DNA from: Pseudomonas promysalinigenes
GTDB lineage: Bacteria > Pseudomonadota > Gammaproteobacteria > Pseudomonadales > Pseudomonadaceae
Length of the DNA: 64,000 nt
Reading direction: 5' to 3'
Assembly (NCBI RefSeq): GCF_014269025.2
Contig: NZ_CP077094.1
Location: 4,982,522-5,046,521 of the forward strand
Every line of letters starts with the position of its first letter. Positions within the stretch are counted from its first letter, which is position 1. The notes beneath the pieces are model-generated. The model searched no databases. It saw nothing but the letters and a program-made list of their open reading frames with translations, and was not told where the DNA came from. The position numbers and the translations under genes were made by a program. Of the stretch, positions 1 to 64,000 are shown one piece after another.

Positions 1-1
1 G

Positions 2-1024
2 CGCACCCTGCGCGTGTATAACTGGTTCGATTACATCACGCCGCAGACCTTGAGCAGCTTCCAGAAAGACAGCGGCGTCAAGCTGATCTACGACATCTTC
101 GACACCAACGAGGCGCTGGAGGCCAAGCTGCTGACTGGCAACTCTGGCTACGACGTGGTGGTGCCGTCCAACGTGTTTCTCGCCAAGCAGATCGAGGCCG
201 GTGTGTTCCAGCCGCTGGACCGCAGCAAGCTGCCGAACTGGCAACACCTGGACCCGGCGCTGATGAAGCTGATCGAAGCCAACGACCCGGGCAACAAGTT
301 CGCCGTGCCTTACATGTATGGCACCATCCTGATCGGCTTCAACCCGGACAAGGTCAAGGCCGTGCTCGGCGATCAGGCCCCGGTCGACAGCTGGGATCTG
401 ATATTCAAAGAGCAGAACATCGCCAAGCTCAAACAATGCGGCGTCGCGCTGCTCGACTCGCCGTCGGAGATTCTGCCACTGGCCCTGCAACACCTTGGCT
501 TACCGCCCAACAGCGACAAGCCGCAAGACTACAAGAAGGCCGAGGCGCTGATGATGAAGATCCGCCCTTACATCACCTACTTCCATTCCTCGAAGTACAT
601 GGCCGACATCGCCAATGGTGATATCTGCGTAGCGGTGGGTTACAGCGGCAGTTTCTCGCAAGCCGCCAACCGCGCCAAAGATGCAAACAATGGTGTGGTG
701 GTGGACATGCGCCTACCCAAGGAAGGGGCGCCGATCTGGTTCGACATGCTGGCGATTCCGAAGAATGCAGCAAACCCGGAAGATGCCCATGCTTTCATCA
801 ACTATCTGCTGCGCCCTGAAGTGATTGCGCCGATCAGCGACTTCGTCGGCTATCCAAACCCCAACAAGGATGCCACCGACAAGGTCAGCCCAGCGATACG
901 CAATAATCCGAACCTCTACCCGACCGAGCAGGCCATGACCAAGCTGTACACACTCAAGCCATTGTCCCGTGAGGGCGAGCGGGCCCGCACGCGAGCGTGG
1001 ACACGAATCAAATCCGGAACTTGA
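2..1024 (+). CDS. Polyamine ABC transporter periplasmic binding protein (PotF/SpuD type), 5'-truncated by window edge
   Basis: Periplasmic solute-binding protein that would deliver putrescine or spermidine to an ABC importer. The reading frame is open from base 2, so the signal peptide and true start lie left of the window; about 340 residues remain. Family marks are the opening strand motif YNWFDYI, the stretch [14 protein letters not shown], the segment GYDVVVPSN, and the late motif [20 protein letters not shown], all typical of PotD/PotF proteins. The mature family length is about 340 residues, so nearly the whole mature domain is present. The gene is followed by a REP hairpin that probably serves as its 3' end. 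The precise polyamine cannot be assigned. Confidence 0.9.
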
Positions 1025-1045
1025 GTCGCCTTCGTTGCGAGTAAT

Positions 1046-1105
1046 CCGCTCCCACAGAGCCTACGCGGTAGCTGTGGGAGCGGGTTCACCCGCGAAGAGG
1101 TCTCC
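1046..1105. repeat. P. putida-type REP element with flanking inverted repeat
   Basis: A 12-bp stem, CCGCTCCCACAG at 1046-1057 paired with CTGTGGGAGCGG at 1072-1083, is followed by the small hairpin GCGGGTTCACCCGC and the tail GAAGAGG. This matches my recollection of the 35-bp REP of P. putida (CTGTGGGAGCGGG core). It lies between convergent genes and provides the last codons and TGA (1086-1088) of the MocR gene, so it probably acts as a bidirectional transcript end. Confidence 0.75.
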
Positions 1106-2624
1106 AAGCCTTACGCAGTTTCAGCAAAGCTTCGGCAATCTGCCCTTCCGGCACCGCTGCAAATCCAAGTACCAGCCCTGCCCGCTTATCCACAGGCACG
1201 TCAGAGTCTGGCAGCCAGTAACCGCTCAGGGGATTGACCTCCACCCCTACCGCCGCAGCGCTGGCCACCAAAGCCTGCTCACGTGCAAAACTATCCACAT
1301 CCACCTTTACGTGGAGCCCCGCAGCTACTTCCGGCATCTCCCCCAAGCCCTCCACCCCAACAGGCCATCCCGCTTTGAGCACGTTGCGGCGGGCGAGCGC
1401 CGCCTTGCGCATGCGCCGGATATGCCGCTGGAAGTGCCCTTGGGCCATGAACTCAGCCATCACGCATTGGGTTCCCACCTCTGAGTGCCGAACTGCCAGC
1501 GCACGGCCTTGACTGAATGCTTGCACCAATTGCGGCGGCAGAACCAAGTAGCCCAGGCGCAATGCCGGGAAGGCAATCTTGCCGAAAGTGCCGACGTACA
1601 ACACACGGCCTTGGCGGTCGAGCGCAGCTAGCGGGGCCAGGGGCGCACCGCTGTAGCGGTACTCGCCATCGTAATCGTCCTCGATGACCCAGCCATCGTT
1701 GCACTCGGCCCAGGCCAGTAATGCCAGGCGTCGGGCCAGGCTCATGGTCACCCCTGTAGGATACTGATGCGCCGGTGTGACATAGGCCAGTCGACAGCCC
1801 GGGAGATCCACCAGGCGGTGGCAGTCCATGCCCTGCTCATCCACCGGCACCCCGATCAGCTTGCCACCGGCCACCGCAAACGCCCGCCCTGCGGCGCGAT
1901 ACCCAGGGTTTTCCACAGCCACTGTGTCACCTGGTTGCAATAACAACTGTGCACAAAGGCTGATGGCCTGCTGCGCACCATGGGTGATCACAATTTGTTC
2001 AGGCGTGCAGGATAGCCCCCTTGATCGACGCAGATAGGCGGCGATCAGCTCGCGCAAAGCGGGCTCGCCCGCCGGGTCCCCATAGCCCAGTAGAGCCGGT
2101 GAAGGGTTACGCCAGAAACCCGCTTGTAGCTTGGCCCACACATCGAATGGGAACAGGTCGAAAGCCGGTATGCCGACGCGAAACGCCCTAGGTGGGCCGC
2201 CGTTTTGTGCCGGCAGGTGGTTATTTTTCAAACGCAATAAAGGCTCGCTGGCGAACCTATTGCTGGTTAAATCCTCAGTGTCCGAGGGCGAAAATGTGGA
2301 TAACTCTGTTGATAACCCTAGGGATAACCCTGTGGGTAACTGTGTGGATAGTTTTTCCAGCCGGCTCACATAGGTGCCATCACCCACGCGGCTTTCGATA
2401 TAGCCCTCCGCATACAGCTGGTCATAGGCGCGCACTACGCTGTTGCGCGAAAGCGCCAGCACCTTTGCCAGGTCCCGAGTGGCAGGCAGCCGGGTGCCGC
2501 TACTCAAGCGCCCATCCAAAACCCTGGCACGCAACGCCTGATACAGCTGCTGACTGAGCCCGCGCCGACGATCAAGCACGATCCCTGCGGGATCGAAAGG
2601 CAACACGATGGAGCGCTCGCGCAT
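1086..2624 (-). CDS. MocR/PdxR-type transcriptional regulator (GntR HTH fused to aminotransferase fold)
   Basis: A 512-residue regulator. The N-terminal winged helix (about residues 15-85, with LPATRDLAKVLALSRNSVVRAYDQL) is of the GntR/MocR type; the C-terminal domain (about 135-505) is a fold-type I aminotransferase that normally binds PLP as effector (AYVTPAHQYPTG, YDGEYRYSG, VGTFGKIAFPALRLGY, the last containing the candidate Schiff-base lysine). Such proteins are PLP-sensing regulators rather than enzymes. It is divergent from the PaiB-like gene at 2715, the probable target. Odd points: the linker at residues 92-111 is a perfect 4-residue repeat made by a 12-bp tandem DNA repeat, and the stop codon lies inside a REP element. 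The start ATG at 2624 is the natural one; no better SD alternative is seen. Confidence 0.9.
   Translation of the reverse strand: MRERSIVLPFDPAGIVLDRRRGLSQQLYQALRARVLDGRLSSGTRLPATRDLAKVLALSRNSVVRAYDQLYAEGYIESRVGDGTYVSRLEKLSTQLPTGLSLGLSTELSTFSPSDTEDLTSNRFASEPLLRLKNNHLPAQNGGPPRAFRVGIPAFDLFPFDVWAKLQAGFWRNPSPALLGYGDPAGEPALRELIAAYLRRSRGLSCTPEQIVITHGAQQAISLCAQLLLQPGDTVAVENPGYRAAGRAFAVAGGKLIGVPVDEQGMDCHRLVDLPGCRLAYVTPAHQYPTGVTMSLARRLALLAWAECNDGWVIEDDYDGEYRYSGAPLAPLAALDRQGRVLYVGTFGKIAFPALRLGYLVLPPQLVQAFSQGRALAVRHSEVGTQCVMAEFMAQGHFQRHIRRMRKAALARRNVLKAGWPVGVEGLGEMPEVAAGLHVKVDVDSFAREQALVASAAAVGVEVNPLSGYWLPDSDVPVDKRAGLVLGFAAVPEGQIAEALLKLRKAWRPLRG
2292..2351 (-). repeat. Coding minisatellite: five 12-bp units in the MocR linker
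   Basis: Cores GGATAAC, TGATAAC, GGATAAC, GGGTAAC and GGATAG recur at exactly 12-bp spacing (the ATAA-type core begins at 2300, 2312, 2324, 2336, 2348). Read on the minus strand each unit encodes one tetrapeptide of the series LSTQ, LPTG, LSLG, LSTE, LSTF. Two units contain near or perfect DnaA-box sequence (TGTGGATAA at 2295-2303 is perfect). Confidence 0.9.
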
Positions 2625-2714
2625 GAAATTGGCCCTACCAAAACAGTCATTAATGGCTCTTACCTTGATCCAATAGCCTGCCTAGGATGGAGCCATTGGA
2701 CAAGGACAGCACAC

Positions 2715-3344
2715 ATGTACAACAGCAAACCCCACCAAGAACACGACATTGAGCGCCTGCATCAGCATATGCGCGATACCCGTCTAGCGGTGCTGATCAG
2801 CCATGGCGATCAAGGCCTGATGGCCACGCACTTGCCGGTATTGCTCGACACCGACGAAGGCCAGTTCGGTACGGTCTATGCCCATCTGGCCCGCGCCAAC
2901 CGCCAATGGCAGGACTTGGCGCAAGGCGCCGAAGCACTGCTGGTCTTCCCCGGCGCAGACGCCTACGTCAGCCCAAGCTTTTACCCAAGCAAGGCGCAGA
3001 ACCCCAAAGTGGTGCCGACCTGGAACTACCTGGCCGTACACGCCTACGGCACCGCCGAGGTGATCCACGATGCAGCCCCATTGCTGCAGATCGTCAGCCG
3101 TCTCACCGACCGCCACGAGCAAGGCCGCAGCCAACCCTGGAAGGTCAGCGACGCCCCTGCCGGCTACCTCGACGGCATGCTGCGCGCGATCGTCGGCATC
3201 CGCCTGCCTGTGGCCCGCCTGCAAGGCGCGCGCAAGCTCAGCCAGAATCGCTCGGCGCAGGATATCGCTGGCGTGCGTGAGGGCTTGAACGCCAGCCCGG
3301 ACTACCTGGACCAACAACTCGCCGCGCACATGCGCCAACTCTGA
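2715..3344 (+). CDS. PaiB-family FMN-binding protein
   Basis: A 209-residue protein of the PaiB/FMN-binding split-barrel family (related to pyridoxamine-phosphate oxidases), full length for the family. Recognisable blocks are the N-terminal ATHLPVLLDTDEGQFGTVYAHLARANRQW, the central region AYVSPSFYPSKAQNPKVVPTWNYLAVHAYG and the late motif AIVGIRLPVARLQGARKLSQNRS. The family was first described as a negative regulator in Bacillus but its biochemical role is unsettled. It is the first gene of a short plus-strand run with two GNATs (13 bp to the next) and is divergent from a MocR regulator whose effector fold is PLP-based, so regulation by that MocR is likely. SD AAGGAC precedes the ATG. Confidence 0.88.
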   Translation: MYNSKPHQEHDIERLHQHMRDTRLAVLISHGDQGLMATHLPVLLDTDEGQFGTVYAHLARANRQWQDLAQGAEALLVFPGADAYVSPSFYPSKAQNPKVVPTWNYLAVHAYGTAEVIHDAAPLLQIVSRLTDRHEQGRSQPWKVSDAPAGYLDGMLRAIVGIRLPVARLQGARKLSQNRSAQDIAGVREGLNASPDYLDQQLAAHMRQL

Positions 3345-3356
3345 AGGAAAAGCCCC

Positions 3357-3803
3357 ATGGCCAACGTCACCCTGCGCCCCGTCAGCCCTCAAGACCACGC
3401 CGACTGGCTCGCCCTTTGGCAGAACTACCTGCGCTTCTACCAGACCGAACTCGCCGAAGAAGTGAGCCTTAGCACCTGGCAACGACTGCTCGACCCGAGT
3501 GAGCCAACCCACTCGACCCTGGCTTGGGTCGATGGCAAAGCGGTGGGCATGGTTAACTTCATCTACCATCGTTCCAACTGGAGCATCGAGAATTCCTGTT
3601 ACCTGCAGGACCTCTATGTCGACAGTAGCCAGCGCGGCCTGGGTATTGGCCGCCAGCTGATCGAACATGTATACGCCACCGCAAGGGCTGCCGGCTGCAT
3701 CAAGGTGCACTGGCTGACCCACGAAACCAATGCCACCGCCATTAGCCTGTACGAGCAGGTTGCCGAGCGCCCTGGCTTCATCCAATTCCGTAAAGGGCTG
3801 TAG
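3357..3803 (+). CDS. GNAT-family N-acetyltransferase
   Basis: A 148-residue acetyl-CoA-dependent acetyltransferase of one GNAT domain. The acetyl-CoA loop motif appears as LYVDSSQRGLGIGRQLIEHV (about residues 88-107), followed by the typical ALARENATAISLYE-like segment, here THETNATAISLYEQV. An SD (AAGGAAAA) lies in the 12 bp after the PaiB-like gene, so the two are probably cotranscribed. Substrate unknown; PaiA, the usual partner of PaiB, is also a GNAT polyamine acetyltransferase, which makes a polyamine or amine substrate a reasonable but unproved guess. Confidence 0.85.
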   Translation: MANVTLRPVSPQDHADWLALWQNYLRFYQTELAEEVSLSTWQRLLDPSEPTHSTLAWVDGKAVGMVNFIYHRSNWSIENSCYLQDLYVDSSQRGLGIGRQLIEHVYATARAAGCIKVHWLTHETNATAISLYEQVAERPGFIQFRKGL

Positions 3804-3810
3804 GCCGCAC

Positions 3811-4482
3811 ATGACTGACGCATTGAACTGGAAACCCGCTACAGCACCCACGGCCCAGGTTATCGACGGCCGCTTCATCCGCCTGGAGAAACTCGACCCG
3901 GCGCGCCACGGGGACGATCTATGGGAGGTGCTGCAAGGCCCGGCATCGGACCCTGTGTTGTGGGACTACCTACCCTACGGCCCATTCACCGAGCGCGGCG
4001 CCTTCGACCGCTGGCTGCAAGGCAACGCCGCTGGCCAAGACCCGCTTTTTTTCACAGTGATCGACCGCAACAGCGGCCAGGCCCAAGGTATTCTCAGTTT
4101 GATGTCGATCGTGCCCGACCACGGCCGTATCGAGATCGGCCACATCGCCTTTGGTGCCGCCATGCAGCGCACGCCTAAAGGCACCGAGGCCGTATACCTG
4201 CTGGGCAAGCTGGGGTTCGAATTAGGTAACCGGCGCCTGGAATGGAAGTGCAATAACGCCAACGCCCGCTCCAAGCGCGCGGCCGAGCGATTCGGCTTCG
4301 TTTTCGAGGGGGTTTTCCGCAAGCACCTGGTGGTCAAGGACCATAACCGCGACACCGCGTGGTATTCGATTACCGATGACGAGTGGCCGCAGGTGGCGGC
4401 GGGGTTCGAGCGGTGGTTGAGTGCAGAGAACCAGGGGCTGGGAGGCCAAGTGCGGACACTTGAGGATTGCCGTAGGGGGTGA
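3811..4482 (+). CDS. GNAT-family acetyltransferase (RimJ/RimL-like)
   Basis: A 223-residue protein of the RimJ/RimL subgroup. The start ATG at 3811 (MTDALNWKP) is 7 bp after the previous stop codon, which argues for cotranscription. Visible family features: the tryptophan- and proline-rich N-terminal part (DPVLWDYLPYGPF), GRIEIGHIAFGAAMQRTPKGTEA around the cofactor region and RLEWKCNNANARSKRAAERFGFVFEGVFRKHLVVKDHNRDTAWYSI near the C-terminus, a hallmark of the subgroup. Substrate not predictable; proteins of this kind modify protein N-termini, amino acids or small amines. Confidence 0.88.
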   Translation: MTDALNWKPATAPTAQVIDGRFIRLEKLDPARHGDDLWEVLQGPASDPVLWDYLPYGPFTERGAFDRWLQGNAAGQDPLFFTVIDRNSGQAQGILSLMSIVPDHGRIEIGHIAFGAAMQRTPKGTEAVYLLGKLGFELGNRRLEWKCNNANARSKRAAERFGFVFEGVFRKHLVVKDHNRDTAWYSITDDEWPQVAAGFERWLSAENQGLGGQVRTLEDCRRG

Positions 4483-4510
4483 TCTTCTGTCCATGAGGGA
4501 CTGGCACTAG

Positions 4511-4585
4511 GGCGGCGGCGCCTTTGAGATCGAGCGCCGCCCGCGCGGCGCATCGTGAGCTGCGCTCGGTCTTACAGGCGCCACA
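4511..4585. repeat. GC-rich inverted repeat resembling a dispersed Pseudomonas intergenic element
   Basis: GGGCGGCG pairs with CGCCGCCC across about 17 bases and is followed by CGCGGCGCATCG and a further hairpin GAGCTGCGCTC. I recall very similar sequence being scattered between genes in Pseudomonas genomes, but only one copy is in this window. It lies in the 175-bp gap between convergent genes. Confidence 0.4.
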
Positions 4586-4600
4586 TACCTGATGCCAGGC

Positions 4601-4625
4601 AAAAAAAGGGGAGCATCCGCTCCCC
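4601..4625 (-). terminator. Rho-independent terminator of pycA-pycB
   Basis: Stem GGGGAGC (4608-4614) / GCTCCCC (4619-4625), loop ATCC, followed on the minus strand by seven T (A-run 4601-4607). It lies 33 bp beyond the pycB stop codon. Confidence 0.92.
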
Positions 4626-4657
4626 AGAGGTTAACCATTTGTAGATAAAGGCTTATC

Positions 4658-6466
4658 TCAGCCTTCGATCTCGATCAGGATCTCGCCGGGCGTCACGCGG
4701 TCGCCTTTAGCAACATGGATGGCCACGACCTTGCCAGCGATGGCCGCCTGCACTTCGGTTTCCATCTTCATCGCCTCGGTAATCAGCACCGCCTGGCCGG
4801 CCTTGACCACATCGCCTTCCTTGACCAGTACATCGACGATGTTGCCTGGCATGGTGGTACTGACGTGGCCAGGAGCGCTGGCCTGCTTGCGCTTACTGCC
4901 ACCGCCACCGACGAACTCGTTGAGCGGCTCGAAGACAACTTCTTCGGGCATGCCGTCGATCGACAGGTAAAAGTGCCGCTTGCCCTCGGCCTTAACCCCT
5001 ACACCGGTAATATCCACGCGGTAGGTTTCGCCGTGCACGTCGATGACGAACTCGGTGGGTACGCCTTCACCTGCAGGAGAAGCCACGGCACCGGCCTCGG
5101 GGATCGGCAACAAGGCTTCGGGAGTGAGGGTGCCCGCTTCGCGCTCCTCGAGGAACTTACGGCCAATGTCCGGGAACATGGCGAAAGTCAGCACATCTTC
5201 CTCGCAGCTGGCCAAGGCGCCGATATCGCTGCGCAGCTTGGCCATCTCAGGCTTGAGCAGGTCGGCCGGGCGCACGTCGATCACGTCTTCGCTGCCGATC
5301 GCCTGGCGGCGCAGTTGCTCATTGACCACGCCGGGGGCCTTGCCATAGCCGCCTTGCAGGTAGAGCTTCACCTCGTTGGTGATGGTCTTGTAACGCTCAC
5401 CCGCCAGGACGTTGAAGAACGCCTGAGTACCAACGATCTGCGAGGTCGGCGTTACCAGAGGTGGGAAGCCAAGGTCCTCACGCACGCGCGGGATCTCTGC
5501 CAACACCTCGTTCATGCGGCTGAGCGCGCCTTGCTCCTTGAGCTGGTTGGCCAGGTTGGAAATCATCCCACCTGGTACCTGGTTCACCTGCACGCGGGTA
5601 TCCACGGCGGTGAACTCGCTCTCGAACTGGTGGTATTTCTTGCGCACAGCGTAGAAGTACAGGCCGATTTCCTGCAAAAGCTCCAGGTCCAGGCCGGTGT
5701 CGAATTCGCTGCCTTTGAGCGCGGCGACCATCGATTCGGTACCTGGGTGGCTCGTGCCCCAGGCGAAGCTCGAGATCGCGGTATCGATATGGTCGGCACC
5801 GTTTTCCACTGCCTTGAGCTGGCACATGGCAGCCAGGCCGGCAGTGTCATGGGAGTGAATGAACACCGGCAGCGACTGTTCAGCCTTGAGCGCCCGCACC
5901 AGCTCGCCGGTAGCGAACGGGGTCAGCAGGCCAGCCATGTCCTTGATCGCGACCGAGTCGCAACCCATGGCTTCCATCTGCTTGGCCTGGGCGACGAATG
6001 CGTCGATGGTGTGCACAGGGCTGACGGTGTAGGCGATGGTGCCCTGGGCGTGTTTGCCGGCGGCCTTCACAGCCTCGATGGCAACACGCAGGTTACGCAC
6101 GTCGTTCATGGCATCGAAGATACGGAACACGTCGATGCCGTTGACTGCCGCCTTGGCCACGAACGCCTTGACCACGTCGTCGCTGTAGTGGCGGTAGCCC
6201 AGAAGGTTCTGGCCACGCAGCAGCATCTGCAGACGGGTGTTGGGCAGGGCAGCACGCAGCTTGCGCAGGCGCTCCCAAGGGTCTTCTTTCAAAAAGCGCA
6301 AGCAGGCGTCGAAGGTAGCACCACCCCAGACTTCCAGCGACCAGTAACCGACCTTGTCGAGCTTGTCGCAGATCGGCAGCATGTCTTCGGTACGCATGCG
6401 GGTAGCCAGCAGGGACTGGTGAGCATCGCGCAGGATCGTGTCGGTTACGTGAATTTTCTTGGACAT
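4658..6466 (-). CDS. pycB: Pyruvate carboxylase subunit B (carboxyltransferase + biotinyl domain; oadA-like)
   Basis: A 602-residue subunit that transfers CO2 from biotin to pyruvate, forming oxaloacetate (anaplerosis). The N-terminal carboxyltransferase TIM barrel starts with VTDTILRDAHQSLLATRM (D and R of the metal/substrate site) and contains the metal-ligand segment HSHDTAGLA; the C-terminal biotinyl domain carries EAMKMETEV, with the biotinylated lysine between the methionines. The upstream in-frame codons (to 6481) are ignored because ATG 6464-6466 has the SD GAGGA at good spacing and gives the family N-terminus MSKKIHVTD. It follows pycA by 11 bp. In Pseudomonas this pair forms a two-subunit pyruvate carboxylase; annotation as oxaloacetate decarboxylase alpha is common but no membrane beta/gamma subunits are here. 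Confidence 0.93.
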   Translation of the reverse strand: MSKKIHVTDTILRDAHQSLLATRMRTEDMLPICDKLDKVGYWSLEVWGGATFDACLRFLKEDPWERLRKLRAALPNTRLQMLLRGQNLLGYRHYSDDVVKAFVAKAAVNGIDVFRIFDAMNDVRNLRVAIEAVKAAGKHAQGTIAYTVSPVHTIDAFVAQAKQMEAMGCDSVAIKDMAGLLTPFATGELVRALKAEQSLPVFIHSHDTAGLAAMCQLKAVENGADHIDTAISSFAWGTSHPGTESMVAALKGSEFDTGLDLELLQEIGLYFYAVRKKYHQFESEFTAVDTRVQVNQVPGGMISNLANQLKEQGALSRMNEVLAEIPRVREDLGFPPLVTPTSQIVGTQAFFNVLAGERYKTITNEVKLYLQGGYGKAPGVVNEQLRRQAIGSEDVIDVRPADLLKPEMAKLRSDIGALASCEEDVLTFAMFPDIGRKFLEEREAGTLTPEALLPIPEAGAVASPAGEGVPTEFVIDVHGETYRVDITGVGVKAEGKRHFYLSIDGMPEEVVFEPLNEFVGGGGSKRKQASAPGHVSTTMPGNIVDVLVKEGDVVKAGQAVLITEAMKMETEVQAAIAGKVVAIHVAKGDRVTPGEILIEIEG

Positions 6467-6477
6467 TATGGGATTCC

Positions 6478-7893
6478 TCACAGGCCTGCGTGGGCGGCGA
6501 TGGCGGCGGCGATGGCCAGAGCCAGCTCTTCGGGTTTGCGCTTGATCGAGTAGTTGGTCAGTTCCGGATGGCTTTCGACGAAGCTGGTATTGAACTGGCC
6601 GCTACGGAATTCTGGATTGCGCAGGATTTCCTGGTAGTACGCGGCAGTGGTCTTGACCCCTTGCACACGCATGTCGTCCAGGGCCCGCAGGCCGCGGTCC
6701 ATGGCTTCTTCCCAGGTCAATGCCCAGACCACCAGCTTCAGGCACATGGAGTCATAGAAGGGCGGGATGGTGTAGCCGGTGTAGATCGCCGTATCGGTAC
6801 GCACACCCGGGCCGCCTGGGGCGTAGTAGCGGGTGATCTTGCCGAAGCTGGGCAGGAAGTTGTTCTTCGGGTCTTCGGCGTTGATGCGAAACTGCAACGC
6901 ATAACCGCGGTGCTGGATATCTTCCTGTTTCACCGACAGCGGCAGGCCCGAGGCAATGCGAATCTGCTCACGGACGATGTCGATCCCGGTGATTTCTTCG
7001 GTGATGGTGTGCTCCACCTGCACCCGAGTGTTCATCTCCATGAAGTAAACCTCGCCATCGGCGAGCAGAAACTCCACGGTACCGGCGTTCTCGTAATCCA
7101 CCGCCTTGGCCGCACGCACCGCCAGGTCACCGATGTAGGCGCGCTGCTCTGGGGTGAGCTGGGGGCTTGGGGCAATTTCGATGAGCTTCTGGTTACGGCG
7201 CTGGATAGAGCAGTCGCGCTCGAACAGGTGCACGACGTTGCCAAAGCTGTCACCGAGGATCTGCGCCTCGATGTGCTTGGGGTTGACGATGCACTTCTCC
7301 AGGAACACTTCGGCCGAACCAAAGGCCTTGGTCGCCTCGGAAATGACCCTTGGGAAGTTCTGCTCAAGCTCTTCTCGGCTGTTGCAACGGCGAATACCGC
7401 GCCCGCCGCCGCCGGAGGTAGCCTTGAGCATCACCGGGTAGCCGATGCGGTCACCTTCGCTCAGCGCTTCGTGAATATCGGCCACGTTGCCTTCGGTGCC
7501 AGGGGTCACCGGCACACCGGCCTGGATCATGGTGCGGCGCGCTTCGGTCTTATCGCCCATGCGGCGAATGACATCCGCTGCCGGGCCGATGAATTTGATC
7601 CCGCGTTCGGCGCAGATCTCCGCCAGTTCGGCGTTTTCCGATAAGAACCCGTAGCCTGGGTGAAGGGCATCACAGCCGGTTTCCACCGCCAAATTGACCA
7701 GTTTGCGTGGGTTCAGATAACCCGCCAAAGGCTCTGCGCCAATACTGTGAGCCTCGTCGGCACGCTTGACGTGCAGGGCATGACGGTCGGCGTCGGAATA
7801 GATCGCGACAGAGCGAATACCCATCTCGGCGCAGGCTCGCACGATGCGAACTGCGATTTCACCCCGGTTGGCGATCAGGATTTTTTTTATCAC
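6478..7893 (-). CDS. pycA: Pyruvate carboxylase subunit A (biotin carboxylase; accC-like)
   Basis: A 471-residue ATP-grasp biotin carboxylase that carboxylates biotin on PycB using ATP and bicarbonate. Seen: N-terminal IANRGEIAVRIVRA, the glycine-rich ATP loop SGGGGRGIRRC, and the catalytic block EMNTRVQVEHTITEEITGIDIV. Length is slightly above housekeeping AccC (about 450) with a short C-terminal extension rich in Ala. The start is GTG (7891-7893). It is first in the pycA-pycB operon and divergent from pycR, with a 189-bp control region between. The context (pycB, pycR) separates it from the acetyl-CoA carboxylase AccC. Confidence 0.92.
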   Translation of the reverse strand: MIKKILIANRGEIAVRIVRACAEMGIRSVAIYSDADRHALHVKRADEAHSIGAEPLAGYLNPRKLVNLAVETGCDALHPGYGFLSENAELAEICAERGIKFIGPAADVIRRMGDKTEARRTMIQAGVPVTPGTEGNVADIHEALSEGDRIGYPVMLKATSGGGGRGIRRCNSREELEQNFPRVISEATKAFGSAEVFLEKCIVNPKHIEAQILGDSFGNVVHLFERDCSIQRRNQKLIEIAPSPQLTPEQRAYIGDLAVRAAKAVDYENAGTVEFLLADGEVYFMEMNTRVQVEHTITEEITGIDIVREQIRIASGLPLSVKQEDIQHRGYALQFRINAEDPKNNFLPSFGKITRYYAPGGPGVRTDTAIYTGYTIPPFYDSMCLKLVVWALTWEEAMDRGLRALDDMRVQGVKTTAAYYQEILRNPEFRSGQFNTSFVESHPELTNYSIKRKPEELALAIAAAIAAHAGL

Positions 7894-8040
7894 TGGAGTC
7901 TTCCCAAAGCCGTTGGAACAGACGACCCGGTTCTACCGGTCGGCGCGTGACCAGAGCTAGCTGGCCAGTCGCATATTCACCCTAGCGCTGAAGGACGATA
8001 AACAAAAATCAATATTTGTTAGGGGCTGTATTAGCAAAAG

Positions 8041-8081
8041 CTTATAGTTTGGTAACAGGGTATTACCAATGAGACTATAAG
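8041..8081. promoter_or_regulatory. Nested inverted repeat before pycR; candidate PycR operator
   Basis: Outer arms CTTATAGT (8041-8048) and ACTATAAG (8074-8081) are perfect; inside them TTGGTAA (8049-8055) and TTACCAA (8063-8069) form a second perfect repeat with a 7-bp spacer, giving the T-N11-A pattern LysR proteins favour. It ends directly before the pycR start, consistent with autoregulation; the pyc promoter would lie on the other side. Confidence 0.6.
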
Positions 8082-8082
8082 A

Positions 8083-9045
8083 ATGCGTAAGTCCTTGATG
8101 CGTATGACATTACGCCAATTGCAGATTTTCAATGAGGTCTGCGATCTGCGCTCATACAGCCGCGCGGCAGAAGAGATGGCACTGACGCAACCGGCGGTGA
8201 GTCTACAAATACGCCAGCTGGAGGAGCTGATTGGCCAGCCGCTGTTCGAGTACGTGGGCAAGAAGCTCTACCTGACCGACGCTGCCGAAGCGCTGCAACG
8301 CGCTAGCCGTGACATATTCGGGCGCCTGGAAAGCCTCGATATGCAGCTGTCCGATATGCAGGGCTCGTTGCAAGGGCAGCTGAAACTGGCCATCGAGTCC
8401 AGTGCCAAATACTTCGTGCCTCACCTGTTTGCCGCCTTCAAACAGCGACACCCTGAGGTCAACCTGACCCTCACCGTGGTCAACCGAGCGCAGGCGATTC
8501 GCCGGCTTTCCGATAACCGGGATGACCTGATCATCATGTCGATGGTGCCCCAAGACATGGGCTTGGAGTTTCTGCCGTTTCTCAACAACCCTATCGTCGC
8601 AGTGGCGCCGCCGCAGCACCCGCTGTGCAAGCTGGAGCAGTTGCGCTTACAGGACTTGGAACCTCACACACTGCTCGTCAGGGAGCAAGGCTCGGGCACA
8701 CGCAAAGCCTGCGAGGAGTACTTCAAGGACAAACGCGTGCATTTCAGCCAAACCCTGGAAGTCGCCTCGGCCGACGCCCAACGTGAATGCGTAATCGCAG
8801 GCTTGGGTATCGCTTTGCTAACGCGCCATGCGGTGAACATGGAATTAGCCACGGGTGTGCTGACGGAGTTGCCTGTCGAGGAATTGCCGTTGTACCGCAG
8901 CTGGTGCGTAGTCCAGGCCAAGGCCAAACGACAGTCACCAGTGGCGTTGGCATTTCACGCGTTCATCCGTAGCGAACGAGCATTGATCAGCGCGCTTGTT
9001 GAACGATTTTCTGGGAAGTTGCCGACGATCCCTGCCACACCGTGA
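8083..9045 (+). CDS. pycR: LysR-type regulator of pyruvate carboxylase
   Basis: A 320-residue LysR regulator. The HTH is at the N-terminus (MTLRQLQIFNEVCDLRSYSRAAEEMALTQPAVSLQIRQLEEL); the rest is the periplasmic-binding-type effector domain, ending in a typical LAFHAFIRSERALISALVE helix. In P. aeruginosa the orthologous gene beside pycAB was named pycR. The gene is divergent from pycA. ATG codons at 8083, 8098 and 8104 are all in frame; none has a strong SD, and 8104 would start at MTLRQLQIF, so the N-terminus is uncertain by seven residues. Its 3' end overlaps the opposite gene by 59 bp. Confidence 0.88.
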   Translation: MRKSLMRMTLRQLQIFNEVCDLRSYSRAAEEMALTQPAVSLQIRQLEELIGQPLFEYVGKKLYLTDAAEALQRASRDIFGRLESLDMQLSDMQGSLQGQLKLAIESSAKYFVPHLFAAFKQRHPEVNLTLTVVNRAQAIRRLSDNRDDLIIMSMVPQDMGLEFLPFLNNPIVAVAPPQHPLCKLEQLRLQDLEPHTLLVREQGSGTRKACEEYFKDKRVHFSQTLEVASADAQRECVIAGLGIALLTRHAVNMELATGVLTELPVEELPLYRSWCVVQAKAKRQSPVALAFHAFIRSERALISALVERFSGKLPTIPATP

Positions 9046-9205
9046 GCGCTTGCAGATCGGGGTAATCAGTTAGTTCGCGCAACAATTGGCGCTGGTCGCA
9101 GTAACTTTCGATCGCGCGGCGGAACTCCATGCGGCGCTGGTCCTTCTCTTGCTGCTTGCGAGCCTTGGCGCTGGGTTGGTAGGAACCGTCGAAGTCACGA
9201 GCCAT
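8987..9205 (-). CDS. Small basic hypothetical protein (possibly PA3496 family)
   Basis: A 72-residue, highly charged, probably soluble protein: MARDFDGSYQPSAKARKQQE start, then RRMEFRRAIESYCDQRQLLRELTDYPDL. The central helix with R-x-I-E-x-Y and a following acidic-aromatic segment looks to me like the small PA3496-type proteins of Pseudomonas, but this is from memory only. An SD-like GGGAGACAGG precedes the ATG at 9203-9205. The last 59 bp overlap the 3' end of pycR on the other strand. Function unknown. Confidence 0.6.
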   Translation of the reverse strand: MARDFDGSYQPSAKARKQQEKDQRRMEFRRAIESYCDQRQLLRELTDYPDLQALTVWQGSSATSQKIVQQAR

Positions 9206-9284
9206 AGCCTGTCTCCCAGTTTGAATGCGGGAGTTTCAGACTGGCCGGGAGTGTTTACGTTTAGGTTTTGGAAAGGTGACAAAA

Positions 9285-9320
9285 CGGTGAATCTTTGCCG
9301 ATTACTTCGCGGATTCACCG
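9285..9320. other. Inverted repeat downstream of the HexR-like gene
   Basis: CGGTGAATC (9285-9293) and GATTCACCG (9312-9320) are perfect 9-bp arms around an 18-bp loop, 26 bp beyond the stop codon of the minus-strand gene at 9346. No T-run follows; it may be a weak terminator or mRNA-stabilising end. Confidence 0.4.
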
Positions 9321-9345
9321 GTAAAGTCGCCAGCACGATCCGCCA

Positions 9346-10212
9346 TCAGTCCTCGGTAGCCTTGATCGACTTGGGCGACAACCGCAGGCTGCGCAAGCTG
9401 CGCTTGACGCTCTTGAGGTGGTTGACCAGGCTCGGCCCACGGGCCATGGCCACACCCATGGCTAATACGTCGATCACCACCAAGTGCGCGATGCGTGAAG
9501 TGAGTGGGGTGTAGATCTCGGTGTCTTCATGCACATCGATCGCCAGGTTGACCGTAGACAATTCCGCCAGAGGTGTCGCACTTGGGCACAGGGTAATCAG
9601 GTTGGCTCCACTCTCACGCACCAGGTTGGCAGTGATCAGCAAGTCTTTCGACCGCCCTGATTGGGAAATGCACACCGCAACATCCCCAGGCTTCAATGTC
9701 ACCGCCGACATCGCCTGCATGTGCGGGTCAGAGTAGGCCGCGGCGCTGAGCAGCAGGCGGAAGAATTTGTGCTGGGCGTCGGCGGCCACCGCACCGGATG
9801 CACCAAAGCCGTAGAATTCGACCCGCTGCGCCTGAGCCATGGCACTGACGGCCTGTTGCAGGGCCTGCGGATCGAGGTGCTCGCGCACTTCCATCAGGGT
9901 GTGCAGGGTGGTGTCGAAAATCTTCAGGCTGTAGTCGGCGACCGAGTCGTCTTCGTGGATCGCGAACTGACCGAAACTGGCACCGGCCGCCAGGCTTTGC
10001 GCCAGTTTGAGCTTAAGGTCCTGAAACCCGGAACAGCCGATCGCCCGGCAGAAGCGCACGATGGTCGGTTCGCTGATGCCCACGCTGTGCGCCAGGTCGG
10101 CCATGGAGCTATGCATCACGGCTGCCGGGTCGAGCAGCACGTGGTCGGCCACTTTGAGTTCCGATTTGCGCAGCAGGTGGCGCGATTGGGCGATATGTTG
10201 CAACAGATTCAC
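9346..10212 (-). CDS. RpiR/HexR-family transcriptional regulator
   Basis: A 288-residue RpiR-type regulator: N-terminal HTH_6 domain (residues 1-75, with MADLAHSVGISEPTIVRFCRAIGC) and a C-terminal SIS sugar-phosphate-binding domain (about 110-250, GFGASGAVAADAQHKFFRLL and CISQSGRSKDLL). HexR proteins sense 2-keto-3-deoxy-6-phosphogluconate and repress Entner-Doudoroff and zwf genes. Sequence differs noticeably from the canonical P. putida HexR as I recall it, so this is probably the paralogue paired with the extra zwf. Start is GTG (10210-10212). Divergent from zwf with a HexR-type palindrome midway, pointing to control of both genes. Confidence 0.88.
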   Translation of the reverse strand: MNLLQHIAQSRHLLRKSELKVADHVLLDPAAVMHSSMADLAHSVGISEPTIVRFCRAIGCSGFQDLKLKLAQSLAAGASFGQFAIHEDDSVADYSLKIFDTTLHTLMEVREHLDPQALQQAVSAMAQAQRVEFYGFGASGAVAADAQHKFFRLLLSAAAYSDPHMQAMSAVTLKPGDVAVCISQSGRSKDLLITANLVRESGANLITLCPSATPLAELSTVNLAIDVHEDTEIYTPLTSRIAHLVVIDVLAMGVAMARGPSLVNHLKSVKRSLRSLRLSPKSIKATED

Positions 10213-10256
10213 GGGCTGGACTCGGTTATGATCGGCTGGCCGGGATGTAGCTTTCT

Positions 10257-10271
10257 TGTAGTTATACTACA
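10257..10271. promoter_or_regulatory. HexR-type operator between the regulator and zwf
   Basis: TGTAGTTATACTACA is a perfect inverted repeat (TGTAGT-TAT-ACTACA) that fits the published HexR pattern TGTARTNNNAYTACA. It lies 45 bp upstream of the regulator start and 45 bp upstream of zwf, in the only gap between the divergent genes. Confidence 0.8.
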
Positions 10272-10315
10272 TGGACGCCAACCCGCCCAGTTAAACGAAC
10301 GTGGAGAGTGGTGGT

Positions 10316-11758
10316 TTGACTATTCCTTGCGACATTCTGGTGTTCGGCGGCACGGGTGACCTGGCCCTGCACAAACTGTTACCGGCGCTTTATCACCTGT
10401 ATCGCGAAGCCCGTCTGAACAACGCCGTGCGCATCATCGCACTGGCCCGCCGCCACCTCAGCCGCAACGAATACCTCAAGCTTGCAGAGCGCCATTGCCG
10501 CGCGCAAATTGCTCGCAACGACTTCGACGAGGAAGTGTGGCGACGCTTTTGCGCACGGCTGGACTACTTCCCCATGGATGCCACGCAAAGCGCAGACTTC
10601 GGCCGGCTGGCCCGCTACCTCGGCGAGCCTGGTGGGCTGACCCGCATCTTCTACCTGGCGACTGCGCCCAATTTGTTCGTACCTATCGCCAACCACCTGC
10701 GTGTCGCAGGCCTGGCCGACAGCGAAGCGCGCATCGTGCTGGAGAAGCCAATCGGTCATTCACAGGCATCGGCTACCGCCATCAATGAGGCGATCGGTGC
10801 CGTATTCGATGAGTCGCAGGTATTTCGCATCGACCACTACCTGGGCAAGGAAACCGTGCAGAACCTAATGGCCCTGCGCTTTGCCAATGCCCTGCTGGAG
10901 CCGGTGTGGTGCAACGGCCGGGTCGACCATGTGCAGATCAGCGTCTGTGAAACCCTCGGCGTGGAGAACCGTGGCGGCTACTACGACCGCGCAGGCGCGA
11001 CCCGCGACATGCTGCAGAATCATCTGCTACAGCTGCTGTGCCTTGTGGCCATGGAACCACCGGCGCAATTCGAGGCAGAAGCGGTACGCGACGAAAAAGT
11101 GAAAATACTCAGGGCACTCAAACCCATCACCGGCCAGGACGTACAAGACAAAACCGTGCGTGGCCAGTACGGTGCCGGTTACATCGGCGGTCAGGAAGTA
11201 CCCGCGTACTACTTCGAAAAGGACGTCGACAACGACACAGATACCGAAACCTTCGTTGCGGTGCACGCGCATATCGACAACTGGCGCTGGGCCGGCGTGC
11301 CCTTCTACCTGCGCACTGGCAAGCGTATGGCACGGCGCTCTTCGCAAATCGTCATCCAGTTCAAACCGGTGCCTCACGAGTTGTTCAGCGGTGGCCAAGT
11401 CAACCAGCTACTGATCCAGTTGCAGCCAGAGGAACGCATCAGCTTGCGCATGATGACCAAAAGCCCCGGCAAGGGTATGCGCCTGGAGCCTGTGGACCTG
11501 GACCTGAACCTGGCACAGGTGTTCGGCCAGACCCGTCGCTGGGACGCCTACGAGCGCCTGCTGCTGGATATCCTGGAAGGCGATTCGACGCTGTTCATGC
11601 GACGCGACGAGGTAGAGGCCGCCTGGGCCTGGATCGACCCGATCATCAGAGGTTGGGAAGAACATTTCCAGGCGCCCCGCCACTACGCTGCCGGCAGCAA
11701 CGGCCCGGAACAAGCCAGCAGCCTTATGGCCAGGCACGGCAGACACTGGCACGGCTAA
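10316..11758 (+). CDS. zwf: Glucose-6-phosphate 1-dehydrogenase
   Basis: Oxidises glucose 6-phosphate to 6-phosphogluconolactone, feeding the Entner-Doudoroff and pentose phosphate routes. The N-terminal dinucleotide motif [19 protein letters not shown] and the active-site motif [13 protein letters not shown] are both intact. I chose the TTG at 10316 (protein [12 protein letters not shown], 480 aa) because GGAGAG lies seven bases before it; GTG 10301 is an in-frame alternative with five more residues and no SD. No pgl or eda follows, unlike the main zwf-pgl-eda operon of P. putida, so this is one of its isoenzymes. NAD/NADP preference cannot be read from sequence here. Its stop overlaps the convergent EAL gene by 3 bp. 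Confidence 0.93.
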
Positions 11759-14121
11759 CCGCCCTCATTGCCCCATGGCCGGGCCAGCATCTGGCGAAAC
11801 TCTTGCTCCGGGATTGGCCTGCTGATCAGGTAGCCCTGCACCTCGTCACACCCATGCTCTCGAAGAAACGCCAGTTGCTCCGCCGTTTCCACCCCTTCGG
11901 CGACCACCTTCATGCCCAGGCTCTTGGACAACGTGATGATCGCCTGAGTAATGGCGGCATCTTGGCTGCCTTGGTGAAGGCCGCGGATGAAGGCCTGGTC
12001 GATCTTCAAGTAATCCACCGGCAGGCGTTTGAGGTAACTCAATGACGAATAGCCGGTGCCAAAGTCGTCGATGGCCAGCTTCACCCCAAGGGCATGTAAC
12101 TGCTGGAAGGTCGAAATGATGTGCTCGACGCTGTCGAGCAACTGGCTTTCGGTGAGCTCCAACTCCAGCAAATTCGGCGCCAGCCCGGTGTCTTCGAGCA
12201 TCTGGCGCACCAGGCTGACCAGCTTGCCCTGGCGCAGCTGGTAGACCGAAAGGTTGACAGAAACCCGCACTTCCAGGCCCTGCCGTTGCCATTGCCGGGC
12301 TTGCTTGCAGGCCTGGCGCAGCACGAATTCGCCGATCGGGGCAATCAGCCCAGTTTCCTCGGCCATGCCGATGAACTCCCCTGGAGGCACCATCCCCCGC
12401 TCAGGATGCTGCCAGCGCACCAGTGCCTCGGCGGCATTGACGTGCCCGCTAAGCACGCACAGCTTGGGTTGGTAATACACCATCAGCTGCTGTTCTTCGA
12501 TAGCCTTGCGCAGCTGGTTTTCCAACTGCAAGCGCTCAAGCGTGCTGGCTCGCAGGCTTTCGGTATAGAACTGGAAATTGTCGCCGCCCAAGTGCTTGGC
12601 ATGCTGTTTGGCCATGTCTGCCTGGCCAATCATGGCTTCGGCATCGAGCGTGGCATCAGCCAGTACACTGATACCTACCGATGCACTTATCACCACCTCG
12701 TGGCCATCTAGCCGCTGTGGCTTGCGCAACTTGTTCAACAAGCGGGTGGTGACCCGTACCAGGCTCGACAGGTTGCTGTAGCCATCGAAGAGCACGGCGA
12801 ACTCATCGCCAGAAAGGCGCGCCACGGTATCGGCCTCGGGCAAGGTACTGACAATGCGCCGAGCAACCTTTTGAATCAGCTGGTCGGCCAGTTCATGGCC
12901 AAGGCTTTCGTTAAGCAGTTTGAAACGGTCCAAGTCTATGTGCAGCAAGGCCAGGCTGCGGCCATTGCTGCGTACGCGCCGTGCGGCGTCCAGCAAACGC
13001 AAACGGAACAGTGATCGGTTGGCCAGCCCGGTGAGCTCGTCGTAATGGGCCAGGTAACGCAGGCGCTCTTCAAAGGCTCGACGCGCCGACAGGTCGGTGA
13101 AGAAGCCGACTACTTGGCTCAGCTGGCCGCTGGAGTTGCGCACAGCCGTCAGTTGTAGCCACTGCGGATACAGCTGGCCATGCTTGCGGGCTTCGACCAG
13201 TTCGCCCTGCCACCCACCTTGCTGGCGCAGCGCCACCTCAATGGCCTGGCTGTGCCGCCGGGCATCGCTGTGACAGGGCAGCTCGAACAGCGCACTGGCA
13301 AGCGATTCGCAACGTAGATATCCAGTCATCTGGCAGTACGCCTGGTTCACCGCAAGCACCACAAAATCAGCGCTCAGAATCACCACCCCCTCATTGCATG
13401 CCTCGAAAACCGTGGAGGCAAGGCGCTGCTGTTCCTCAAGCACCTTCTGTGCAGAAATCCGTTGCAAGTCCTGGTTCAGTGACTGGTTCTGAAACCGCCG
13501 CAGCAAACTGCGGTCGAGCAGCCGGTTGACCTGCCAGGCCACCACCAGCAGCGTGGCTAGCAGGATCAGGCAGAACCAGCCCCACCCACGCTGCCCTGCG
13601 TCGAAAAAGAACAGGAAGAGGATCGGCGGCAGCAGACAGGGCAACGCAAAACTGAGAAAAGCCGGCAGGCTGACAGCATAAGCGATGCTTGCACTCAGGC
13701 TGGCCATCGCCAGCAAGCCGAATGCCCAGGCCTGCTGCTCGAAGTTGTGCTGCGGCACCAAAGCGATCGCCGCGCAGGCCAAGGTCATGCCGCTGAATGC
13801 CGAACCGACCAGGAACATGCGCCGCCATACCGGCTCGGCCTGACGCTGCGGGTCGGCCGAGTCGAACGCCGCCACCTGGATCACCCTGAGCGCAACCAGC
13901 GCCAGCAGCCAGGCCAGGCAAACGGCCACCATCAGATAGCGCCCAGGCGTCCACAACAGCCAAGCGCACAGCAGGCCGTTGAGCAGCATGAACAATGTCG
14001 GCAACAAAGAGCCTTGGTACAGCAGCCGCGTCCGCTCGACGGAAAGTTGAGTGGCAAACTGCCTGCGGACCTTCCTGGCCATCCCAGGCGATACTCCGAT
14101 CGCCGTGCAGTCGTGGGTCAT
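11755..14121 (-). CDS. Membrane PAS-GGDEF-EAL protein, probable c-di-GMP phosphodiesterase
   Basis: A 788-residue protein. Five to six hydrophobic segments between residues 40 and 200 form a membrane sensor; a PAS domain follows (about 225-350, [32 protein letters not shown]), then GGDEF (about 355-520) and EAL (about 530-780). The GGDEF signature is degenerate: [10 protein letters not shown], with Ser at the first Gly, so cyclase activity may be lost or reduced. The EAL domain keeps [29 protein letters not shown] and EGVET, the residues needed for c-di-GMP hydrolysis. The likely output is therefore c-di-GMP breakdown in response to a membrane signal. Start ATG at 14121 has a weak SD; ATG 14 codons further in (MARKVRRQF) is possible. 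Confidence 0.9.
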
Positions 14122-14297
14122 ATCGTGAATTCTTGTAGTGTTCTTATTATGGTTGGCAGTAAACGAGCAGGGATCTTACACAAACGTCCGAGCTGGCCAA
14201 ACTGCTCCCGACGGGTTTCACCCCCAGCAGTCCAGCCAGGCCCCACATACCTGCACTGGCGCGCTGCGCCTAAAGCCGATGAGCACCCGGGGCACAG

Positions 14298-14313
14298 GTG
14301 AATATTCATACAG
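14298..14313. promoter_or_regulatory. Possible degenerate LexA box upstream of uvrD
   Basis: GTGAATATTCATACAG has one good SOS half-site (ACAG) and an AT-rich core, but the left half-site departs from CTGT. uvrD is LexA-controlled in E. coli, also through an imperfect box, so the position 43 bp before the ATG is suggestive only. Confidence 0.35.
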
Positions 14314-14355
14314 TATGCGTTTGCCCGTTGCTCGGCCTGCCCCTAGAATGGCCAG

Positions 14356-16542
14356 ATGCAAACAGACGACCTCTCCCTCCTGCTGAATTCCCTGAACGAT
14401 GCCCAACGCCAGGCCGTCGCGGCCTCGCTTGGGCGTCAGCTGGTGCTTGCTGGCGCCGGCTCCGGTAAAACCCGCGTGCTGGTGCACCGTATCGCCTGGT
14501 TGATCCAGGTCGAGCAGGCCTCGCCGCACTCGATTCTGTCGGTGACCTTCACCAACAAGGCTGCTGCCGAAATGCGCCAGCGAATCGAGCAATTGCTGGG
14601 CATCAACCCGGCCGGCATGTGGGTAGGTACCTTCCACGGTCTAGCCCACCGCCTGCTGCGGGCGCACTGGCAAGAGGCGCGCCTGGTGCAGAATTTCCAG
14701 ATTCTCGACAGCGACGACCAGCAGCGGCTGGTCAAGCGGGTCATGCGCGAATTGGGCCTGGACGAGCAGAAGTGGCCGGCGCGTCAGGCCCAGTGGTTCA
14801 TCAACGGGCAGAAGGACGAGGGCCTGCGCCCGCAACATATCCAGCCCGGGGGCGATCTTTTCCTGCAGACCATGCGCGATGTCTACAGTGCCTATGAACA
14901 GGCATGCGAGCGCGCCGGGGTCATCGACTTTTCCGAATTGCTACTGCGCGCCCTGGATCTGTGGCGCGACCACCCCGGCCTGCTGGAACACTATCAACGG
15001 CGCTTCCGCCACCTGCTGGTGGACGAGTTCCAGGACACCAACGCCGTGCAGTACGCCTGGCTGCGCCTACTGGCAGGCAAAGACGGCGGCAGCCTGATGG
15101 CCGTAGGCGACGACGACCAGTCCATTTATGGCTGGCGCGGTGCCAAGATCGAAAACATTCACCAGTACACCGCCGACTTCCCAGACGCCGAAACGATTCG
15201 CCTGGAGCAGAACTATCGCTCCACCGGGGGCATACTCAAGGCCGCGAACGCTTTGATCGCCAACAACAGCGGGCGCCTGGGCAAGGAACTGTGGACCGAT
15301 ATGGGCGAAGGCGAGCCACTGACGCTGTACGCGGCCTATAACGAGCACGATGAAGCCCGCTATGTAGTGGAAACCATCGAAAGCCTGATCAAACAAGGCA
15401 GCGCACGCAACGACATCGCCATTCTGTATCGTTCCAACGCCCAATCACGGGTGCTGGAGGAGGCTCTGCTGCGCGAGCGCATTCCCTATCGCATCTATGG
15501 CGGCCAGCGCTTCTTCGAACGCGCCGAAATCAAGAACGCCATGGCTTACTTGCGTCTGATCGAAGGCCGCGGCAACGATGCCGCACTCGAACGGGTCATC
15601 AACGTGCCGCCACGGGGCATCGGCGAAAAGACTGTCGAAGCCATTCGCGAGCACGCCCGCCACAGCCAGCTGTCCATGTGGGAAGCGATGTGCCAGCTGG
15701 TATCTGCCAAAGCGCTCAAAGGCCGCGCCGCTTCCGCGCTTGGCGCGTTCATCGAGTTGATCGAGGGCCTGGCCAGCAAAGTGGCCGAAATGCCTCTGCA
15801 CACCATGACCCAAACCGCCATCGAGCAGTCGGGGCTGATCATCTATCACCAGGAAGAAAAAGGTGAAAAGGGCCAGGCACGGGTAGAAAACCTTGAAGAA
15901 CTGGTCAGCGCGGCGCGCAACTTCGAAACCAGCGAAGACGATGCGGACCTGTCGCCGCTTTCGGCCTTCCTTGGCCACGCCTCGCTGGAGGCTGGCGATG
16001 CCCAGGCCGACGAGCACGAAGACAGCATCCAGCTGATGACCCTGCACAGCGCCAAAGGCCTGGAGTTCCCCTATGTGTTCCTGGTGGGCATGGAGGAAGG
16101 CCTGTTCCCGCACAAGATGAGCCTGGAAGAGCCCGGCCGCCTGGAAGAGGAGCGTCGCCTGGCCTATGTCGGGATCACCCGCGCCATGCGCCAGCTGATC
16201 ATGACCTACGCCGAAACCCGCCGTCTTTATGGCAGCGAGACCTACAACAAGGTGTCTCGTTTCGTACGCGAAATTCCCAGCGGGTTAGTTCAGGAAGTTC
16301 GCCTTTCCAACAGTGTCAGCCGCCCGTTTGGTGGTTCAACTGCCACGAGCAGCAACCTGTTCGCCAATGCCAATATTCCGCAAACCACGTTCAACCTCGG
16401 CCAGCGCGTGCAGCATGCAGTGTTTGGCGAAGGCATCATCCTCAATTTCGAGGGCTCCGGCGCCCAGGCGCGGGTGCAGGTGAATTTTGCAGAAGGCAGT
16501 AAATGGCTCATGCTTGGGTACGCCAAACTCGAGGCCATTTAA
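14356..16542 (+). CDS. uvrD: ATP-dependent DNA helicase II
   Basis: A 728-residue superfamily 1A 3'-5' helicase for nucleotide excision and mismatch repair. Motifs in order: NDAQRQAVAA (Q motif), Walker A LAGAGSGKTRVL, SVTFTNKAAAEM (Ia), LLVDEFQDTNAVQY (II), VGDDDQSIYGWRGA (III), LEQNYRSTGGI (IV), MTLHSAKGLEFPYVFLVGMEEGLFPH (V), RRLAYVGITRAM (VI). The C-terminal tail with GQRVQHAVFGEGIILNFEGSG resembles the RNA polymerase-binding Tudor-like end of UvrD/PcrA. Length is usual. Stands alone, with a 234-bp upstream gap holding a possible LexA site. Confidence 0.96.
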   Translation: MQTDDLSLLLNSLNDAQRQAVAASLGRQLVLAGAGSGKTRVLVHRIAWLIQVEQASPHSILSVTFTNKAAAEMRQRIEQLLGINPAGMWVGTFHGLAHRLLRAHWQEARLVQNFQILDSDDQQRLVKRVMRELGLDEQKWPARQAQWFINGQKDEGLRPQHIQPGGDLFLQTMRDVYSAYEQACERAGVIDFSELLLRALDLWRDHPGLLEHYQRRFRHLLVDEFQDTNAVQYAWLRLLAGKDGGSLMAVGDDDQSIYGWRGAKIENIHQYTADFPDAETIRLEQNYRSTGGILKAANALIANNSGRLGKELWTDMGEGEPLTLYAAYNEHDEARYVVETIESLIKQGSARNDIAILYRSNAQSRVLEEALLRERIPYRIYGGQRFFERAEIKNAMAYLRLIEGRGNDAALERVINVPPRGIGEKTVEAIREHARHSQLSMWEAMCQLVSAKALKGRAASALGAFIELIEGLASKVAEMPLHTMTQTAIEQSGLIIYHQEEKGEKGQARVENLEELVSAARNFETSEDDADLSPLSAFLGHASLEAGDAQADEHEDSIQLMTLHSAKGLEFPYVFLVGMEEGLFPHKMSLEEPGRLEEERRLAYVGITRAMRQLIMTYAETRRLYGSETYNKVSRFVREIPSGLVQEVRLSNSVSRPFGGSTATSSNLFANANIPQTTFNLGQRVQHAVFGEGIILNFEGSGAQARVQVNFAEGSKWLMLGYAKLEAI

Positions 16543-16651
16543 GGCGTCGAAACATTCAGGCAAAAGCTGGAAACATCTTGTCGCTGGTCATGTGCACGGG
16601 AACCTGTGCACCATGACGCGCGTGCAATCCACAACAGGGGAAATCCCATTT

Positions 16652-17506
16652 ATGCAACGTTTTCTTAGCATCGCACTGGCGCTCTGCGTCGGCCTGACGC
16701 TGAGCCTGGACGCCAACGCCAAGCGTTTCGGCGGCGGCAAGAGTTCGGGCTCCGCGCCTATCCACCAGACCCGCCAGGCTACGCCAACCACGCCTGCAGC
16801 CGCACCGACTGCGCCTGGCCGCGCACCGGCCGCCACCAGCGGTGCTTCGCGCTGGCTGGGCCCACTGGCCGGCCTCGCCGCCGGTGGCCTGCTGGCTTCC
16901 ATGTTCATGGGTGACGGCTTCCAGGGCATGCAGATCATGGACTTCCTGATCATCGGCCTGATCGCCTTCCTGGTATTCCGCTTCATTGCAGCACGCCGTC
17001 GCCAGCAGCAGCCGCAAATGGCCGCGCCAGGTCACGCGCCGCTCCAGCGTGAAGCCCATGGCCAGCCTGCTCAGCCTTCGATCTTCGGCGGTTCGGCAGC
17101 GCCTGCTGCCACAGCCGCGCCGGTGATCAATGCCCCGGCCTGGTTCAACGAGCAAAGCTTCCTTGCCGCAGCCCGCAGCCACTTCCAGTCGCTGCAGCAG
17201 CACTGGGATGCCAATGAAATGGACAAGATCGCAGAGTTCGTCACACCGCAAATGCTCGAGTTCCTCAAGCGCGAGCGTGCTGACCTGGGTGACGGCTTCC
17301 AGTCCACCTACATCGATGACCTCGACGTGCAGCTCGATGGCGTCGACGATCGTGCCGACCGCACCGACGCCACCCTTACCTTCCGTGGCGTGTCGAAGAC
17401 TTCGCGCTTCGACCAGGGCGAAGCTTTCAGCGAAAGCTGGCACATGGTGCGCGCCCAGGGCGAGAACCAGCCTTGGCTGGTGGCCGGTATCCGCCAAAAC
17501 GGTTAA
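16652..17506 (+). CDS. Tim44-like domain protein with signal peptide
   Basis: A 284-residue exported or membrane-anchored protein. ATG 16652 starts a signal peptide (MQRFLSIALALCVGLTLSLDANA, about 23 residues). After it come a basic Gly-rich segment and a Pro/Ala/Thr-rich linker, two hydrophobic segments around residues 65-110 (LAGLAAGGLLASMFMG and IMDFLIIGLIAFLVFRFIA), a second Ala/Pro/Gln-rich linker, and a C-terminal Tim44/MBA1-type domain (about 165-284: FNEQSFLAAARSHFQSLQQHWDANEMDKIAEFVTPQML). Function in bacteria is not established. An SD (AGGGGAAA) precedes the start, and a strong terminator follows 19 bp after the stop codon. Confidence 0.85.
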   Translation: MQRFLSIALALCVGLTLSLDANAKRFGGGKSSGSAPIHQTRQATPTTPAAAPTAPGRAPAATSGASRWLGPLAGLAAGGLLASMFMGDGFQGMQIMDFLIIGLIAFLVFRFIAARRRQQQPQMAAPGHAPLQREAHGQPAQPSIFGGSAAPAATAAPVINAPAWFNEQSFLAAARSHFQSLQQHWDANEMDKIAEFVTPQMLEFLKRERADLGDGFQSTYIDDLDVQLDGVDDRADRTDATLTFRGVSKTSRFDQGEAFSESWHMVRAQGENQPWLVAGIRQNG

Positions 17507-17525
17507 CCGACTCACGTTGCACAAA

Positions 17526-17549
17526 AAACCCCGGGCTTGCCCGGGGTTT
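17526..17549 (+). terminator. Rho-independent terminator after the Tim44-like gene
   Basis: Ten-base-pair stem AAACCCCGGG / CCCGGGGTTT with loop CTTG, followed by TGCTTTTG on the plus strand and preceded by an A-run, so it could also stop minus-strand transcripts. Confidence 0.9.
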
Positions 17550-17617
17550 TGCTTTTGCCAGAGCGGGCTACTAGGGTATAACCCGCAGCGTTGTCATCAA
17601 GGTCAGAGGATGTAACC

Positions 17618-18025
17618 GTGGAAGAAGTGATCGAACAACTCCGTGAAGCCAATGAACCCGTGCCAGTGCCACTGGAGCTTCCCGATGAGGATCAACTGGT
17701 CGAAATCGAAGAACAGCTGTTCATCAACATTCCGTTCGTTTTCAAAGAGTTTCTGCTGACGGTCAGCGATGTGGTTTATGGCTCCCTGGAGCCTGTGACC
17801 TGCACCGACCCGCAGTCCCACACCTTTTTGCCTGATGTGGCCGCCAACGCCTGGGAAGCGGGCGTACCGCGCGACCTTATCCCCCTGTGCCAGGACGGCG
17901 ATAGCTATTACTGTGTCGAGGAAGACGGCACCGTGGTGCTCTGGGATGGCGATGAAGAAGCCATCACTGAAGAAAGCTGGGAATCGGTGTGGCACTGGGC
18001 ACGGGACGTCTGGCTGGAGAGCTGA
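17618..18025 (+). CDS. SMI1/KNR4 family protein
   Basis: A 135-residue acidic protein of the SMI1/KNR4 (SUKH) fold. The start is GTG 17618 (VEEVIEQLREANEP), eight bases after the SD AGAGG; a longer frame to 17591 lacks an SD. Features include LPDEDQLVEIEEQLFINIPFVFKEFLLTVSD, which fits the family core helix, and the C-terminal CQDGDSYYCVEEDGTVVLWDGDEE. SUKH proteins are often toxin immunity proteins, but no toxin gene is adjacent here and the gene sits among housekeeping genes, so a general cellular role is more likely. Function unknown. Confidence 0.82.
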   Translation: MEEVIEQLREANEPVPVPLELPDEDQLVEIEEQLFINIPFVFKEFLLTVSDVVYGSLEPVTCTDPQSHTFLPDVAANAWEAGVPRDLIPLCQDGDSYYCVEEDGTVVLWDGDEEAITEESWESVWHWARDVWLES

Positions 18026-18043
18026 CGCCCCGTTGTGGCGCTG

Positions 18044-19804
18044 TCAGTGAGAGTGGTCGCGACTGTTCTCCAGCGTTTCCAGCAAGGCTATCTGCATGCG
18101 TGAATGCACGCGGATAAACCAGCGCCACAGCAGTGCCACCACCACCGCTGCTACCACTGCAATCACCAGCAACAGCTCGCTGGTCGGCAGGATGCTCGCC
18201 GACAAGGCCGACAGCAGCAGGAAGATCACCAGCAGCGAGAGCAGCGGAATCACCTCGGCCACCACCCGGCGCACACGCTGGGTATGCCGCCCGGCCATTT
18301 CCGGCTTGACCCCCATCTCGGCCAGCAGCATGGACAGGGCTTTGAGCTTGCGATAAGCCGCAATCAGAAACGGCAGTGACAGCAGCAATGCTGCGCCCCA
18401 GATCAGCGCCTTCTGCTGGCTGACATCCGTCACCCACTCGCTGAGCCAGGCGCCAATGCGCGCAGCGAAATAACCGCCGCTGAAGAAGATTGCGATCACC
18501 AGCGCCAGATTGACACCTACCTGCAACAAGATACGCCGAATCATGGCCGCCAGCATGGCGCCTTCTCCTTGCGGCTGAATACTGCGCAACCATTCTCCAT
18601 AAAGCGATAACACCCGCGCCAGACGCCCTGGCACCATATGACCCAGCTTGTGCGAAAGCGGGTCGGCAGCGCGAATCAGGTAAGGCGTCAGCAGCGTGGT
18701 AATGGCAGACACCGCCACTGCCACAGGGTAGAGAAAGTCACTGGTGACCTGCAGCGTCATCCCAAGCGCCGCGATGATGAACGAAAATTCACCGATCTGC
18801 GAAAGGCCCATACCTACGCGCAGCGAGGTCCGCCCATCGTTACCGGCTATGAAGGCGCCCATGCCGCACGACAGCATTTTGCCCAGTACCACAGCCAGGG
18901 TGATGACCACGATAGGCCAGGCGTAATCGACCAGCACCTGGGGGTCGATCATCAGGCCGATGGCAACGAAGAAAATTGCGCTGAACAAGTCCCGTACCGG
19001 CTCGATCAGCCGCTCGATCTTCAGCAACTGGCGCGATTCAGCCATGATCGCACCGATCAGGAAGGCTCCCAGTACCATGCTGTACTCGAGCTTCACGACC
19101 AGCAAGCAGAAGCCGAAACACAGGCCCAGCACTGTGATCAACAACATCTCGTTGCTTTCGAATTTGGCCACATAGGCCAGCAGCCGCGGCACCAGCAGAA
19201 TGCCGATGACCAGCGCCACGATCATGAATAGCGACAACTTGCCGACGGTCGAGAACACCTCGCCGGAGCTCACCGAACCACTTACGGCGATGCCTGAAAG
19301 CAAGGCGATGATGCCAATGCCGAGAATGTCTTCGACGATCAACACCCCGAAGATCAACTGGGCGAAGCGCTCGTTCTTCATCTTCAAGTCGTTGAGCGCC
19401 TTGACGATGATGGTCGTCGAGGAAATCGCCAGGATGGCACCGAGGAACAGCGAGTCCATGGTACTCCAACCGAACCACCGGCCGATCTCAAAACCGATCC
19501 AGATCATCAGCACGATTTCCAGGAACGCCGCGATGAACGCCGTGGCACCGACCTTGAACAGCTTGCGCAGGCTGAATTCCAGGCCAAGACAGAACATCAG
19601 GAAAATCACCCCAAGCTCGGCCAGGGTCTTGATCGTGTCTTCGTCATGGATCAGCCCAAAGGGCGGGGTGTGTGGCCCGATGATGAAGCCTGCGACGATG
19701 TAGCCCAGCACCACGGGCTGTTTCAACCGATGAAAAAGAATCGTCACGACACCTGCGACCAGCATTATCACTGCCAGGTCCTGGATGAAGCTGATGGCAT
19801 GCAT
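18044..19804 (-). CDS. Cation:proton antiporter, CPA2 (KefB/KefC-like), without RCK domain
   Basis: A 586-residue integral membrane protein with about twelve helices in residues 5-385 (HAISFIQDLAVIMLVAGVVTILFHRLKQPVVLGYIVAGFIIGP start; GVIFLMFCLGLEFS; AILAISSTTIIVKALND; GVLIVEDILGIGIIAL; GMGLSQIGEFSFIIA), the Na+/H+ exchanger-type fold of KefB/C. The paired polar residues of helix 5 (VEDILG) are kept. Unlike KefB/KefC there is no C-terminal TrkA-N domain; instead two or three extra membrane segments (about 420-560) follow. Start ATG 19804 has the strong SD AAAGGAG; the longer frame to 19915 is not needed. Transported ion not certain (K+ or Na+). Confidence 0.88.
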   Translation of the reverse strand: MHAISFIQDLAVIMLVAGVVTILFHRLKQPVVLGYIVAGFIIGPHTPPFGLIHDEDTIKTLAELGVIFLMFCLGLEFSLRKLFKVGATAFIAAFLEIVLMIWIGFEIGRWFGWSTMDSLFLGAILAISSTTIIVKALNDLKMKNERFAQLIFGVLIVEDILGIGIIALLSGIAVSGSVSSGEVFSTVGKLSLFMIVALVIGILLVPRLLAYVAKFESNEMLLITVLGLCFGFCLLVVKLEYSMVLGAFLIGAIMAESRQLLKIERLIEPVRDLFSAIFFVAIGLMIDPQVLVDYAWPIVVITLAVVLGKMLSCGMGAFIAGNDGRTSLRVGMGLSQIGEFSFIIAALGMTLQVTSDFLYPVAVAVSAITTLLTPYLIRAADPLSHKLGHMVPGRLARVLSLYGEWLRSIQPQGEGAMLAAMIRRILLQVGVNLALVIAIFFSGGYFAARIGAWLSEWVTDVSQQKALIWGAALLLSLPFLIAAYRKLKALSMLLAEMGVKPEMAGRHTQRVRRVVAEVIPLLSLLVIFLLLSALSASILPTSELLLVIAVVAAVVVALLWRWFIRVHSRMQIALLETLENSRDHSH

Positions 19805-20086
19805 GGCGCGATACTCCTTTTCGACGTTGCTCAATGCCGGGGCAGACCGCTCCTCTGTCAAGGCCGAGCCAAGCAAGAAGCAAGTACATACTGTATTGAA
19901 TGCAGGAAAGCCCATGTTGCATGGGCGTACTCAGGGTAACATCGCACCCCGTCACAAATTGCCGGTGCAATATGCAGAAACAGATCGGCTGATCAGCCGC
20001 CCCAAATGGCAACGCAGGCGTGACGACGCCACATCGGGCAACGTCCCGTAAAAGGAAGGCAAACCTTCAGAAAGGGGGAAACAGAA

Positions 20087-20623
20087 GTGTCAGCAGATAC
20101 CCGCCCCGATTCAGCGCAATTTCACCGTGAGCACACTATGGAACCTGGAAACGCCCAGCTGAGCATGACCGTCCTGATGACCCCGGACATGGCCAACTTT
20201 TCTGGCAACGTACACGGCGGCACCTTGCTCAAATACCTCGACGAAGTGGCCTACGCCTGCGCCAGCCGCTATGCCGGCAGCTATGTGGTGACCTTGTCGG
20301 TTGACCAGGTGATCTTCCGCGAGCCGGTGCACGTCGGCGAACTGGTGACCTTCCTGGCCTCAGTCAACTACACCGGCAATACCTCGATGGAAGTGGGCAT
20401 CAAAGTAATCACGGAGAACATCCGCGAGCGCTCGGTACGCCACTCCAATAGCTGCTTCTTCACCATGGTTGCAGTAGATGACAACCGTCGCCCGGTGCCG
20501 GTCCCTGCGCGCCAGCCGCAGTCCAGCGAAGAGAAACGCCGCTTCCTGCAAGGCCAGCAACGCCGGCAGATCCGTCAGGAACTGGAAAAACGCTACCAGA
20601 ACCTGAAAACCGATTCGATCTAG
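20087..20623 (+). CDS. Acyl-CoA thioesterase, hotdog fold (YciA/BACH-like)
   Basis: A 178-residue hotdog-fold thioesterase that hydrolyses acyl-CoA. The motif [27 protein letters not shown] carries the conserved N-H-G-G and catalytic Asp of the 4HBT family; then [22 protein letters not shown] and [21 protein letters not shown] follow. The basic C-terminal tail (about residues 140-178) is an extension seen in this subgroup. Start GTG 20087 has an SD (AGGGGG), while ATG 20138 is an alternative. Its stop codon TAG shares the palindrome CTAG with the stop of convergent pdxY. Confidence 0.9.
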
Positions 20624-21492
20624 ACCGCCAGGCGCTGCGCCTCGAACCGCACGCGCGGGTGGGCGATACGATCCTGGGCCCGCACCAGTTGCAATTCGTA
20701 GCTGGTGCAGGCCTGGGTTTCCAGCAGCACCTCATGCACCGCCGCTGCGGTGTACTCGAACGCTTGTCGCCAGCTGTCTCCCAGCAGAACCCGAGCCAGG
20801 AACAAGCCCGAGGTCAGGTCGCCCACACCTACTGGTTGCCGTGGGAAAGCCAGCAGCGGACGGCCAAGGTGCCAGCTTTCTTCGCGGGTAACCAGCAACA
20901 TTTCGAACATGTCTTGAGGGCGCCCCGGATACGCCAGGTGCTTGACCAACACGACCTGCGGGCCGCGCGCCAGCAGGCTGCGCGCCATGCTCACGCAGTC
21001 TTCGAGCGATTGCGCACGGCGCCCGCAAAAACTGTCGAGTTCCAGTTGATTGGGGCAGAGGATATCCGCGCTGGCCACGGCCTCATCGAGCAGAAAATCA
21101 CTGACCTCCTGCGGCACGATGCAACCCTTCTCGGCATGGCCCATGACAGGGTCGCACAGATACAAAGCCTTGGCGTTCACCGCTTTGATCCGCTGCACAC
21201 CCGCGAGGATCGCCCGGCCCTGGGCGGCACTGCCCAGGTACCCGGACAGCACCGCATCACAGTGGCCCAGCTCGCCAATATTGGAAATCCCTTCCACCAA
21301 CGCAGGAATTTGCGCTGGAGCAAGCACTTCCCCCGCCCACTGGCCATACTGTGTGTGGTTGGAAAACTGTACTGTATTAAGAGGCCAGACGTTGACTCCA
21401 ACTCGCTGCATGGGAAACACCGCAGCGCTGTTGCCGGCGTGGCCGAACACCACGTGGGATTGGATGGCGAGCAGGTGCGGAGTACGTTTCAT
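20620..21492 (-). CDS. pdxY: Pyridoxal kinase
   Basis: A 290-residue ribokinase-fold kinase that phosphorylates pyridoxal to PLP in the salvage pathway. Motifs: N-terminal [27 protein letters not shown] with [16 protein letters not shown] (pyridoxal site), [14 protein letters not shown] (ATP/Mg site), and the anion-hole region [19 protein letters not shown] with the catalytic Asp. Length agrees with PdxY (about 287). ATG 21490-21492 gives [11 protein letters not shown]; upstream in-frame codons are not conserved-looking. Stands alone, convergent with the thioesterase. Confidence 0.95.
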
Positions 21493-21612
21493 GGGAGCGG
21501 ATTCCAAAGCTGTTTCAAGGTTTGTGCGGCGCGCAGTATGAACTCGATCGCCACCTGTACGACAGGCCAGTGGCGCAGTTAAGCTGGTTCGACCTGTTTG
21601 GAGCATACGTAA

Positions 21613-22005
21613 ATGTTGACCCTGGAGAATCTCTTCGTCCTGATGCTGTTGGCCACGGCAGGCGCTTGGTTATGGCATAACCACGGGCTGCGCGAGAAGG
21701 CCCTGGAGCGGGTCAAACAGCATTGCGCCAAACTCGATCTGGAACTGCTGGATGACGCCGTTGCGCTCAAACGCATCGCGTTCATCCGTGATGCCAAAGG
21801 CAGGAAACGCCTGGCGCGGGTCTATGCCTTCGAGTTCACCGTCACCGGCGAGCAGCGCCACCCCGGCAGCGTGACCCAGTTCGGTGCCCACAGCGCACAG
21901 ATTGAGCTGGCGCCCTACCCGTTCGAGATCAAGACACCGCCACGGGCCGACAATGTGATTCAGATGCAGCAATGGCGCCAGGAGCATAACCGCTGGCACA
22001 ACTGA
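21613..22005 (+). CDS. DUF3301 family protein, N-terminal membrane anchor
   Basis: A 130-residue protein with one N-terminal transmembrane helix ([19 protein letters not shown], residues 4-22) and a basic cytoplasmic-type C-terminal domain: [60 protein letters not shown]. This agrees with the DUF3301 proteins found across gammaproteobacteria. Function unknown. It is divergent from pdxY and convergent with the COG0523 GTPase gene. Confidence 0.82.
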
Positions 22006-22017
22006 GGCGCGCCGCGT

Positions 22018-22989
22018 TTATGTGATCAAGCATTGCGCCAGCGCCACCTGCAGAGGTGGTGCTGGCTGAGCCTGCTCAAAGATTAACTCGATGCGCGTAT
22101 CTTTGCGCCATTCGCTGGGCTGCCACTGCGGCACTTGGCCTTCCAGCCCATTGAACGATTGCCAGCCATGCTGGGTGTGGATAACACCCTTGGCGCGCCG
22201 CCAAGGCCAAGCGGCGAGAAATGCCTGCATGCGCTGCGGGTCGAATTGCTGGCTCGGGTGCCAGCGCCACCCGATGCTCCAACCGCCATCCCCTGACAGT
22301 GCAGTACAGAGCGGCAGGGTTTTATCTATCCACAGGGGCTCAGGGGCTGTGGACAGATCAGCATCCACCAAATTACCCACAAGCAAACCGAGCGGTTGTG
22401 TTGTGGATGAACTGGGCAGGGTTTTCATGTCAACCAGAGCCTGCTGGGTCCAAACACTGTTGATATCTTTTAATCTGTTATTTATCAACAGCTTACCGAA
22501 ATCATCCACAGTGTCAGCCTTGTTCAGCAGCACCAAGCCTGCCGCCTGCAGAGCCTGTTGTTGAGCTTCGGGCAATTCCTCACCCTTGGCTAACGCCTGG
22601 CCATCCAAAACCATGACCAATGGCTGCAACGCCAGCACTCCGACCCATGGAGATTTGCCCAACTGGTTGAGTAACTGCAATGGATGACCCAGCCCGGACG
22701 GTTCAATGAATAGCCGATCTGGCCTCGCCTTACGCAGCAGGCGGCCCAGGCCAACCTGAAATGGCATACCGTTCACGCAGCACAAGCAACCGCCAGCCAC
22801 CTCACCGATGGCGATGCCGTCATCGTTATGGCTGAGCAGCGCCGCATCGAGACCGATTTGACCAAACTCATTGACCAGCACCGCCCAGCGTTCATTGGCC
22901 GGGCGCTGGGCCATTAGCTGCCGGATCAGGCTGGTCTTGCCGGCCCCCAGGGGGCCAGCGATGACGTGGGTGGGGATATTTCGCAGCAT
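22018..22989 (-). CDS. COG0523 (CobW/YjiA-type) G3E GTPase, third gene of the zinc cluster
   Basis: A 323-residue G3E-family GTPase, probable metallochaperone. Walker A GPLGAGKTSLIRQL is at residues 12-25; the metal-binding motif GGCLCCV (C-x-C-C) is at about 66-72; IEPSGLGHP (Walker B/switch region) and LLNKADTVD (G4, N-K-x-D) follow, with a C-terminal CobW_C-type domain containing GWRWHPSQQF and RAKGVIHTQHGW. It lies 39 bp downstream of the DUF1826 gene on the same strand as the zigA-like gene, so the three probably form one transcript controlled by the Zur-like box at 24907. Confidence 0.88.
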   Translation of the reverse strand: MLRNIPTHVIAGPLGAGKTSLIRQLMAQRPANERWAVLVNEFGQIGLDAALLSHNDDGIAIGEVAGGCLCCVNGMPFQVGLGRLLRKARPDRLFIEPSGLGHPLQLLNQLGKSPWVGVLALQPLVMVLDGQALAKGEELPEAQQQALQAAGLVLLNKADTVDDFGKLLINNRLKDINSVWTQQALVDMKTLPSSSTTQPLGLLVGNLVDADLSTAPEPLWIDKTLPLCTALSGDGGWSIGWRWHPSQQFDPQRMQAFLAAWPWRRAKGVIHTQHGWQSFNGLEGQVPQWQPSEWRKDTRIELIFEQAQPAPPLQVALAQCLIT

Positions 22990-23028
22990 GCCAGCGCTTC
23001 TAAGTGGAATTCAGTCCACTATGCCCCG

Positions 23029-23655
23029 TCATGCCAGCCAGTCAAGGCTGAGCAACAGTCGCCGCTGCTGGCTGGCCGGGGAGCGGTGGATGAGCCCGGC
23101 GCCCTCATTACCGGCCCATTTTTCGCCTTTGACCAATGCAACGTCTCCCACGCGTAGGCTTCGAATGTTATCCACAGGGGCCTCAGCCAGGTGTAAGCCG
23201 ACCCGTTCCATAGCGCCTTCTTCAACCCACTCGCTGCCGGGCCCCACGTAGGTCGTCAACAGACGCACAGGCACGTTATCCACATGAAAGCGCGGGCACA
23301 TCGCTCCTTGCAGCACCCTTAATCGCAACCCCACCCGCCGTGCGCCGAGCAGGCAGGTATAGGCCGACACCAACCACTTCACGTCAGCCACGAAGCTCTC
23401 GTAACCTTGCAGATCTGCTGCCTCCTGCAGCAAGCCAGGCAGAGCCGGCGGTTCATGTTCGTTCACATCGATAACGCGCTGGTCAGCCCACGGCTGGCCG
23501 AGGCTGACGGCCAAAACTGCGAAGTCTTCCAACTGGGCTGGCAAGCGCCGCTGCCAGACCGCCATGTTTACCCCGTCCTGATAGACCTCGGTAAACACCG
23601 ATGGCGCCTCACCGAAAACCTGACGAATAGCCGCAGTCTTCAACGCCATGTTCAT
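23029..23655 (-). CDS. DUF1826 family protein
   Basis: A 208-residue soluble protein of DUF1826, a family repeatedly found beside COG0523 GTPases and other Zur-controlled genes. Conserved-looking blocks: VDVNEH-like [62 protein letters not shown], and [21 protein letters not shown], with Cys and His residues that could bind metal. The start ATG (23653-23655) overlaps the TGA of the upstream GTPase as ATGA, which implies translational coupling. Function unknown; a part in zinc sparing or distribution is inferred from context. Confidence 0.85.
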
Positions 23656-24860
23656 GCAGCAACCTCGGCATCCCATGCACCGAAGGGGTCAGGCAGCCTG
23701 GCCCAGCCTTTTGGCCCGAGGGCCATTTCTTCATCGTTGAGCAGGCAGGCGTCCAGCGCTGTGGATAACTGTGCGAAATCAATGTTCTGGCCGATGAAGA
23801 CCAACTCCTGGCGGCAGTCACCGGTGTCTGCCTGCCAATGCTTGAGGATATCTGCTGTGCTCTGCTCATCCTGCGGCCAATGCTCACGCGGTACAAACCG
23901 CCACCACCGCCCTGCCAGGCCATAGCGCATCATGCCGCCAGCCTGCGACCAGCTACCGGCTTCCTGATATTTACTGGCCAGCCAGAAAAAGCCCTTGGAA
24001 CGCAGCAACCGGCCGTTGCTTCCGGTGTTGTGGATAAAGTCGTAGAAGCGTTGTGGGTGCAAGGGCCGACGAGCTACCCAGGTGCTCGCCGAAATACCGT
24101 ATTCTTCGGTTTCAGGCACGTGCGCCCCGCGCAAAGTCTGCAACCAGCCGGGCGCCTGAGCGGCCTGATCAAAATCGAACAGACCAGTATCTAGAATCCG
24201 TCCCAGCGGGACCTGGCCCATGACCATCGGCACGATCTGAGCGCGGGCGTTGAGGCTGCGCAAGATGGCGATCAGTTCTTCGCGTTCGTGCTGGCTGATC
24301 AGATCGATCTTGCTCAACAACAGCACGTCGGCAAACTCGACCTGTTCGATCAACAGGTCAGTGATGGAGCGCTCATCTTCTTCGCCCAGGGTTTCGCCGC
24401 GGCTGGCCAGGCTCTCGGCTTGCTGATAATCACGCAGAAAGTTCAGGCCATCGACCACGGTGACCATGGTGTCCAAACGCGCCATGTCGGACAAACTACG
24501 ACCTTGTTCATCGCGGAAGGTGAAGGTTTCAGCCACAGGCAACGGCTCGGAGATCCCAGTGGACTCGATCAACAGGTAGTCAAAACGGCCCTCTTGCGCG
24601 AGCCGCGCCACTTCCTCCAACAGGTCTTCGCGCAAGGTGCAGCAAATGCAGCCGTTGCTCATTTCAACGAGTTTTTCTTCGGCACGGTTAAGGCTGACGT
24701 TGCGCTGCACTTCACTGGCATCGATGTTGATTTCACTCATGTCGTTGACGATAACCGCAACCCTGAGATTGTCGCGGTTGCGCAGTACATGATTGAGCAA
24801 GGTGCTTTTCCCGGCACCGAGGAAGCCGGAAAGTACAGTGACAGGAAGACGATTGGACAT
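23652..24860 (-). CDS. zigA: COG0523 GTPase, ZigA/YciC-type zinc metallochaperone
   Basis: A 402-residue G3E GTPase. Walker [17 protein letters not shown] (residues 11-26), metal motif [14 protein letters not shown] (C-x-C-C, about 68-81), [17 protein letters not shown]4 motif LLSKIDL, and a long CobW_C domain with the family signatures [14 protein letters not shown] and [13 protein letters not shown]. Long YciC/ZigA-like members are induced by zinc starvation and are thought to deliver scarce zinc to key enzymes. It is first in an operon with DUF1826 and a second COG0523 gene, and a Zur-like palindrome lies 47 bp upstream. Confidence 0.88.
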
Positions 24861-24906
24861 GGTGAAACCCCTTCAGGCTGCGCATTCGAAACGATGCATT
24901 GCACAA

Positions 24907-24921
24907 TGTTATAAAGTAACA
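24907..24921. promoter_or_regulatory. Zur-box-like operator
   Basis: TGTTATAAAGTAACA: arms TGTTA and TAACA around TAAAG, extending to ATGTTA...TAACAAT. This agrees with the gammaproteobacterial Zur pattern (GTTATAATATAAC type). It lies in the 110-bp gap between zigA and the divergent small secreted protein gene, so it can serve both directions. Confidence 0.78.
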
Positions 24922-24970
24922 ATACAATTTCGCCAAGTCACACTCGTCGAACGCATCTCTGGATACGCAC

Positions 24971-25351
24971 ATGACCCGGTCGTCCCTCGCCCTGATACTG
25001 CTGTGCCTGATGCCGTTGCCTGCAGTTGCATCAGCGCAAGGCAGTTCACTGGCGCTGTGCACCCGCAGCGCTACCTTGCTGGCGTGCCAGGATAACAAGG
25101 GCAGTTACTACAGCGTGCGTACCGAAGGTACCCAGCTCTACCTGCGCGGGTTCGATACCCAAACACGCCGGCTGTGGGCGCAGACCAACAGCCGCTACGG
25201 CTCACTAACGTTATTCACCGGCGTGGCAAGCGATGGTGAAGCTTGGTTTGGCTATAGCCGTCGCGTTGGCTGGACCACCTTTAACCGTGTCTCCAGCTCC
25301 AGTGGTCAACGTTTCAATTTGCATTGCAGCCTGGTCGGCGGATGTCGCTGA
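24971..25351 (+). CDS. Small secreted cysteine-containing protein, uncharacterised
   Basis: A 126-residue protein with a clear signal peptide (MTRSSLALILLCLMPLPAVASA, cleavage near residue 22). The mature part of about 104 residues has four cysteines (LCTRSATLLACQD near the start, LHCSLVGGCR at the end), spaced to form two disulfides, and many aromatic and Gly/Ser/Thr residues (YYSVRTEGTQLYLRGFDTQTRRLWAQTNSRYGSLTLFTG). I do not recognise the family. It is divergent from zigA across the Zur-like box and followed 20 bp later by folE2, so it is probably induced when zinc is short. A metal-binding or envelope role is only inference. Confidence 0.75.
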   Translation: MTRSSLALILLCLMPLPAVASAQGSSLALCTRSATLLACQDNKGSYYSVRTEGTQLYLRGFDTQTRRLWAQTNSRYGSLTLFTGVASDGEAWFGYSRRVGWTTFNRVSSSSGQRFNLHCSLVGGCR

Positions 25352-25371
25352 CCTCAACGCCTGGTACCCCT

Positions 25372-26259
25372 ATGACTAGCCTGACCCTTCCAGACATCGC
25401 CACACAGCCCCAAGAGCAAACCGCACCACTTGATTGGGTCGGGATGAGCGGCATCGCTTTACCCATCCAGTTTGCCGGCCAAACGATGGCGGCCATCGCC
25501 AGTGCCGGCGTCAGCCTGGTCGATGGGACAGCAAGGGGTATCCATATGTCTCGGCTCTACCTTGCGTTGGAATCGCTCGAACACCAGCCGTTGACCCCTT
25601 TGGCCCTGCGGCATCTGCTGGCAGACTTTATTGCAAGCCACGAAGGTCTATCAGACGCAGCGTACATCGACCTTAGCTTTGACTATCTTCTCAAAAGGCC
25701 TGCGTTGATCAGCCCACTCGCCGGCTGGAAGCACTATCCAATCACGCTGCGCGCCAAGATTGAGAATGAAATGTTCCACGTGGAACTATCTGTCGGTGTG
25801 CCCTATTCCTCGACTTGCCCTTGCTCGGCAGCGCTGGCCAGGCAACTCATCCAGCAGCAGTTCGAGGCAGACTTCCCGGAGCAATCGCTCGAACGCGAGG
25901 CAGTGGTGCAGTGGTTAGGCAGCAGTGAAGGGATTGTAGCCACGCCCCACAGCCAGCGGAGCGAGGCGCAGATCGAAGTTCGTCTGAAGAACAATCTCGC
26001 TGCATTACCTATCAAGGAGCTTATCGATCAGGTCGAAGCCAGCCTTGGCACCGCCGTGCAGACGGCAGTAAAACGCGCAGATGAACAAGCCTTCGCGTTG
26101 GCGAATGGGCAGAACCTAATGTTTTGTGAGGACGCCGCAAGGCGCTTGCATAAAGCGCTACGTGCGTTGGAGTGGGCCACGGCGTTCAAGCTACGTGTGG
26201 TGCATGCAGAAAGCCTGCATGCCCACGATGCGGTCGCCGCCAGCCAATGGCAGTGGTGA
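25372..26259 (+). CDS. folE2: GTP cyclohydrolase FolE2 (type IB)
   Basis: A 295-residue GTP cyclohydrolase IB, which makes 7,8-dihydroneopterin triphosphate for folate synthesis. This type can use metals other than zinc and replaces FolE when zinc is short; in many bacteria it is Zur-controlled, which agrees with this neighbourhood. Family features: DWVGMSGIALPI near the start, KGIHMSRLY-like RGIHMSRLYLALESL, PYSSTCPCSAALARQLI (the conserved Cys of the metal site), and NGQNLMFCEDAARRLHKAL with the conserved Glu. ATG 25372 gives MTSLTLPDIATQ; ATG 25342, overlapping the upstream gene's stop codon, is an alternative. Neither has a clear SD, so coupling to the upstream gene is possible. Confidence 0.92.
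   Translation: MTSLTLPDIATQPQEQTAPLDWVGMSGIALPIQFAGQTMAAIASAGVSLVDGTARGIHMSRLYLALESLEHQPLTPLALRHLLADFIASHEGLSDAAYIDLSFDYLLKRPALISPLAGWKHYPITLRAKIENEMFHVELSVGVPYSSTCPCSAALARQLIQQQFEADFPEQSLEREAVVQWLGSSEGIVATPHSQRSEAQIEVRLKNNLAALPIKELIDQVEASLGTAVQTAVKRADEQAFALANGQNLMFCEDAARRLHKALRALEWATAFKLRVVHAESLHAHDAVAASQWQW
25772..25787. other. parS-like ParB-binding site inside folE2
   Basis: TGTTCCACGTGGAACT matches the bacterial parS consensus TGTTNCACGTGNAACA at all defined positions but the last; its inner 14 bases are a perfect palindrome. It lies about 38 kb from oriC and is the best such match I found in the window. Codons here encode MFHVEL of FolE2, so coincidence through coding is possible. Confidence 0.6.
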
Positions 26260-26262
26260 ATC

Positions 26263-26790
26263 TCAAGTACGTGGCTTGACCGTTCCACAGTCATTGCCAA
26301 GCCACACAGCTCGGGTATTCATGCTGCCTTGCTGCTGAACACCCGAGGCATTGAATGTGCCATTGACCTGCGTAGTGAATTCCTTGTCGCTGAGGAAGGT
26401 TGCCTGCCCGGTACCTTGGGCTTTGGGGCAACTGAACTGAAACTTCCAGACATTATCTGTACGGTCGGTGATCTTCTGAGTGCAGCCAGATTTAGGGTCT
26501 TGCAAAGGAATGTCGTTGGTCTGCACCTGTTCAGGCGTCAGGCACGAGCGCACACCATTGCCACCTATGGTGACGCCCTGCTTGGCCAGCATCCCTTCCA
26601 TCATGGCCCGCTGTTCAGGCGGTAGATTCTTCAACTGGCCCAGCATGAACTGCATGTCAGGTAACGGCTTGCCATCGACCTGCATATTGCTGGTGGTTAG
26701 CTCCCACAGGCCAGGTTGCAACATCTGTGCATGTACCAGTGGACTGCTCAGGCCCAACGCCAGAGCCAACAGTGGAAGACGAATTTTCAT
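26263..26790 (-). CDS. DUF3617 family periplasmic protein
   Basis: A 175-residue exported protein: signal peptide [21 protein letters not shown] (21 residues), then [25 protein letters not shown], the typical opening of DUF3617 (P-G-x-W-E). Later features are three or four cysteines ([32 protein letters not shown]), likely disulfides, and [26 protein letters not shown] precedes the ATG. Function unknown. It ends 3 bp from the folE2 stop codon (convergent) and is divergent from cls. Confidence 0.87.
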
Positions 26791-26919
26791 GAAACAACGC
26801 TCCTCGAAAAACCGGCCATCGAGCCGGACTCAGGGTTAGACGCCAAATCCGCTTTCAGGTTGCAGGCAGACCTGGAACGTGTTCTGTTACCTGCTGTGTA
26901 TTCGGCAGGCAGGATGCGT

Positions 26920-28359
26920 ATGGATTACCACAGCCCCTACTTCTTCGGCTATGTGCTCGGGCTGATTCACTTGCTCGGGATCATCGCCGCGTTGCATGCG
27001 GTGTTCACCGTGCGCACCGCACAAGGAGCAATCGCGTGGGCGATGTCACTGTTCTTCATACCTTATTTCACACTGATTCCTTATCTGGTTTTCGGGGCTC
27101 GCTCATTCAACGCTTACATCAAAGCTCGGCGCCAGGCCAACCAGGAAATGCACGTTGCCATGGCCAACCTGAACTGGCGGCCGTGGGTGGAGGAAGCGCT
27201 GACCGCCAGAGAGTCAGAAAGCTACGCCGCGTTGCGCGCCATGCCAAAACTGGGACGGATGCCGTGCCTGGCGAACAACCAAGTCAGGTTGCTCGTCAAT
27301 GGTCAGGCCACCTTCGATGCCATATTCAATGCCATCGAGCAGGCTCGCGAAGTCGTGCTGGTGCAATTCTTCATCATCCATGATGACGAATTGGGCCAGG
27401 CCCTTCAGCGATTGCTGCTGCGTAAGGCGGCAGAAGGGGTGCAAGTTTTTGTTCTGTACGACGGGGTGGGCAGCCACGCATTACCCGCCAGCTATAGCCA
27501 AGTGCTACGTGATGGCGGTGTACAGATTCATGCTTTCGCTACACGCCGCGGGTGGTTCAATCGCCTGCAGGTAAATTTCCGCAATCACCGCAAAATCGTT
27601 GTGATCGATGGCCTGATCGGTTTTGTCGGGGGTCACAATGTGGGTGATGAGTACCTAGGCAAACACCGAGTCTTGTCACCCTGGCGCGATACTCATGTTC
27701 AGATCGAGGGGCCAGTTCTGGCTTGCCTGCAAGAATCGTTTGCCGAAGATTGGTACTGGGCAACCCGCGAGCTGCCCCCTTTGATACTGCCCGATACCTA
27801 TCCTGACAATGGCGTGCTCTGCCAGGCCCTTGCCAGTGGGCCAGCGGACCCGCAGGAAACCTGCTCGCTGTTTTTCATCGAAGCTATTCAGTCGGCAACC
27901 AAGCGCGTGTGGATCACCACGCCCTATTTCATCCCTGATGAAGCCGTGTTTGCGGCGTTGCGTCTGGCGGTACTGCGCGGGGTGGACGTACGGGTACTGA
28001 TCCCCGCGCGCCCCGACCATAAAATCGTCTACGCGGCATCAAGCCTTTTCGCATTCGAAGCAGTTCGGGCTGGCGTGCGTATGTTTCGCTATCAGCCGGG
28101 TTTTCTGCACCAGAAGGTTGTACTGGTGGATGACGAGGTGAGTGCGGTCGGCAGTGCCAACCTGGACAACCGTTCATTCAGGCTCAATTTCGAAATCACC
28201 TTGCTCACTGTAGACCGTACCTTCGCCGATCAAGTGGAGGCGATGTTGCTGGACGACTTTGCGCAAGCTCGGGAGATCACTGCAGAGGACAGCCGTGACA
28301 CCCACAGGGTGCAACAGCTGGGTATGCGCATCGCGAGGCTGATTTCACCTATCCTCTGA
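26920..28359 (+). CDS. cls: Cardiolipin synthase A
   Basis: A 479-residue membrane enzyme that condenses two phosphatidylglycerols to cardiolipin. Two N-terminal transmembrane helices (about residues 8-28 and 38-58, [20 protein letters not shown] and [22 protein letters not shown]), then two PLD domains with HKD motifs: [24 protein letters not shown] (about 224-247) and [25 protein letters not shown] (about 394-418). Length is typical for ClsA. I start at ATG 26920 ([11 protein letters not shown]), preceded by an AGG-type SD; the open frame to 26716 overlaps the opposite gene's start and is not expected to be coding. Confidence 0.95.
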
Positions 28360-28363
28360 ATGC

Positions 28364-28391
28364 TGAAGGGGCCGCTTACGCGGCCCCTTCA
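28364..28391. terminator. Shared hairpin terminator between cls and cfa
   Basis: Twelve-base-pair perfect stem TGAAGGGGCCGC / GCGGCCCCTTCA with loop TTAC, between convergent genes, 4 bp after the cls stop and 3 bp beyond the cfa stop. No long T-run, so termination strength is uncertain. Confidence 0.8.
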
Positions 28392-28394
28392 GGT

Positions 28395-29579
28395 TCAGCG
28401 GTAAAGGTCTTCACGCGTCCAAGGCAGGTCATGGTGCCCATCGGCGTAAGGTTTCACGGCTAGAATCTGATGCAAGTTGATCCAGCCCTTCTCGAATGCA
28501 TAGGCACAACCGGCCAGGTACAAGCGCCAGATGCGCAGGGTCTTCTCAGGCACCAGTGCGGCTGCCTTATGCAATTGATTCTCCAGGTTCGCGCTCCAGT
28601 GATGCAGTGTCTTGGCGTAGTGCAAACGCAGGCTTTCAACGTCCACCACCTCGAGCCCTGCTTCACAGATGCTGGCACTGATCATTGAAAGGTGAGGCAA
28701 TTCACCATGGGGGAAAACGTACCGGTCTATGAACTCACCTGCTCCACGCCCCACAGGTCGGCCGTCGATATGCTTGGCAGTGATGCCGTGGTTCATCACC
28801 ACCCCACCCTCGCGCACTGCCCCGAACAGCTTCTGGCAATACAGCGCCAAGTTGGCGTGCCCGACATGCTCGAACATACCAACGCTCACCACTTTGTCGA
28901 AGCGGCCGTCCTGAGGAAGGTCACGATAATCGAGAATCTGCAGATCAACTTTGTCCGCCAAGCCCTCGGCCTTTACCCGCTCGCGGCCCAGCTTCAGCTG
29001 CTCCTTGCTCAAGGTGATGCCGAACACTTTGGCGCCGTATTCGCGAGCAGCAAAACGCGACAGCCCGCCCCAGCCACAGCCCACATCCAATAGGTATTCG
29101 CCAGCATCAAGGCGTAGTTTGCGGCACAGATGGTCGAACTTGTCCTGCTGGGCTTGATCGAGTGTGTTGTCCGGCTCGCGGAAGTAGGCACACGAATAGA
29201 CCATGTCTTGATCGAGCCACAGTTGGTAAAACGCGTTGGAGACGTCGTAGTGGTAAGAAATGGCCTCGGCATCCGTGCTCTTGTCGTGGGCAAGGCGCTG
29301 AGGCGGCGCTTGATCCGAATCAACCAGCAACGCTTCACTGAGTTCGTCACACACCCGGATGGCTTCGCCAATATCGCCTTCCAGCTCCAGCTTGCCCTCC
29401 ACAAATGCGGTGCCCAGCTGGTCCATGCTTGGATGGGTCAACTGGCTGATCAACTGAGGCTCCTTGACCAGGATCGTGACCTGGGGGCTTGGGCCCAGAT
29501 CGAATTGATTACCGTCCCACAGTTTGAGCCGCAGCGGCAGATGCAGGCTCTGCAGTGCCGGTGGAAGTTGAGCAAGCAT
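28395..29579 (-). CDS. cfa: Cyclopropane-fatty-acyl-phospholipid synthase
   Basis: A 394-residue SAM-dependent methyltransferase that converts unsaturated acyl chains of membrane phospholipids to cyclopropane forms, usually at entry to stationary phase. Signature stretches: AISYHYDVSNAFYQLWLDQDMVYSCAYF (substrate/bicarbonate region), the SAM motif LLDVGCGWGGLSRFAAREYGAKVFGITLS, KVVSVGMFEHVGHANL with the catalytic Glu, and DRYVFPHGELPHL. Start ATG 29577-29579 has SD GGAGGGG. P. putida has two such genes; this one, next to lpd, is probably the main stress-induced form (cfaB). A sigma-S-like -10 is noted upstream. Confidence 0.93.
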   Translation of the reverse strand: MLAQLPPALQSLHLPLRLKLWDGNQFDLGPSPQVTILVKEPQLISQLTHPSMDQLGTAFVEGKLELEGDIGEAIRVCDELSEALLVDSDQAPPQRLAHDKSTDAEAISYHYDVSNAFYQLWLDQDMVYSCAYFREPDNTLDQAQQDKFDHLCRKLRLDAGEYLLDVGCGWGGLSRFAAREYGAKVFGITLSKEQLKLGRERVKAEGLADKVDLQILDYRDLPQDGRFDKVVSVGMFEHVGHANLALYCQKLFGAVREGGVVMNHGITAKHIDGRPVGRGAGEFIDRYVFPHGELPHLSMISASICEAGLEVVDVESLRLHYAKTLHHWSANLENQLHKAAALVPEKTLRIWRLYLAGCAYAFEKGWINLHQILAVKPYADGHHDLPWTREDLYR

Positions 29580-29681
29580 GAATCACCCCTCCATTCCCTA
29601 ATAGGCCACGACGCCTGATATTTCGAACGTCGCCGGAAAAGAGTAGTTCATTCGTGGGATGTTTCCTGTAGTGCAGACCAA

Positions 29682-29690
29682 AGTCTAGAG
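29682..29690 (-). promoter_or_regulatory. Possible sigma-S-type -10 element of cfa
   Basis: On the minus strand the sequence reads CTCTAGACTTT, with CTAGACT resembling the extended -10 (CTATACT) of stationary-phase sigma-S promoters and no clear -35. It would give a leader of about 90 bases before cfa. Confidence 0.35.
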
Positions 29691-29714
29691 CGAGCTGGTC
29701 AGTCGCAACCCCTA

Positions 29715-29728
29715 GATTGTATACAATC
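29715..29728. promoter_or_regulatory. Perfect palindrome upstream of lpd, GntR/FadR-type operator candidate
   Basis: GATTGTATACAATC is a perfect 14-bp palindrome of the TTGTATACAA kind often bound by FadR-subfamily GntR regulators. It lies 59 bp before the lpd start and about 135 bp from the cfa start. Confidence 0.55.
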
Positions 29729-29787
29729 CAACCTTCTCAGCTTAATCTTATGCCCCTCTCGCGCTTCCTCATCTGGAGTACACACCC

Positions 29788-31188
29788 ATGAAATCCTACG
29801 ACGTAGTGATCATCGGCGGCGGTCCTGGCGGCTATAACGCAGCAATCCGTGCGGGCCAATTGGGCCTGAGCGTGGCGTGCGTGGAAGGCCGCCCAACCCT
29901 AGGTGGCACTTGCCTGAATGTCGGTTGCATGCCGTCCAAAGCATTGCTGCATGCCTCCGAGCTTTACGAGGCCGCCAGTGGCGATGAATTCGCTCACCTC
30001 GGCATCGAGGTCAAGCCAACGCTGAATCTTGCTCAGATGATGAAACAGAAAGACGAGAGCGTGGCCGGCCTGACCAAGGGCATCGAATACCTGTTCCGCA
30101 AGAACAAGGTGGACTGGGTCAAAGGCTGGGGCCGCCTGGATGGCGCCGGCAGGGTCATCGTCAAGGCAGAGGACGGCAGCGAAACCGCGCTGCAAGCCAA
30201 GGACATCGTCATCGCCACTGGCTCCGAGCCTACTCCCCTGCCAGGGGTGAACGTGGACAACCAGCGCATCATCGACTCTACCGGCGCCCTTGCCCTGCCA
30301 CAGGTGCCCAAGCACCTGGTGGTGATCGGGGCAGGCGTGATCGGCCTGGAGCTGGGTTCGGTGTGGCGTCGGTTGGGTGCTCAAGTCACCGTCATCGAAT
30401 ACCTCGATCGCATCTGCCCTGGTACTGATGAAGAAACCGCCAAGACCCTGCAAAAAGCGCTGGCCAAGCAGGGCATGGCATTCAAACTGGGCAGCAAGGT
30501 CACCCAGGCCAAGACTGACGCCGAGGGTGTCAACCTCACCCTCGAACCGGCCGCTGGTGGCCCCGCGCAGACCCTTCAGGCCGACTATGTATTGGTCGCC
30601 ATCGGGCGCCGTCCGTATACCCAAGGTCTTAATCTGGAAAGCGTGGGCCTTCAACCTGACAAGCGCGGTATGTTGAGCAACGAGCACCATCGCACCTCAG
30701 TCCCTGGCCTGTGGGTGATCGGGGACGTTACCTCTGGGCCAATGCTGGCGCACAAGGCTGAGGACGAAGCGGTAGCCTGCATCGAGCGCATCGCCGGTAA
30801 GCCGCATGAGGTGAATTACAATCTGATCCCTGGCGTGATCTACACCCGCCCTGAAATGGCTACCGTGGGCAAGACTGAAGAGCAACTCAAAGCCGAAGGC
30901 CGGTCCTACAAGGTTGGCAAGTTCCCGTTCACGGCCAACAGCCGCGCCAAGATCAATCATGAAACCGAAGGCTTCGCCAAGGTCATTGCCGATGCCAACA
31001 CCGACGAAGTGCTGGGCGTGCATTTGGTCGGCCCAAGCGTGAGCGAAATGATCGGCGAATTCTGCGTGGCCATGGAGTTTGCAGCCTCCGCTGAGGACAT
31101 TGCCCTGATCTGCCACCCCCACCCTACCCGCTCAGAGGCTCTGCGTCAGGCTGCGATGAATGTGCACGGCATGGCCATGCAAATCTGA
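29788..31188 (+). CDS. lpd: Dihydrolipoyl dehydrogenase (stand-alone)
   Basis: A 466-residue flavoprotein (E3) that reoxidises dihydrolipoamide of 2-oxoacid dehydrogenases with NAD+. The FAD motif YDVVIIGGGPGGYNAAIRAGQLG opens the protein; the redox disulfide is GGTCLNVGCMPSKAL (Cys about 43 and 48); the NAD motif is VVIGAGVIGLELGSVWRRLG; the C-terminal dimer domain ends with the active-site His in ICHPHPTRSEAL. No E1/E2 genes are adjacent, which fits the third lpd of P. putida (Lpd3). SD CTGGAG is good. A 14-bp palindrome precedes it. Confidence 0.94.
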   Translation: MKSYDVVIIGGGPGGYNAAIRAGQLGLSVACVEGRPTLGGTCLNVGCMPSKALLHASELYEAASGDEFAHLGIEVKPTLNLAQMMKQKDESVAGLTKGIEYLFRKNKVDWVKGWGRLDGAGRVIVKAEDGSETALQAKDIVIATGSEPTPLPGVNVDNQRIIDSTGALALPQVPKHLVVIGAGVIGLELGSVWRRLGAQVTVIEYLDRICPGTDEETAKTLQKALAKQGMAFKLGSKVTQAKTDAEGVNLTLEPAAGGPAQTLQADYVLVAIGRRPYTQGLNLESVGLQPDKRGMLSNEHHRTSVPGLWVIGDVTSGPMLAHKAEDEAVACIERIAGKPHEVNYNLIPGVIYTRPEMATVGKTEEQLKAEGRSYKVGKFPFTANSRAKINHETEGFAKVIADANTDEVLGVHLVGPSVSEMIGEFCVAMEFAASAEDIALICHPHPTRSEALRQAAMNVHGMAMQI

Positions 31189-31261
31189 GGCTGCTGGCTC
31201 CGCCGGTTTTTTCGAAATACCATTGATGCACGCTTTCGATCAAACCAGCGGAGCCCACCGG

Positions 31262-32170
31262 GTGAGCATCAACTTCGATCTGAACGACCTGCAGGCTTTC
31301 CGCGCTGTGGTAGAGCAAGGCAGTTTCCGCCGCGCCGCAGAGACCATTCGTATCACGCAGTCGGCACTGAGCCGGCGCATCGAAAAACTTGAATCGGCAC
31401 TGGGGGTCAAGCTACTCGAGCGCACTACGCGCAAAGTTTCGCTGACCAATGTGGGGCGTGCCTTCCTGCCTCAAGTCGAGCGACTGCTCGACGACCTGGA
31501 CCTGGCGCTGCTGAGCGTGGGCGACGGTGGCTCGCTGCGCACCGGTACGCTGACCATCGCGTGCGTACCGTCGGCGGCCTACTACTTCATGCCCCATGCA
31601 ATCCGCGCCTTCCACGCGCAATACCCTAAAGTGCGGCTCAATCTGTATGACGCTTCCGCCAACGAAGTCAGCGCCGCCGTAGCATCGGGCGAAGCGGACT
31701 TCGGCCTGAGCTTCACCGGCAACCTGGCCCCAGAGATCGAATTCAGCGTGTTGCTGGAAGAGCGCTACGTCATCGCCTGTCGGCACGATCATCCTTTGGC
31801 CAAAGCGCAGTCGGTGACATGGGCGCAGGCCTATGAACACGACTACATCACCTTGAACAAAGCCTCGGGCAACCGCCTGGTGCTGGATCGAGCCCTGGCC
31901 GGGATGCAGACCAGCAAAGACAGCGTATGCGAGGCTCGGCACGTAACCACCCTGCTGGGCTTGATCGAGGCGGGGCTGGGTATTGCGGCAGTGCCATCGA
32001 TTGCCCTGCCGATGGCTCCCCATCCGATACTCGCCAGCGTTGCGCTGGTCGAGCCACAGGTCAGCCGGACGATGGGGCTGCTCCGGCGCCGAGGGCGTAC
32101 GCTGACACCTGCGGCACTGGAAATGATCAGGCTGATCCGTGAACTGCCTGGCGTTTTACCTGGCGACTGA
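31262..32170 (+). CDS. LysR-type transcriptional regulator
   Basis: A LysR regulator of about 302 residues: HTH in residues 1-60 (NFDLNDLQAFRAVVEQGSFRRAAETIRITQSALSRRIEKLE) and an effector domain with ACVPSAAYYFMPHAIRAFHAQYPKVRLNLYD. GTG 31262 is preferred because GCGGAG lies at SD distance and it gives the usual short N-terminus; ATG 31226 adds 12 residues. The 3' end overlaps the convergent ModA-like gene by 15 bp. It may regulate that gene and the MHS transporter, but no operator is obvious. Ligand unknown. Confidence 0.87.
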   Translation: MSINFDLNDLQAFRAVVEQGSFRRAAETIRITQSALSRRIEKLESALGVKLLERTTRKVSLTNVGRAFLPQVERLLDDLDLALLSVGDGGSLRTGTLTIACVPSAAYYFMPHAIRAFHAQYPKVRLNLYDASANEVSAAVASGEADFGLSFTGNLAPEIEFSVLLEERYVIACRHDHPLAKAQSVTWAQAYEHDYITLNKASGNRLVLDRALAGMQTSKDSVCEARHVTTLLGLIEAGLGIAAVPSIALPMAPHPILASVALVEPQVSRTMGLLRRRGRTLTPAALEMIRLIRELPGVLPGD

Positions 32171-32914
32171 ATCCAGCCCAGTGGCCTGCACCGCAGGCTG
32201 GACCTGGGGCGAGGCCAGGTACTGGAGGAACTGCTTAGCTTCGGCGGGGTGCTCTGCGGCTTTAGGGATGCCGGCGGCGAAGCGGGTGACCGATTGCAGG
32301 CTTTCCGGAATCTTGCCTACGTAGGTCACACCCGGTACGGGCAGCAGCTCGGCGACCTGCTGGAAGCCCAGTTCATAGGTTCCCTGAGCAACTTGCGAGG
32401 CCACAGGCACACGCTCGACCATGGTGCTTTTTGGAGCAAGCTTGGCCTGGATGCCTAGCTTCTTGTACAACTCCTTCTCGATATACACGCCACTGGCGCT
32501 GTCCGAGTAGCCAACCGAGCGGGCAGCCAGCAAGGTCTTTTTCAGCTCGTCCGGGGTGCCGATGGCAGGTTTGGCTTGCCCTTGTTTGACCACCATACCG
32601 ATGCGAGAGTCGGCAAGCTCGACGCGCGATGATGGGTCAACCTTGCCTTGGCGGATCAACTCGTCCAGCGCGTAGCCGACCATGATCACCACATCGGCGT
32701 GCTCGCCGCGTGCCAGGCGATTGGGGATAGCCTCAGGCGCCTTACCCATGGACGGGCCCAGCACGGTGACCAAGGTATCACCGCTTTTCGCGGCATACTT
32801 TGGCCCCAGTTCTTTGTAGGCGGCGGTGAAACCGCCCGAGGTCATGACAGTCAGTTCTGCAGCCTGTGCCAGGCTGCAGGTTGCGAGCAATGTCGCGGCG
32901 AGCAACGCTTTCAT
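32156..32914 (-). CDS. Periplasmic substrate-binding protein, ModA-like (type 2)
   Basis: A 252-residue exported protein: signal peptide MKALLAATLLATCSLAQA, mature start AELTVMTSGGFTAAYKELGPKYAAKSG. This is the PBP-II/ModA-like fold, here with GEHADVVIMVGYALDELIRQGKV and YSDSASGVYIEKELYKKLG. Such stand-alone proteins are related to molybdate-binding ModA but without ABC partners often sense or bind organic acids. ATG 32914 is chosen for its SD GAGGA; 32926 would overlap the upstream stop. It is 8 bp downstream of the MHS transporter gene, so the two are cotranscribed and probably share a substrate. Confidence 0.85.
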   Translation of the reverse strand: MKALLAATLLATCSLAQAAELTVMTSGGFTAAYKELGPKYAAKSGDTLVTVLGPSMGKAPEAIPNRLARGEHADVVIMVGYALDELIRQGKVDPSSRVELADSRIGMVVKQGQAKPAIGTPDELKKTLLAARSVGYSDSASGVYIEKELYKKLGIQAKLAPKSTMVERVPVASQVAQGTYELGFQQVAELLPVPGVTYVGKIPESLQSVTRFAAGIPKAAEHPAEAKQFLQYLASPQVQPAVQATGLDSVAR

Positions 32915-32922
32915 TGAAGTCC

Positions 32923-34221
32923 TCATGCGGCCACCGCTGCACGATGCGCCAGGCGACGGTAGAGCATCCAGGTAGCGACGAATGCACAGAGCGCGGCGAA
33001 CATCATCCAGTAAGCTGGAGCGGCCTTGTCATTGGTAACGTGGATCATCCACGTGGAGATTGCCGGGGTGAAACCACCGAACAGAGCAGTCGCCAGGCTG
33101 TAAGCCAGCGAGAAACCTGCCACGCGCACCTCCACCGGCATGATCTCGGTCAGCGCCGGGATCATCGCGCCGTTGTACATGCCGTACAGGAACGAGAACC
33201 ACAACAGCACTTCGAGCATGTGACCGAAGGTGGGCGACTGCGCCAGATAGGTCAGCGCGGGGTACGCGGTAATCAAGGTCATCAGCGACATCGCCAGCAG
33301 CAGCGGCTTGCGGCCTACACGGTCACTGATGGCGCCACCGATGGGTAGCCAGATGAAGTTCGAAACTGCCGTGAGCAGGGTCACCAGCAATGCGTCGCCG
33401 GTGCTCAGTTGCAGCACGGTCTTGCCGAAGGTCGGCGCATACACGGTAATCATGTAGAACGCGGTGGTGGTCATGGCCACCATCAGCATGCCGAAGACCA
33501 CGATACTGGAGTTGGCAGCCAGGGTAGCCAGCACCTGCTTCATGGTTGGACGGTGCTTGCGGGCGGCGAATTCCTCGGTTTCCTGCAGGCTGCGACGCAG
33601 CAGGAAGATGACCGGAATGATCATGCAGCCGATGGCGAACGGCACGCGCCAGCCCCAATCGGAGATTTCGCTTGGGGTCAGCCATTCGTTGAGGGCAAAG
33701 CCCAGCGCCGCGGCGACGACGATCGCCACCTGCTGGCTAGCCGATTGCCAGCTGGCGTAGAAGCCCTTGTGACCCGGCGTTGCCATCTCGGCCAGGTATA
33801 CCGACACACCACCGAGCTCGGCACCTGCCGAGAAGCCTTGCAGCAAGCGCCCAATCAGCACCAAGGCAGGGGCAAGCAAGCCAATGCTGGCGTAATTGGG
33901 CACCAGTACGATCAGCAATGTCCCGCTGGCCATAATCGCCAGGGTGACGATCAACCCTTTGCGCCGGCCAACGTCGTCGATGTAAGCACCCAGGATCACG
34001 GCACCCAGCGGGCGCATCAGGAAGCCTGCGCCGAACACGGCGAAGGTCATCATCAGCGACGCGAATTCGTTGGACGCGGGGAAGAACGCCGCCGCGATGT
34101 GGGTGGCATAGAAGCCGAACAGGAAGAAGTCGAACTGTTCGAGGAAATTTCCGGACGTTACCCGAAAGACCATACCGGCTTTGGACTTGCCCTCGGAAAC
34201 CGAGCTTGACGGCAGACTCAT
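32923..34221 (-). CDS. MFS transporter, metabolite:H+ symporter family (citrate/tricarballylate-like)
   Basis: A 432-residue permease with twelve membrane helices, of the MHS group that takes up citrate, dicarboxylates and related acids with protons. Seen: [28 protein letters not shown] (first helix, charged E-x-F-D typical of MHS), the loop 2-3 signature [55 protein letters not shown] and the loop 8-9 repeat [13 protein letters not shown]. The citrate/CitA-TcuC subgroup is the best fit but substrate is inferred. Its SD (GGAG) lies inside one arm of a 10-bp leader inverted repeat. Confidence 0.88.
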
Positions 34222-34226
34222 GATGG

Positions 34227-34295
34227 ATCTCCAGCGTTTCTTAATAATTGTAAGTGCTTATTTCTGGAATGATCGTCGAAAGCGGCGCTGGAGAT
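34227..34295 (-). promoter_or_regulatory. Leader inverted repeat that would mask the SD of the MHS transporter
   Basis: ATCTCCAGCG (34227-34236) and CGCTGGAGAT (34286-34295) are perfect 10-bp arms 49 bp apart. On the minus-strand mRNA the downstream arm CGCTGGAGAT contains the GGAG Shine-Dalgarno of the gene starting at 34221, so pairing would hide it. The loop is AT-rich. If transcription starts further in, the repeat could instead be two protein half-sites. Confidence 0.5.
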
Positions 34296-34520
34296 AATCG
34301 TTCATTTTTCATTAATTGATGCGTGAATGAGATCAATCAGTGTGTGAAGCCTCGCGTGCAAGCGCGGCTTGAGGTGCGAGAACTGCCAAAGGCGGCGCGC
34401 TGTCCTGGATCATGGCTAGCTTTGAAGCCAGTTCTTTTAAGCCCTCCTCCCTCTCAAATTTCCGCGAAGCGAACCGATACAACTGGGGCAGCCCGCCATC
34501 ATTTGTCTTGGAGTCCGTCC

Positions 34521-36140
34521 GTGAACGTTAGAAACCTCAACTTGGCGCCGCGAGCAGCGCTGTTCTTCTCCTTGATCGTGGGGCTCGTTGTTGTGCTTGG
34601 GGTGTTCGCAGTCGCCCAAATGAGCAACCTGCGGGACATCGAAAAAGACGTCGAGCTCAACTGGATGGCCAGTATTCGCCAAACCTCGGTGATGAACGCC
34701 TCGATGCTGCGTCTGCGCTTGGAAACTCAGCGCGCCATCGCAGACCCCCGTAGCCTTCAAAAAACCCTGGAAAGCTTCCCTGAGTACCGCAAGGAAATGT
34801 CGGACGCCGTAGCCAACTACGAGCCGCTGATTGCCAGCGATCAGGAGCGCACCCTATTTTCTGCGGTCAAAACCAGCGCGCAGGCCTATCAGCAGCAGCT
34901 CGATCAGCTGGTGCCCTTGATGAGCGCGGGCAACATCGCTGAGGCCGTCAATCTGGTAGCCACTAGCATTCGTCCGCTGACCAGCACCATGGAAGACCAG
35001 ATCGATCAACTTACCGATTTCAACGACAAAGGGGCCGCACAAGCGGGCCAGACCGCAGCCAACCTCTACTCCACAGGTCGCTGGCTGGTGATCGGGATCA
35101 TTGTCGGGGTGGTGCTGCTGACCATGGGCCTAGCACTGCTGCTGACCCGAAGCATCGTCTCCCCCATCAGCGATGCGTTGTCCGTGGCTGAGCGCATCGC
35201 CAACAGTGACCTGTCCAAGGACGTGAAGGTCACTGGGGCCGATGAAGCAGGCCGGCTGCTCAAGGCGTTGGCGCAGATGCAAGAGAACTTGCGCAATACC
35301 ATTGTGCAGATCTCGGACTCATCCACTCAGTTGGCCTCGGCCTCCGAGGAAATGACAGCGGTGACGGAGGCTTCCAGCCGTGGCCTGGTCGCTCAGAATG
35401 ACGAGGTCAACCAGGCGGCGACGGCTGTGACCGAAATGAGCGCAGCCGTGGATGAAGTCGCTCGTAATGCAGAATCCGCCTCGCAAGACTCCAAACGTAC
35501 CCAAGGCTTCACCCAAAGTGGTCAGGAGCGGGTGGCGCAGACCTTGAAGTCGATTCAACGGCTCAGCGGCAACGTGGAGCAGACCAGCGAGCAAATCCAA
35601 GGCCTGTCGGATCGCGCGCAAGATATCTCCAAAGTCGTCGAGGTGATCCGCGGCATCGCCGAGCAAACCAACCTGCTGGCTCTGAATGCGGCAATCGAGG
35701 CGGCTCGCGCAGGTGAACAGGGCCGAGGTTTTGCCGTGGTCGCAGACGAAGTCAGGGCGCTGGCACACCGCACCCAGTTGTCGACCCAAGAGATCGAACA
35801 GATGATCGCAACCATTCAGGCCGACTCCGAGCAGGCGGTTCAGGCGATGAATACCAGCCGTGACCTGGCCACCCAGTCCCTGAGTATCGCCCAGGAGGCG
35901 AGCAGCTCATTGGATGAAATCGCCAGTGCGATCACGCAGATCAACGAACGTAACCTGCAAATCGCCACAGCCTCCGAGGAGCAGTCCCACGTAGCGCGTG
36001 AAGTGGACCAGAACCTTCTGCGCATTCGCGACCTGGCTTCGCAAAGCGCAGCCGGTGCGAGCCAGACGGCGAGCGCCAGCAGTGAGATGTCGCAATTGGC
36101 CATCAATTTGAATCAGCTGGTAACGCGGTTCGTGGTCTGA
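34521..36140 (+). CDS. Methyl-accepting chemotaxis protein
   Basis: A 539-residue membrane chemoreceptor. TM1 is at residues 12-32 ([22 protein letters not shown]), a periplasmic four-helix-bundle sensor of about 155 residues follows, TM2 is at about 188-208 ([21 protein letters not shown]), then HAMP (about 209-262) and the signalling domain with the hairpin tip [43 protein letters not shown]. No C-terminal CheR-binding pentapeptide is seen. GTG 34521 is chosen: GGAG lies seven bases upstream and the protein starts directly before TM1; the longer frame to 34323 is unlikely. Ligand unknown. The 299 bp before it holds the divergent leader repeat and no other gene. Confidence 0.92.
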
Positions 36141-36160
36141 CATCGGACGGTGGGCTGCAT

Positions 36161-36180
36161 GGGTGAAGCCTGCTTCACCC
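36161..36180 (+). terminator. Possible terminator hairpin after the chemoreceptor gene
   Basis: GGGTGAA / TTCACCC, 7-bp stem, loop GCCTGC, 20 bp after the stop codon. Only TCTGG follows, with no T-run, so it is tentative. Confidence 0.45.
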
Positions 36181-36334
36181 TCTGGCGCGCGTCGTATTTG
36201 GGTTTCAGGAACGCTTGGAAAACGGCCTTGCTTTCGACCACAAGCGGCTCTCACCTTTAGCCCTGGTTTGGCCGTTAGGCTGCTGATGCTGCGATGAAAG
36301 CCGGCATGTTGATCAGGCAAACCAGCAATACTTT

Positions 36335-37315
36335 TCAAAAGTAATCATCAATGGATCTGGCTGCTCTGATTCGTTCATCTCGCGCCGCCTCTACTTGCTC
36401 AAGCGACTGCAGCGAGCATGCCTGCTCTTTGTAGCGATACATCTCCCCTGCAGGTTCGGCGACTACTACCCCGCCTTCGGCCAACAGCGCCAGCCGTGTG
36501 CCAGCAGGTAACCCAGTCATCGCGCAGTCTTCGGGGCCTAGGTGAAAAGACGCATAAACCAACAACTCGTGTGACGCCCACCGGAGCTTGCTGTTGACTA
36601 CTTCGGAGAACGCAAGAAGGATCACGGCGGTATAAATCACGCCTAGCACGCACGATGCATTCACCCACTGGCGCCGGAACCCGTCCGAGCTGGGTACGAA
36701 AAGATTCCAGCAAATAGCAGTAGTGTGGCTACGCCTTACACGCTGTTTGAAAGCCGGCGCCATCATGCCGAATACCAAGGCACCGATTAACATCACCATC
36801 GCCAGGAGTAAACTCGCTGCCAGATACCAGATGTAAACCAAATAGACGAATGTCAGGGTTTTCTGTGCACCGGGAAACTGCCCCGGCTCGATACGCGTCT
36901 GCCCGAGGATGAAAGCGTCAGCTTCAGCGCTGGCTACGAGGCCCACCGCTACCGTCAGCAATGCGGCCAGTACCGTCAACCATCCCTTGTGCCGGGTATA
37001 ACGCTCTACCAGCCGTAGCAAGCGTACAGCCAGCATTATCGACCCCAGGCTGAGCACCGCGAATATCCACTTCGCCAAGGTTTTATCAAGTGTGCTGCCC
37101 AACCACTGAAGCATCATCATGACCTGCAAGACAAACGCACAGGTCATAACCATCGCAGCGAGATACTCGTCGACGGCCCAGTGTTTGACATTGAAATTCA
37201 GTTTCCAGCGAAAGTGTCGGTTCTGAGTTCGGACGAAAAGCGGCCGATGAATACTACGATCCAACCAATAGATGCCCGCTGCGAACAGCACATAGAGCGC
37301 AATATATCCCCACAT
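36335..37315 (-). CDS. Hypothetical multi-pass membrane protein
   Basis: A 326-residue protein with about six hydrophobic segments: MWGYIALYVLFAAGIYWLD at the start, EYLAAMVMTCAFVLQVMMMLQWL, KWIFAVLSLGSIMLAVRLL, GWLTVLAALLTVAVGLVAS, FVYLVYIWYLAASLLLAMVMLIGALVFGM, and CVLGVIYTAVILLAF. The C-terminal 80 residues are hydrophilic (HLGPEDCAMTGLPAGTRLALLAEGGVVVAEPAGEMYRYKEQ). No family recognised. It lies at the start of the region between the chemoreceptor and glmS that looks strain-variable, 27 bp downstream of the GST gene on the same strand, so the two may be cotranscribed. Confidence 0.7.
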   Translation of the reverse strand: MWGYIALYVLFAAGIYWLDRSIHRPLFVRTQNRHFRWKLNFNVKHWAVDEYLAAMVMTCAFVLQVMMMLQWLGSTLDKTLAKWIFAVLSLGSIMLAVRLLRLVERYTRHKGWLTVLAALLTVAVGLVASAEADAFILGQTRIEPGQFPGAQKTLTFVYLVYIWYLAASLLLAMVMLIGALVFGMMAPAFKQRVRRSHTTAICWNLFVPSSDGFRRQWVNASCVLGVIYTAVILLAFSEVVNSKLRWASHELLVYASFHLGPEDCAMTGLPAGTRLALLAEGGVVVAEPAGEMYRYKEQACSLQSLEQVEAARDERIRAARSIDDYF

Positions 37316-37342
37316 AAGCCTAGGTTTCCTTGAACGTGCCCT

Positions 37343-37966
37343 TCACGGCGTGCCGTTGCGGCCATGCAGCCGGAAGCCGGTACGCTCACTCAGGCGCTCG
37401 TAATAGGCACTAACCGCAGGAAAGTCCGGGTGGGTCAGCGGCGTTTCGAACCAGCGGTTCACCGAAAGGCCGATCGGGATATCCGCCAGGGAGAACTCGC
37501 AACCACTGACGTACGCCCCCGTTTTGTCGAGCTGTCTGTCCAGAATCGCCATGTGCCTAGTCCATTCACGACACCCTAGCGCCAGAGCTTCTGGGTCCTG
37601 ATGGGTAACACTTTTTCTGACTAGCGACATGAAGGCATAGCCCCAAGACTTATTGAAGTCGCTAGCCTGCCAATCCATCCACTGGTCCACCCGGGCTCTG
37701 GGTTTCGCCTCTGCCGGATAAAGATGAATGGCATTTTCCCGGTTCGCCAAGTATCGAATGATCGTGTTGGACTCCCACATTACGAACCCCTCGTCGTCGA
37801 TTACCGGCACCATTGCGTTGGGGTTCAGCGCAGTGAATTCGGGTGTATCGGTGTTCCTGAAGCCAGAGCCCCAGTCCTGTCGCTCGAAGGGAATCTGCAA
37901 CTCGGCACATGTCCAAACCACCTTGCGAACATTGATCGAAGAAGCCTTGCCCAGAATTTTTAGCAT
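37343..37966 (-). CDS. Glutathione S-transferase family protein
   Basis: A 207-residue GST. The N-terminal thioredoxin-like domain (1-80) has [27 protein letters not shown] with Ser in the catalytic position, [26 protein letters not shown] with the cis-Pro and the glutathione-binding E-S; the C-terminal helical domain ends [41 protein letters not shown]. This is the beta/theta-like bacterial type used in detoxification or stress. The SD AAGGAGG is nearly perfect. Substrate unknown. Neighbour of a membrane protein gene in the accessory region. Confidence 0.9.
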
Positions 37967-38043
37967 TTCACCTCCTTATGATCGGAAAACGTACAATCCT
38001 CATCGATTCCATTCTCGCCAGCATGGAACATTAAACGATCTTC

Positions 38044-38198
38044 ATGTACCTCGCTGAACTCACCATAAAAACTTCCGCATGCTGCGTGACACAAAACTGA
38101 AATTTCACCCCGGGTTGAAAGTTCTGGTCGGGCCCAACAACGTAGGAAAAAGCGCCGTTGGCGATGCGCTGCGAACGCTTCTGGCCGGGCATGAATAG
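38044..38198 (+). pseudogene. Remnant of an OLD-family ATPase/nuclease gene (frameshifted, truncated)
   Basis: ATG 38044 opens MYLAELTIK and then runs off frame at five A (38067-38071); with one more A it would continue as NFRMLRDTKLKF, the typical start of OLD-family SMC-like ATPases. The downstream frame (ATG 38079) reads LKVLVGPNNVGKSAVGDAL, with the Walker A motif GPNNVGKS, and stops at TAG 38196-38198. So 5' about 150 bp of such a gene remain with a frameshift and premature end. OLD proteins are ATP-dependent nucleases often tied to phage defence. No toprim part is present nearby. Confidence 0.7.
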
Positions 38199-38558
38199 CC
38201 GTAGTTATCCCTAAGTGTGATAGAAGCTCCCTTGCCCACCATTCTTCATCGACTCGGGCCATTCGTCCGTTGGGCTGTGCGCTGCATTGGCAAGGCTGTC
38301 CTCTAAGGACACCGGCCAGAGCCTCTATCATGCGAAAGCTATACCAGTCGATAGCCCACCGGCCATTCACTGCGTCAAGCACGCGTCTAAGAGGCCCGTT
38401 GGCGCATGGAAATCCTGGCGATAAGGGTGATGGCGTCCACTTAAAAATACACGGACACCATCGCCCTTAAAGCTGGAGTTCGAAGGATGAGTTCGCCGGA
38501 CGCTTACCGATAATATGAGTCAGCAAGTACTCAAATTAGCGGTAGCTGGCGAGGTTGT
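38199..38558. other. Gene-poor stretch with a long imperfect hairpin and a possible IS end
   Basis: No convincing gene. A 17-bp imperfect inverted repeat lies at 38422-38438 and 38453-38469 (15 Watson-Crick pairs, one G-T and one mismatch; left arm TAAGGGTGATGGCGTCC). Shortly after, the minus strand from 38507 reads GTAAGCGTCCGGCGAAC; GTAA is the conserved tip of IS66-family repeats, so 38507 may be one end of a decayed IS66-like element whose body is lost. A minus-strand frame of about 60 codons (VLDAVNGRWAIDWYSFRM) exists but is not recognisable. Confidence 0.4.
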
Positions 38559-39719
38559 TCAGGGGCGTTTGCCAACCTCTGCGATCTGGGCGGTCCATGT
38601 TTTCACCTGCTCGCTGAGCGACAGGCCCAGACCAGGCCGGGTCGGGACAATCATGCGGCCATTACGCGTTTCCAGTCGCTCGTTGAACAGCGGTTCCAAC
38701 CATTCGAAGTGCTCCACCCATGGCTCTGTAGGGTAGGTCGCCGCCAAATGCACATGCAGCTCCATCGCAAAGTGTGGAGCAATCATCACCCCAGCCTGTT
38801 CTGCCAACGCTGCCACCTTCAGGTATGGCGTGATACCGCCTACACGAGGTGCGTCTGGCATGAGGTAGTCTGCGCCGCGCAATTTGATGAATTCAGCGTG
38901 CTCAGCCACGCTGGTCAGCATTTCACCGGTCGCGATTGGAGTATCGAATTGCTGAGCAAGGGCCGCGTGGCCTTCGGCGTCATAGCAATCGAGTGGCTCT
39001 TCGATCCATACCAGGTTGAATTCTTCGAATCGCCGGCACATCCGTTGGGCGGTAGGTCTGTCCCATTGTTGGTTCGCATCGACCATCAAGGGGAAGTTCT
39101 CACCCAGATGTTCCCTAACGGTACTCACACGATGGAGGTCAATCGAGCAGTCAGGTTGGCCTACCTTCAGCTTAATGCCACCGATACCTTTCTCACGGGA
39201 AAGATCAGTGTTTTTCAACAGTTGGTCGAGCGGGGTGTGTAGGAAACCTCCGGAGGTGTTGTAGCAGCGCACCGAATCACGTTGAGCACCAAGCAGGCGA
39301 GAGAGCGACAAATTGGCTCGTTTTGCTTTGAGATCCCACAGGGCTACATCGAATGCACCAATAGCCTGGGTCGAAAGTCCGCTCCGCCCCACCGAAGCGC
39401 CGGCCCAGCACAACTTTGTCCACAATTTGGCAATGTCACTTGGATTTTCGCCGATCAGCGCAGGCGCGATCTCCTTGGCGTGCGCAAATTGCCCTGGTCC
39501 ACCTGCCCGTTTGGAGTAACTGAAGCCTATACCTTTGTGCCCATCCTCTGTTTCGATTTCAGCGAACAATATCGCGATTTCAGTCATTGGCTTTTGTCGG
39601 CCAGTGAGTACCTTGGCGTCACTGATTGGGTTCGCCAGTGGCAGGAACACTGACGAGACCTTCACATACGCAATGCGATCGTGGTCGGAGGAAAGATGTT
39701 GTTGTTCTTGGGTAAGCAT
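38559..39719 (-). CDS. L-talarate/galactarate dehydratase (enolase superfamily)
   Basis: A 386-residue dehydratase of the mandelate racemase subgroup. It closely follows the known Salmonella L-talarate/galactarate dehydratase along its length as I recall it: PISDAKVLTGRQKPMTEIAI, GFSYSKRAGG, LCWAGASVGRSGLSTQAIGAFDVALWDLKAK, CYNTSGGFLHTPLDQLLKN, GIGGIKLKVGQPDCS (the K-x-K base pair), MVDANQQWDR and WIEEPLDCYD (metal ligands), TGEML, and APHFAMELHVHL (His base). It turns galactarate or talarate into 2-keto-3-deoxy sugar acid. SD CAGGAGAG is good. It is downstream of the MFS permease on the same strand (30 bp). Later pathway genes are absent from the window. Confidence 0.88.
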   Translation of the reverse strand: MLTQEQQHLSSDHDRIAYVKVSSVFLPLANPISDAKVLTGRQKPMTEIAILFAEIETEDGHKGIGFSYSKRAGGPGQFAHAKEIAPALIGENPSDIAKLWTKLCWAGASVGRSGLSTQAIGAFDVALWDLKAKRANLSLSRLLGAQRDSVRCYNTSGGFLHTPLDQLLKNTDLSREKGIGGIKLKVGQPDCSIDLHRVSTVREHLGENFPLMVDANQQWDRPTAQRMCRRFEEFNLVWIEEPLDCYDAEGHAALAQQFDTPIATGEMLTSVAEHAEFIKLRGADYLMPDAPRVGGITPYLKVAALAEQAGVMIAPHFAMELHVHLAATYPTEPWVEHFEWLEPLFNERLETRNGRMIVPTRPGLGLSLSEQVKTWTAQIAEVGKRP

Positions 39720-39749
39720 GAGGCTCTCCTGATGGACGAATGTGATGTT

Positions 39750-41111
39750 TCAACGCAAAGGCTGAGAGACGGTAGGTTGGTTGGAGTCGGATGAGCTAAC
39801 CGGGTCTTCCAGGCCATCGACCTCCAAACGCGTTAGTGGCCCGACGATGACTAGGTAGGCAAAGGCGCCTAGCAGGCCCATTGCAGCGACGTAGACCAGC
39901 GCGGCATCAAACGAGCCTTGCTTGACCAACAGGCCGATAGCGATGGGGGTGACGATGCTGGCGATGTTGCCGCAGAAGTTGAACATCGCCCCGCTTGTGC
40001 CCATGGCGCGTTTGGGCGATATGTCGCCGACGATGCACCATCCGAGGTTGCCGACGCCTTTTGCGAAGAAAGCTATGGACATCACCAAGATTACGAGCGG
40101 TACCGACTGGGTGTAATTGGCCACTACAATGCTGCTCGACAGTAGAAGGCCACAGATGATTGGGGTCTTGCGCGCAGCCGTCAGGCTGAAACCTTTCTTC
40201 AACATCCAATCCGACCATACTCCACCGATCATCCCGCCCAGGCAGCCAGCCACAGGTGGGATCGCTGCCACTAGTCCGACCTTGAGGAGGGTCATGCCCT
40301 TGGCTTCGATCAGGTAGGTGGGGAACCAGGTCAGGAAGAACCAAGTGATCGATGTCAGGCAGAACTGGCCCAGGTAGATGCCGGCCATCATGCGGTTGGC
40401 CGCAATATCACGCAGTCGCGCCCAGCTGAAGGGGGTTTTGATATCACCCATATCAGGCAGGCCGCCACCGCTTTCGATGTAGTCCAGTTCGGCCTGGTTG
40501 ACGCGTTTGTCGCGGCGAGGCTCATGGACAAATTTGAACCAAGCCAGGCCAATTAGGATGCCGGCACCGCCAGTCCAGAAGAACACGTGTTGCCAGCCGA
40601 AGCTATTGAGCAGCAGCACCATCAGCGGCGTAAACGCTGCCAAGGCGAAGTATTGCGCCGACTGGAAGATCGCCGTGGCCAGACCTCGCTCATGCCGTGG
40701 GAACCACATTACGGTCAGTCGATTGTTGGCCGGGAAGGCCGGCGACTCGGCCACGCCCATCATGAAGCGAAGCACGAACAGCGCGAGAAACGCCGAGCTG
40801 AACAAGTCGACGTAGCCCTGCAAAAAGGTAAAGCTCGACCAGATGATGAGGCTCAGGCCCAGCACCAGACGCGACCCGAATCGGTCAAGAATTACACCAC
40901 CGGGCAGCTGCATCGCAGTATATGCCCAGCCAAATGCCGAGAAAGCGATGCCCATAGTCACGGCGTCAAAGCCGAGGTCAGCCCGCATTGCCGGTGCGGC
41001 AATCGACAGGGTGGCGCGGTCAACATAATTGAATACGGTGACGATGAAGATCATCGCCAGGATTAGGTAGCGGACATTTGTCCTAGCCACCTCTGAGGAT
41101 GGAGTGATCAC
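39750..41111 (-). CDS. MFS permease, GudP/GarP-like (galactarate/glucarate type)
   Basis: A 453-residue transporter of the anion:cation symporter family with twelve helices. Signature segments: RYLILAMIFIVTVFNYVDRATLSIAAPAM (helix 1, N-Y-x-D-R), GWAYTAMQLPGGVILDRFGSRLVLGLSL (loop 2-3), RFMMGVAESPAFPANNRLTVMWFPRHERGLATAIFQSAQYFA, and GNLGWCIVGDISPKRAMGTSGAMFNFCGNIASIVTPI. This fits glucarate/galactarate permeases, and the dehydratase next to it supports galactarate or talarate as substrate. The start is GTG 41109-41111 with SD AAGGAA. Two near-identical palindromic operators lie 46 and 124 bp upstream of the start. Confidence 0.9.
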   Translation of the reverse strand: MITPSSEVARTNVRYLILAMIFIVTVFNYVDRATLSIAAPAMRADLGFDAVTMGIAFSAFGWAYTAMQLPGGVILDRFGSRLVLGLSLIIWSSFTFLQGYVDLFSSAFLALFVLRFMMGVAESPAFPANNRLTVMWFPRHERGLATAIFQSAQYFALAAFTPLMVLLLNSFGWQHVFFWTGGAGILIGLAWFKFVHEPRRDKRVNQAELDYIESGGGLPDMGDIKTPFSWARLRDIAANRMMAGIYLGQFCLTSITWFFLTWFPTYLIEAKGMTLLKVGLVAAIPPVAGCLGGMIGGVWSDWMLKKGFSLTAARKTPIICGLLLSSSIVVANYTQSVPLVILVMSIAFFAKGVGNLGWCIVGDISPKRAMGTSGAMFNFCGNIASIVTPIAIGLLVKQGSFDAALVYVAAMGLLGAFAYLVIVGPLTRLEVDGLEDPVSSSDSNQPTVSQPLR

Positions 41112-41156
41112 TGTTGTTTTCCTTGTTGTGATGTTCGGCCCTGGTTGTGATTACGC

Positions 41157-41174
41157 AATGATTGCGCAACCATT
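41157..41174. promoter_or_regulatory. LacI-type operator O1 upstream of the permease gene
   Basis: AATGATTGCGCAACCATT is an 18-bp palindrome with a single symmetry break compared with the perfect site at 41235. Its central GC and arms are those of LacI/GntR-type operators. It lies 46 bp before the permease start, where it could block initiation or elongation. Confidence 0.75.
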
Positions 41175-41234
41175 TTTGGATCGAAAAACAGCCACCGGCA
41201 GGTAGGCAGCAGGTGACCGTGTTTTTGATCTTAC

Positions 41235-41252
41235 AATGATTGCGCAATCATT
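41235..41252. promoter_or_regulatory. LacI-type operator O2, perfect palindrome
   Basis: AATGATTGCGCAATCATT reads identically on both strands over 18 bases. It is centred 78 bp from O1 and lies 43 bp beyond the 3' end of the LacI-family regulator gene. The spacing of about seven helical turns would allow looping by a tetrameric regulator. Confidence 0.8.
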
Positions 41253-41294
41253 CAAGAGCACATTCGTCGCTTTCAAAAAAGTGATGAAGATGTA

Positions 41295-42347
41295 TCAGGT
41301 GCTCTGACGGTCGATTAAGCGGAATCCTGTGTCGACCCTAATCGGCTCGTGACTGCTTGCCGGATAGCGGAATCTGTCTAGCAGGGCCTTGGCAATCTGC
41401 TCGCCGATAAACTTGCCATCGACGCGCACCGTAGAAAGGGGGGGATGCACTTGAGCCGCGCTGCTCAAGTCGCCGAAGCCCATGATTGCGAGATCTTCAG
41501 GAACTCGTAGGTTTCGACTAGCTGCCTCTGCCAGTACCCCCTGCGCGACCGTGTCGGAGCTGCAAACTATGACTTGAGGATGGTGTCCTTCGTCCAGGAG
41601 TTGGCACAGCCCTGCACGGCCAACCTCCAACGTAGCAGGCGGGGGCATGATTACCGTTGGCACATTGCTGCAGCCGTGACGTGCCAGCTCGGCGACCAAG
41701 CTATTGCAGCGGCGTAGACCACGTGGGTCGCCAAGGCTTACGACGCCATAACGCTGATACCCTTTGCCCATGAGGTGGCGTGCAATTGCCTCACCAACGG
41801 CTTCATGAGAGAAGCCTACCTGCATGTCCAGTGGGTTCTCACTAAGATCCCAAGACTCAACTACTGGAATACCTGATTGAGCTAACCGCTGACGACTGGC
41901 TTCGGTATGCAGGGTGCCAGTGAGCACGATCCCGTCCGGACGACGGCCAAGCAACGCGCCGATCAGCTTTTCTTCCTGCTCAGCGGAATAGCCAGTGAGT
42001 CCGAGAAGTGTTTGGTAGCCAGCGGATGTGAGCGAGTCCATGAGTGCTTGGACTGTGTCGGCAAAGATCGAGTTGGCAATAGTTGGAAGCAGGATCGCAA
42101 CCAGGCGGCTCTTGTTGCTCGCCAAGCTGCCGGCAAGCATGTTCGAGACGTACCCGACTTGGCGTACAGCAGTCAAAACCTTCTCTCGTGCAGCCTTGCT
42201 CACTACCTCAGGACGATGCAGTGCCCGAGACACAGTGATGGGAGATACGCCGGCGACTTTGGCGACATCGATTAAGGTTGGGCTGAGTGATTTTTTCGAA
42301 CCTCCCCCACGCTGACCGCCGAGAGACTCCCCTGATTTGCTTACCAT
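41295..42347 (-). CDS. LacI-family transcriptional regulator of the galactarate/talarate cassette
   Basis: A LacI-family repressor of about 350 residues. The HTH is SPTLIDVAKVAGVSPITVSRALHRPEVVSKAAREKVLTAVRQVGYVSNMLAGSLASNKS, of the GntR (gluconate repressor) subgroup; the effector domain has VAILLPTIANSIFADTVQALMDSL, GRRPDGIVLTGTLHTEASRQRLAQSGIPVVESWD, GFSHEAVGEAIARHLMGKGYQRYGVVSL and ends with RPEP-like PASSHEPIRVDTGFRLIDRQST. ATG 42345-42347 (MVSKSGES) is preferred; the frame extends to a TTG at 42398. Same direction as the permease and dehydratase, 183 bp upstream of them, with both operators in that gap. A sugar acid is the likely inducer. Confidence 0.87.
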   Translation of the reverse strand: MVSKSGESLGGQRGGGSKKSLSPTLIDVAKVAGVSPITVSRALHRPEVVSKAAREKVLTAVRQVGYVSNMLAGSLASNKSRLVAILLPTIANSIFADTVQALMDSLTSAGYQTLLGLTGYSAEQEEKLIGALLGRRPDGIVLTGTLHTEASRQRLAQSGIPVVESWDLSENPLDMQVGFSHEAVGEAIARHLMGKGYQRYGVVSLGDPRGLRRCNSLVAELARHGCSNVPTVIMPPPATLEVGRAGLCQLLDEGHHPQVIVCSSDTVAQGVLAEAASRNLRVPEDLAIMGFGDLSSAAQVHPPLSTVRVDGKFIGEQIAKALLDRFRYPASSHEPIRVDTGFRLIDRQST

Positions 42348-42526
42348 GCTGATCCCATTTGATTGATGTTCCGATGTCGCTCTATCAGAATCTATCAAAG
42401 CGCGATTGATTGCTAGACTTGCACCTGCGAGGAGTGACGTAGGGATAAGCTCGGCTCGGCTGAATGATTCGCGCCTGGTTTCTTAGACACCTCCAAGCCT
42501 CAAATGAGGCCCAAATAGGAGGTGCC

Positions 42527-42737
42527 ATGAGTCACCAGCGTTACTCCAAAGAATTCAAGATCGAAGCGGTCAAGCGAGTGACCGAGAAGGCAAACCTGTG
42601 GCCGAGGTCGCCCAGCGGCTGGGGATGTCCGTACACAGCCTTCACGCCTGGATCAAGGTCTACAGCAAGCCCCAAGAGCAGCGTCAGCAAGACAGTGATC
42701 AGCAGGCCGAACTGCGCAGGCTGCGCGCCGAGCTCAA
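42527..42737 (+). pseudogene. IS3-family transposase OrfA fragment, frameshifted and truncated
   Basis: ATG 42527 (SD AGGAGG) starts MSHQRYSKEFKIEAVKRVTEK, the usual N-terminus of IS3/IS911-type OrfA. At 42587-42590 one G is missing (GAGAAGGCAAACC); in the next frame the protein resumes as VAEVAQRLGMSVHSLHAWIKVYSKPQ and QAELRRLRAELK, the HTH and leucine-zipper start. Sequence is lost after 42737, before the rest of OrfA and all of OrfB. The upstream 60 bp (TTTCTTAGACACCTCC) probably keep the left end of the element. Confidence 0.85.
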
Positions 42738-42965
42738 ATGCAGCCGATCGAAACAGTAGCTTCCACCCCACCCGAGAAAACCGAAATTTCTTTCAGGTCA
42801 GATTTGAAGAATCTGAACCTTATTTTGAAGTTTACGGATGTCGTCGACAGCATGAGAGTCCCAGCTGAGGAACAAAGAACGTTCCAGATACGAGCGAATC
42901 GACTCTTCAGGCTGAATTTGCAGACGCGGTATGGAGAGCATGCTGAGATTGCTTGGATAACGTAA
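42738..42965 (+). CDS. Hypothetical short frame abutting the IS fragment
   Basis: A 75-codon frame whose ATG lies exactly at the point where IS similarity ends: MQPIETVASTPPEKTEIS, then RSDLKNLNLILKFTDVVDSMRVPAEEQRTFQIRANRLFRLNLQTRYGEHAEIAWIT. Base composition is lower in GC than the neighbours. No family recognised and no SD of its own. It may be the C-terminal remainder of a gene broken by the IS insertion, or not coding. Confidence 0.3.
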   Translation: MQPIETVASTPPEKTEISFRSDLKNLNLILKFTDVVDSMRVPAEEQRTFQIRANRLFRLNLQTRYGEHAEIAWIT

Positions 42966-42983
42966 CTGAGTGGTGCCGACTCA

Positions 42984-43018
42984 CGCGACCGCGGCCCCTA
43001 CAGAAGGCTGCGGTCGCG
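42984..43018. terminator. Long GC-rich hairpin downstream of glmS
   Basis: CGCGACCGC-G-GCC (42984-42996) pairs with GGC-T-GCGGTCGCG (43006-43018) through nine outer pairs, a G-T pair and three inner pairs, loop of nine. It lies about 70 bp beyond the glmS stop codon and may be its terminator; no T-run on either side. Confidence 0.6.
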
Positions 43019-43025
43019 CATGACA

Positions 43026-43065
43026 GCTTTTATTGTCGCGGTACCGCTTTTATTGTCGGAAACCA
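43026..43065. mobile_element. Possible Tn7-like transposon end at attTn7
   Basis: Read on the minus strand from 43065: TGGTTTCC, then GACAATAAAAGC (43057-43046), and after 8 bp a second identical CGACAATAAAAGC (43038-43026). Tn7 ends begin TGTGGGCG followed directly by GACAATAAAG, a TnsB-binding repeat. Here TG is placed at the same 8-bp distance from the first repeat, two repeats lie 20 bp apart, and the TG is the 24th base after the glmS stop codon, where Tn7 inserts. No matching second end was found and no tns genes are present, so it would be a relic. Alternatively this is ordinary glmS-downstream sequence. Confidence 0.45.
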
Positions 43066-43088
43066 ACTGCTCCGGAACACTATGCGCC

Positions 43089-43124
43089 CTACTCCACCGT
43101 CACCGACTTCGCCAAGTTACGCGG
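43089..43124 (-). other. attTn7 TnsD recognition region at the glmS 3' end
   Basis: The final codons of glmS (encoding [11 protein letters not shown] and the stop) make up the region recognised by TnsD in Tn7; here on the minus strand they begin CCGCGTAACTTGGCGAAGTC. Insertion falls about 24 bp beyond the stop codon, near 43065. Confidence 0.85.
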
Positions 43125-44924
43125 CTGGTCAACATCGGTCCCTTTAAGCACCGCAACATAGTACGAGAGCAACTGCAGCGGAATGGTATAAAGAATCGGC
43201 GCCAGTTCATCGACGATGTGCGGCACTTTGATCACATGGGTGCCTTCGCCATTACTCATACCGGCGTTCTCATCCGCGAACACCACCAACTCGCCACCAC
43301 GGGCACGCACTTCCTGCAGGTTGGACTTTAACTTTTCCAGCAGCTCGTTGTTCGGCGCCACAGTGACCACTGGCATGTCGTTATCCACAAGCGCCAGCGG
43401 GCCGTGCTTGAGCTCGCCTGCTGGGTAGGCTTCAGCATGGATGTAAGAGATTTCCTTGAGCTTCAGCGCACCTTCCATGGCCACCGGGTATTGCGCGCCA
43501 CGGCCGAGGAACAGGGTGTGGTGCTTGTCGGCGAACAGCTCGGCGGTTTTCTCTACGGTGCTGTCCATGGCCAAGGCTTCGCCCAGGCGCGCAGGCAGGC
43601 GGCGGAGTTCTTCCACCAGCCCAGCTTCTACGCCAGCTTCGAGGGTGCCACGCACTTGGCCCAGGGCCAGGGTCAGCAGCATCAGCGAGACCAGCTGAGT
43701 GGTGAATGCCTTGGTCGATGCCACGCCGATTTCCGGGCCGGCCAGGGTCAGCAGGGTGAGGTCCGACTCGCGAACCAGCGAGCTGATACCCACGTTGCAG
43801 ATCGCCAGGCTACCGAGGAAACCCAGTTCCTTGGCATTGCGCAGGGCGGCCAGGGTGTCGGCGGTTTCGCCGGACTGGGAGATGGAGACGAACAGGGTAT
43901 CAGGCTGCACCACCACCTTGCGGTAGCGGAACTCGCTAGCCACTTCAACTTGGCATGGGATACCGGCCAGGCTTTCGAGCCAGTAACGAGCAACCATGCC
44001 TGCATGGTAGCTGGTACCACAGGCGACGATCTGCACGTTGCGAACCTTGGCGAACAGCTGCTCGGCCTGCGGGCCGAAAGCCTGAACCATCACGTGGTCC
44101 TTGCCCAGGCGGCCTTCGAGCGTGCGCTGCACCACGGCTGGCTGCTCGTGGATTTCTTTGAGCATGAAGTGGCGGTATGCGCCCTTGTCGGCGGCTTCGG
44201 CGCCTTCGTGGTACTGCACGGTCTCACGTTGTACCGGCAAGCCGCTCTGGTCCCAGATCTTCACCTGGTCGCGGCGGATCTCGGCGATATCGCCCTCCTC
44301 CAGATACATGAAGCGGTCGGTGACCTGGCGCAGGGCCAATTGGTCGGACGCGAGGAAGTTTTCCCCATGGCCTAGGCCGATCACCAGCGGGCTGCCACTG
44401 CGTGCGGCCACCAGGCGATCAGGCTGCTTGATGCTGATCAGGGCCAGGCCGTAGGCGCCATGCAGGCGCTTGACCGCAGCTTTGAGGGCCTCGGCGATGT
44501 CCGGGTTGCTCTTGAGCGTGTGGTGGATCAGGTGAACGATGACTTCGGTATCGGTCTGCGAGCTGAACACATAGCCCAGCGCTTTGAGCTCTTCGCGTAG
44601 CTCTTCGTGATTTTCGATGATGCCGTTATGGACAACCGCCACTTCACTGTTGGAGAAATGCGGGTGAGCATTACCCTCGGTCGGTGCGCCATGAGTAGCC
44701 CAGCGGGTGTGGGCGATACCCAGCTGGCCATTGAGCGGCTCGGCAGCTACCGCGGCTTCCAATTCAGCGACTTTGCCGATGCGGCGGCGGCGCTGCAGCT
44801 CGCCCTGCTGGGTATACACGGCCAGGCCGGCACTGTCGTACCCGCGGTACTCAAGACGCTTGAGGCCTTCGATGAGAATGGCTGTGATGTTACGCTCGGC
44901 TACGGCACCAACGATTCCACACAT
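43089..44924 (-). CDS. glmS: Glucosamine-fructose-6-phosphate aminotransferase (isomerising)
   Basis: A 611-residue enzyme making glucosamine 6-phosphate from fructose 6-phosphate and glutamine, the entry to UDP-GlcNAc, peptidoglycan and LPS. The N-terminal glutamine amidotransferase has the catalytic Cys next to the initiator Met ([10 protein letters not shown]) and [10 protein letters not shown]; two SIS domains follow ([35 protein letters not shown]); the C-terminus is [13 protein letters not shown]. The start lies 2 bp from the glmR stop codon, so glmR and glmS are cotranscribed. The 3' end carries the conserved TnsD-binding sequence of attTn7. Confidence 0.97.
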
Positions 44925-44926
44925 AG

Positions 44927-45703
44927 TTATTGCTCCTGGCTGATCGCGGCGCAGATCAGGTTGATGCCGCGAGCTTGAATTTGTTCACGTGCCGCTGCGG
45001 GCAGGCGTTCGTCTGTAATAAGGGTATGCACGCTGCCCCAGGGCAGCTCGAGGTTGGGGATTTTGCGCCCGACCTTATCGGACTCGACCATCACGATCAC
45101 TTCACGGGCAACTTCCGCCATCACTCGGCTCAAGCCGAGCAGCTCGTTGAACGTGGTGGTACCTCGCTGCAGGTCGATGCCATCGGCACCAATGAACAGC
45201 TGGTCGAAATCGTAGGAGCGCAGCACCTGCTCTGCGACCTGGCCTTGAAATGATTCTGAATGCGGGTCCCAGGTGCCGCCGGTCATCAGCAGCACCGGTT
45301 CGTGCTCCAGTTCGCTGATGGCGCGGGCGACGTTCAACGAGTTGGTCATCACCACCAAGCCGGGTTGACGTCCCAGTTCAGGAATCATGGCGGCGGTGGT
45401 GCTACCGCTGTCGATGATGATGCGGGCGTGTTCGCGAATTCGGGCGACCGCTGCGCGGGCGATGGCTTTTTTGTAAGCCGACACCGGTTGGGCGGTTTCC
45501 ACGAGCATCTCCTGGGGTACGGGAACGGCTCCACCGTAACGGCGAAGCAGCAGGCCATTGGCCTCCAAGGCCGCGAGGTCCTTGCGGATGGTCACTTCAG
45601 AAGTTTCGAATCGCCGTGCCAGAGCATCCACACTCACCTCACCCTGTTCGTTGAGCAAGGCAAGGATATTGTGACGACGCTGAGGAGTGTTACGTTTCGA
45701 CAT
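44927..45703 (-). CDS. glmR: DeoR-family transcriptional regulator of glmS
   Basis: A 258-residue DeoR-type regulator. The HTH is [52 protein letters not shown] (residues 9-60), followed by the sugar-phosphate-sensing domain with [29 protein letters not shown] and [18 protein letters not shown]. The position directly before glmS is that of P. aeruginosa glmR, so it probably senses an amino-sugar phosphate and adjusts glmS. A TTTCGATTCGAAA palindrome-like site is directly upstream of the gene. Confidence 0.9.
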
Positions 45704-45714
45704 GAGCGCTTAAG

Positions 45715-45727
45715 TTTCGATTCGAAA
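45715..45727. promoter_or_regulatory. Candidate GlmR operator
   Basis: TTTCGATTCGAAA is near-palindromic (one central departure) and lies 12 bp upstream of the glmR start; a further TTTCGA occurs at the glmR start codon itself (45695-45700). DeoR-family proteins commonly bind repeated TTTCG-type sites, so autoregulation is plausible. Confidence 0.45.
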
Positions 45728-45893
45728 GATAATGATCGCAATCAAAACCTAAGATCGTGGCGCCGTCAAGCTGTGGATAAGTTTATTCCGACGAATCGGC
45801 CCCGTAGGTGCAGGTTTTATCCTTGAATGCTGGCCTGCCGATGCAATGTGAGGCTCATCGCGGATAAATCCGCTTCTTCAAGAATCACGACAA

Positions 45894-45924
45894 CAAAAAA
45901 GCCGACTTATTCACATAAGTCGGC
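45894..45924 (-). terminator. Rho-independent terminator of glmU
   Basis: Stem GCCGACTTA / TAAGTCGGC with loop TTCACA, followed on the minus strand by a T-run (A 45894-45900). It lies 26 bp beyond the glmU stop codon and separates glmU from glmR. Confidence 0.93.
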
Positions 45925-45950
45925 TTCTTATCGAACCCGCTGTGTATAAC

Positions 45951-47318
45951 TCAGCCCTTCACGATCTTCTCGGGACGTTTCCAGCCATCGATATTGCGTT
46001 GGCGGGCGCGAGCGACGGCCAACTGGCCTGCTTCGACGTTCTGAGTAACAGTCGAACCGGCGGCGGTCGTCGCACCACTCTTGATATCCACAGGCGCGAC
46101 CAGCGAGTTGTTGGAGCCGATGAATACGTCCTCGCCCATCACGGTCTTGAACTTGTTGGCGCCATCGTAGTTGCAGGTGATAGTGCCTGCGCCGATATTG
46201 GTACGTGCCCCCACCTCGGCGTCGCCCAGGTAGGTCAGGTGCCCAGCTTTGGCGCCCTCACCGAGATGGGCATTTTTCAATTCGACGAAGTTACCCACAT
46301 GGGCTTTGGCATCCAGTACGCTACCCGGGCGCAGGCGGGCGAACGGGCCGGCATCGCTACCCTCGCCCATCACCGCACCGTCCAGATGAGAGTTGGCCTT
46401 GATGATCGCGCCCTTGCGCAGGGTGCTGTCCTTGATCACGCAGTTCGGGCCGATCTGTACGTCGTCTTCGATGACAACCTTGCCCTCAAAAATAACGTTG
46501 ATGTCGATCAGCACATCGCGGCCCACTGTGACCTGGCCACGGACATCGAAGCGTGCGGGGTCGCGCAGGGTCACACCCTGAGCCATCAGCCGGCGGCCCT
46601 CACGCAGTTGATAGTGACGCTCAAGCTCCGACAACTGGCGACGGTCATTGGCGCCCTGCACTTCCATGGGGTCGTGGGGCTGCTCGGTGGCGACCACCAG
46701 CCCATCGGCCACAGCCATAGCGATGACGTCAGTAAGGTAGTACTCGCCCTGGGCGTTGTTGTTCGACAGCCGGCCCATCCAGTCGGCCAGGCGCGCCGCT
46801 GGGAGGGCCAGGATACCGGTATTGCCTTCCTTGATCGCCTTCTGCTCTTCACTGGCATCTTTGTGCTCGACGATAGCGGTAACCTCGCCTTCGTCGTTGC
46901 GCACGATGCGGCCATAGCCTGTGGGGTCCTGCAGAGTGACGGTGAGCAGGCCTAGCTGCTTATCGCTGACCTTGGCCAGCAGACGCTGCAGGGTTTCCAC
47001 TTCTATAAGCGGCACGTCACCGTAGAGCACCAGCACTGTGTCGGCAGTGATCGCCGGCAACGCTTGAGCAACAGCATGGCCAGTACCCAGCTGTTTGTCC
47101 TGCATGACGAAATTCAGGTCATCGGCGGCCAAACGCTCACGCACCTGCTCGGCGCCGTGGCCGATCACCACGTGGATGCCTTGAGGCTGGAGCTGGCGCG
47201 CACTGTGGATAACGTGGCCGAGCATGGAGTTACCGGCAACAGGGTGCAGCACCTTGGGCAGCGCCGAGCGCATGCGGGTGCCTTGGCCGGCGGCAAGAAT
47301 AACGATATCGAGGGACAT
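45951..47318 (-). CDS. glmU: Bifunctional GlmU (glucosamine-1-P acetyltransferase / N-acetylglucosamine-1-P uridyltransferase)
   Basis: A 455-residue enzyme for the last two steps to UDP-GlcNAc. The N-terminal pyrophosphorylase domain starts [26 protein letters not shown] and has [12 protein letters not shown]; the C-terminal left-handed beta-helix acetyltransferase shows hexapeptide repeats ([31 protein letters not shown]) and the active-site region [51 protein letters not shown]. Length is typical. It stands between atpC and glmR with its own terminators on both sides. Confidence 0.97.
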
Positions 47319-47375
47319 TGACTGGCTACCAATCCTGGGCGGTCAGGGGCGTGACCTGAGAAGAAATTCAGAAAA

Positions 47376-47402
47376 AGAAAAAGGGTAGCCGAGGCTACCC
47401 TT
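47376..47402 (-). terminator. Rho-independent terminator of the atp operon
   Basis: Stem AAGGGTAGC / GCTACCCTT with loop CGAG, followed on the minus strand by TTTTTCTTTTTC. It lies 38 bp beyond the atpC stop codon. Confidence 0.93.
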
Positions 47403-47439
47403 TAACTCAATCGCAACGGAAGTAAGCGGCTTGGCCGGA

Positions 47440-47859
47440 TTACTTGCCTTTGCGCAATTGCTGGACGGTTCGCAGTTGAGCTGCAGCCTCGGCCAGGCGT
47501 GCGGCGGCAGCACCGTAGTCGAAGTCCGAGCTTTTCGCGTTCAGGGCGTTCTCAGCAGCCTTGAGGGCTTCCTGAGCCTGAGCTTCGTCCAGGTCGGCAG
47601 CGCGCTGCACGGTGTCGGCAAGAACCTTGACCATGTTTGGCTGCACTTCGAGGAAGCCACCGGAGATGTAAAACACCTCACGATCGCCACCTTGCTTGGT
47701 CAGCGTGATCGGACCAGGCTTGAGATTGGTGATCAGCGGGGCGTGGCCTGGAGCGATACCAAGATCGCCCAGGTTGCCGTGCGCTACTACCATCTCGACC
47801 AGGCCGGAGAAGATTTCTCCTTCCGCGCTGACGATATCGCAATGGACTGTCATAGCCAT
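47440..47859 (-). CDS. atpC: ATP synthase F1 epsilon subunit
   Basis: A 139-residue subunit of the rotor stalk that couples F1 and Fo and can inhibit ATP hydrolysis. The N-terminal beta sandwich has [41 protein letters not shown]; the C-terminal helical hairpin spans about residues 90-139. Two start ATGs (47859 and 47853) are possible; the first has the better SD. Last gene of the atp operon, 44 bp after atpD. Confidence 0.95.
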
Positions 47860-47903
47860 CTGCTTGCCTCAACCTGATTAGCGCCCCTTGCGGGGCGCCG
47901 GGA

Positions 47904-49307
<1,404 letters not shown>

Positions 49308-50168
49308 TTAAACCGCGGCAGCGCCGCCGACGATTTCCGAGATCTCCTGGGTGATCGCAGCCTGACGCGCCTTGTTGTAGATCAACTGAAGCTCTTTGAT
49401 CAAATCACCGGCGTTGTCTGTGGCGTTCTTCATGGCGATCATCCGGGCCGCTTGTTCAGCAGCGTTGTTCTCGACCACCGCCTGGTACACCTGCGACTCC
49501 ACGTAACGCACCATCAAGCCGTCCAGCAGCTCTTTTGCGTCGGGTTCGTACAGGTAATCCCAGTGATGCTTGAGATCCTGATCCGGGGTTGCCACCAACG
49601 GTACCAATTGCTCGACCGTCGGTTTTTGGGTCATGGTGTTGATGAACTTGTTCGAAACCACCGAGAGGCGATCGATACGGCCGTCCAGGTAGGCGTCCAG
49701 CATCACTTTGACGGAGCCGATCAAGTCGTTGATCGATGGCTCTTCGCCCAGGTGGCTGATCGCGGCTACGACGTTGCCGCCAAAGATGCGGAAGAAAGTC
49801 GCACCCTTGCTGCCGATCACGCACAGGTCGATTTCCACGCCCTGTTCGCGGTTTACGCTCATGTCCTTGACCAGGGCCTTGAACAGGTTGGTGTTCAAGC
49901 CACCGCACAGACCACGGTCACTGCTCACCACGATATAACCGGCGCGCTTCACAGGGCGCTCGATCATGAACGGGTGGCGGTATTCCGGGTTGGCGTTGGC
50001 CAGATGACCGATCACCTGGCGGATACGCTCCGCGTAAGGACGGCTAGCAGCCATGCGCATTTGTGCCTTGCGCATTTTGCTGACCGCCACTTTCTCCATG
50101 GCGCTGGTAATTTTTTGCGTGCTTTTGATGCTCGCAATCTTACTGCGAATCTCTTTTGCGCCTGCCAT
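49308..50168 (-). CDS. atpG: ATP synthase F1 gamma subunit
   Basis: The 286-residue central rotor shaft. N-terminal coiled coil starts [36 protein letters not shown], followed by [17 protein letters not shown]; the C-terminal helix has [50 protein letters not shown], all typical. 27 bp before atpD on the same transcript. Confidence 0.97.
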
Positions 50169-50216
50169 GTATCACCTATCAGGTTAGCAAGCGGGGGCCG
50201 GAGCCCCCGCTGCGGC

Positions 50217-51761
50217 TTACCAGGTCTGGGTGGCCTTGAACTTCTCGATACCGGCTTTCAGGCCTGCGTCGATTTCGTCGTTGAAGTCACCCTTCACGTT
50301 GATCTTCGCCATCAGTTCGGCGTGATCACGGTTGAAGTAGGCGATCAGTGCTTGCTCGAAGCTGCCGATCTTGGAGACTTCCACGTCAGTCAGGAAACCA
50401 CGCTCAGCGGCGTACAGCGACAGAGCCATGTCCGCGATGGACATTGGCGCGTACTGCTTCTGCTTCATCAGCTCGGTTACGCGCTGACCATGCTCCAGCT
50501 GCTTGCGGGTCGCTTCGTCCAGATCGGAAGCGAACTGGGCGAATGCAGCCAGTTCACGGTACTGAGCCAGTGCGGTACGAATACCACCGGACAGCTTCTT
50601 GATGATCTTGGTCTGAGCGGCACCACCTACGCGGGATACCGAAACACCGGCGTTCACTGCAGGGCGGATGCCCGAGTTGAACATGGCCGATTCCAGGAAG
50701 ATCTGACCGTCGGTGATGGAAATCACGTTGGTCGGAACGAACGCGGAAACGTCGCCAGCCTGGGTTTCGATGATCGGCAGGGCAGTCAGGGAACCGGTTT
50801 TGCCAGTCACTGCGCCGTTGGTGAACTTCTCGACGTACTCTTCGGAAACGCGCGACGCACGCTCCAGCAGACGGGAGTGGAGATAGAACACGTCACCTGG
50901 GTACGCTTCACGTCCTGGTGGACGGCGCAGCAGCAGGGAGATCTGACGGTACGCAACGGCCTGCTTGGACAGGTCATCGTAAACGATCAGGGCATCTTCA
51001 CCGCGGTCACGGAAGAACTCGCCCATGGTGCAGCCGGCGTATGGCGCCAGGAACTGCAGCGCGGCGGATTCCGAAGCACTGGCAACGACCACGATGGTGT
51101 TGGCCAGGGCGCCGGTTTCTTCCAGCTTGCGAACGATGTTGGCAACGGTGGAACGCTTCTGGCCGACAGCAACATAAACGCAGAAAATACCGGAGTCTTT
51201 CTGGTTGATGATGGCGTCGATGGCCATGGCGGTCTTGCCGATCTGACGGTCACCGATGATCAGCTCACGCTGGCCACGGCCGACAGGGATCATGGCGTCG
51301 ACGGACTTGTAGCCAGTCTGTACAGGCTGGTCTACCGACTTACGCCAGATCACGCCTGGAGCCACTTTCTCGACTGCGTCGGTCTGGGTGTTGCCCAGAG
51401 GACCTTTGCCGTCGATCGGGTTGCCCAGGGCGTCAACGACGCGACCCAGCAGTTCCTTACCAACCGGAACTTCCAGGATACGACCGGTGCACTTGGCGCT
51501 CATGCCTTCGGCCAGGGTGTCATAGCCACCCAGGATCACTGCACCTACGGAGTCTTGCTCCAGGTTCAGGGCCATGCCGAATACGCTGCCAGGGAACTCG
51601 ATCATTTCGCCGTACATGACGTCGGCCAGACCGTGGATGCGCACGATACCGTCGGAAACCGAAACGACGGTACCTTCGTTACGGGCTTGGGAGCTCACAT
51701 CGAGGTTGTCGATGCGGCCCTTGATGATTTCACTAATTTCGGAAGGATTGAGTTGCTGCAT
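50217..51761 (-). CDS. atpA: ATP synthase F1 alpha subunit
   Basis: The 514-residue non-catalytic nucleotide-binding subunit. P-loop [16 protein letters not shown] (about 169-184), [16 protein letters not shown], the arginine-finger stretch [42 protein letters not shown], and an N-terminus [17 protein letters not shown] that fits the family. Size usual. Between atpH and atpG. Confidence 0.97.
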
Positions 51762-51782
51762 TGCTCTGCTGCCCCTTCAAAC

Positions 51783-52319
51783 TCAAGATTTCAATGCTTC
51801 GGCCAGTTTCGCGATTTTGCCGCGAACAGAGCCATCGATTACCAGGTCACCTGCGCGGATGACGACGCCGCCAATAAGGCTGGCATCCTCCGACGCGTGC
51901 AGGCGCACTTCCTGGCCTAACCGTGCACTGAGAACCTTGGCGAGTTTGTCTTGCTGTTCTTGGTCCAACGCGAAGGCACTGGTGACTTCCACGTCCACGG
52001 ATTTCTCTTGCTCGGCCTTGTACAGGTCGAACAGAGCGGCAATCTCCGGCAGAAGCAGGAGACGGTCGTTTTCCGCGGCAACATGAATGAAATTCTGTGC
52101 CTGTGCATTGAACTTGTCACCGCACACGTCAATGAACGTGGCGGCCTTTTCTGCGCTCGTCAGTCGCGGGGCCTTGAGCAGGCGCTGCATGGTCTCGTCT
52201 TGCGAAACCGCAGCAGCCAGGCCGAGCATGGCTGACCAATTGGCCAGTTGCTGATGGGCCTGGGCATGCTCAAAGGCAGCCTTAGCGTAAGGTCGGGCCA
52301 ACGTGGTCAGTTCTGCCAT
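51783..52319 (-). CDS. atpH: ATP synthase F1 delta subunit
   Basis: The 178-residue stator subunit that links F1 to subunit b. Family features: [20 protein letters not shown] at the start, [34 protein letters not shown], and the C-terminal [39 protein letters not shown]. Between atpF (12 bp) and atpA. Confidence 0.96.
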
Positions 52320-52331
52320 GATCGCCCTCGC

Positions 52332-52802
52332 TTAAATTTCAGCGGCCAGTTTGTTAACCAGCTCCGCATGCGCGTTTTGATCGATTGTGGCGCCAAGGAT
52401 CTTTTCGGCACCGCCAACGGCCAGGGCACCCACTTGGGCACGCAGGGCGTCTTTAGCGCTGTTGAGTTCCTGTTCGATCTCGGCCAGAGCCTGAGCCTTC
52501 ACACGGTCAGCTTCGACGCGGGCCTGTTCACGGGCTTCCTCGACAAGCTGAGCAGCGCGTTTCTTGCTTTGCTCAATGATTTCGGCTGCCTGGGCTTTAG
52601 CTTCACGCAGTTGCTGACCCGCTTTCTCTTGGGCCAGCTCCAGGTCGCGAGCTGCGCGGTTGGCAGCGTCCAAACCGTCGGCAATCTTCTTTTGGCGCTC
52701 TTGCAGGGCAGTGATGACCGGAGGCCATACATACTTCATGCAGAAGAGTACAAAAATCAGAAAAGCAACGGATTGGCCAATCAGGGTTGCATTAATGTTC
52801 AC
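52332..52802 (-). CDS. atpF: ATP synthase Fo b subunit
   Basis: The 156-residue peripheral stalk subunit: one N-terminal membrane helix ([27 protein letters not shown], residues 4-30) and a long charged coiled coil ([47 protein letters not shown]). The start is GTG 52800-52802, giving [10 protein letters not shown]. Between atpE and atpH. Confidence 0.96.
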
Positions 52803-52858
52803 GCCAACACCTCGCTCGGTCTTAATTCATACAGCCATCAACTCGTAGTGACGAGTGA

Positions 52859-53131
<273 letters not shown>

Positions 53132-53211
53132 TTACGTCGTATTGGTTAGGTTTTTAGTTTGAAGCGGTAAAACAAATCGTTTGGTACAGCATGCCCTTGC
53201 GGACTTTTTAA

Positions 53212-53239
53212 GCCCTCCCCCCAAACAGGCGGGGAAGGC
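53212..53239 (-). other. Intercistronic hairpin between atpB and atpE
   Basis: On the minus strand GCCTTCCCC pairs with GGGGAGGGC (eight Watson-Crick pairs and one T-G) around a ten-base loop, in the 144-bp gap between atpB and atpE, followed by TTAAAAAG. It could be an RNA processing or stability element supporting the high c-subunit output. Confidence 0.55.
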
Positions 53240-53260
53240 TATCAGACACGCCAGGCGGTC

Positions 53261-54554
<1,294 letters not shown>

Positions 54555-54629
54555 CACAACTGCTCCTCGGAAGTCGACCAACAAGTCAGTAACGACTTGG
54601 CATAATTTGTGCCGACAAAATGCGCGCAG

Positions 54630-54658
54630 AGTATAGGGGTGGATTAACCCCTATTCAA
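54630..54658 (-). promoter_or_regulatory. Sigma-70 promoter of the atp operon
   Basis: On the minus strand TTGAAT (54658-54653) is followed after exactly 17 bp by TATACT (54635-54630), about 76 bp before atpI. The spacer is almost a hairpin of its own (AGGGGT / ACCCCT). Confidence 0.75.
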
Positions 54659-54703
54659 CTCTTGGGTAGTGATTTCCGACTGTTCGCTACAATTGCAATT
54701 GTT

Positions 54704-55576
54704 TCAGCGGATGTGTGCGAGCACACCTTGCAACTCGTCAAGCGAGTTATAGCGAATAACCAACTGGCCTTTGCCCTTGTTGCCATGCCGTATCTGCACG
54801 GCAGAGCCCAGGCGCTCTGCAAGCCGTTGTTCAAGGCGTGCGATGTCCGGATCAGGTTTACCCGGCTCTACCGGTTCAGGCTTGCCATTGAGCCATTGAC
54901 GCACCAGTGCCTCAGTTTGGCGCACGGTGAGGCCACGTGCGACAACATGACGCGCCCCCTCTTCCTGACGATCTTCCTCAAGCCCGAGCAAAGCACGGGC
55001 ATGGCCCATCTCCAGATCACCGTGGGCGAGCATGGTCTTGATCGCTTCCGGCAGCGAAATAAGCCGCAGCAGGTTGGCCACGGTCACTCGCGATTTGCCC
55101 ACGGCATCAGCGACCTGTTGCTGGGTCAGTTCGAATTCCTGTTGCAGGCGCTGCAAAGCCAAGGCTTCTTCCAGCGGGTTGAGATCTTCGCGTTGAATGT
55201 TCTCGATGAGGGCCATGGCAATGGCGGCCTCGTCCGGTACTTCGCGCACCATGGCCGGGATAGTGTCCAGGCCTGCCTGCTGTGTGGCACGCCAACGGCG
55301 CTCACCAGCAATGATCTCATAGCGGCTACCGTCGATCGGGCGCACCACGATCGGCTGCATCACCCCGTGGTTGCGGATCGAGTGGGCGAGTTCTTCCAGT
55401 GCCTCGGGGTCCATGTCACGGCGTGGCTGGTACTTGCCACGCTGAATCAGTTCCACAGGCAGGTGTTGCAATTCTTTCTGGTCGATCTTCACAGCCTGCT
55501 CTTCGAGCGCGCTGACGGACGGACCACTGAGCAGTGCATCCAACCCACGTCCGAGACCTCGTTTCTTAACGGCCAT
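54704..55576 (-). CDS. parB: Chromosome-partitioning protein ParB
   Basis: A 290-residue CTP-dependent DNA clamp that loads at parS and segregates the origin region. Domains: N-terminal MAVKKRGLGRGLDALLS, ParB/CTPase domain with LPVELIQRGKYQPRRDMD and IIAGERRWRATQQAG (the GERRxRA motif), HTH with LTQQQVADAVGKSRVTVANLLRLISLP, and a C-terminal dimer domain after LNGKPEPVEPGK. It follows parA by 9 bp. A candidate parS lies at 25772 in this window. Confidence 0.96.
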   Translation of the reverse strand: MAVKKRGLGRGLDALLSGPSVSALEEQAVKIDQKELQHLPVELIQRGKYQPRRDMDPEALEELAHSIRNHGVMQPIVVRPIDGSRYEIIAGERRWRATQQAGLDTIPAMVREVPDEAAIAMALIENIQREDLNPLEEALALQRLQQEFELTQQQVADAVGKSRVTVANLLRLISLPEAIKTMLAHGDLEMGHARALLGLEEDRQEEGARHVVARGLTVRQTEALVRQWLNGKPEPVEPGKPDPDIARLEQRLAERLGSAVQIRHGNKGKGQLVIRYNSLDELQGVLAHIR

Positions 55577-55585
55577 GCGGATTCC

Positions 55586-56377
55586 TTAAGTTGTCTGTGC
55601 AGTGCGTGACTGACGGCGTTGACGGCGTACCAGTTCTCCGGCCAGGGCCAGGTAGGCCAGTGCGCCACGCGATTGCTTGTCGTAGGCCAGCGCCGGCATG
55701 CCAAAACTCGGCGCCTCGGCCAGGCGGATGTTGCGCGGAATGACAGTGTCGTACAACTGCTCGCCAAAGTGTTCCTTGAGCTGCGCCGAAACATCGTTAT
55801 TCAGGCTCAGACGCGGGTCGTACATGGTCCGCAGCAGACCCTCGATCTTCAATTGCGGGTTCAACCGTGCCGCAATGCGCTTGATGTTATCCACAAGGTC
55901 GCTAAGACCTTCCAGCGCGTAATACTCGCACTGCATCGGGATGATCACGCCATCGGATGCCACCAGCGCGTTCAGCGTCAGCATCGACAGCGACGGTGGG
56001 CAGTCGATGAGGATGTAATCGTAGTTGTCACGGATAGGCGCCAGCGCGTTACGCAGACGGCTTTCTTTGACCTGCATTTCCAGCAGCACTACTTCCGCAG
56101 CGGTCAGGTCCCGGTTGGCCGGCAGCAGCTGAAAGCCACCATGCTCGGAGTAGTGCATGGCCTGGGCAAGGTCGCATTCCCCGATCAGCAGGTCATAGAC
56201 CGAATGCTCGAGTTCGTGTTTGTCCACACCGCTGCCCATGGTCGCATTGCCCTGCGGATCGAGGTCGATCAGCAGCACACGACGCTTGGTCGCGGCCAGC
56301 GATGCTGCGAGATTGATACAGGTGGTGGTCTTGCCGACACCACCTTTCTGGTTCGCGATTGCGAATACCTTAGCCAT
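55586..56377 (-). CDS. parA: Chromosome-partitioning ATPase ParA
   Basis: A 263-residue deviant Walker ATPase. NQKGGVGKTTTCINLAASLA carries the deviant Walker A lysines; LIDLDPQGNATMGSGVD and LIDCPPSLSMLTLNALVASDGVIIPMQCEYYALEGLSDLV follow. ATG 56375-56377 (MAKVFAIANQKGG) is the usual start; the frame to 56395 adds six residues. In an operon rsmG-parA-parB, 18 bp after rsmG. Confidence 0.96.
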   Translation of the reverse strand: MAKVFAIANQKGGVGKTTTCINLAASLAATKRRVLLIDLDPQGNATMGSGVDKHELEHSVYDLLIGECDLAQAMHYSEHGGFQLLPANRDLTAAEVVLLEMQVKESRLRNALAPIRDNYDYILIDCPPSLSMLTLNALVASDGVIIPMQCEYYALEGLSDLVDNIKRIAARLNPQLKIEGLLRTMYDPRLSLNNDVSAQLKEHFGEQLYDTVIPRNIRLAEAPSFGMPALAYDKQSRGALAYLALAGELVRRQRRQSRTAQTT

Positions 56378-56395
56378 TGTTGCGTGTGTTCCCAA

Positions 56396-57046
56396 TCAAG
56401 CCTTGCGGCGCAGTATCAGCAGATGGCGCTGGCCCTGGCAACCTGGAACGGTCAGGGCCTGCTCGCTTTCCACTGTGAAGTCTGCGGGCAATGCTACCAG
56501 TTCGTCGGCAGGATGCAGCCCCTTCATTGCAAGCCATTGCGTCCCGGTGTCGCCTAGATGGCGGGTCCAGTTGGTGAAGTTGTCCATACTGCTGAAGGCG
56601 CGCGAGATGATTCCGCTGAATGGAGAGGACGGCGTAAAGGCCTCCACTCGGCTGTGGATAACCGTAAGGTTGTCCAACTTGAGCTCCATTTTGACCTGAG
56701 TCAGGAAGCGGGTCTTTTTGCCGTTGGCGTCCAGTACCGTCACACGCTTTTGCGGATGCAGGATAGCCAAGGGGATGCCAGGCATACCACCGCCACTGCC
56801 CACGTCCAGCCAGCTGTCACGTTCGCTGTGGATAAACGACATCACGCTGAGGCTGTCCAGCAGATGACGGGAAACCATCTCGTCAGGATCGCGCACGGCG
56901 GTAAGGTTGTAGGCTTTGTTCCACTTGATCAACAGGGCCAGGTAACCCAGCAGCTTTTCCTGCTGCTCGGCGCTCAACTCGACACCAAGCTGATGCGCAC
57001 CTGTGGACAACTCTTCGGCATGTTGCGGGGTGACCAAGGAACTCAA
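56396..57046 (-). CDS. rsmG: 16S rRNA (guanine-N7) methyltransferase
   Basis: A 216-residue SAM methyltransferase that modifies G527 of 16S rRNA (loss gives low-level streptomycin resistance). The SAM motif is [38 protein letters not shown] and [14 protein letters not shown] are family features. Start is TTG (57044-57046), overlapping the TGA of mnmG as TTGA, which implies translational coupling; formerly gidB. Confidence 0.95.
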
Positions 57047-58938
57047 GCGCTTTGCTCCAATTCGCGGCCAGCGCCGCGTTTTTTCAGATGAATCAGCAGC
57101 AGGGAAATCGCCGCCGGGGTTACCCCAGGGATGCGCGAGGCCTGGCCCAGAGTTTCAGGACGGGTCTGGCCAAGCTTGCTCTGGATCTCCTTCGACAGGC
57201 CGGAAATGCCTGTGTAGTCGATATCCACAGGCAGCCGGGTATCTTCGCTGGCGCGCAAGCGGGCGATTTCGTCCTGCTGACGGTCGATGTAACCGGCGTA
57301 CTTGGTCTTGATCTCGACCTGCTCGGCCACTTGTGGATCGATAGCATCACCACCAGTAGCCTCGATCAGGCCGGCATAGTCGATCTCGGGCCGCGCCAAC
57401 AGATTCAGCAGGCTGTATTCGTGAGCCAGCGGGGTACCGAACTTATCCACAATGGCTTGACCTTGTTCGGTATTCGGGCGCACCCAAGTCGATTTCAGAC
57501 GTTGTTCTTCACGCTCGATGCCATCGCGCTTGGCGCAGAATGCAGCCCAACGATCATCGTCGATCAGGCCCAGCTCGCGGCCTTTCTCGGTCAGACGAAG
57601 GTCAGCGTTGTCTTCGCGCAGGATCAGCCGGTACTCGGCACGCGAAGTGAACATGCGGTACGGCTCCTGGGTGCCGAGCGTAATCAGGTCGTCCACCAGT
57701 ACCCCGATGTACGCCTCGTCGCGGCGCGGGCACCAGCTGTCGCGGCCCTGCGCACGTAGTGCTGCGTTGGTACCGGCCAGCAAGCCCTGGGCACCGGCTT
57801 CTTCGTAACCGGTGGTGCCATTGATCTGGCCAGCAAAGAACAGCCCACCGATGACTTTGGTTTCGAGGCTGTACTTGAGGTCGCGGGGATCGAAGTAGTC
57901 GTACTCGATCGCGTAACCAGGGCGCACGATGTGCGCGTTTTCCATGCCGCGGATCGAGCGCACCAGCTCCAGTTGCACGTCGAATGGCAACGAGGTGGAA
58001 ATGCCGTTCGGGTACAGCTCATGGGTGTTCAGGCCTTCGGGCTCGATGAACACCTGGTGGCTTTCTTTATCGGCGAAGCGGTGGATCTTGTCTTCGATCG
58101 ATGGGCAATAGCGTGGGCCCACGCCCTCGATCACCCCGGAATACATTGGCGAACGGTCAAGGTTCGAGGCAATTATTTCGTGGGTGCGGCTGTTGGTGTG
58201 AGTGATCCAGCAGCTGACTTGGCGCGGATGCATCTGCGCGTTGCCCATGAAGGACATTACCGGGATCGGCGTGTCGCCCGGCTGTTCGGTCATCACCGAG
58301 AAATCCACCGAACGCCCGTCGATACGTGGAGGCGTACCGGTTTTGAGCCGGCCCACGCGCAGCGGCAGCTCGCGCATACGGTGAGCCAGGGCAATCGAAG
58401 GCGGGTCGCCGGCGCGTCCGCCGGAATGGTTCTGCAGACCAATGTGGATGAGGCCGCCCAGGAAAGTACCTGTGGTCAGCACTACGGACTCCGCGAAGAA
58501 GCGCAGGCCCATCTGTGTGACCACGCCCTTGACCTGATCCTGTTCGACGATCAGGTCATCGCAGGACTGCTGGAATATCCACAGGTTGGGCTGGTTTTCC
58601 AGAATCTCGCGTACCACCGCCTTGTAAATGGCGCGGTCGGCTTGGGCGCGGGTTGCGCGCACGGCCGGCCCTTTGCGGTTGTTCAGGATACGGAACTGGA
58701 TGCCGCTCTTGTCGGTGGCCAGCGCCATGGCGCCGCCGAGCGCATCGATTTCTTTGACCAGGTGACTCTTGCCAATGCCACCGATCGCTGGGTTGCAGCT
58801 CATGTGACCGAGGGTTTCCACGTTATGGGTCAACAGCAGGGTTTTCACACCCATGCGTGCTGACGCAAGCGCAGCCTCGGTACCGGCATGGCCGCCGCCG
58901 ATGACGATCACTTCAAAACGGGAAGGGAAATCCACCAC
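57043..58938 (-). CDS. mnmG: tRNA uridine-5-carboxymethylaminomethyl modification enzyme MnmG
   Basis: A 631-residue FAD enzyme that with MnmE modifies U34 of several tRNAs. FAD motif [47 protein letters not shown] and [13 protein letters not shown]-terminal region with [15 protein letters not shown] and the MnmE-binding end [18 protein letters not shown]. Start is GTG (58936-58938) with SD ACGAGG. First gene of mnmG-rsmG-parA-parB; formerly gidA. Upstream is the second DnaA-box cluster. Confidence 0.97.
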
Positions 58939-59036
58939 GCACCTCGTGCCTGTTTTTGCGAATAGAGAAGGTAAGCAGACAAGTATAGGGACTTACCCCC
59001 CTTTAAAGAAACCATCTGAGCAAATTTTGACCAGCC

Positions 59037-59344
59037 TGTGGATGAGTGGCAGACAACAGAAATTAGAGAGAGAAATTTAAAAAAGCTTTGTTTTTATGTT
59101 TATTCTTATGCACAGCCTTATCTGTGGATAAAGTTCTGTAGGGCACAATCCATGTGGTTTACAGCGAAATTGAACTCTGTGGCTTACCCACCCTAAGGCC
59201 TATGGATAACGTTCAGCAGCCTGTGGATTAAATGGCTCTTTACCCACAGGCGGATTTGTCACCATGAAAAAAGCCCGTTTATCAAAAGGGCTTATGATGG
59301 GTTTTCCACAGGGCTCCTGTCATGAAATTTCTGCCTGTGGATGA
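59037..59344. promoter_or_regulatory. DnaA-box cluster with AT-rich stretch between mnmG and mnmE (second origin-like region)
   Basis: In the 553-bp gap: TTATGCACA (59106-59114) and, 8 bp on, the perfect box TGTGGATAA on the other strand (59123-59131); one-mismatch boxes at 59037 (TGTGGATGA), 59202 (TATGGATAA), 59222 (TGTGGATTA), 59240 (TTACCCACA), 59302 (TTTTCCACA) and 59336 (TGTGGATGA). An AT-rich block (59059-59110) adjoins the two strong boxes, as a DNA-unwinding element would. Older work on Pseudomonas origins reported DnaA boxes outside the dnaA region as well. Confidence 0.65.
59265..59293 (-). terminator. Second terminator downstream of mnmE
   Basis: AAGCCCGTTT / AAAAGGGCTT form ten pairs with one mismatch around ATC; on the minus strand the stem is followed by TTTTTTC. 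It lies about 200 bp beyond mnmE, backing up the terminator at 59442 and protecting the DnaA-box region from read-through. Confidence 0.65.
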
Positions 59345-59441
59345 ATATCAGTACACCGGACTCGCCATCTCTGACGGTCGGATCAGTTGTGCACAGCCCG
59401 CTGCTACCCGCAACGATCCGACGAGTGGCCAAATCTCAGGC

Positions 59442-59469
59442 AAAAAAAAGCCGCTCCATGGGGAGCGGC
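59442..59469 (-). terminator. Rho-independent terminator of mnmE
   Basis: Stem GCCGCTCC / GGAGCGGC with loop ATGG, followed on the minus strand by eight T (A 59442-59449). It lies 22 bp beyond the mnmE stop codon. Confidence 0.93.
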
Positions 59470-59491
59470 ATTGAGCTTGTCTAGCTGTGGA

Positions 59492-60862
59492 CTATTTGCC
59501 GATGCAGAAACTGGAAAATATCCTCCCCAGCAGGTCGTCAGAACTGAACGCGCCGGTGATTTCACCCAGTGCCTGCTGCGCCTGACGCAGGTCCTCGGCC
59601 AACAGCTCACCGGCACCTGCCAGAGTCAGCTGTGCACGGCCATGCTCTAGATGCGAACTGGCTTGGCGCAGGGCATCGAGGTGGCGGCGGCGAGCGCTGA
59701 AGCCGCTTTCGGCAGTCTGTTCATAACCCATGCAGGCTTTGAGGTGGTCACGCAGCAGTTGCAGCCCCTGGTTGTCCCCCTTGGCGCTCAGGGTGATTGT
59801 CACATGGCCATCGTCAGACTGTTCCAGCCCTACTTGCTCGCCACTGAGGTCTGCCTTGTTGCGTATCAACGTGACCTTGGCCGGTTCGGGGCGCAGGTCG
59901 AGAAACTCAGGCCACAAGGCGAACGGGTCGCTGGCCTCGGGCGCGGTGGAATCAACCACCAAGAGTACTCGATCGGCCTCGCCAATAGCCTTCAACGCCC
60001 GCTCTACACCGATCTTTTCCACATGGTCATCGGTGTCGCGCAGGCCTGCCGTGTCGACCACGTGCAGCGGCATGCCGTCGATGTGGATATGTTCACGCAG
60101 AATGTCCCGTGTAGTACCGGCGATATCCGTCACGATGGCGGCCTCCCGGCCAGCCAGCTGATTGAGCAAGCTCGATTTCCCGGCGTTGGGCCGGCCGGCG
60201 ATGACTACCGTCATGCCATCGCGCAGCAAGGCGCCCTGCCCAGCCTCTCGTTGTACGGTAGACAACTGGTCACGCACAGCATCGAGCATCGAAAGCACAT
60301 GGCCATCGGCAAGGAAGTCGATTTCTTCCTCAGGAAAATCGATGGCAGCCTCGACGTAGATGCGCAAAGCAATTAACGCTTCGGTCAGGCCGTGCACACG
60401 TTTGGAGAACTCCCCCTGCAACGAGCGCAGCGCGTTGCGTGCAGCCTGGCTTGAGCTAGCTTCGATCAGGTCGGCAATGGCTTCAGCCTGGGCCAGGTCA
60501 AGTTTGTCATTGAGGAACGCTCGCTCGCTGAACTCCCCCGGACGCGCCAGGCGGCAACCCACTTGTACACAGCGCTGCAGCAGCATATCCAGTACCACTG
60601 GCCCACCATGGCCCTGCAGTTCGAGCACATCTTCGCCAGTGAAGGAGTTGGGCCCAGGAAAGAACAGGGCAATGCCTTCATCCAGCACCAGGCCCTCTTC
60701 ATCGCGGAAAGGGCCGTAGTGTGCATGGCGTGGTGTCAGCGTGCGGCCGGTGATCAGCTGCCCGGCCTTGCCTGCCAATGGCCCGGACAGCCTGACGATC
60801 CCGACGCCTCCGCGGCCTTGGGCGGTGGCGATGGCAGCGATGGTTTCACGCACAGTGTTCAT
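59492..60862 (-). CDS. mnmE: tRNA modification GTPase MnmE
   Basis: A 456-residue K+-activated GTPase, partner of MnmG in tRNA U34 modification. N-terminal folate-binding domain ([23 protein letters not shown]), helical domain, and inserted G domain with [14 protein letters not shown] (G1), [16 protein letters not shown] (G2), [11 protein letters not shown] (G3) and RNKADL (G4); the C-terminal CIGK catalytic Cys motif is intact. Length typical. Flanked by its own terminators; formerly trmE or thdF. Confidence 0.97.
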
Positions 60863-60897
60863 GGTCGAAAGCCTCTACGACAAATACGACAGATAGC

Positions 60898-60923
60898 AAA
60901 AACGCCCCCGAAGGGGCGTTTTT
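60898..60923 (-). terminator. Rho-independent terminator of yidC
   Basis: AAAAACGCCCC / GGGGCGTTTTT with loop CGAA; on the minus strand the stem ends in a T-run. It lies 26 bp beyond the yidC stop codon. Confidence 0.92.
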
Positions 60924-60948
60924 ATTCACAGGCTAGCGCAGTAGCCCG

Positions 60949-62625
60949 TCAAGCAGCCGCTTTTTTGGTAGCTGCTTCGATACGGCGGGTGATGTACCAC
61001 TGCTGAGTGATCGACAGGCAGTTGTTCACAACCCAGTACAGCACCAGACCAGCCGGGAACCACAGGAAGAAGAAGGTGAAGATGATCGGCATCATTTTCA
61101 TCACCTTGGCCTGCATCGGATCCGGTGGAGTCGGGTTCAGACGCTGCTGGATGAACATGGTAGCGCCCATGATGATCGGCAGGATGAAGAACGGATCCTT
61201 GATCGACAGGTCGGTGATCCACAGCATCCACGGGGCCTGGCGCATTTCCACGCTTTCCAGCAGTACCCAGTACAAGGACAGGAAGACCGGCATCTGCACC
61301 AGGATCGGCAAGCAGCCGCCCAGTGGGTTGATCTTCTCTTTCTTGTACAGCTCCATCATCGCCTGGGACATCTTCTGGCGATCGTCACCGAAGCGTTCCT
61401 TCAGTGCGGCGAGCTTGGGCGCCACGGCACGCATGCGCGCCATCGAGCGGTAGCTGGCAGCCGACAGCGGGAAGAACAGGCCTTTGATGAGCATGGTCAG
61501 CACGATGATCGACCAGCCCCAGTTACCCAGCAGGCTGTGGATATGTTGCAGCAGCCAGAAGATCGGCTGGGCAATGAACCACAGGAAGCCGTAGTCGACG
61601 GTCAGTTCCAGGCCTGGGGACAACTCCTTGAGCTTGGACTGAATCTTCGGGCCGGCGTACAGCATGGCGCTGGTTTCGGCCTTGCCGCCAGCAGGAACGC
61701 TCAGAGCCGGGCCGGTGTAGCCGATGATGTAGTTGCCCTGGCTGTCCTTGCGAGTCTGGACAACGTTGTTATCCGATTTTTCAGGAATCCACGCGGTGAC
61801 GAAGTAGTGCTGCAGCCAGGCGACCCAGCCACCGGACACATTTTCTTTCAAACTACCCTTGTCGATGTCCTTCATCGAAACCTTTTTGTAAGGCTCCGAG
61901 GCAGTCCACATGGCGGCGCCCAGATAGGTCGCGGTGCCGGTGGCCGTGCTCGACGACGGGTCGGAACTGGCGTCACGCTTGAGTTGGGCGAAGAAATTGC
62001 CGTTCCACGGCTGACCGCTCTGGTTGTCGATCAGGTAGCTGACGTTCAGGTCGTACTCACCGCGCTTGAAGCTGAAGCGCTTGATGTAATTGACGCCGTT
62101 ATCGCTGAACTTGAGGTCGACCACCAGTTGTTGCTGGCCGTCAGCCAATTGGTAGCTCTTCTGCTCGGCCGCGTATAGCGGGCGACCGGACGAGCGAGCA
62201 TCGGGACCATTGGCACCAGTCAGGCCACTTTGTGCCAGGTAGACACGCTCACCGCCGTTGTCGAACAGCTGGAACGGAATATCCGGGTGATCCTGGCGGC
62301 GTGGGTACTTGGGCAGGTTCAGCTGGACGATGTCACCACCGACCGGATCGATAGCCAGGTCCAGGACATCGGTCTTGACCCGAATCAGGTCTTTACTGAC
62401 CGCGGCCGGTGCCAGTTCGGCAGGGCTGGATTCGGCATTGGCGCTTGGCACATCGGCGCTGGCGTTACCGGCCGGTACGCCGTCGGGCAACGCCGGGGCA
62501 GTAGTGCTGGCAGCAGTATTCTGAGTCGGCAGGGCAGCCTGGCCGTAGTCCTCGTTCCACTTGAGGACCATGACGTAGGACACGATTGCCAGGGCGACGA
62601 TCAGGATCGTGCGTTTAATATCCAT
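60949..62625 (-). CDS. yidC: Membrane protein insertase YidC
   Basis: A 558-residue insertase for Sec-dependent and independent membrane proteins, including ATP synthase c and a. N-terminal anchor (MDIKRTILIVALAIVSYVMVLKW), a periplasmic beta domain of about 320 residues with a Ala/Pro-rich lead (TQNTAASTTAPALPDGVPAGNASADVPSANAESS), then the five-helix core (YGFLWFIAQPIFWLLQHIHSLLGNWGWSIIVLTMLIKGLFFPLSAASYRSMARM, and GCLPILVQMPVFLSLYWVL). ATG 62623-62625 is the usual start. Follows yidD by 2 bp. Confidence 0.96.
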   Translation of the reverse strand: MDIKRTILIVALAIVSYVMVLKWNEDYGQAALPTQNTAASTTAPALPDGVPAGNASADVPSANAESSPAELAPAAVSKDLIRVKTDVLDLAIDPVGGDIVQLNLPKYPRRQDHPDIPFQLFDNGGERVYLAQSGLTGANGPDARSSGRPLYAAEQKSYQLADGQQQLVVDLKFSDNGVNYIKRFSFKRGEYDLNVSYLIDNQSGQPWNGNFFAQLKRDASSDPSSSTATGTATYLGAAMWTASEPYKKVSMKDIDKGSLKENVSGGWVAWLQHYFVTAWIPEKSDNNVVQTRKDSQGNYIIGYTGPALSVPAGGKAETSAMLYAGPKIQSKLKELSPGLELTVDYGFLWFIAQPIFWLLQHIHSLLGNWGWSIIVLTMLIKGLFFPLSAASYRSMARMRAVAPKLAALKERFGDDRQKMSQAMMELYKKEKINPLGGCLPILVQMPVFLSLYWVLLESVEMRQAPWMLWITDLSIKDPFFILPIIMGATMFIQQRLNPTPPDPMQAKVMKMMPIIFTFFFLWFPAGLVLYWVVNNCLSITQQWYITRRIEAATKKAAA

Positions 62626-62627
62626 GA

Positions 62628-62873
62628 TTACTCGGCTATCGAAGAAGTTCGGGAGGAAGGAGCGGGAGGAACGGGATCGAAACCGCCGTCGTTCCACGGA
62701 TGACAACGCCCCAGGCGACGAACGGCTAGCCACCCGCCACGCAAGAGGCCATGGTTTTCAATGGCTTCCAGAGCGTAACAGGAGCAACTGGGGTAGAAAC
62801 GACAGTGATTGGCCATCAGGGGGCTGATGGCGTAACGGTAAAACTGGATCGGGACGATGGCCAGTTTACGCAT
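62628..62873 (-). CDS. yidD: Membrane protein insertion efficiency factor YidD
   Basis: An 81-residue protein of the YidD family: [69 protein letters not shown]. The Cys-Cys-Cys pattern and RFYPSCS, LGRCHPW motifs are diagnostic. It overlaps the 3' end of rnpA by 8 bp and is coupled to yidC. Confidence 0.95.
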
Positions 62874-63270
62874 GTTGACTGTCTACCCCTGCGGAATTGG
62901 CATCTGCCGCTGGAGTGGGCCGGCTGCGTGCCAGACGTTTCCAGAGCTTGCCAAAGTGTTGGTGCAATTCCGGGTTTTCCATCTCACCCAATCCCTTGCG
63001 CGCGACGATCACTATATCCATGCCACCCAGTGCTTGCTGGTTGAGCCGGAAGGAATCGCGCATCAAGCGCTTGAGGCGATTGCGTTGAACGGCGAGCTTG
63101 ACGCTCTTCTTGCCGATCACCAGGCCGAGGCGCGGGTGATCCAGGCCGTTCTCGCGAGCAAGGATCAGCAGGTTTTTCCCTGGAACCTTGCCGGTTGGGG
63201 AGTCGAAGACCGCTTTGAAGTGCCGGGGTGTAAGCAGTCGCTTTTCCCGACTGAAGTCCTGACTCACCAC
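62866..63270 (-). CDS. rnpA: Ribonuclease P protein component
   Basis: A 134-residue basic protein that with the M1 RNA processes tRNA 5' ends. Family features: [61 protein letters not shown] with the RNR motif, and [18 protein letters not shown]. The start is GTG 63268-63270 (an adjacent GTG is also possible); the frame beyond it reads back through rpmH and is not used. Between rpmH (13 bp) and yidD. Confidence 0.94.
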
Positions 63271-63283
63271 CTGTGCCGAAAAA

Positions 63284-63418
63284 TCAAATGGCCAGACGCT
63301 TACGGCCTTTGGCACGACGACGCGACAGAACAGCGCGGCCGTTCTTGGTAGCCATACGGGCACGGAAGCCGTGGGTGCGAGCGCGCTTGATGGTGCTTGG
63401 TTGGAAAGTACGTTTCAT
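63284..63418 (-). CDS. rpmH: Ribosomal protein L34
   Basis: A 44-residue very basic protein: [20 protein letters not shown], then R-M-A-T-K-N-G-R and a C-terminal [12 protein letters not shown]. The start is ATG 63416-63418. First gene of rpmH-rnpA-yidD-yidC and directly next to oriC, as in all pseudomonads. Preceded by a strong promoter. Confidence 0.97.
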
Positions 63419-63480
63419 GGCGTTGTTACCTGGGTTTGTCGACTACGGGCCGGAATGGCCCCCTTTTTAAGAGATCGGCG

Positions 63481-63509
63481 ATTCTAGAGAAAGCAAGCCC
63501 ATAGGTCAA
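63481..63509 (-). promoter_or_regulatory. Sigma-70 promoter of rpmH
   Basis: On the minus strand TTGACC (63509-63504) and TAGAAT (63486-63481) are separated by exactly 17 bp, 62 bp upstream of the rpmH start. Confidence 0.85.
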
Positions 63510-63589
63510 TTTCCAACCAGTCTTTCCTTATAGAAGGCACTTCTGAGAACGGGGCACCGCGAGGTTGCTCGGTAGGACGGGCGGGGACA

Positions 63590-63935
63590 AAATTAGAAAA
63601 AAGAAGAGAGATATAAAAAGCTTTTCTAAAGAACTTATAAATCTTAGGTGGACAACCTTCTGTGGATAACTAGCTCCACGTCAATAATCAAGAGGCTTCC
63701 AGAGATTTGAAACTTTGTCGGTAACAGGTGCTGCGCCTGTGGCAGCCATGGGTAAAGGCTGTGGATAGAATTGCCCATTATCCACAGAGGTTTTATCCAC
63801 AGGTCTTAGGTCAGGGTTGTGCATAGACTTCAAGCCCGGTTATCCACAGAGCTTATTCACAACTCCGTGAAGGCGTTTTGGCCGCTAACTGACTGTTTTG
63901 TCATGGCTTGGAATGTTTCCACATGTGGATAACTG
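63590..63935. other. oriC: Chromosomal replication origin oriC
   Basis: Perfect DnaA boxes: TGTGGATAA at 63661-63669 and 63924-63932 (minus), TTATCCACA at 63778-63786, 63793-63801 and 63840-63848 (plus); TTATTCACA at 63853-63861; weaker boxes at 63760 and 63818. An AT-rich stretch (63590-63650) lies on the rpmH side, a likely unwinding element. Position between rpmH and (outside) dnaA is that of the known P. putida origin. The rest of 63419-63589 holds the rpmH promoter and no other feature. Confidence 0.94.
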
Positions 63936-63954
63936 AGCGCTCGAGCGGTACAAT
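63926..63954 (+). promoter_or_regulatory. Candidate dnaA promoter overlapping a DnaA box
   Basis: TACAAT (63949-63954) with a weak -35 (TGGATA, 63926-63931) 17 bp upstream points toward dnaA beyond the window. The -35 lies inside the DnaA box at 63924-63932, which would let DnaA repress its own gene. Bases 63955-64000 are the start of the dnaA leader. Confidence 0.55.
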
Positions 63955-64000
63955 GGCGGTTTGTTTTGGCCTTATCCGGCTTTCAACTCAGGGGATATCC

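Follow-up and report, generated by a model that had tools for sequence, protein, structure and literature searches.

Sequence evidence for a decayed Tn7-like transposon downstream of glmS in Pseudomonas promysalinigenes

Introduction

Immediately downstream of glmS in Pseudomonas promysalinigenes we find what is very probably the decayed relic of a Tn7-like transposon, consisting of the left end of the element, a stump of its tniQ gene, a stump of an IS3-family element and probably some cargo. The relic lies in a stretch of 64,000 nucleotides (contig NZ_CP077094.1, positions 4,982,522 to 5,046,521), which is called the window in the following. The sequence itself shows the end and its match to an element possessing all tns genes, as well as the gene order, the two stumps and the absence of a TnsB of this family. 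In known systems the target of Tn7 is the 3′ end of glmS, and relatives of Tn7 reportedly form islands, as the title of a 2007 paper claims. The relic is a new example of an already known kind of insertion and requires no new mechanism. Among the papers listed by literature searches, which covered a minority of the subscription journals, none describes this relic in its title or abstract opening.

Results

The neighboring host gene glmS (43089-44924, minus strand) codes for a protein with Pfam SIS and GATase domains and has full-length matches in all 38 genomes counted, in addition to weaker paralogues. On the minus strand its stop codon is followed by 23 bases ending in GCAGT and then by TGGTTTCC GACAATAAAAGC GGTACCGC GACAATAAAAGC. 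The left-end tip TGGTTTCC (43065-43058) begins at base 24 past the stop codon, which is the Tn7 insertion point, as the preliminary description had said. The first putative TnsB site (43046-43057, minus strand; together with the tip 43046-43065) begins 8 bp inside the TG of the tip, and the second one (43026-43037, minus strand), an identical 12-mer, follows at a distance of 20 bp from start to start, so that the placement of the doublet at 43026-43065 and its layout were described correctly. The GCAGT at 43066-43070 (minus strand) adjoining the tip is the presumed 5-bp target sequence; a second copy was not found in the window.

Single copies of the 12-mer with up to two mismatches are not significant in the window (3 found and 3.04 expected). 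With a weight matrix derived from eight related sites, among them the window doublet, and an even background, the exact copies score 19.4, and the best of 200 mononucleotide shuffles of one strand of the window scores 18.8. When up to two mismatches are allowed, 3 of 149 genus genomes including the own one contain the doublet, once in each, and the reversed control pattern gave 0 matches among the genus genomes listed. The exact pair of putative sites is above chance by these comparisons, unlike the loose single-site matches.

One plasmid record, NZ_CP087161.1 of Pseudomonas sp. CIP-10, matched the end together with the bases following it (92.6% over 325 bases). On this plasmid the near-identical end opens an element with the order left end, TniQ-family gene (343 aa), IS3 copy, TnsD-family gene and candidates for tnsA, tnsB and tnsC. 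Its cargo is a type I restriction-modification system, and an inverted end of the same type is located about 17.6 kb further along. The encoded proteins contain Pfam TniQ and TnsD domains, and the tnsC candidate was assigned by its AAA/TniB domains and the gene order only. Neither the tnsA nor the tnsB candidate has a match in Pfam or NCBIfam; profiles built from eight relatives each match the solved Tn7 proteins, with an E value of 3.5e-7 for TnsB and 4.2e-5 for TnsA. The flanks of the plasmid copy, CCCAG and CCAGC, form an imperfect duplication. The tip and the first site are identical in the window, in the plasmid element (L033) and in P. putida KH-21-134 (G045), and the plasmid supports the proposal that the doublet forms the end of a Tn7-like element on the side of glmS. 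The window and the plasmid element have in common the left end, the start of tniQ and the order and orientation of the IS3 copy. They differ in that the plasmid element possesses all tns genes and a right end and resides on a plasmid, away from glmS.

To place the element family at glmS we examined 18 stretches from 17 genomes, most of which were picked because tniQ or tnsB had already been placed there. The order glmS, end, tniQ is present in all 12 stretches that hold both glmS and tniQ, and 11 of these continue with tnsD in the opposite direction, tnsA, tnsB and tnsC. In G179 the genes tnsD, tnsA and tnsB are found on a second stretch running to the contig end. Two sites 20 bp apart were detected by pattern between glmS and tniQ in 11 of the 12 stretches; the twelfth (L182) has, judged by eye, a degenerate form of the two-site left end. 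A strict right-end pattern for duplications gave nothing in the 12 glmS-side stretches, the far ends being outside of them. The geometry of the right end is based on the CIP-10 plasmid, on KH-21-134 and on L192, which has two outward sites 113 bp apart.

Behind the end, the window retains the 5′ part of tniQ (42736-42941, minus strand), which starts with the start codon at 42941 and is cut off at 42736. The frame beginning with MLSIPRLQIQPEESIRSYLERSLFL at 42941 is the start of the tniQ gene of the CIP-10 plasmid, whose product is annotated as TniQ family and matches Pfam TniQ. In an alignment of 333 columns window and plasmid differ at 27 columns, none of them within the first 53, and single-base gaps occur at columns 252, 287 and 327; we therefore regard the tniQ stump as a pseudogene. 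It is adjoined by an IS3-family fragment (42465-42737, plus strand) with an intact outer end at 42465 and an inner part that is cut where it meets tniQ. This fragment is 91% identical over 276 columns to the IS3 copy following tniQ on the CIP-10 plasmid, which has the same orientation, and its plasmid matches are annotated as IS3 family transposase. Order and orientation of tniQ and IS3 agree between the CIP-10 plasmid, KH-21-134 and the window. This common order could have arisen more than once, since such IS3 copies are common and the own genome contains another one. The latter is a nearly full-length second IS3 (G000:C1:1748151-1748425, L226), 92% identical to the plasmid IS3 over 1231 bases.

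A search with the TnsB protein of the CIP-10 element, the only tnsABC protein searched separately in the own genome, gave matches in 39 of 398 genus genomes, of which 27 reached E <= 1e-70; there was no match in the own genome. Thus the assumption that the tns genes have been lost agrees with the absence of a family TnsB but goes too far in one respect, as about 206 bp of tniQ and the IS3 fragment remain. For PF15978 and PF06527 there was no match in the own genome, the controls in the same search being likewise empty, and the phage collection gave no match at the 'near' sensitivity.

An inverted right end with the duplication GCAGT, as postulated in the preliminary description, was not found in the window. 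An exact search for the core was negative, as were a search for the right tip of the plasmid element with up to 5 mismatches and a local alignment of its terminal 200 bp. Patterns with a TG tip on the plus strand and the GCAGT duplication followed by TG yielded nothing standing out in the window. With the weight matrix, applied to both strands, the best plus-strand score was 14.3 at position 28015, in DNA common to relatives. These searches would miss a strongly altered end. In near relatives the site after glmS is occupied or empty and the end sequence is absent, which speaks against the 40 bp being native sequence.

The preliminary description had also pointed to Tn7-like elements at glmS of P. 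putida, and in strain KH-21-134 (NZ_MINI01000038.1; L036/G045) there is indeed a relic with both ends of the same element. Three layers are stacked behind glmS in this strain (G045:C37:182807-224590, L144-L146), with the newest one adjoining glmS. The first layer is an element of another end type (182807-219656) with CGTTG on both flanks. The second layer, at 219660-224558, is a 4.9-kb relic of the element found in the window, and its left end, lying 37 kb from glmS, shows 4 differences in 252 bases to the CIP-10 plasmid. It contains pieces of tniQ, IS3 and tnsC; tnsA, tnsB and tnsD were not found inside the relic. Its right end has two sites 112 bp apart, as on the CIP-10 plasmid, and a tip that has decayed to TA. 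It is followed by AACGT and then by the left end of the third layer, and each of the three stacked left ends has a site type of its own. Insertion of the younger element has changed the left flank of the relic to CACGT. With this insertion discounted, it reads AACGT by eye and equals the right flank, and the relic would appear to have had the 5-bp target duplication AACGT. The relics in the window and in KH-21-134 share the left end, the tniQ stump and the IS3 piece. They differ in that KH-21-134 has kept the right end and a piece of tnsC and has a younger element between the relic and glmS.

Between the relic and the DNA common to relatives lies an accessory block of 8.1 kb (34341-42464), which may hold remains of cargo. 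The DNA of the relatives resumes at 34337-34340, and in L040 this point is located about 70 bases past glmS. The block is a mosaic of genes with relatives at scattered places elsewhere: among the matches listed from 398 genomes, every place other than the own one spans at most about 3.8 kb of the 6.3 kb queried, and the LacI-MFS-MR_MLE part is also found elsewhere as a unit. The preliminary description had supposed that the element explains this block. The end may be real and the block still not its cargo, having arrived separately by other insertions in the interval or by recombination, with the relic merely adjacent to it; we consider the chances for and against such a separate arrival to be evenly balanced. 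It is favored by the scattered relatives of the block genes among the matches listed, by the other genes that occupy the interval after glmS in L034 and L035, by the existence of stacked elements at the glmS site and by the failure to detect a right end beyond the block. On the other hand, no further left end of the scanned pattern is present in the window, and two observations link block genes to glmS. First, the chemoreceptor gene (34509-36140, plus strand; Pfam MCPsignal), the most likely cargo gene, is rare and has matches at E <= 1e-100 in 6 of 119 genomes including the own one, with 84% identity in G024 and 71-72% in the other four. The match in G024, the best among the 119 genomes, lies about 11 kb from glmS, and glmS of G024 is followed by a decayed doublet of this type with two mismatches and a changed tip. 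Therefore it is plausible that the chemoreceptor is old cargo of the element. Second, relatives of the GST and MR_MLE genes of the block, with 82% and 86% amino acid identity, are no more than 10 kb away from glmS in P. viridiflava ICMP 19473 (L061) and P. zanjanensis (L102), a proximity for which there is no control frequency. The element thus possibly explains the block, but only in part, with the chemoreceptor as plausible cargo.

Some smaller features of the block were noted. The interval between the MFS and the LacI-type genes contains a pair of direct repeats of 36 bp (78% alike) and inverted arms of 31 bp (41139-41252), which are perhaps operator sites. A segment of 167 bp at 38037-38203 shares 95% identity with G331:C10:219126-219293; the surrounding genes are far less similar. 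In L061 the relative of the window GST gene (about 12056-12697) lies just behind glmS.

Discussion

The locus combines a position just past glmS, with the left end toward glmS (tip at base 24 compared to 21-26 for other ends), a TG tip with repeated transposase-type sites, homology of the end to that of an element with tnsA, tnsB, tnsC and tnsD/tniQ, and remains of element genes behind the end, namely the tniQ 5′ part and the IS3 piece. A functional element would in addition be expected to have tnsA, tnsB and tnsC in the genome and an inverted right end with a 5-bp duplication, and neither a family TnsB in the own genome nor such an end in the window was found. We infer the following order and mechanism of decay. 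A Tn7-like transposon of a Pseudomonas family would have inserted 23 bp past the glmS stop codon with its left end facing glmS; by the Tn7 scheme a TnsD-type protein would recognize the end of glmS and the TnsB transposase would bind the repeated sites. The intact order would be left end, tniQ, IS3, tnsD, tnsA, tnsB, tnsC, cargo and right end, the IS3 copy presumably being an old part of the lineage. A deletion would then have fused tniQ, at about codon 69, with the interior of the IS3 copy. The outer IS3 end would mark the border of a further loss, similar to deletions started by IS elements, in which tnsD and tnsABC were removed. The right end would be gone or beyond recognition, and the remainder (left end, tniQ stump, IS3 stump and probably some cargo) would be immobile.

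Just inside the second site a hairpin is predicted (42975-43027, minus strand) with a fold of -36.0 kcal/mol and a z score of -3.83 relative to mononucleotide shuffles. Other left ends likewise have a predicted hairpin in this position, with z <= -2 in 11 of 18 ends (the window and 17 others; mononucleotide shuffles). The predicted hairpin is a possible transcription stop between glmS and the element and might end glmS transcripts after insertion. One could suppose that the end is a working part even now and is kept by selection, e.g., because it terminates glmS transcripts or is a scar conferring immunity to related elements. The hairpins and the absence of differences in the first 53 alignment columns, with 27 in 333, would fit, but we judge this unlikely: constraint while the element was alive would give the same pattern, L037 stacks two ends of one site type, and the end in G024 has changed. 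With an even spread of the 27 differences over the 333 columns, the first 53 would be free of them with a probability of about 0.01; this figure is not decisive because constraint on the living element explains the unchanged columns equally well.

Orphan left ends could more specifically be scars of target immunity, at which the transposase sites repel related elements, and unrelated families insert between glmS and the scar. The unchanged end next to a tniQ stump with indels and the three site types of the stacked left ends in KH-21-134 are in line with this idea, and if it were true the scars would represent a layered record of past insertions beside glmS. We nevertheless hold it to be very unlikely, as the ends in L037 are of one site type and the unchanged end may predate the death of the element. 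Finally, one could take doublet and hairpin for the normal sequence downstream of glmS, perhaps a terminator, with a chance resemblance to Tn7. This is almost certainly wrong: the position immediately past glmS and the strong predicted hairpin right behind the sites would suit a terminator, but the nearest relatives lack the sequence after glmS, and it occurs on a plasmid before tniQ and tns genes and 37 kb from glmS in KH-21-134, and we rejected this reading given an end that is identical over the first 53 columns at places away from glmS.

For the preferred reading, a decayed Tn7-like insertion, the comparison with Tn7 itself is instructive. Both share the insertion just past glmS, the TG tip and the distance of 8 bp from the tip to the start of the first GACAATAAA-type site (in the right end of Tn7), and the relatives of the window element have homologues of TnsA, TnsB and TnsD. 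For Tn7 we used what we take to be its right-end sequence, which had matches in 65 plasmid records; in 61 of these the match extended over at least 80%. It differs from the window in having two exact copies of GACAATAAAGTC 40 bp apart, whereas the window sites are 20 bp apart and are followed by the hairpin and tniQ. Furthermore, the element in the window has an extra tniQ at its left end and is only a relic. The insertion of Tn7 just past glmS via TnsD is established (PMC2918618). Elements with two TniQ-family genes are common, and tandem tniQ/tnsD genes were counted at 1,048 loci (Faure and others 2023, PMC10293859). The dual tniQ-tnsD elements of the Tn7 branch described there share with our family the two TniQ-family genes per element; they differ in that here tniQ is located by the left end, where it is separated from tnsD and points the other way.

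The relic shows that a dead Tn7-like insertion can be recognized by a short terminal doublet. The neighborhood of glmS in some Pseudomonas keeps layers of such insertions, with the newest adjoining glmS, and deciphering them could help to establish which accessory genes arrived as cargo. We searched 80 named glmS loci, being those closest in glmS similarity and not a random sample, for a pattern describing such ends in general (TG, 7-11 bp, core, 13 bp, core). This pattern occurs 21-26 bases past the glmS stop codon in 12 of the 80 loci and never on the reverse strand; the remaining forward matches fall on the third site of three-site arrays (offset 43-47) or belong to two stacked ends. A looser census found a site core 22-48 bases past the stop codon in 19 of the 80 loci, using a loose pattern without a control of its own. 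Matches to tns proteins of the CIP-10 element family, the family covered by the census, are present within the sequence examined (up to 10 kb) in 8 of these 19 loci; the other 11 are candidate orphans at most. The metagenome-assembled genome L037 has its two left ends of one site type 25 and 6461 bases past the glmS stop codon, i.e., 6.4 kb apart, and the same six bases precede each tip. In P. viridiflava ICMP 19473 an apparent degenerate single-site end, judged by eye, is located behind glmS.
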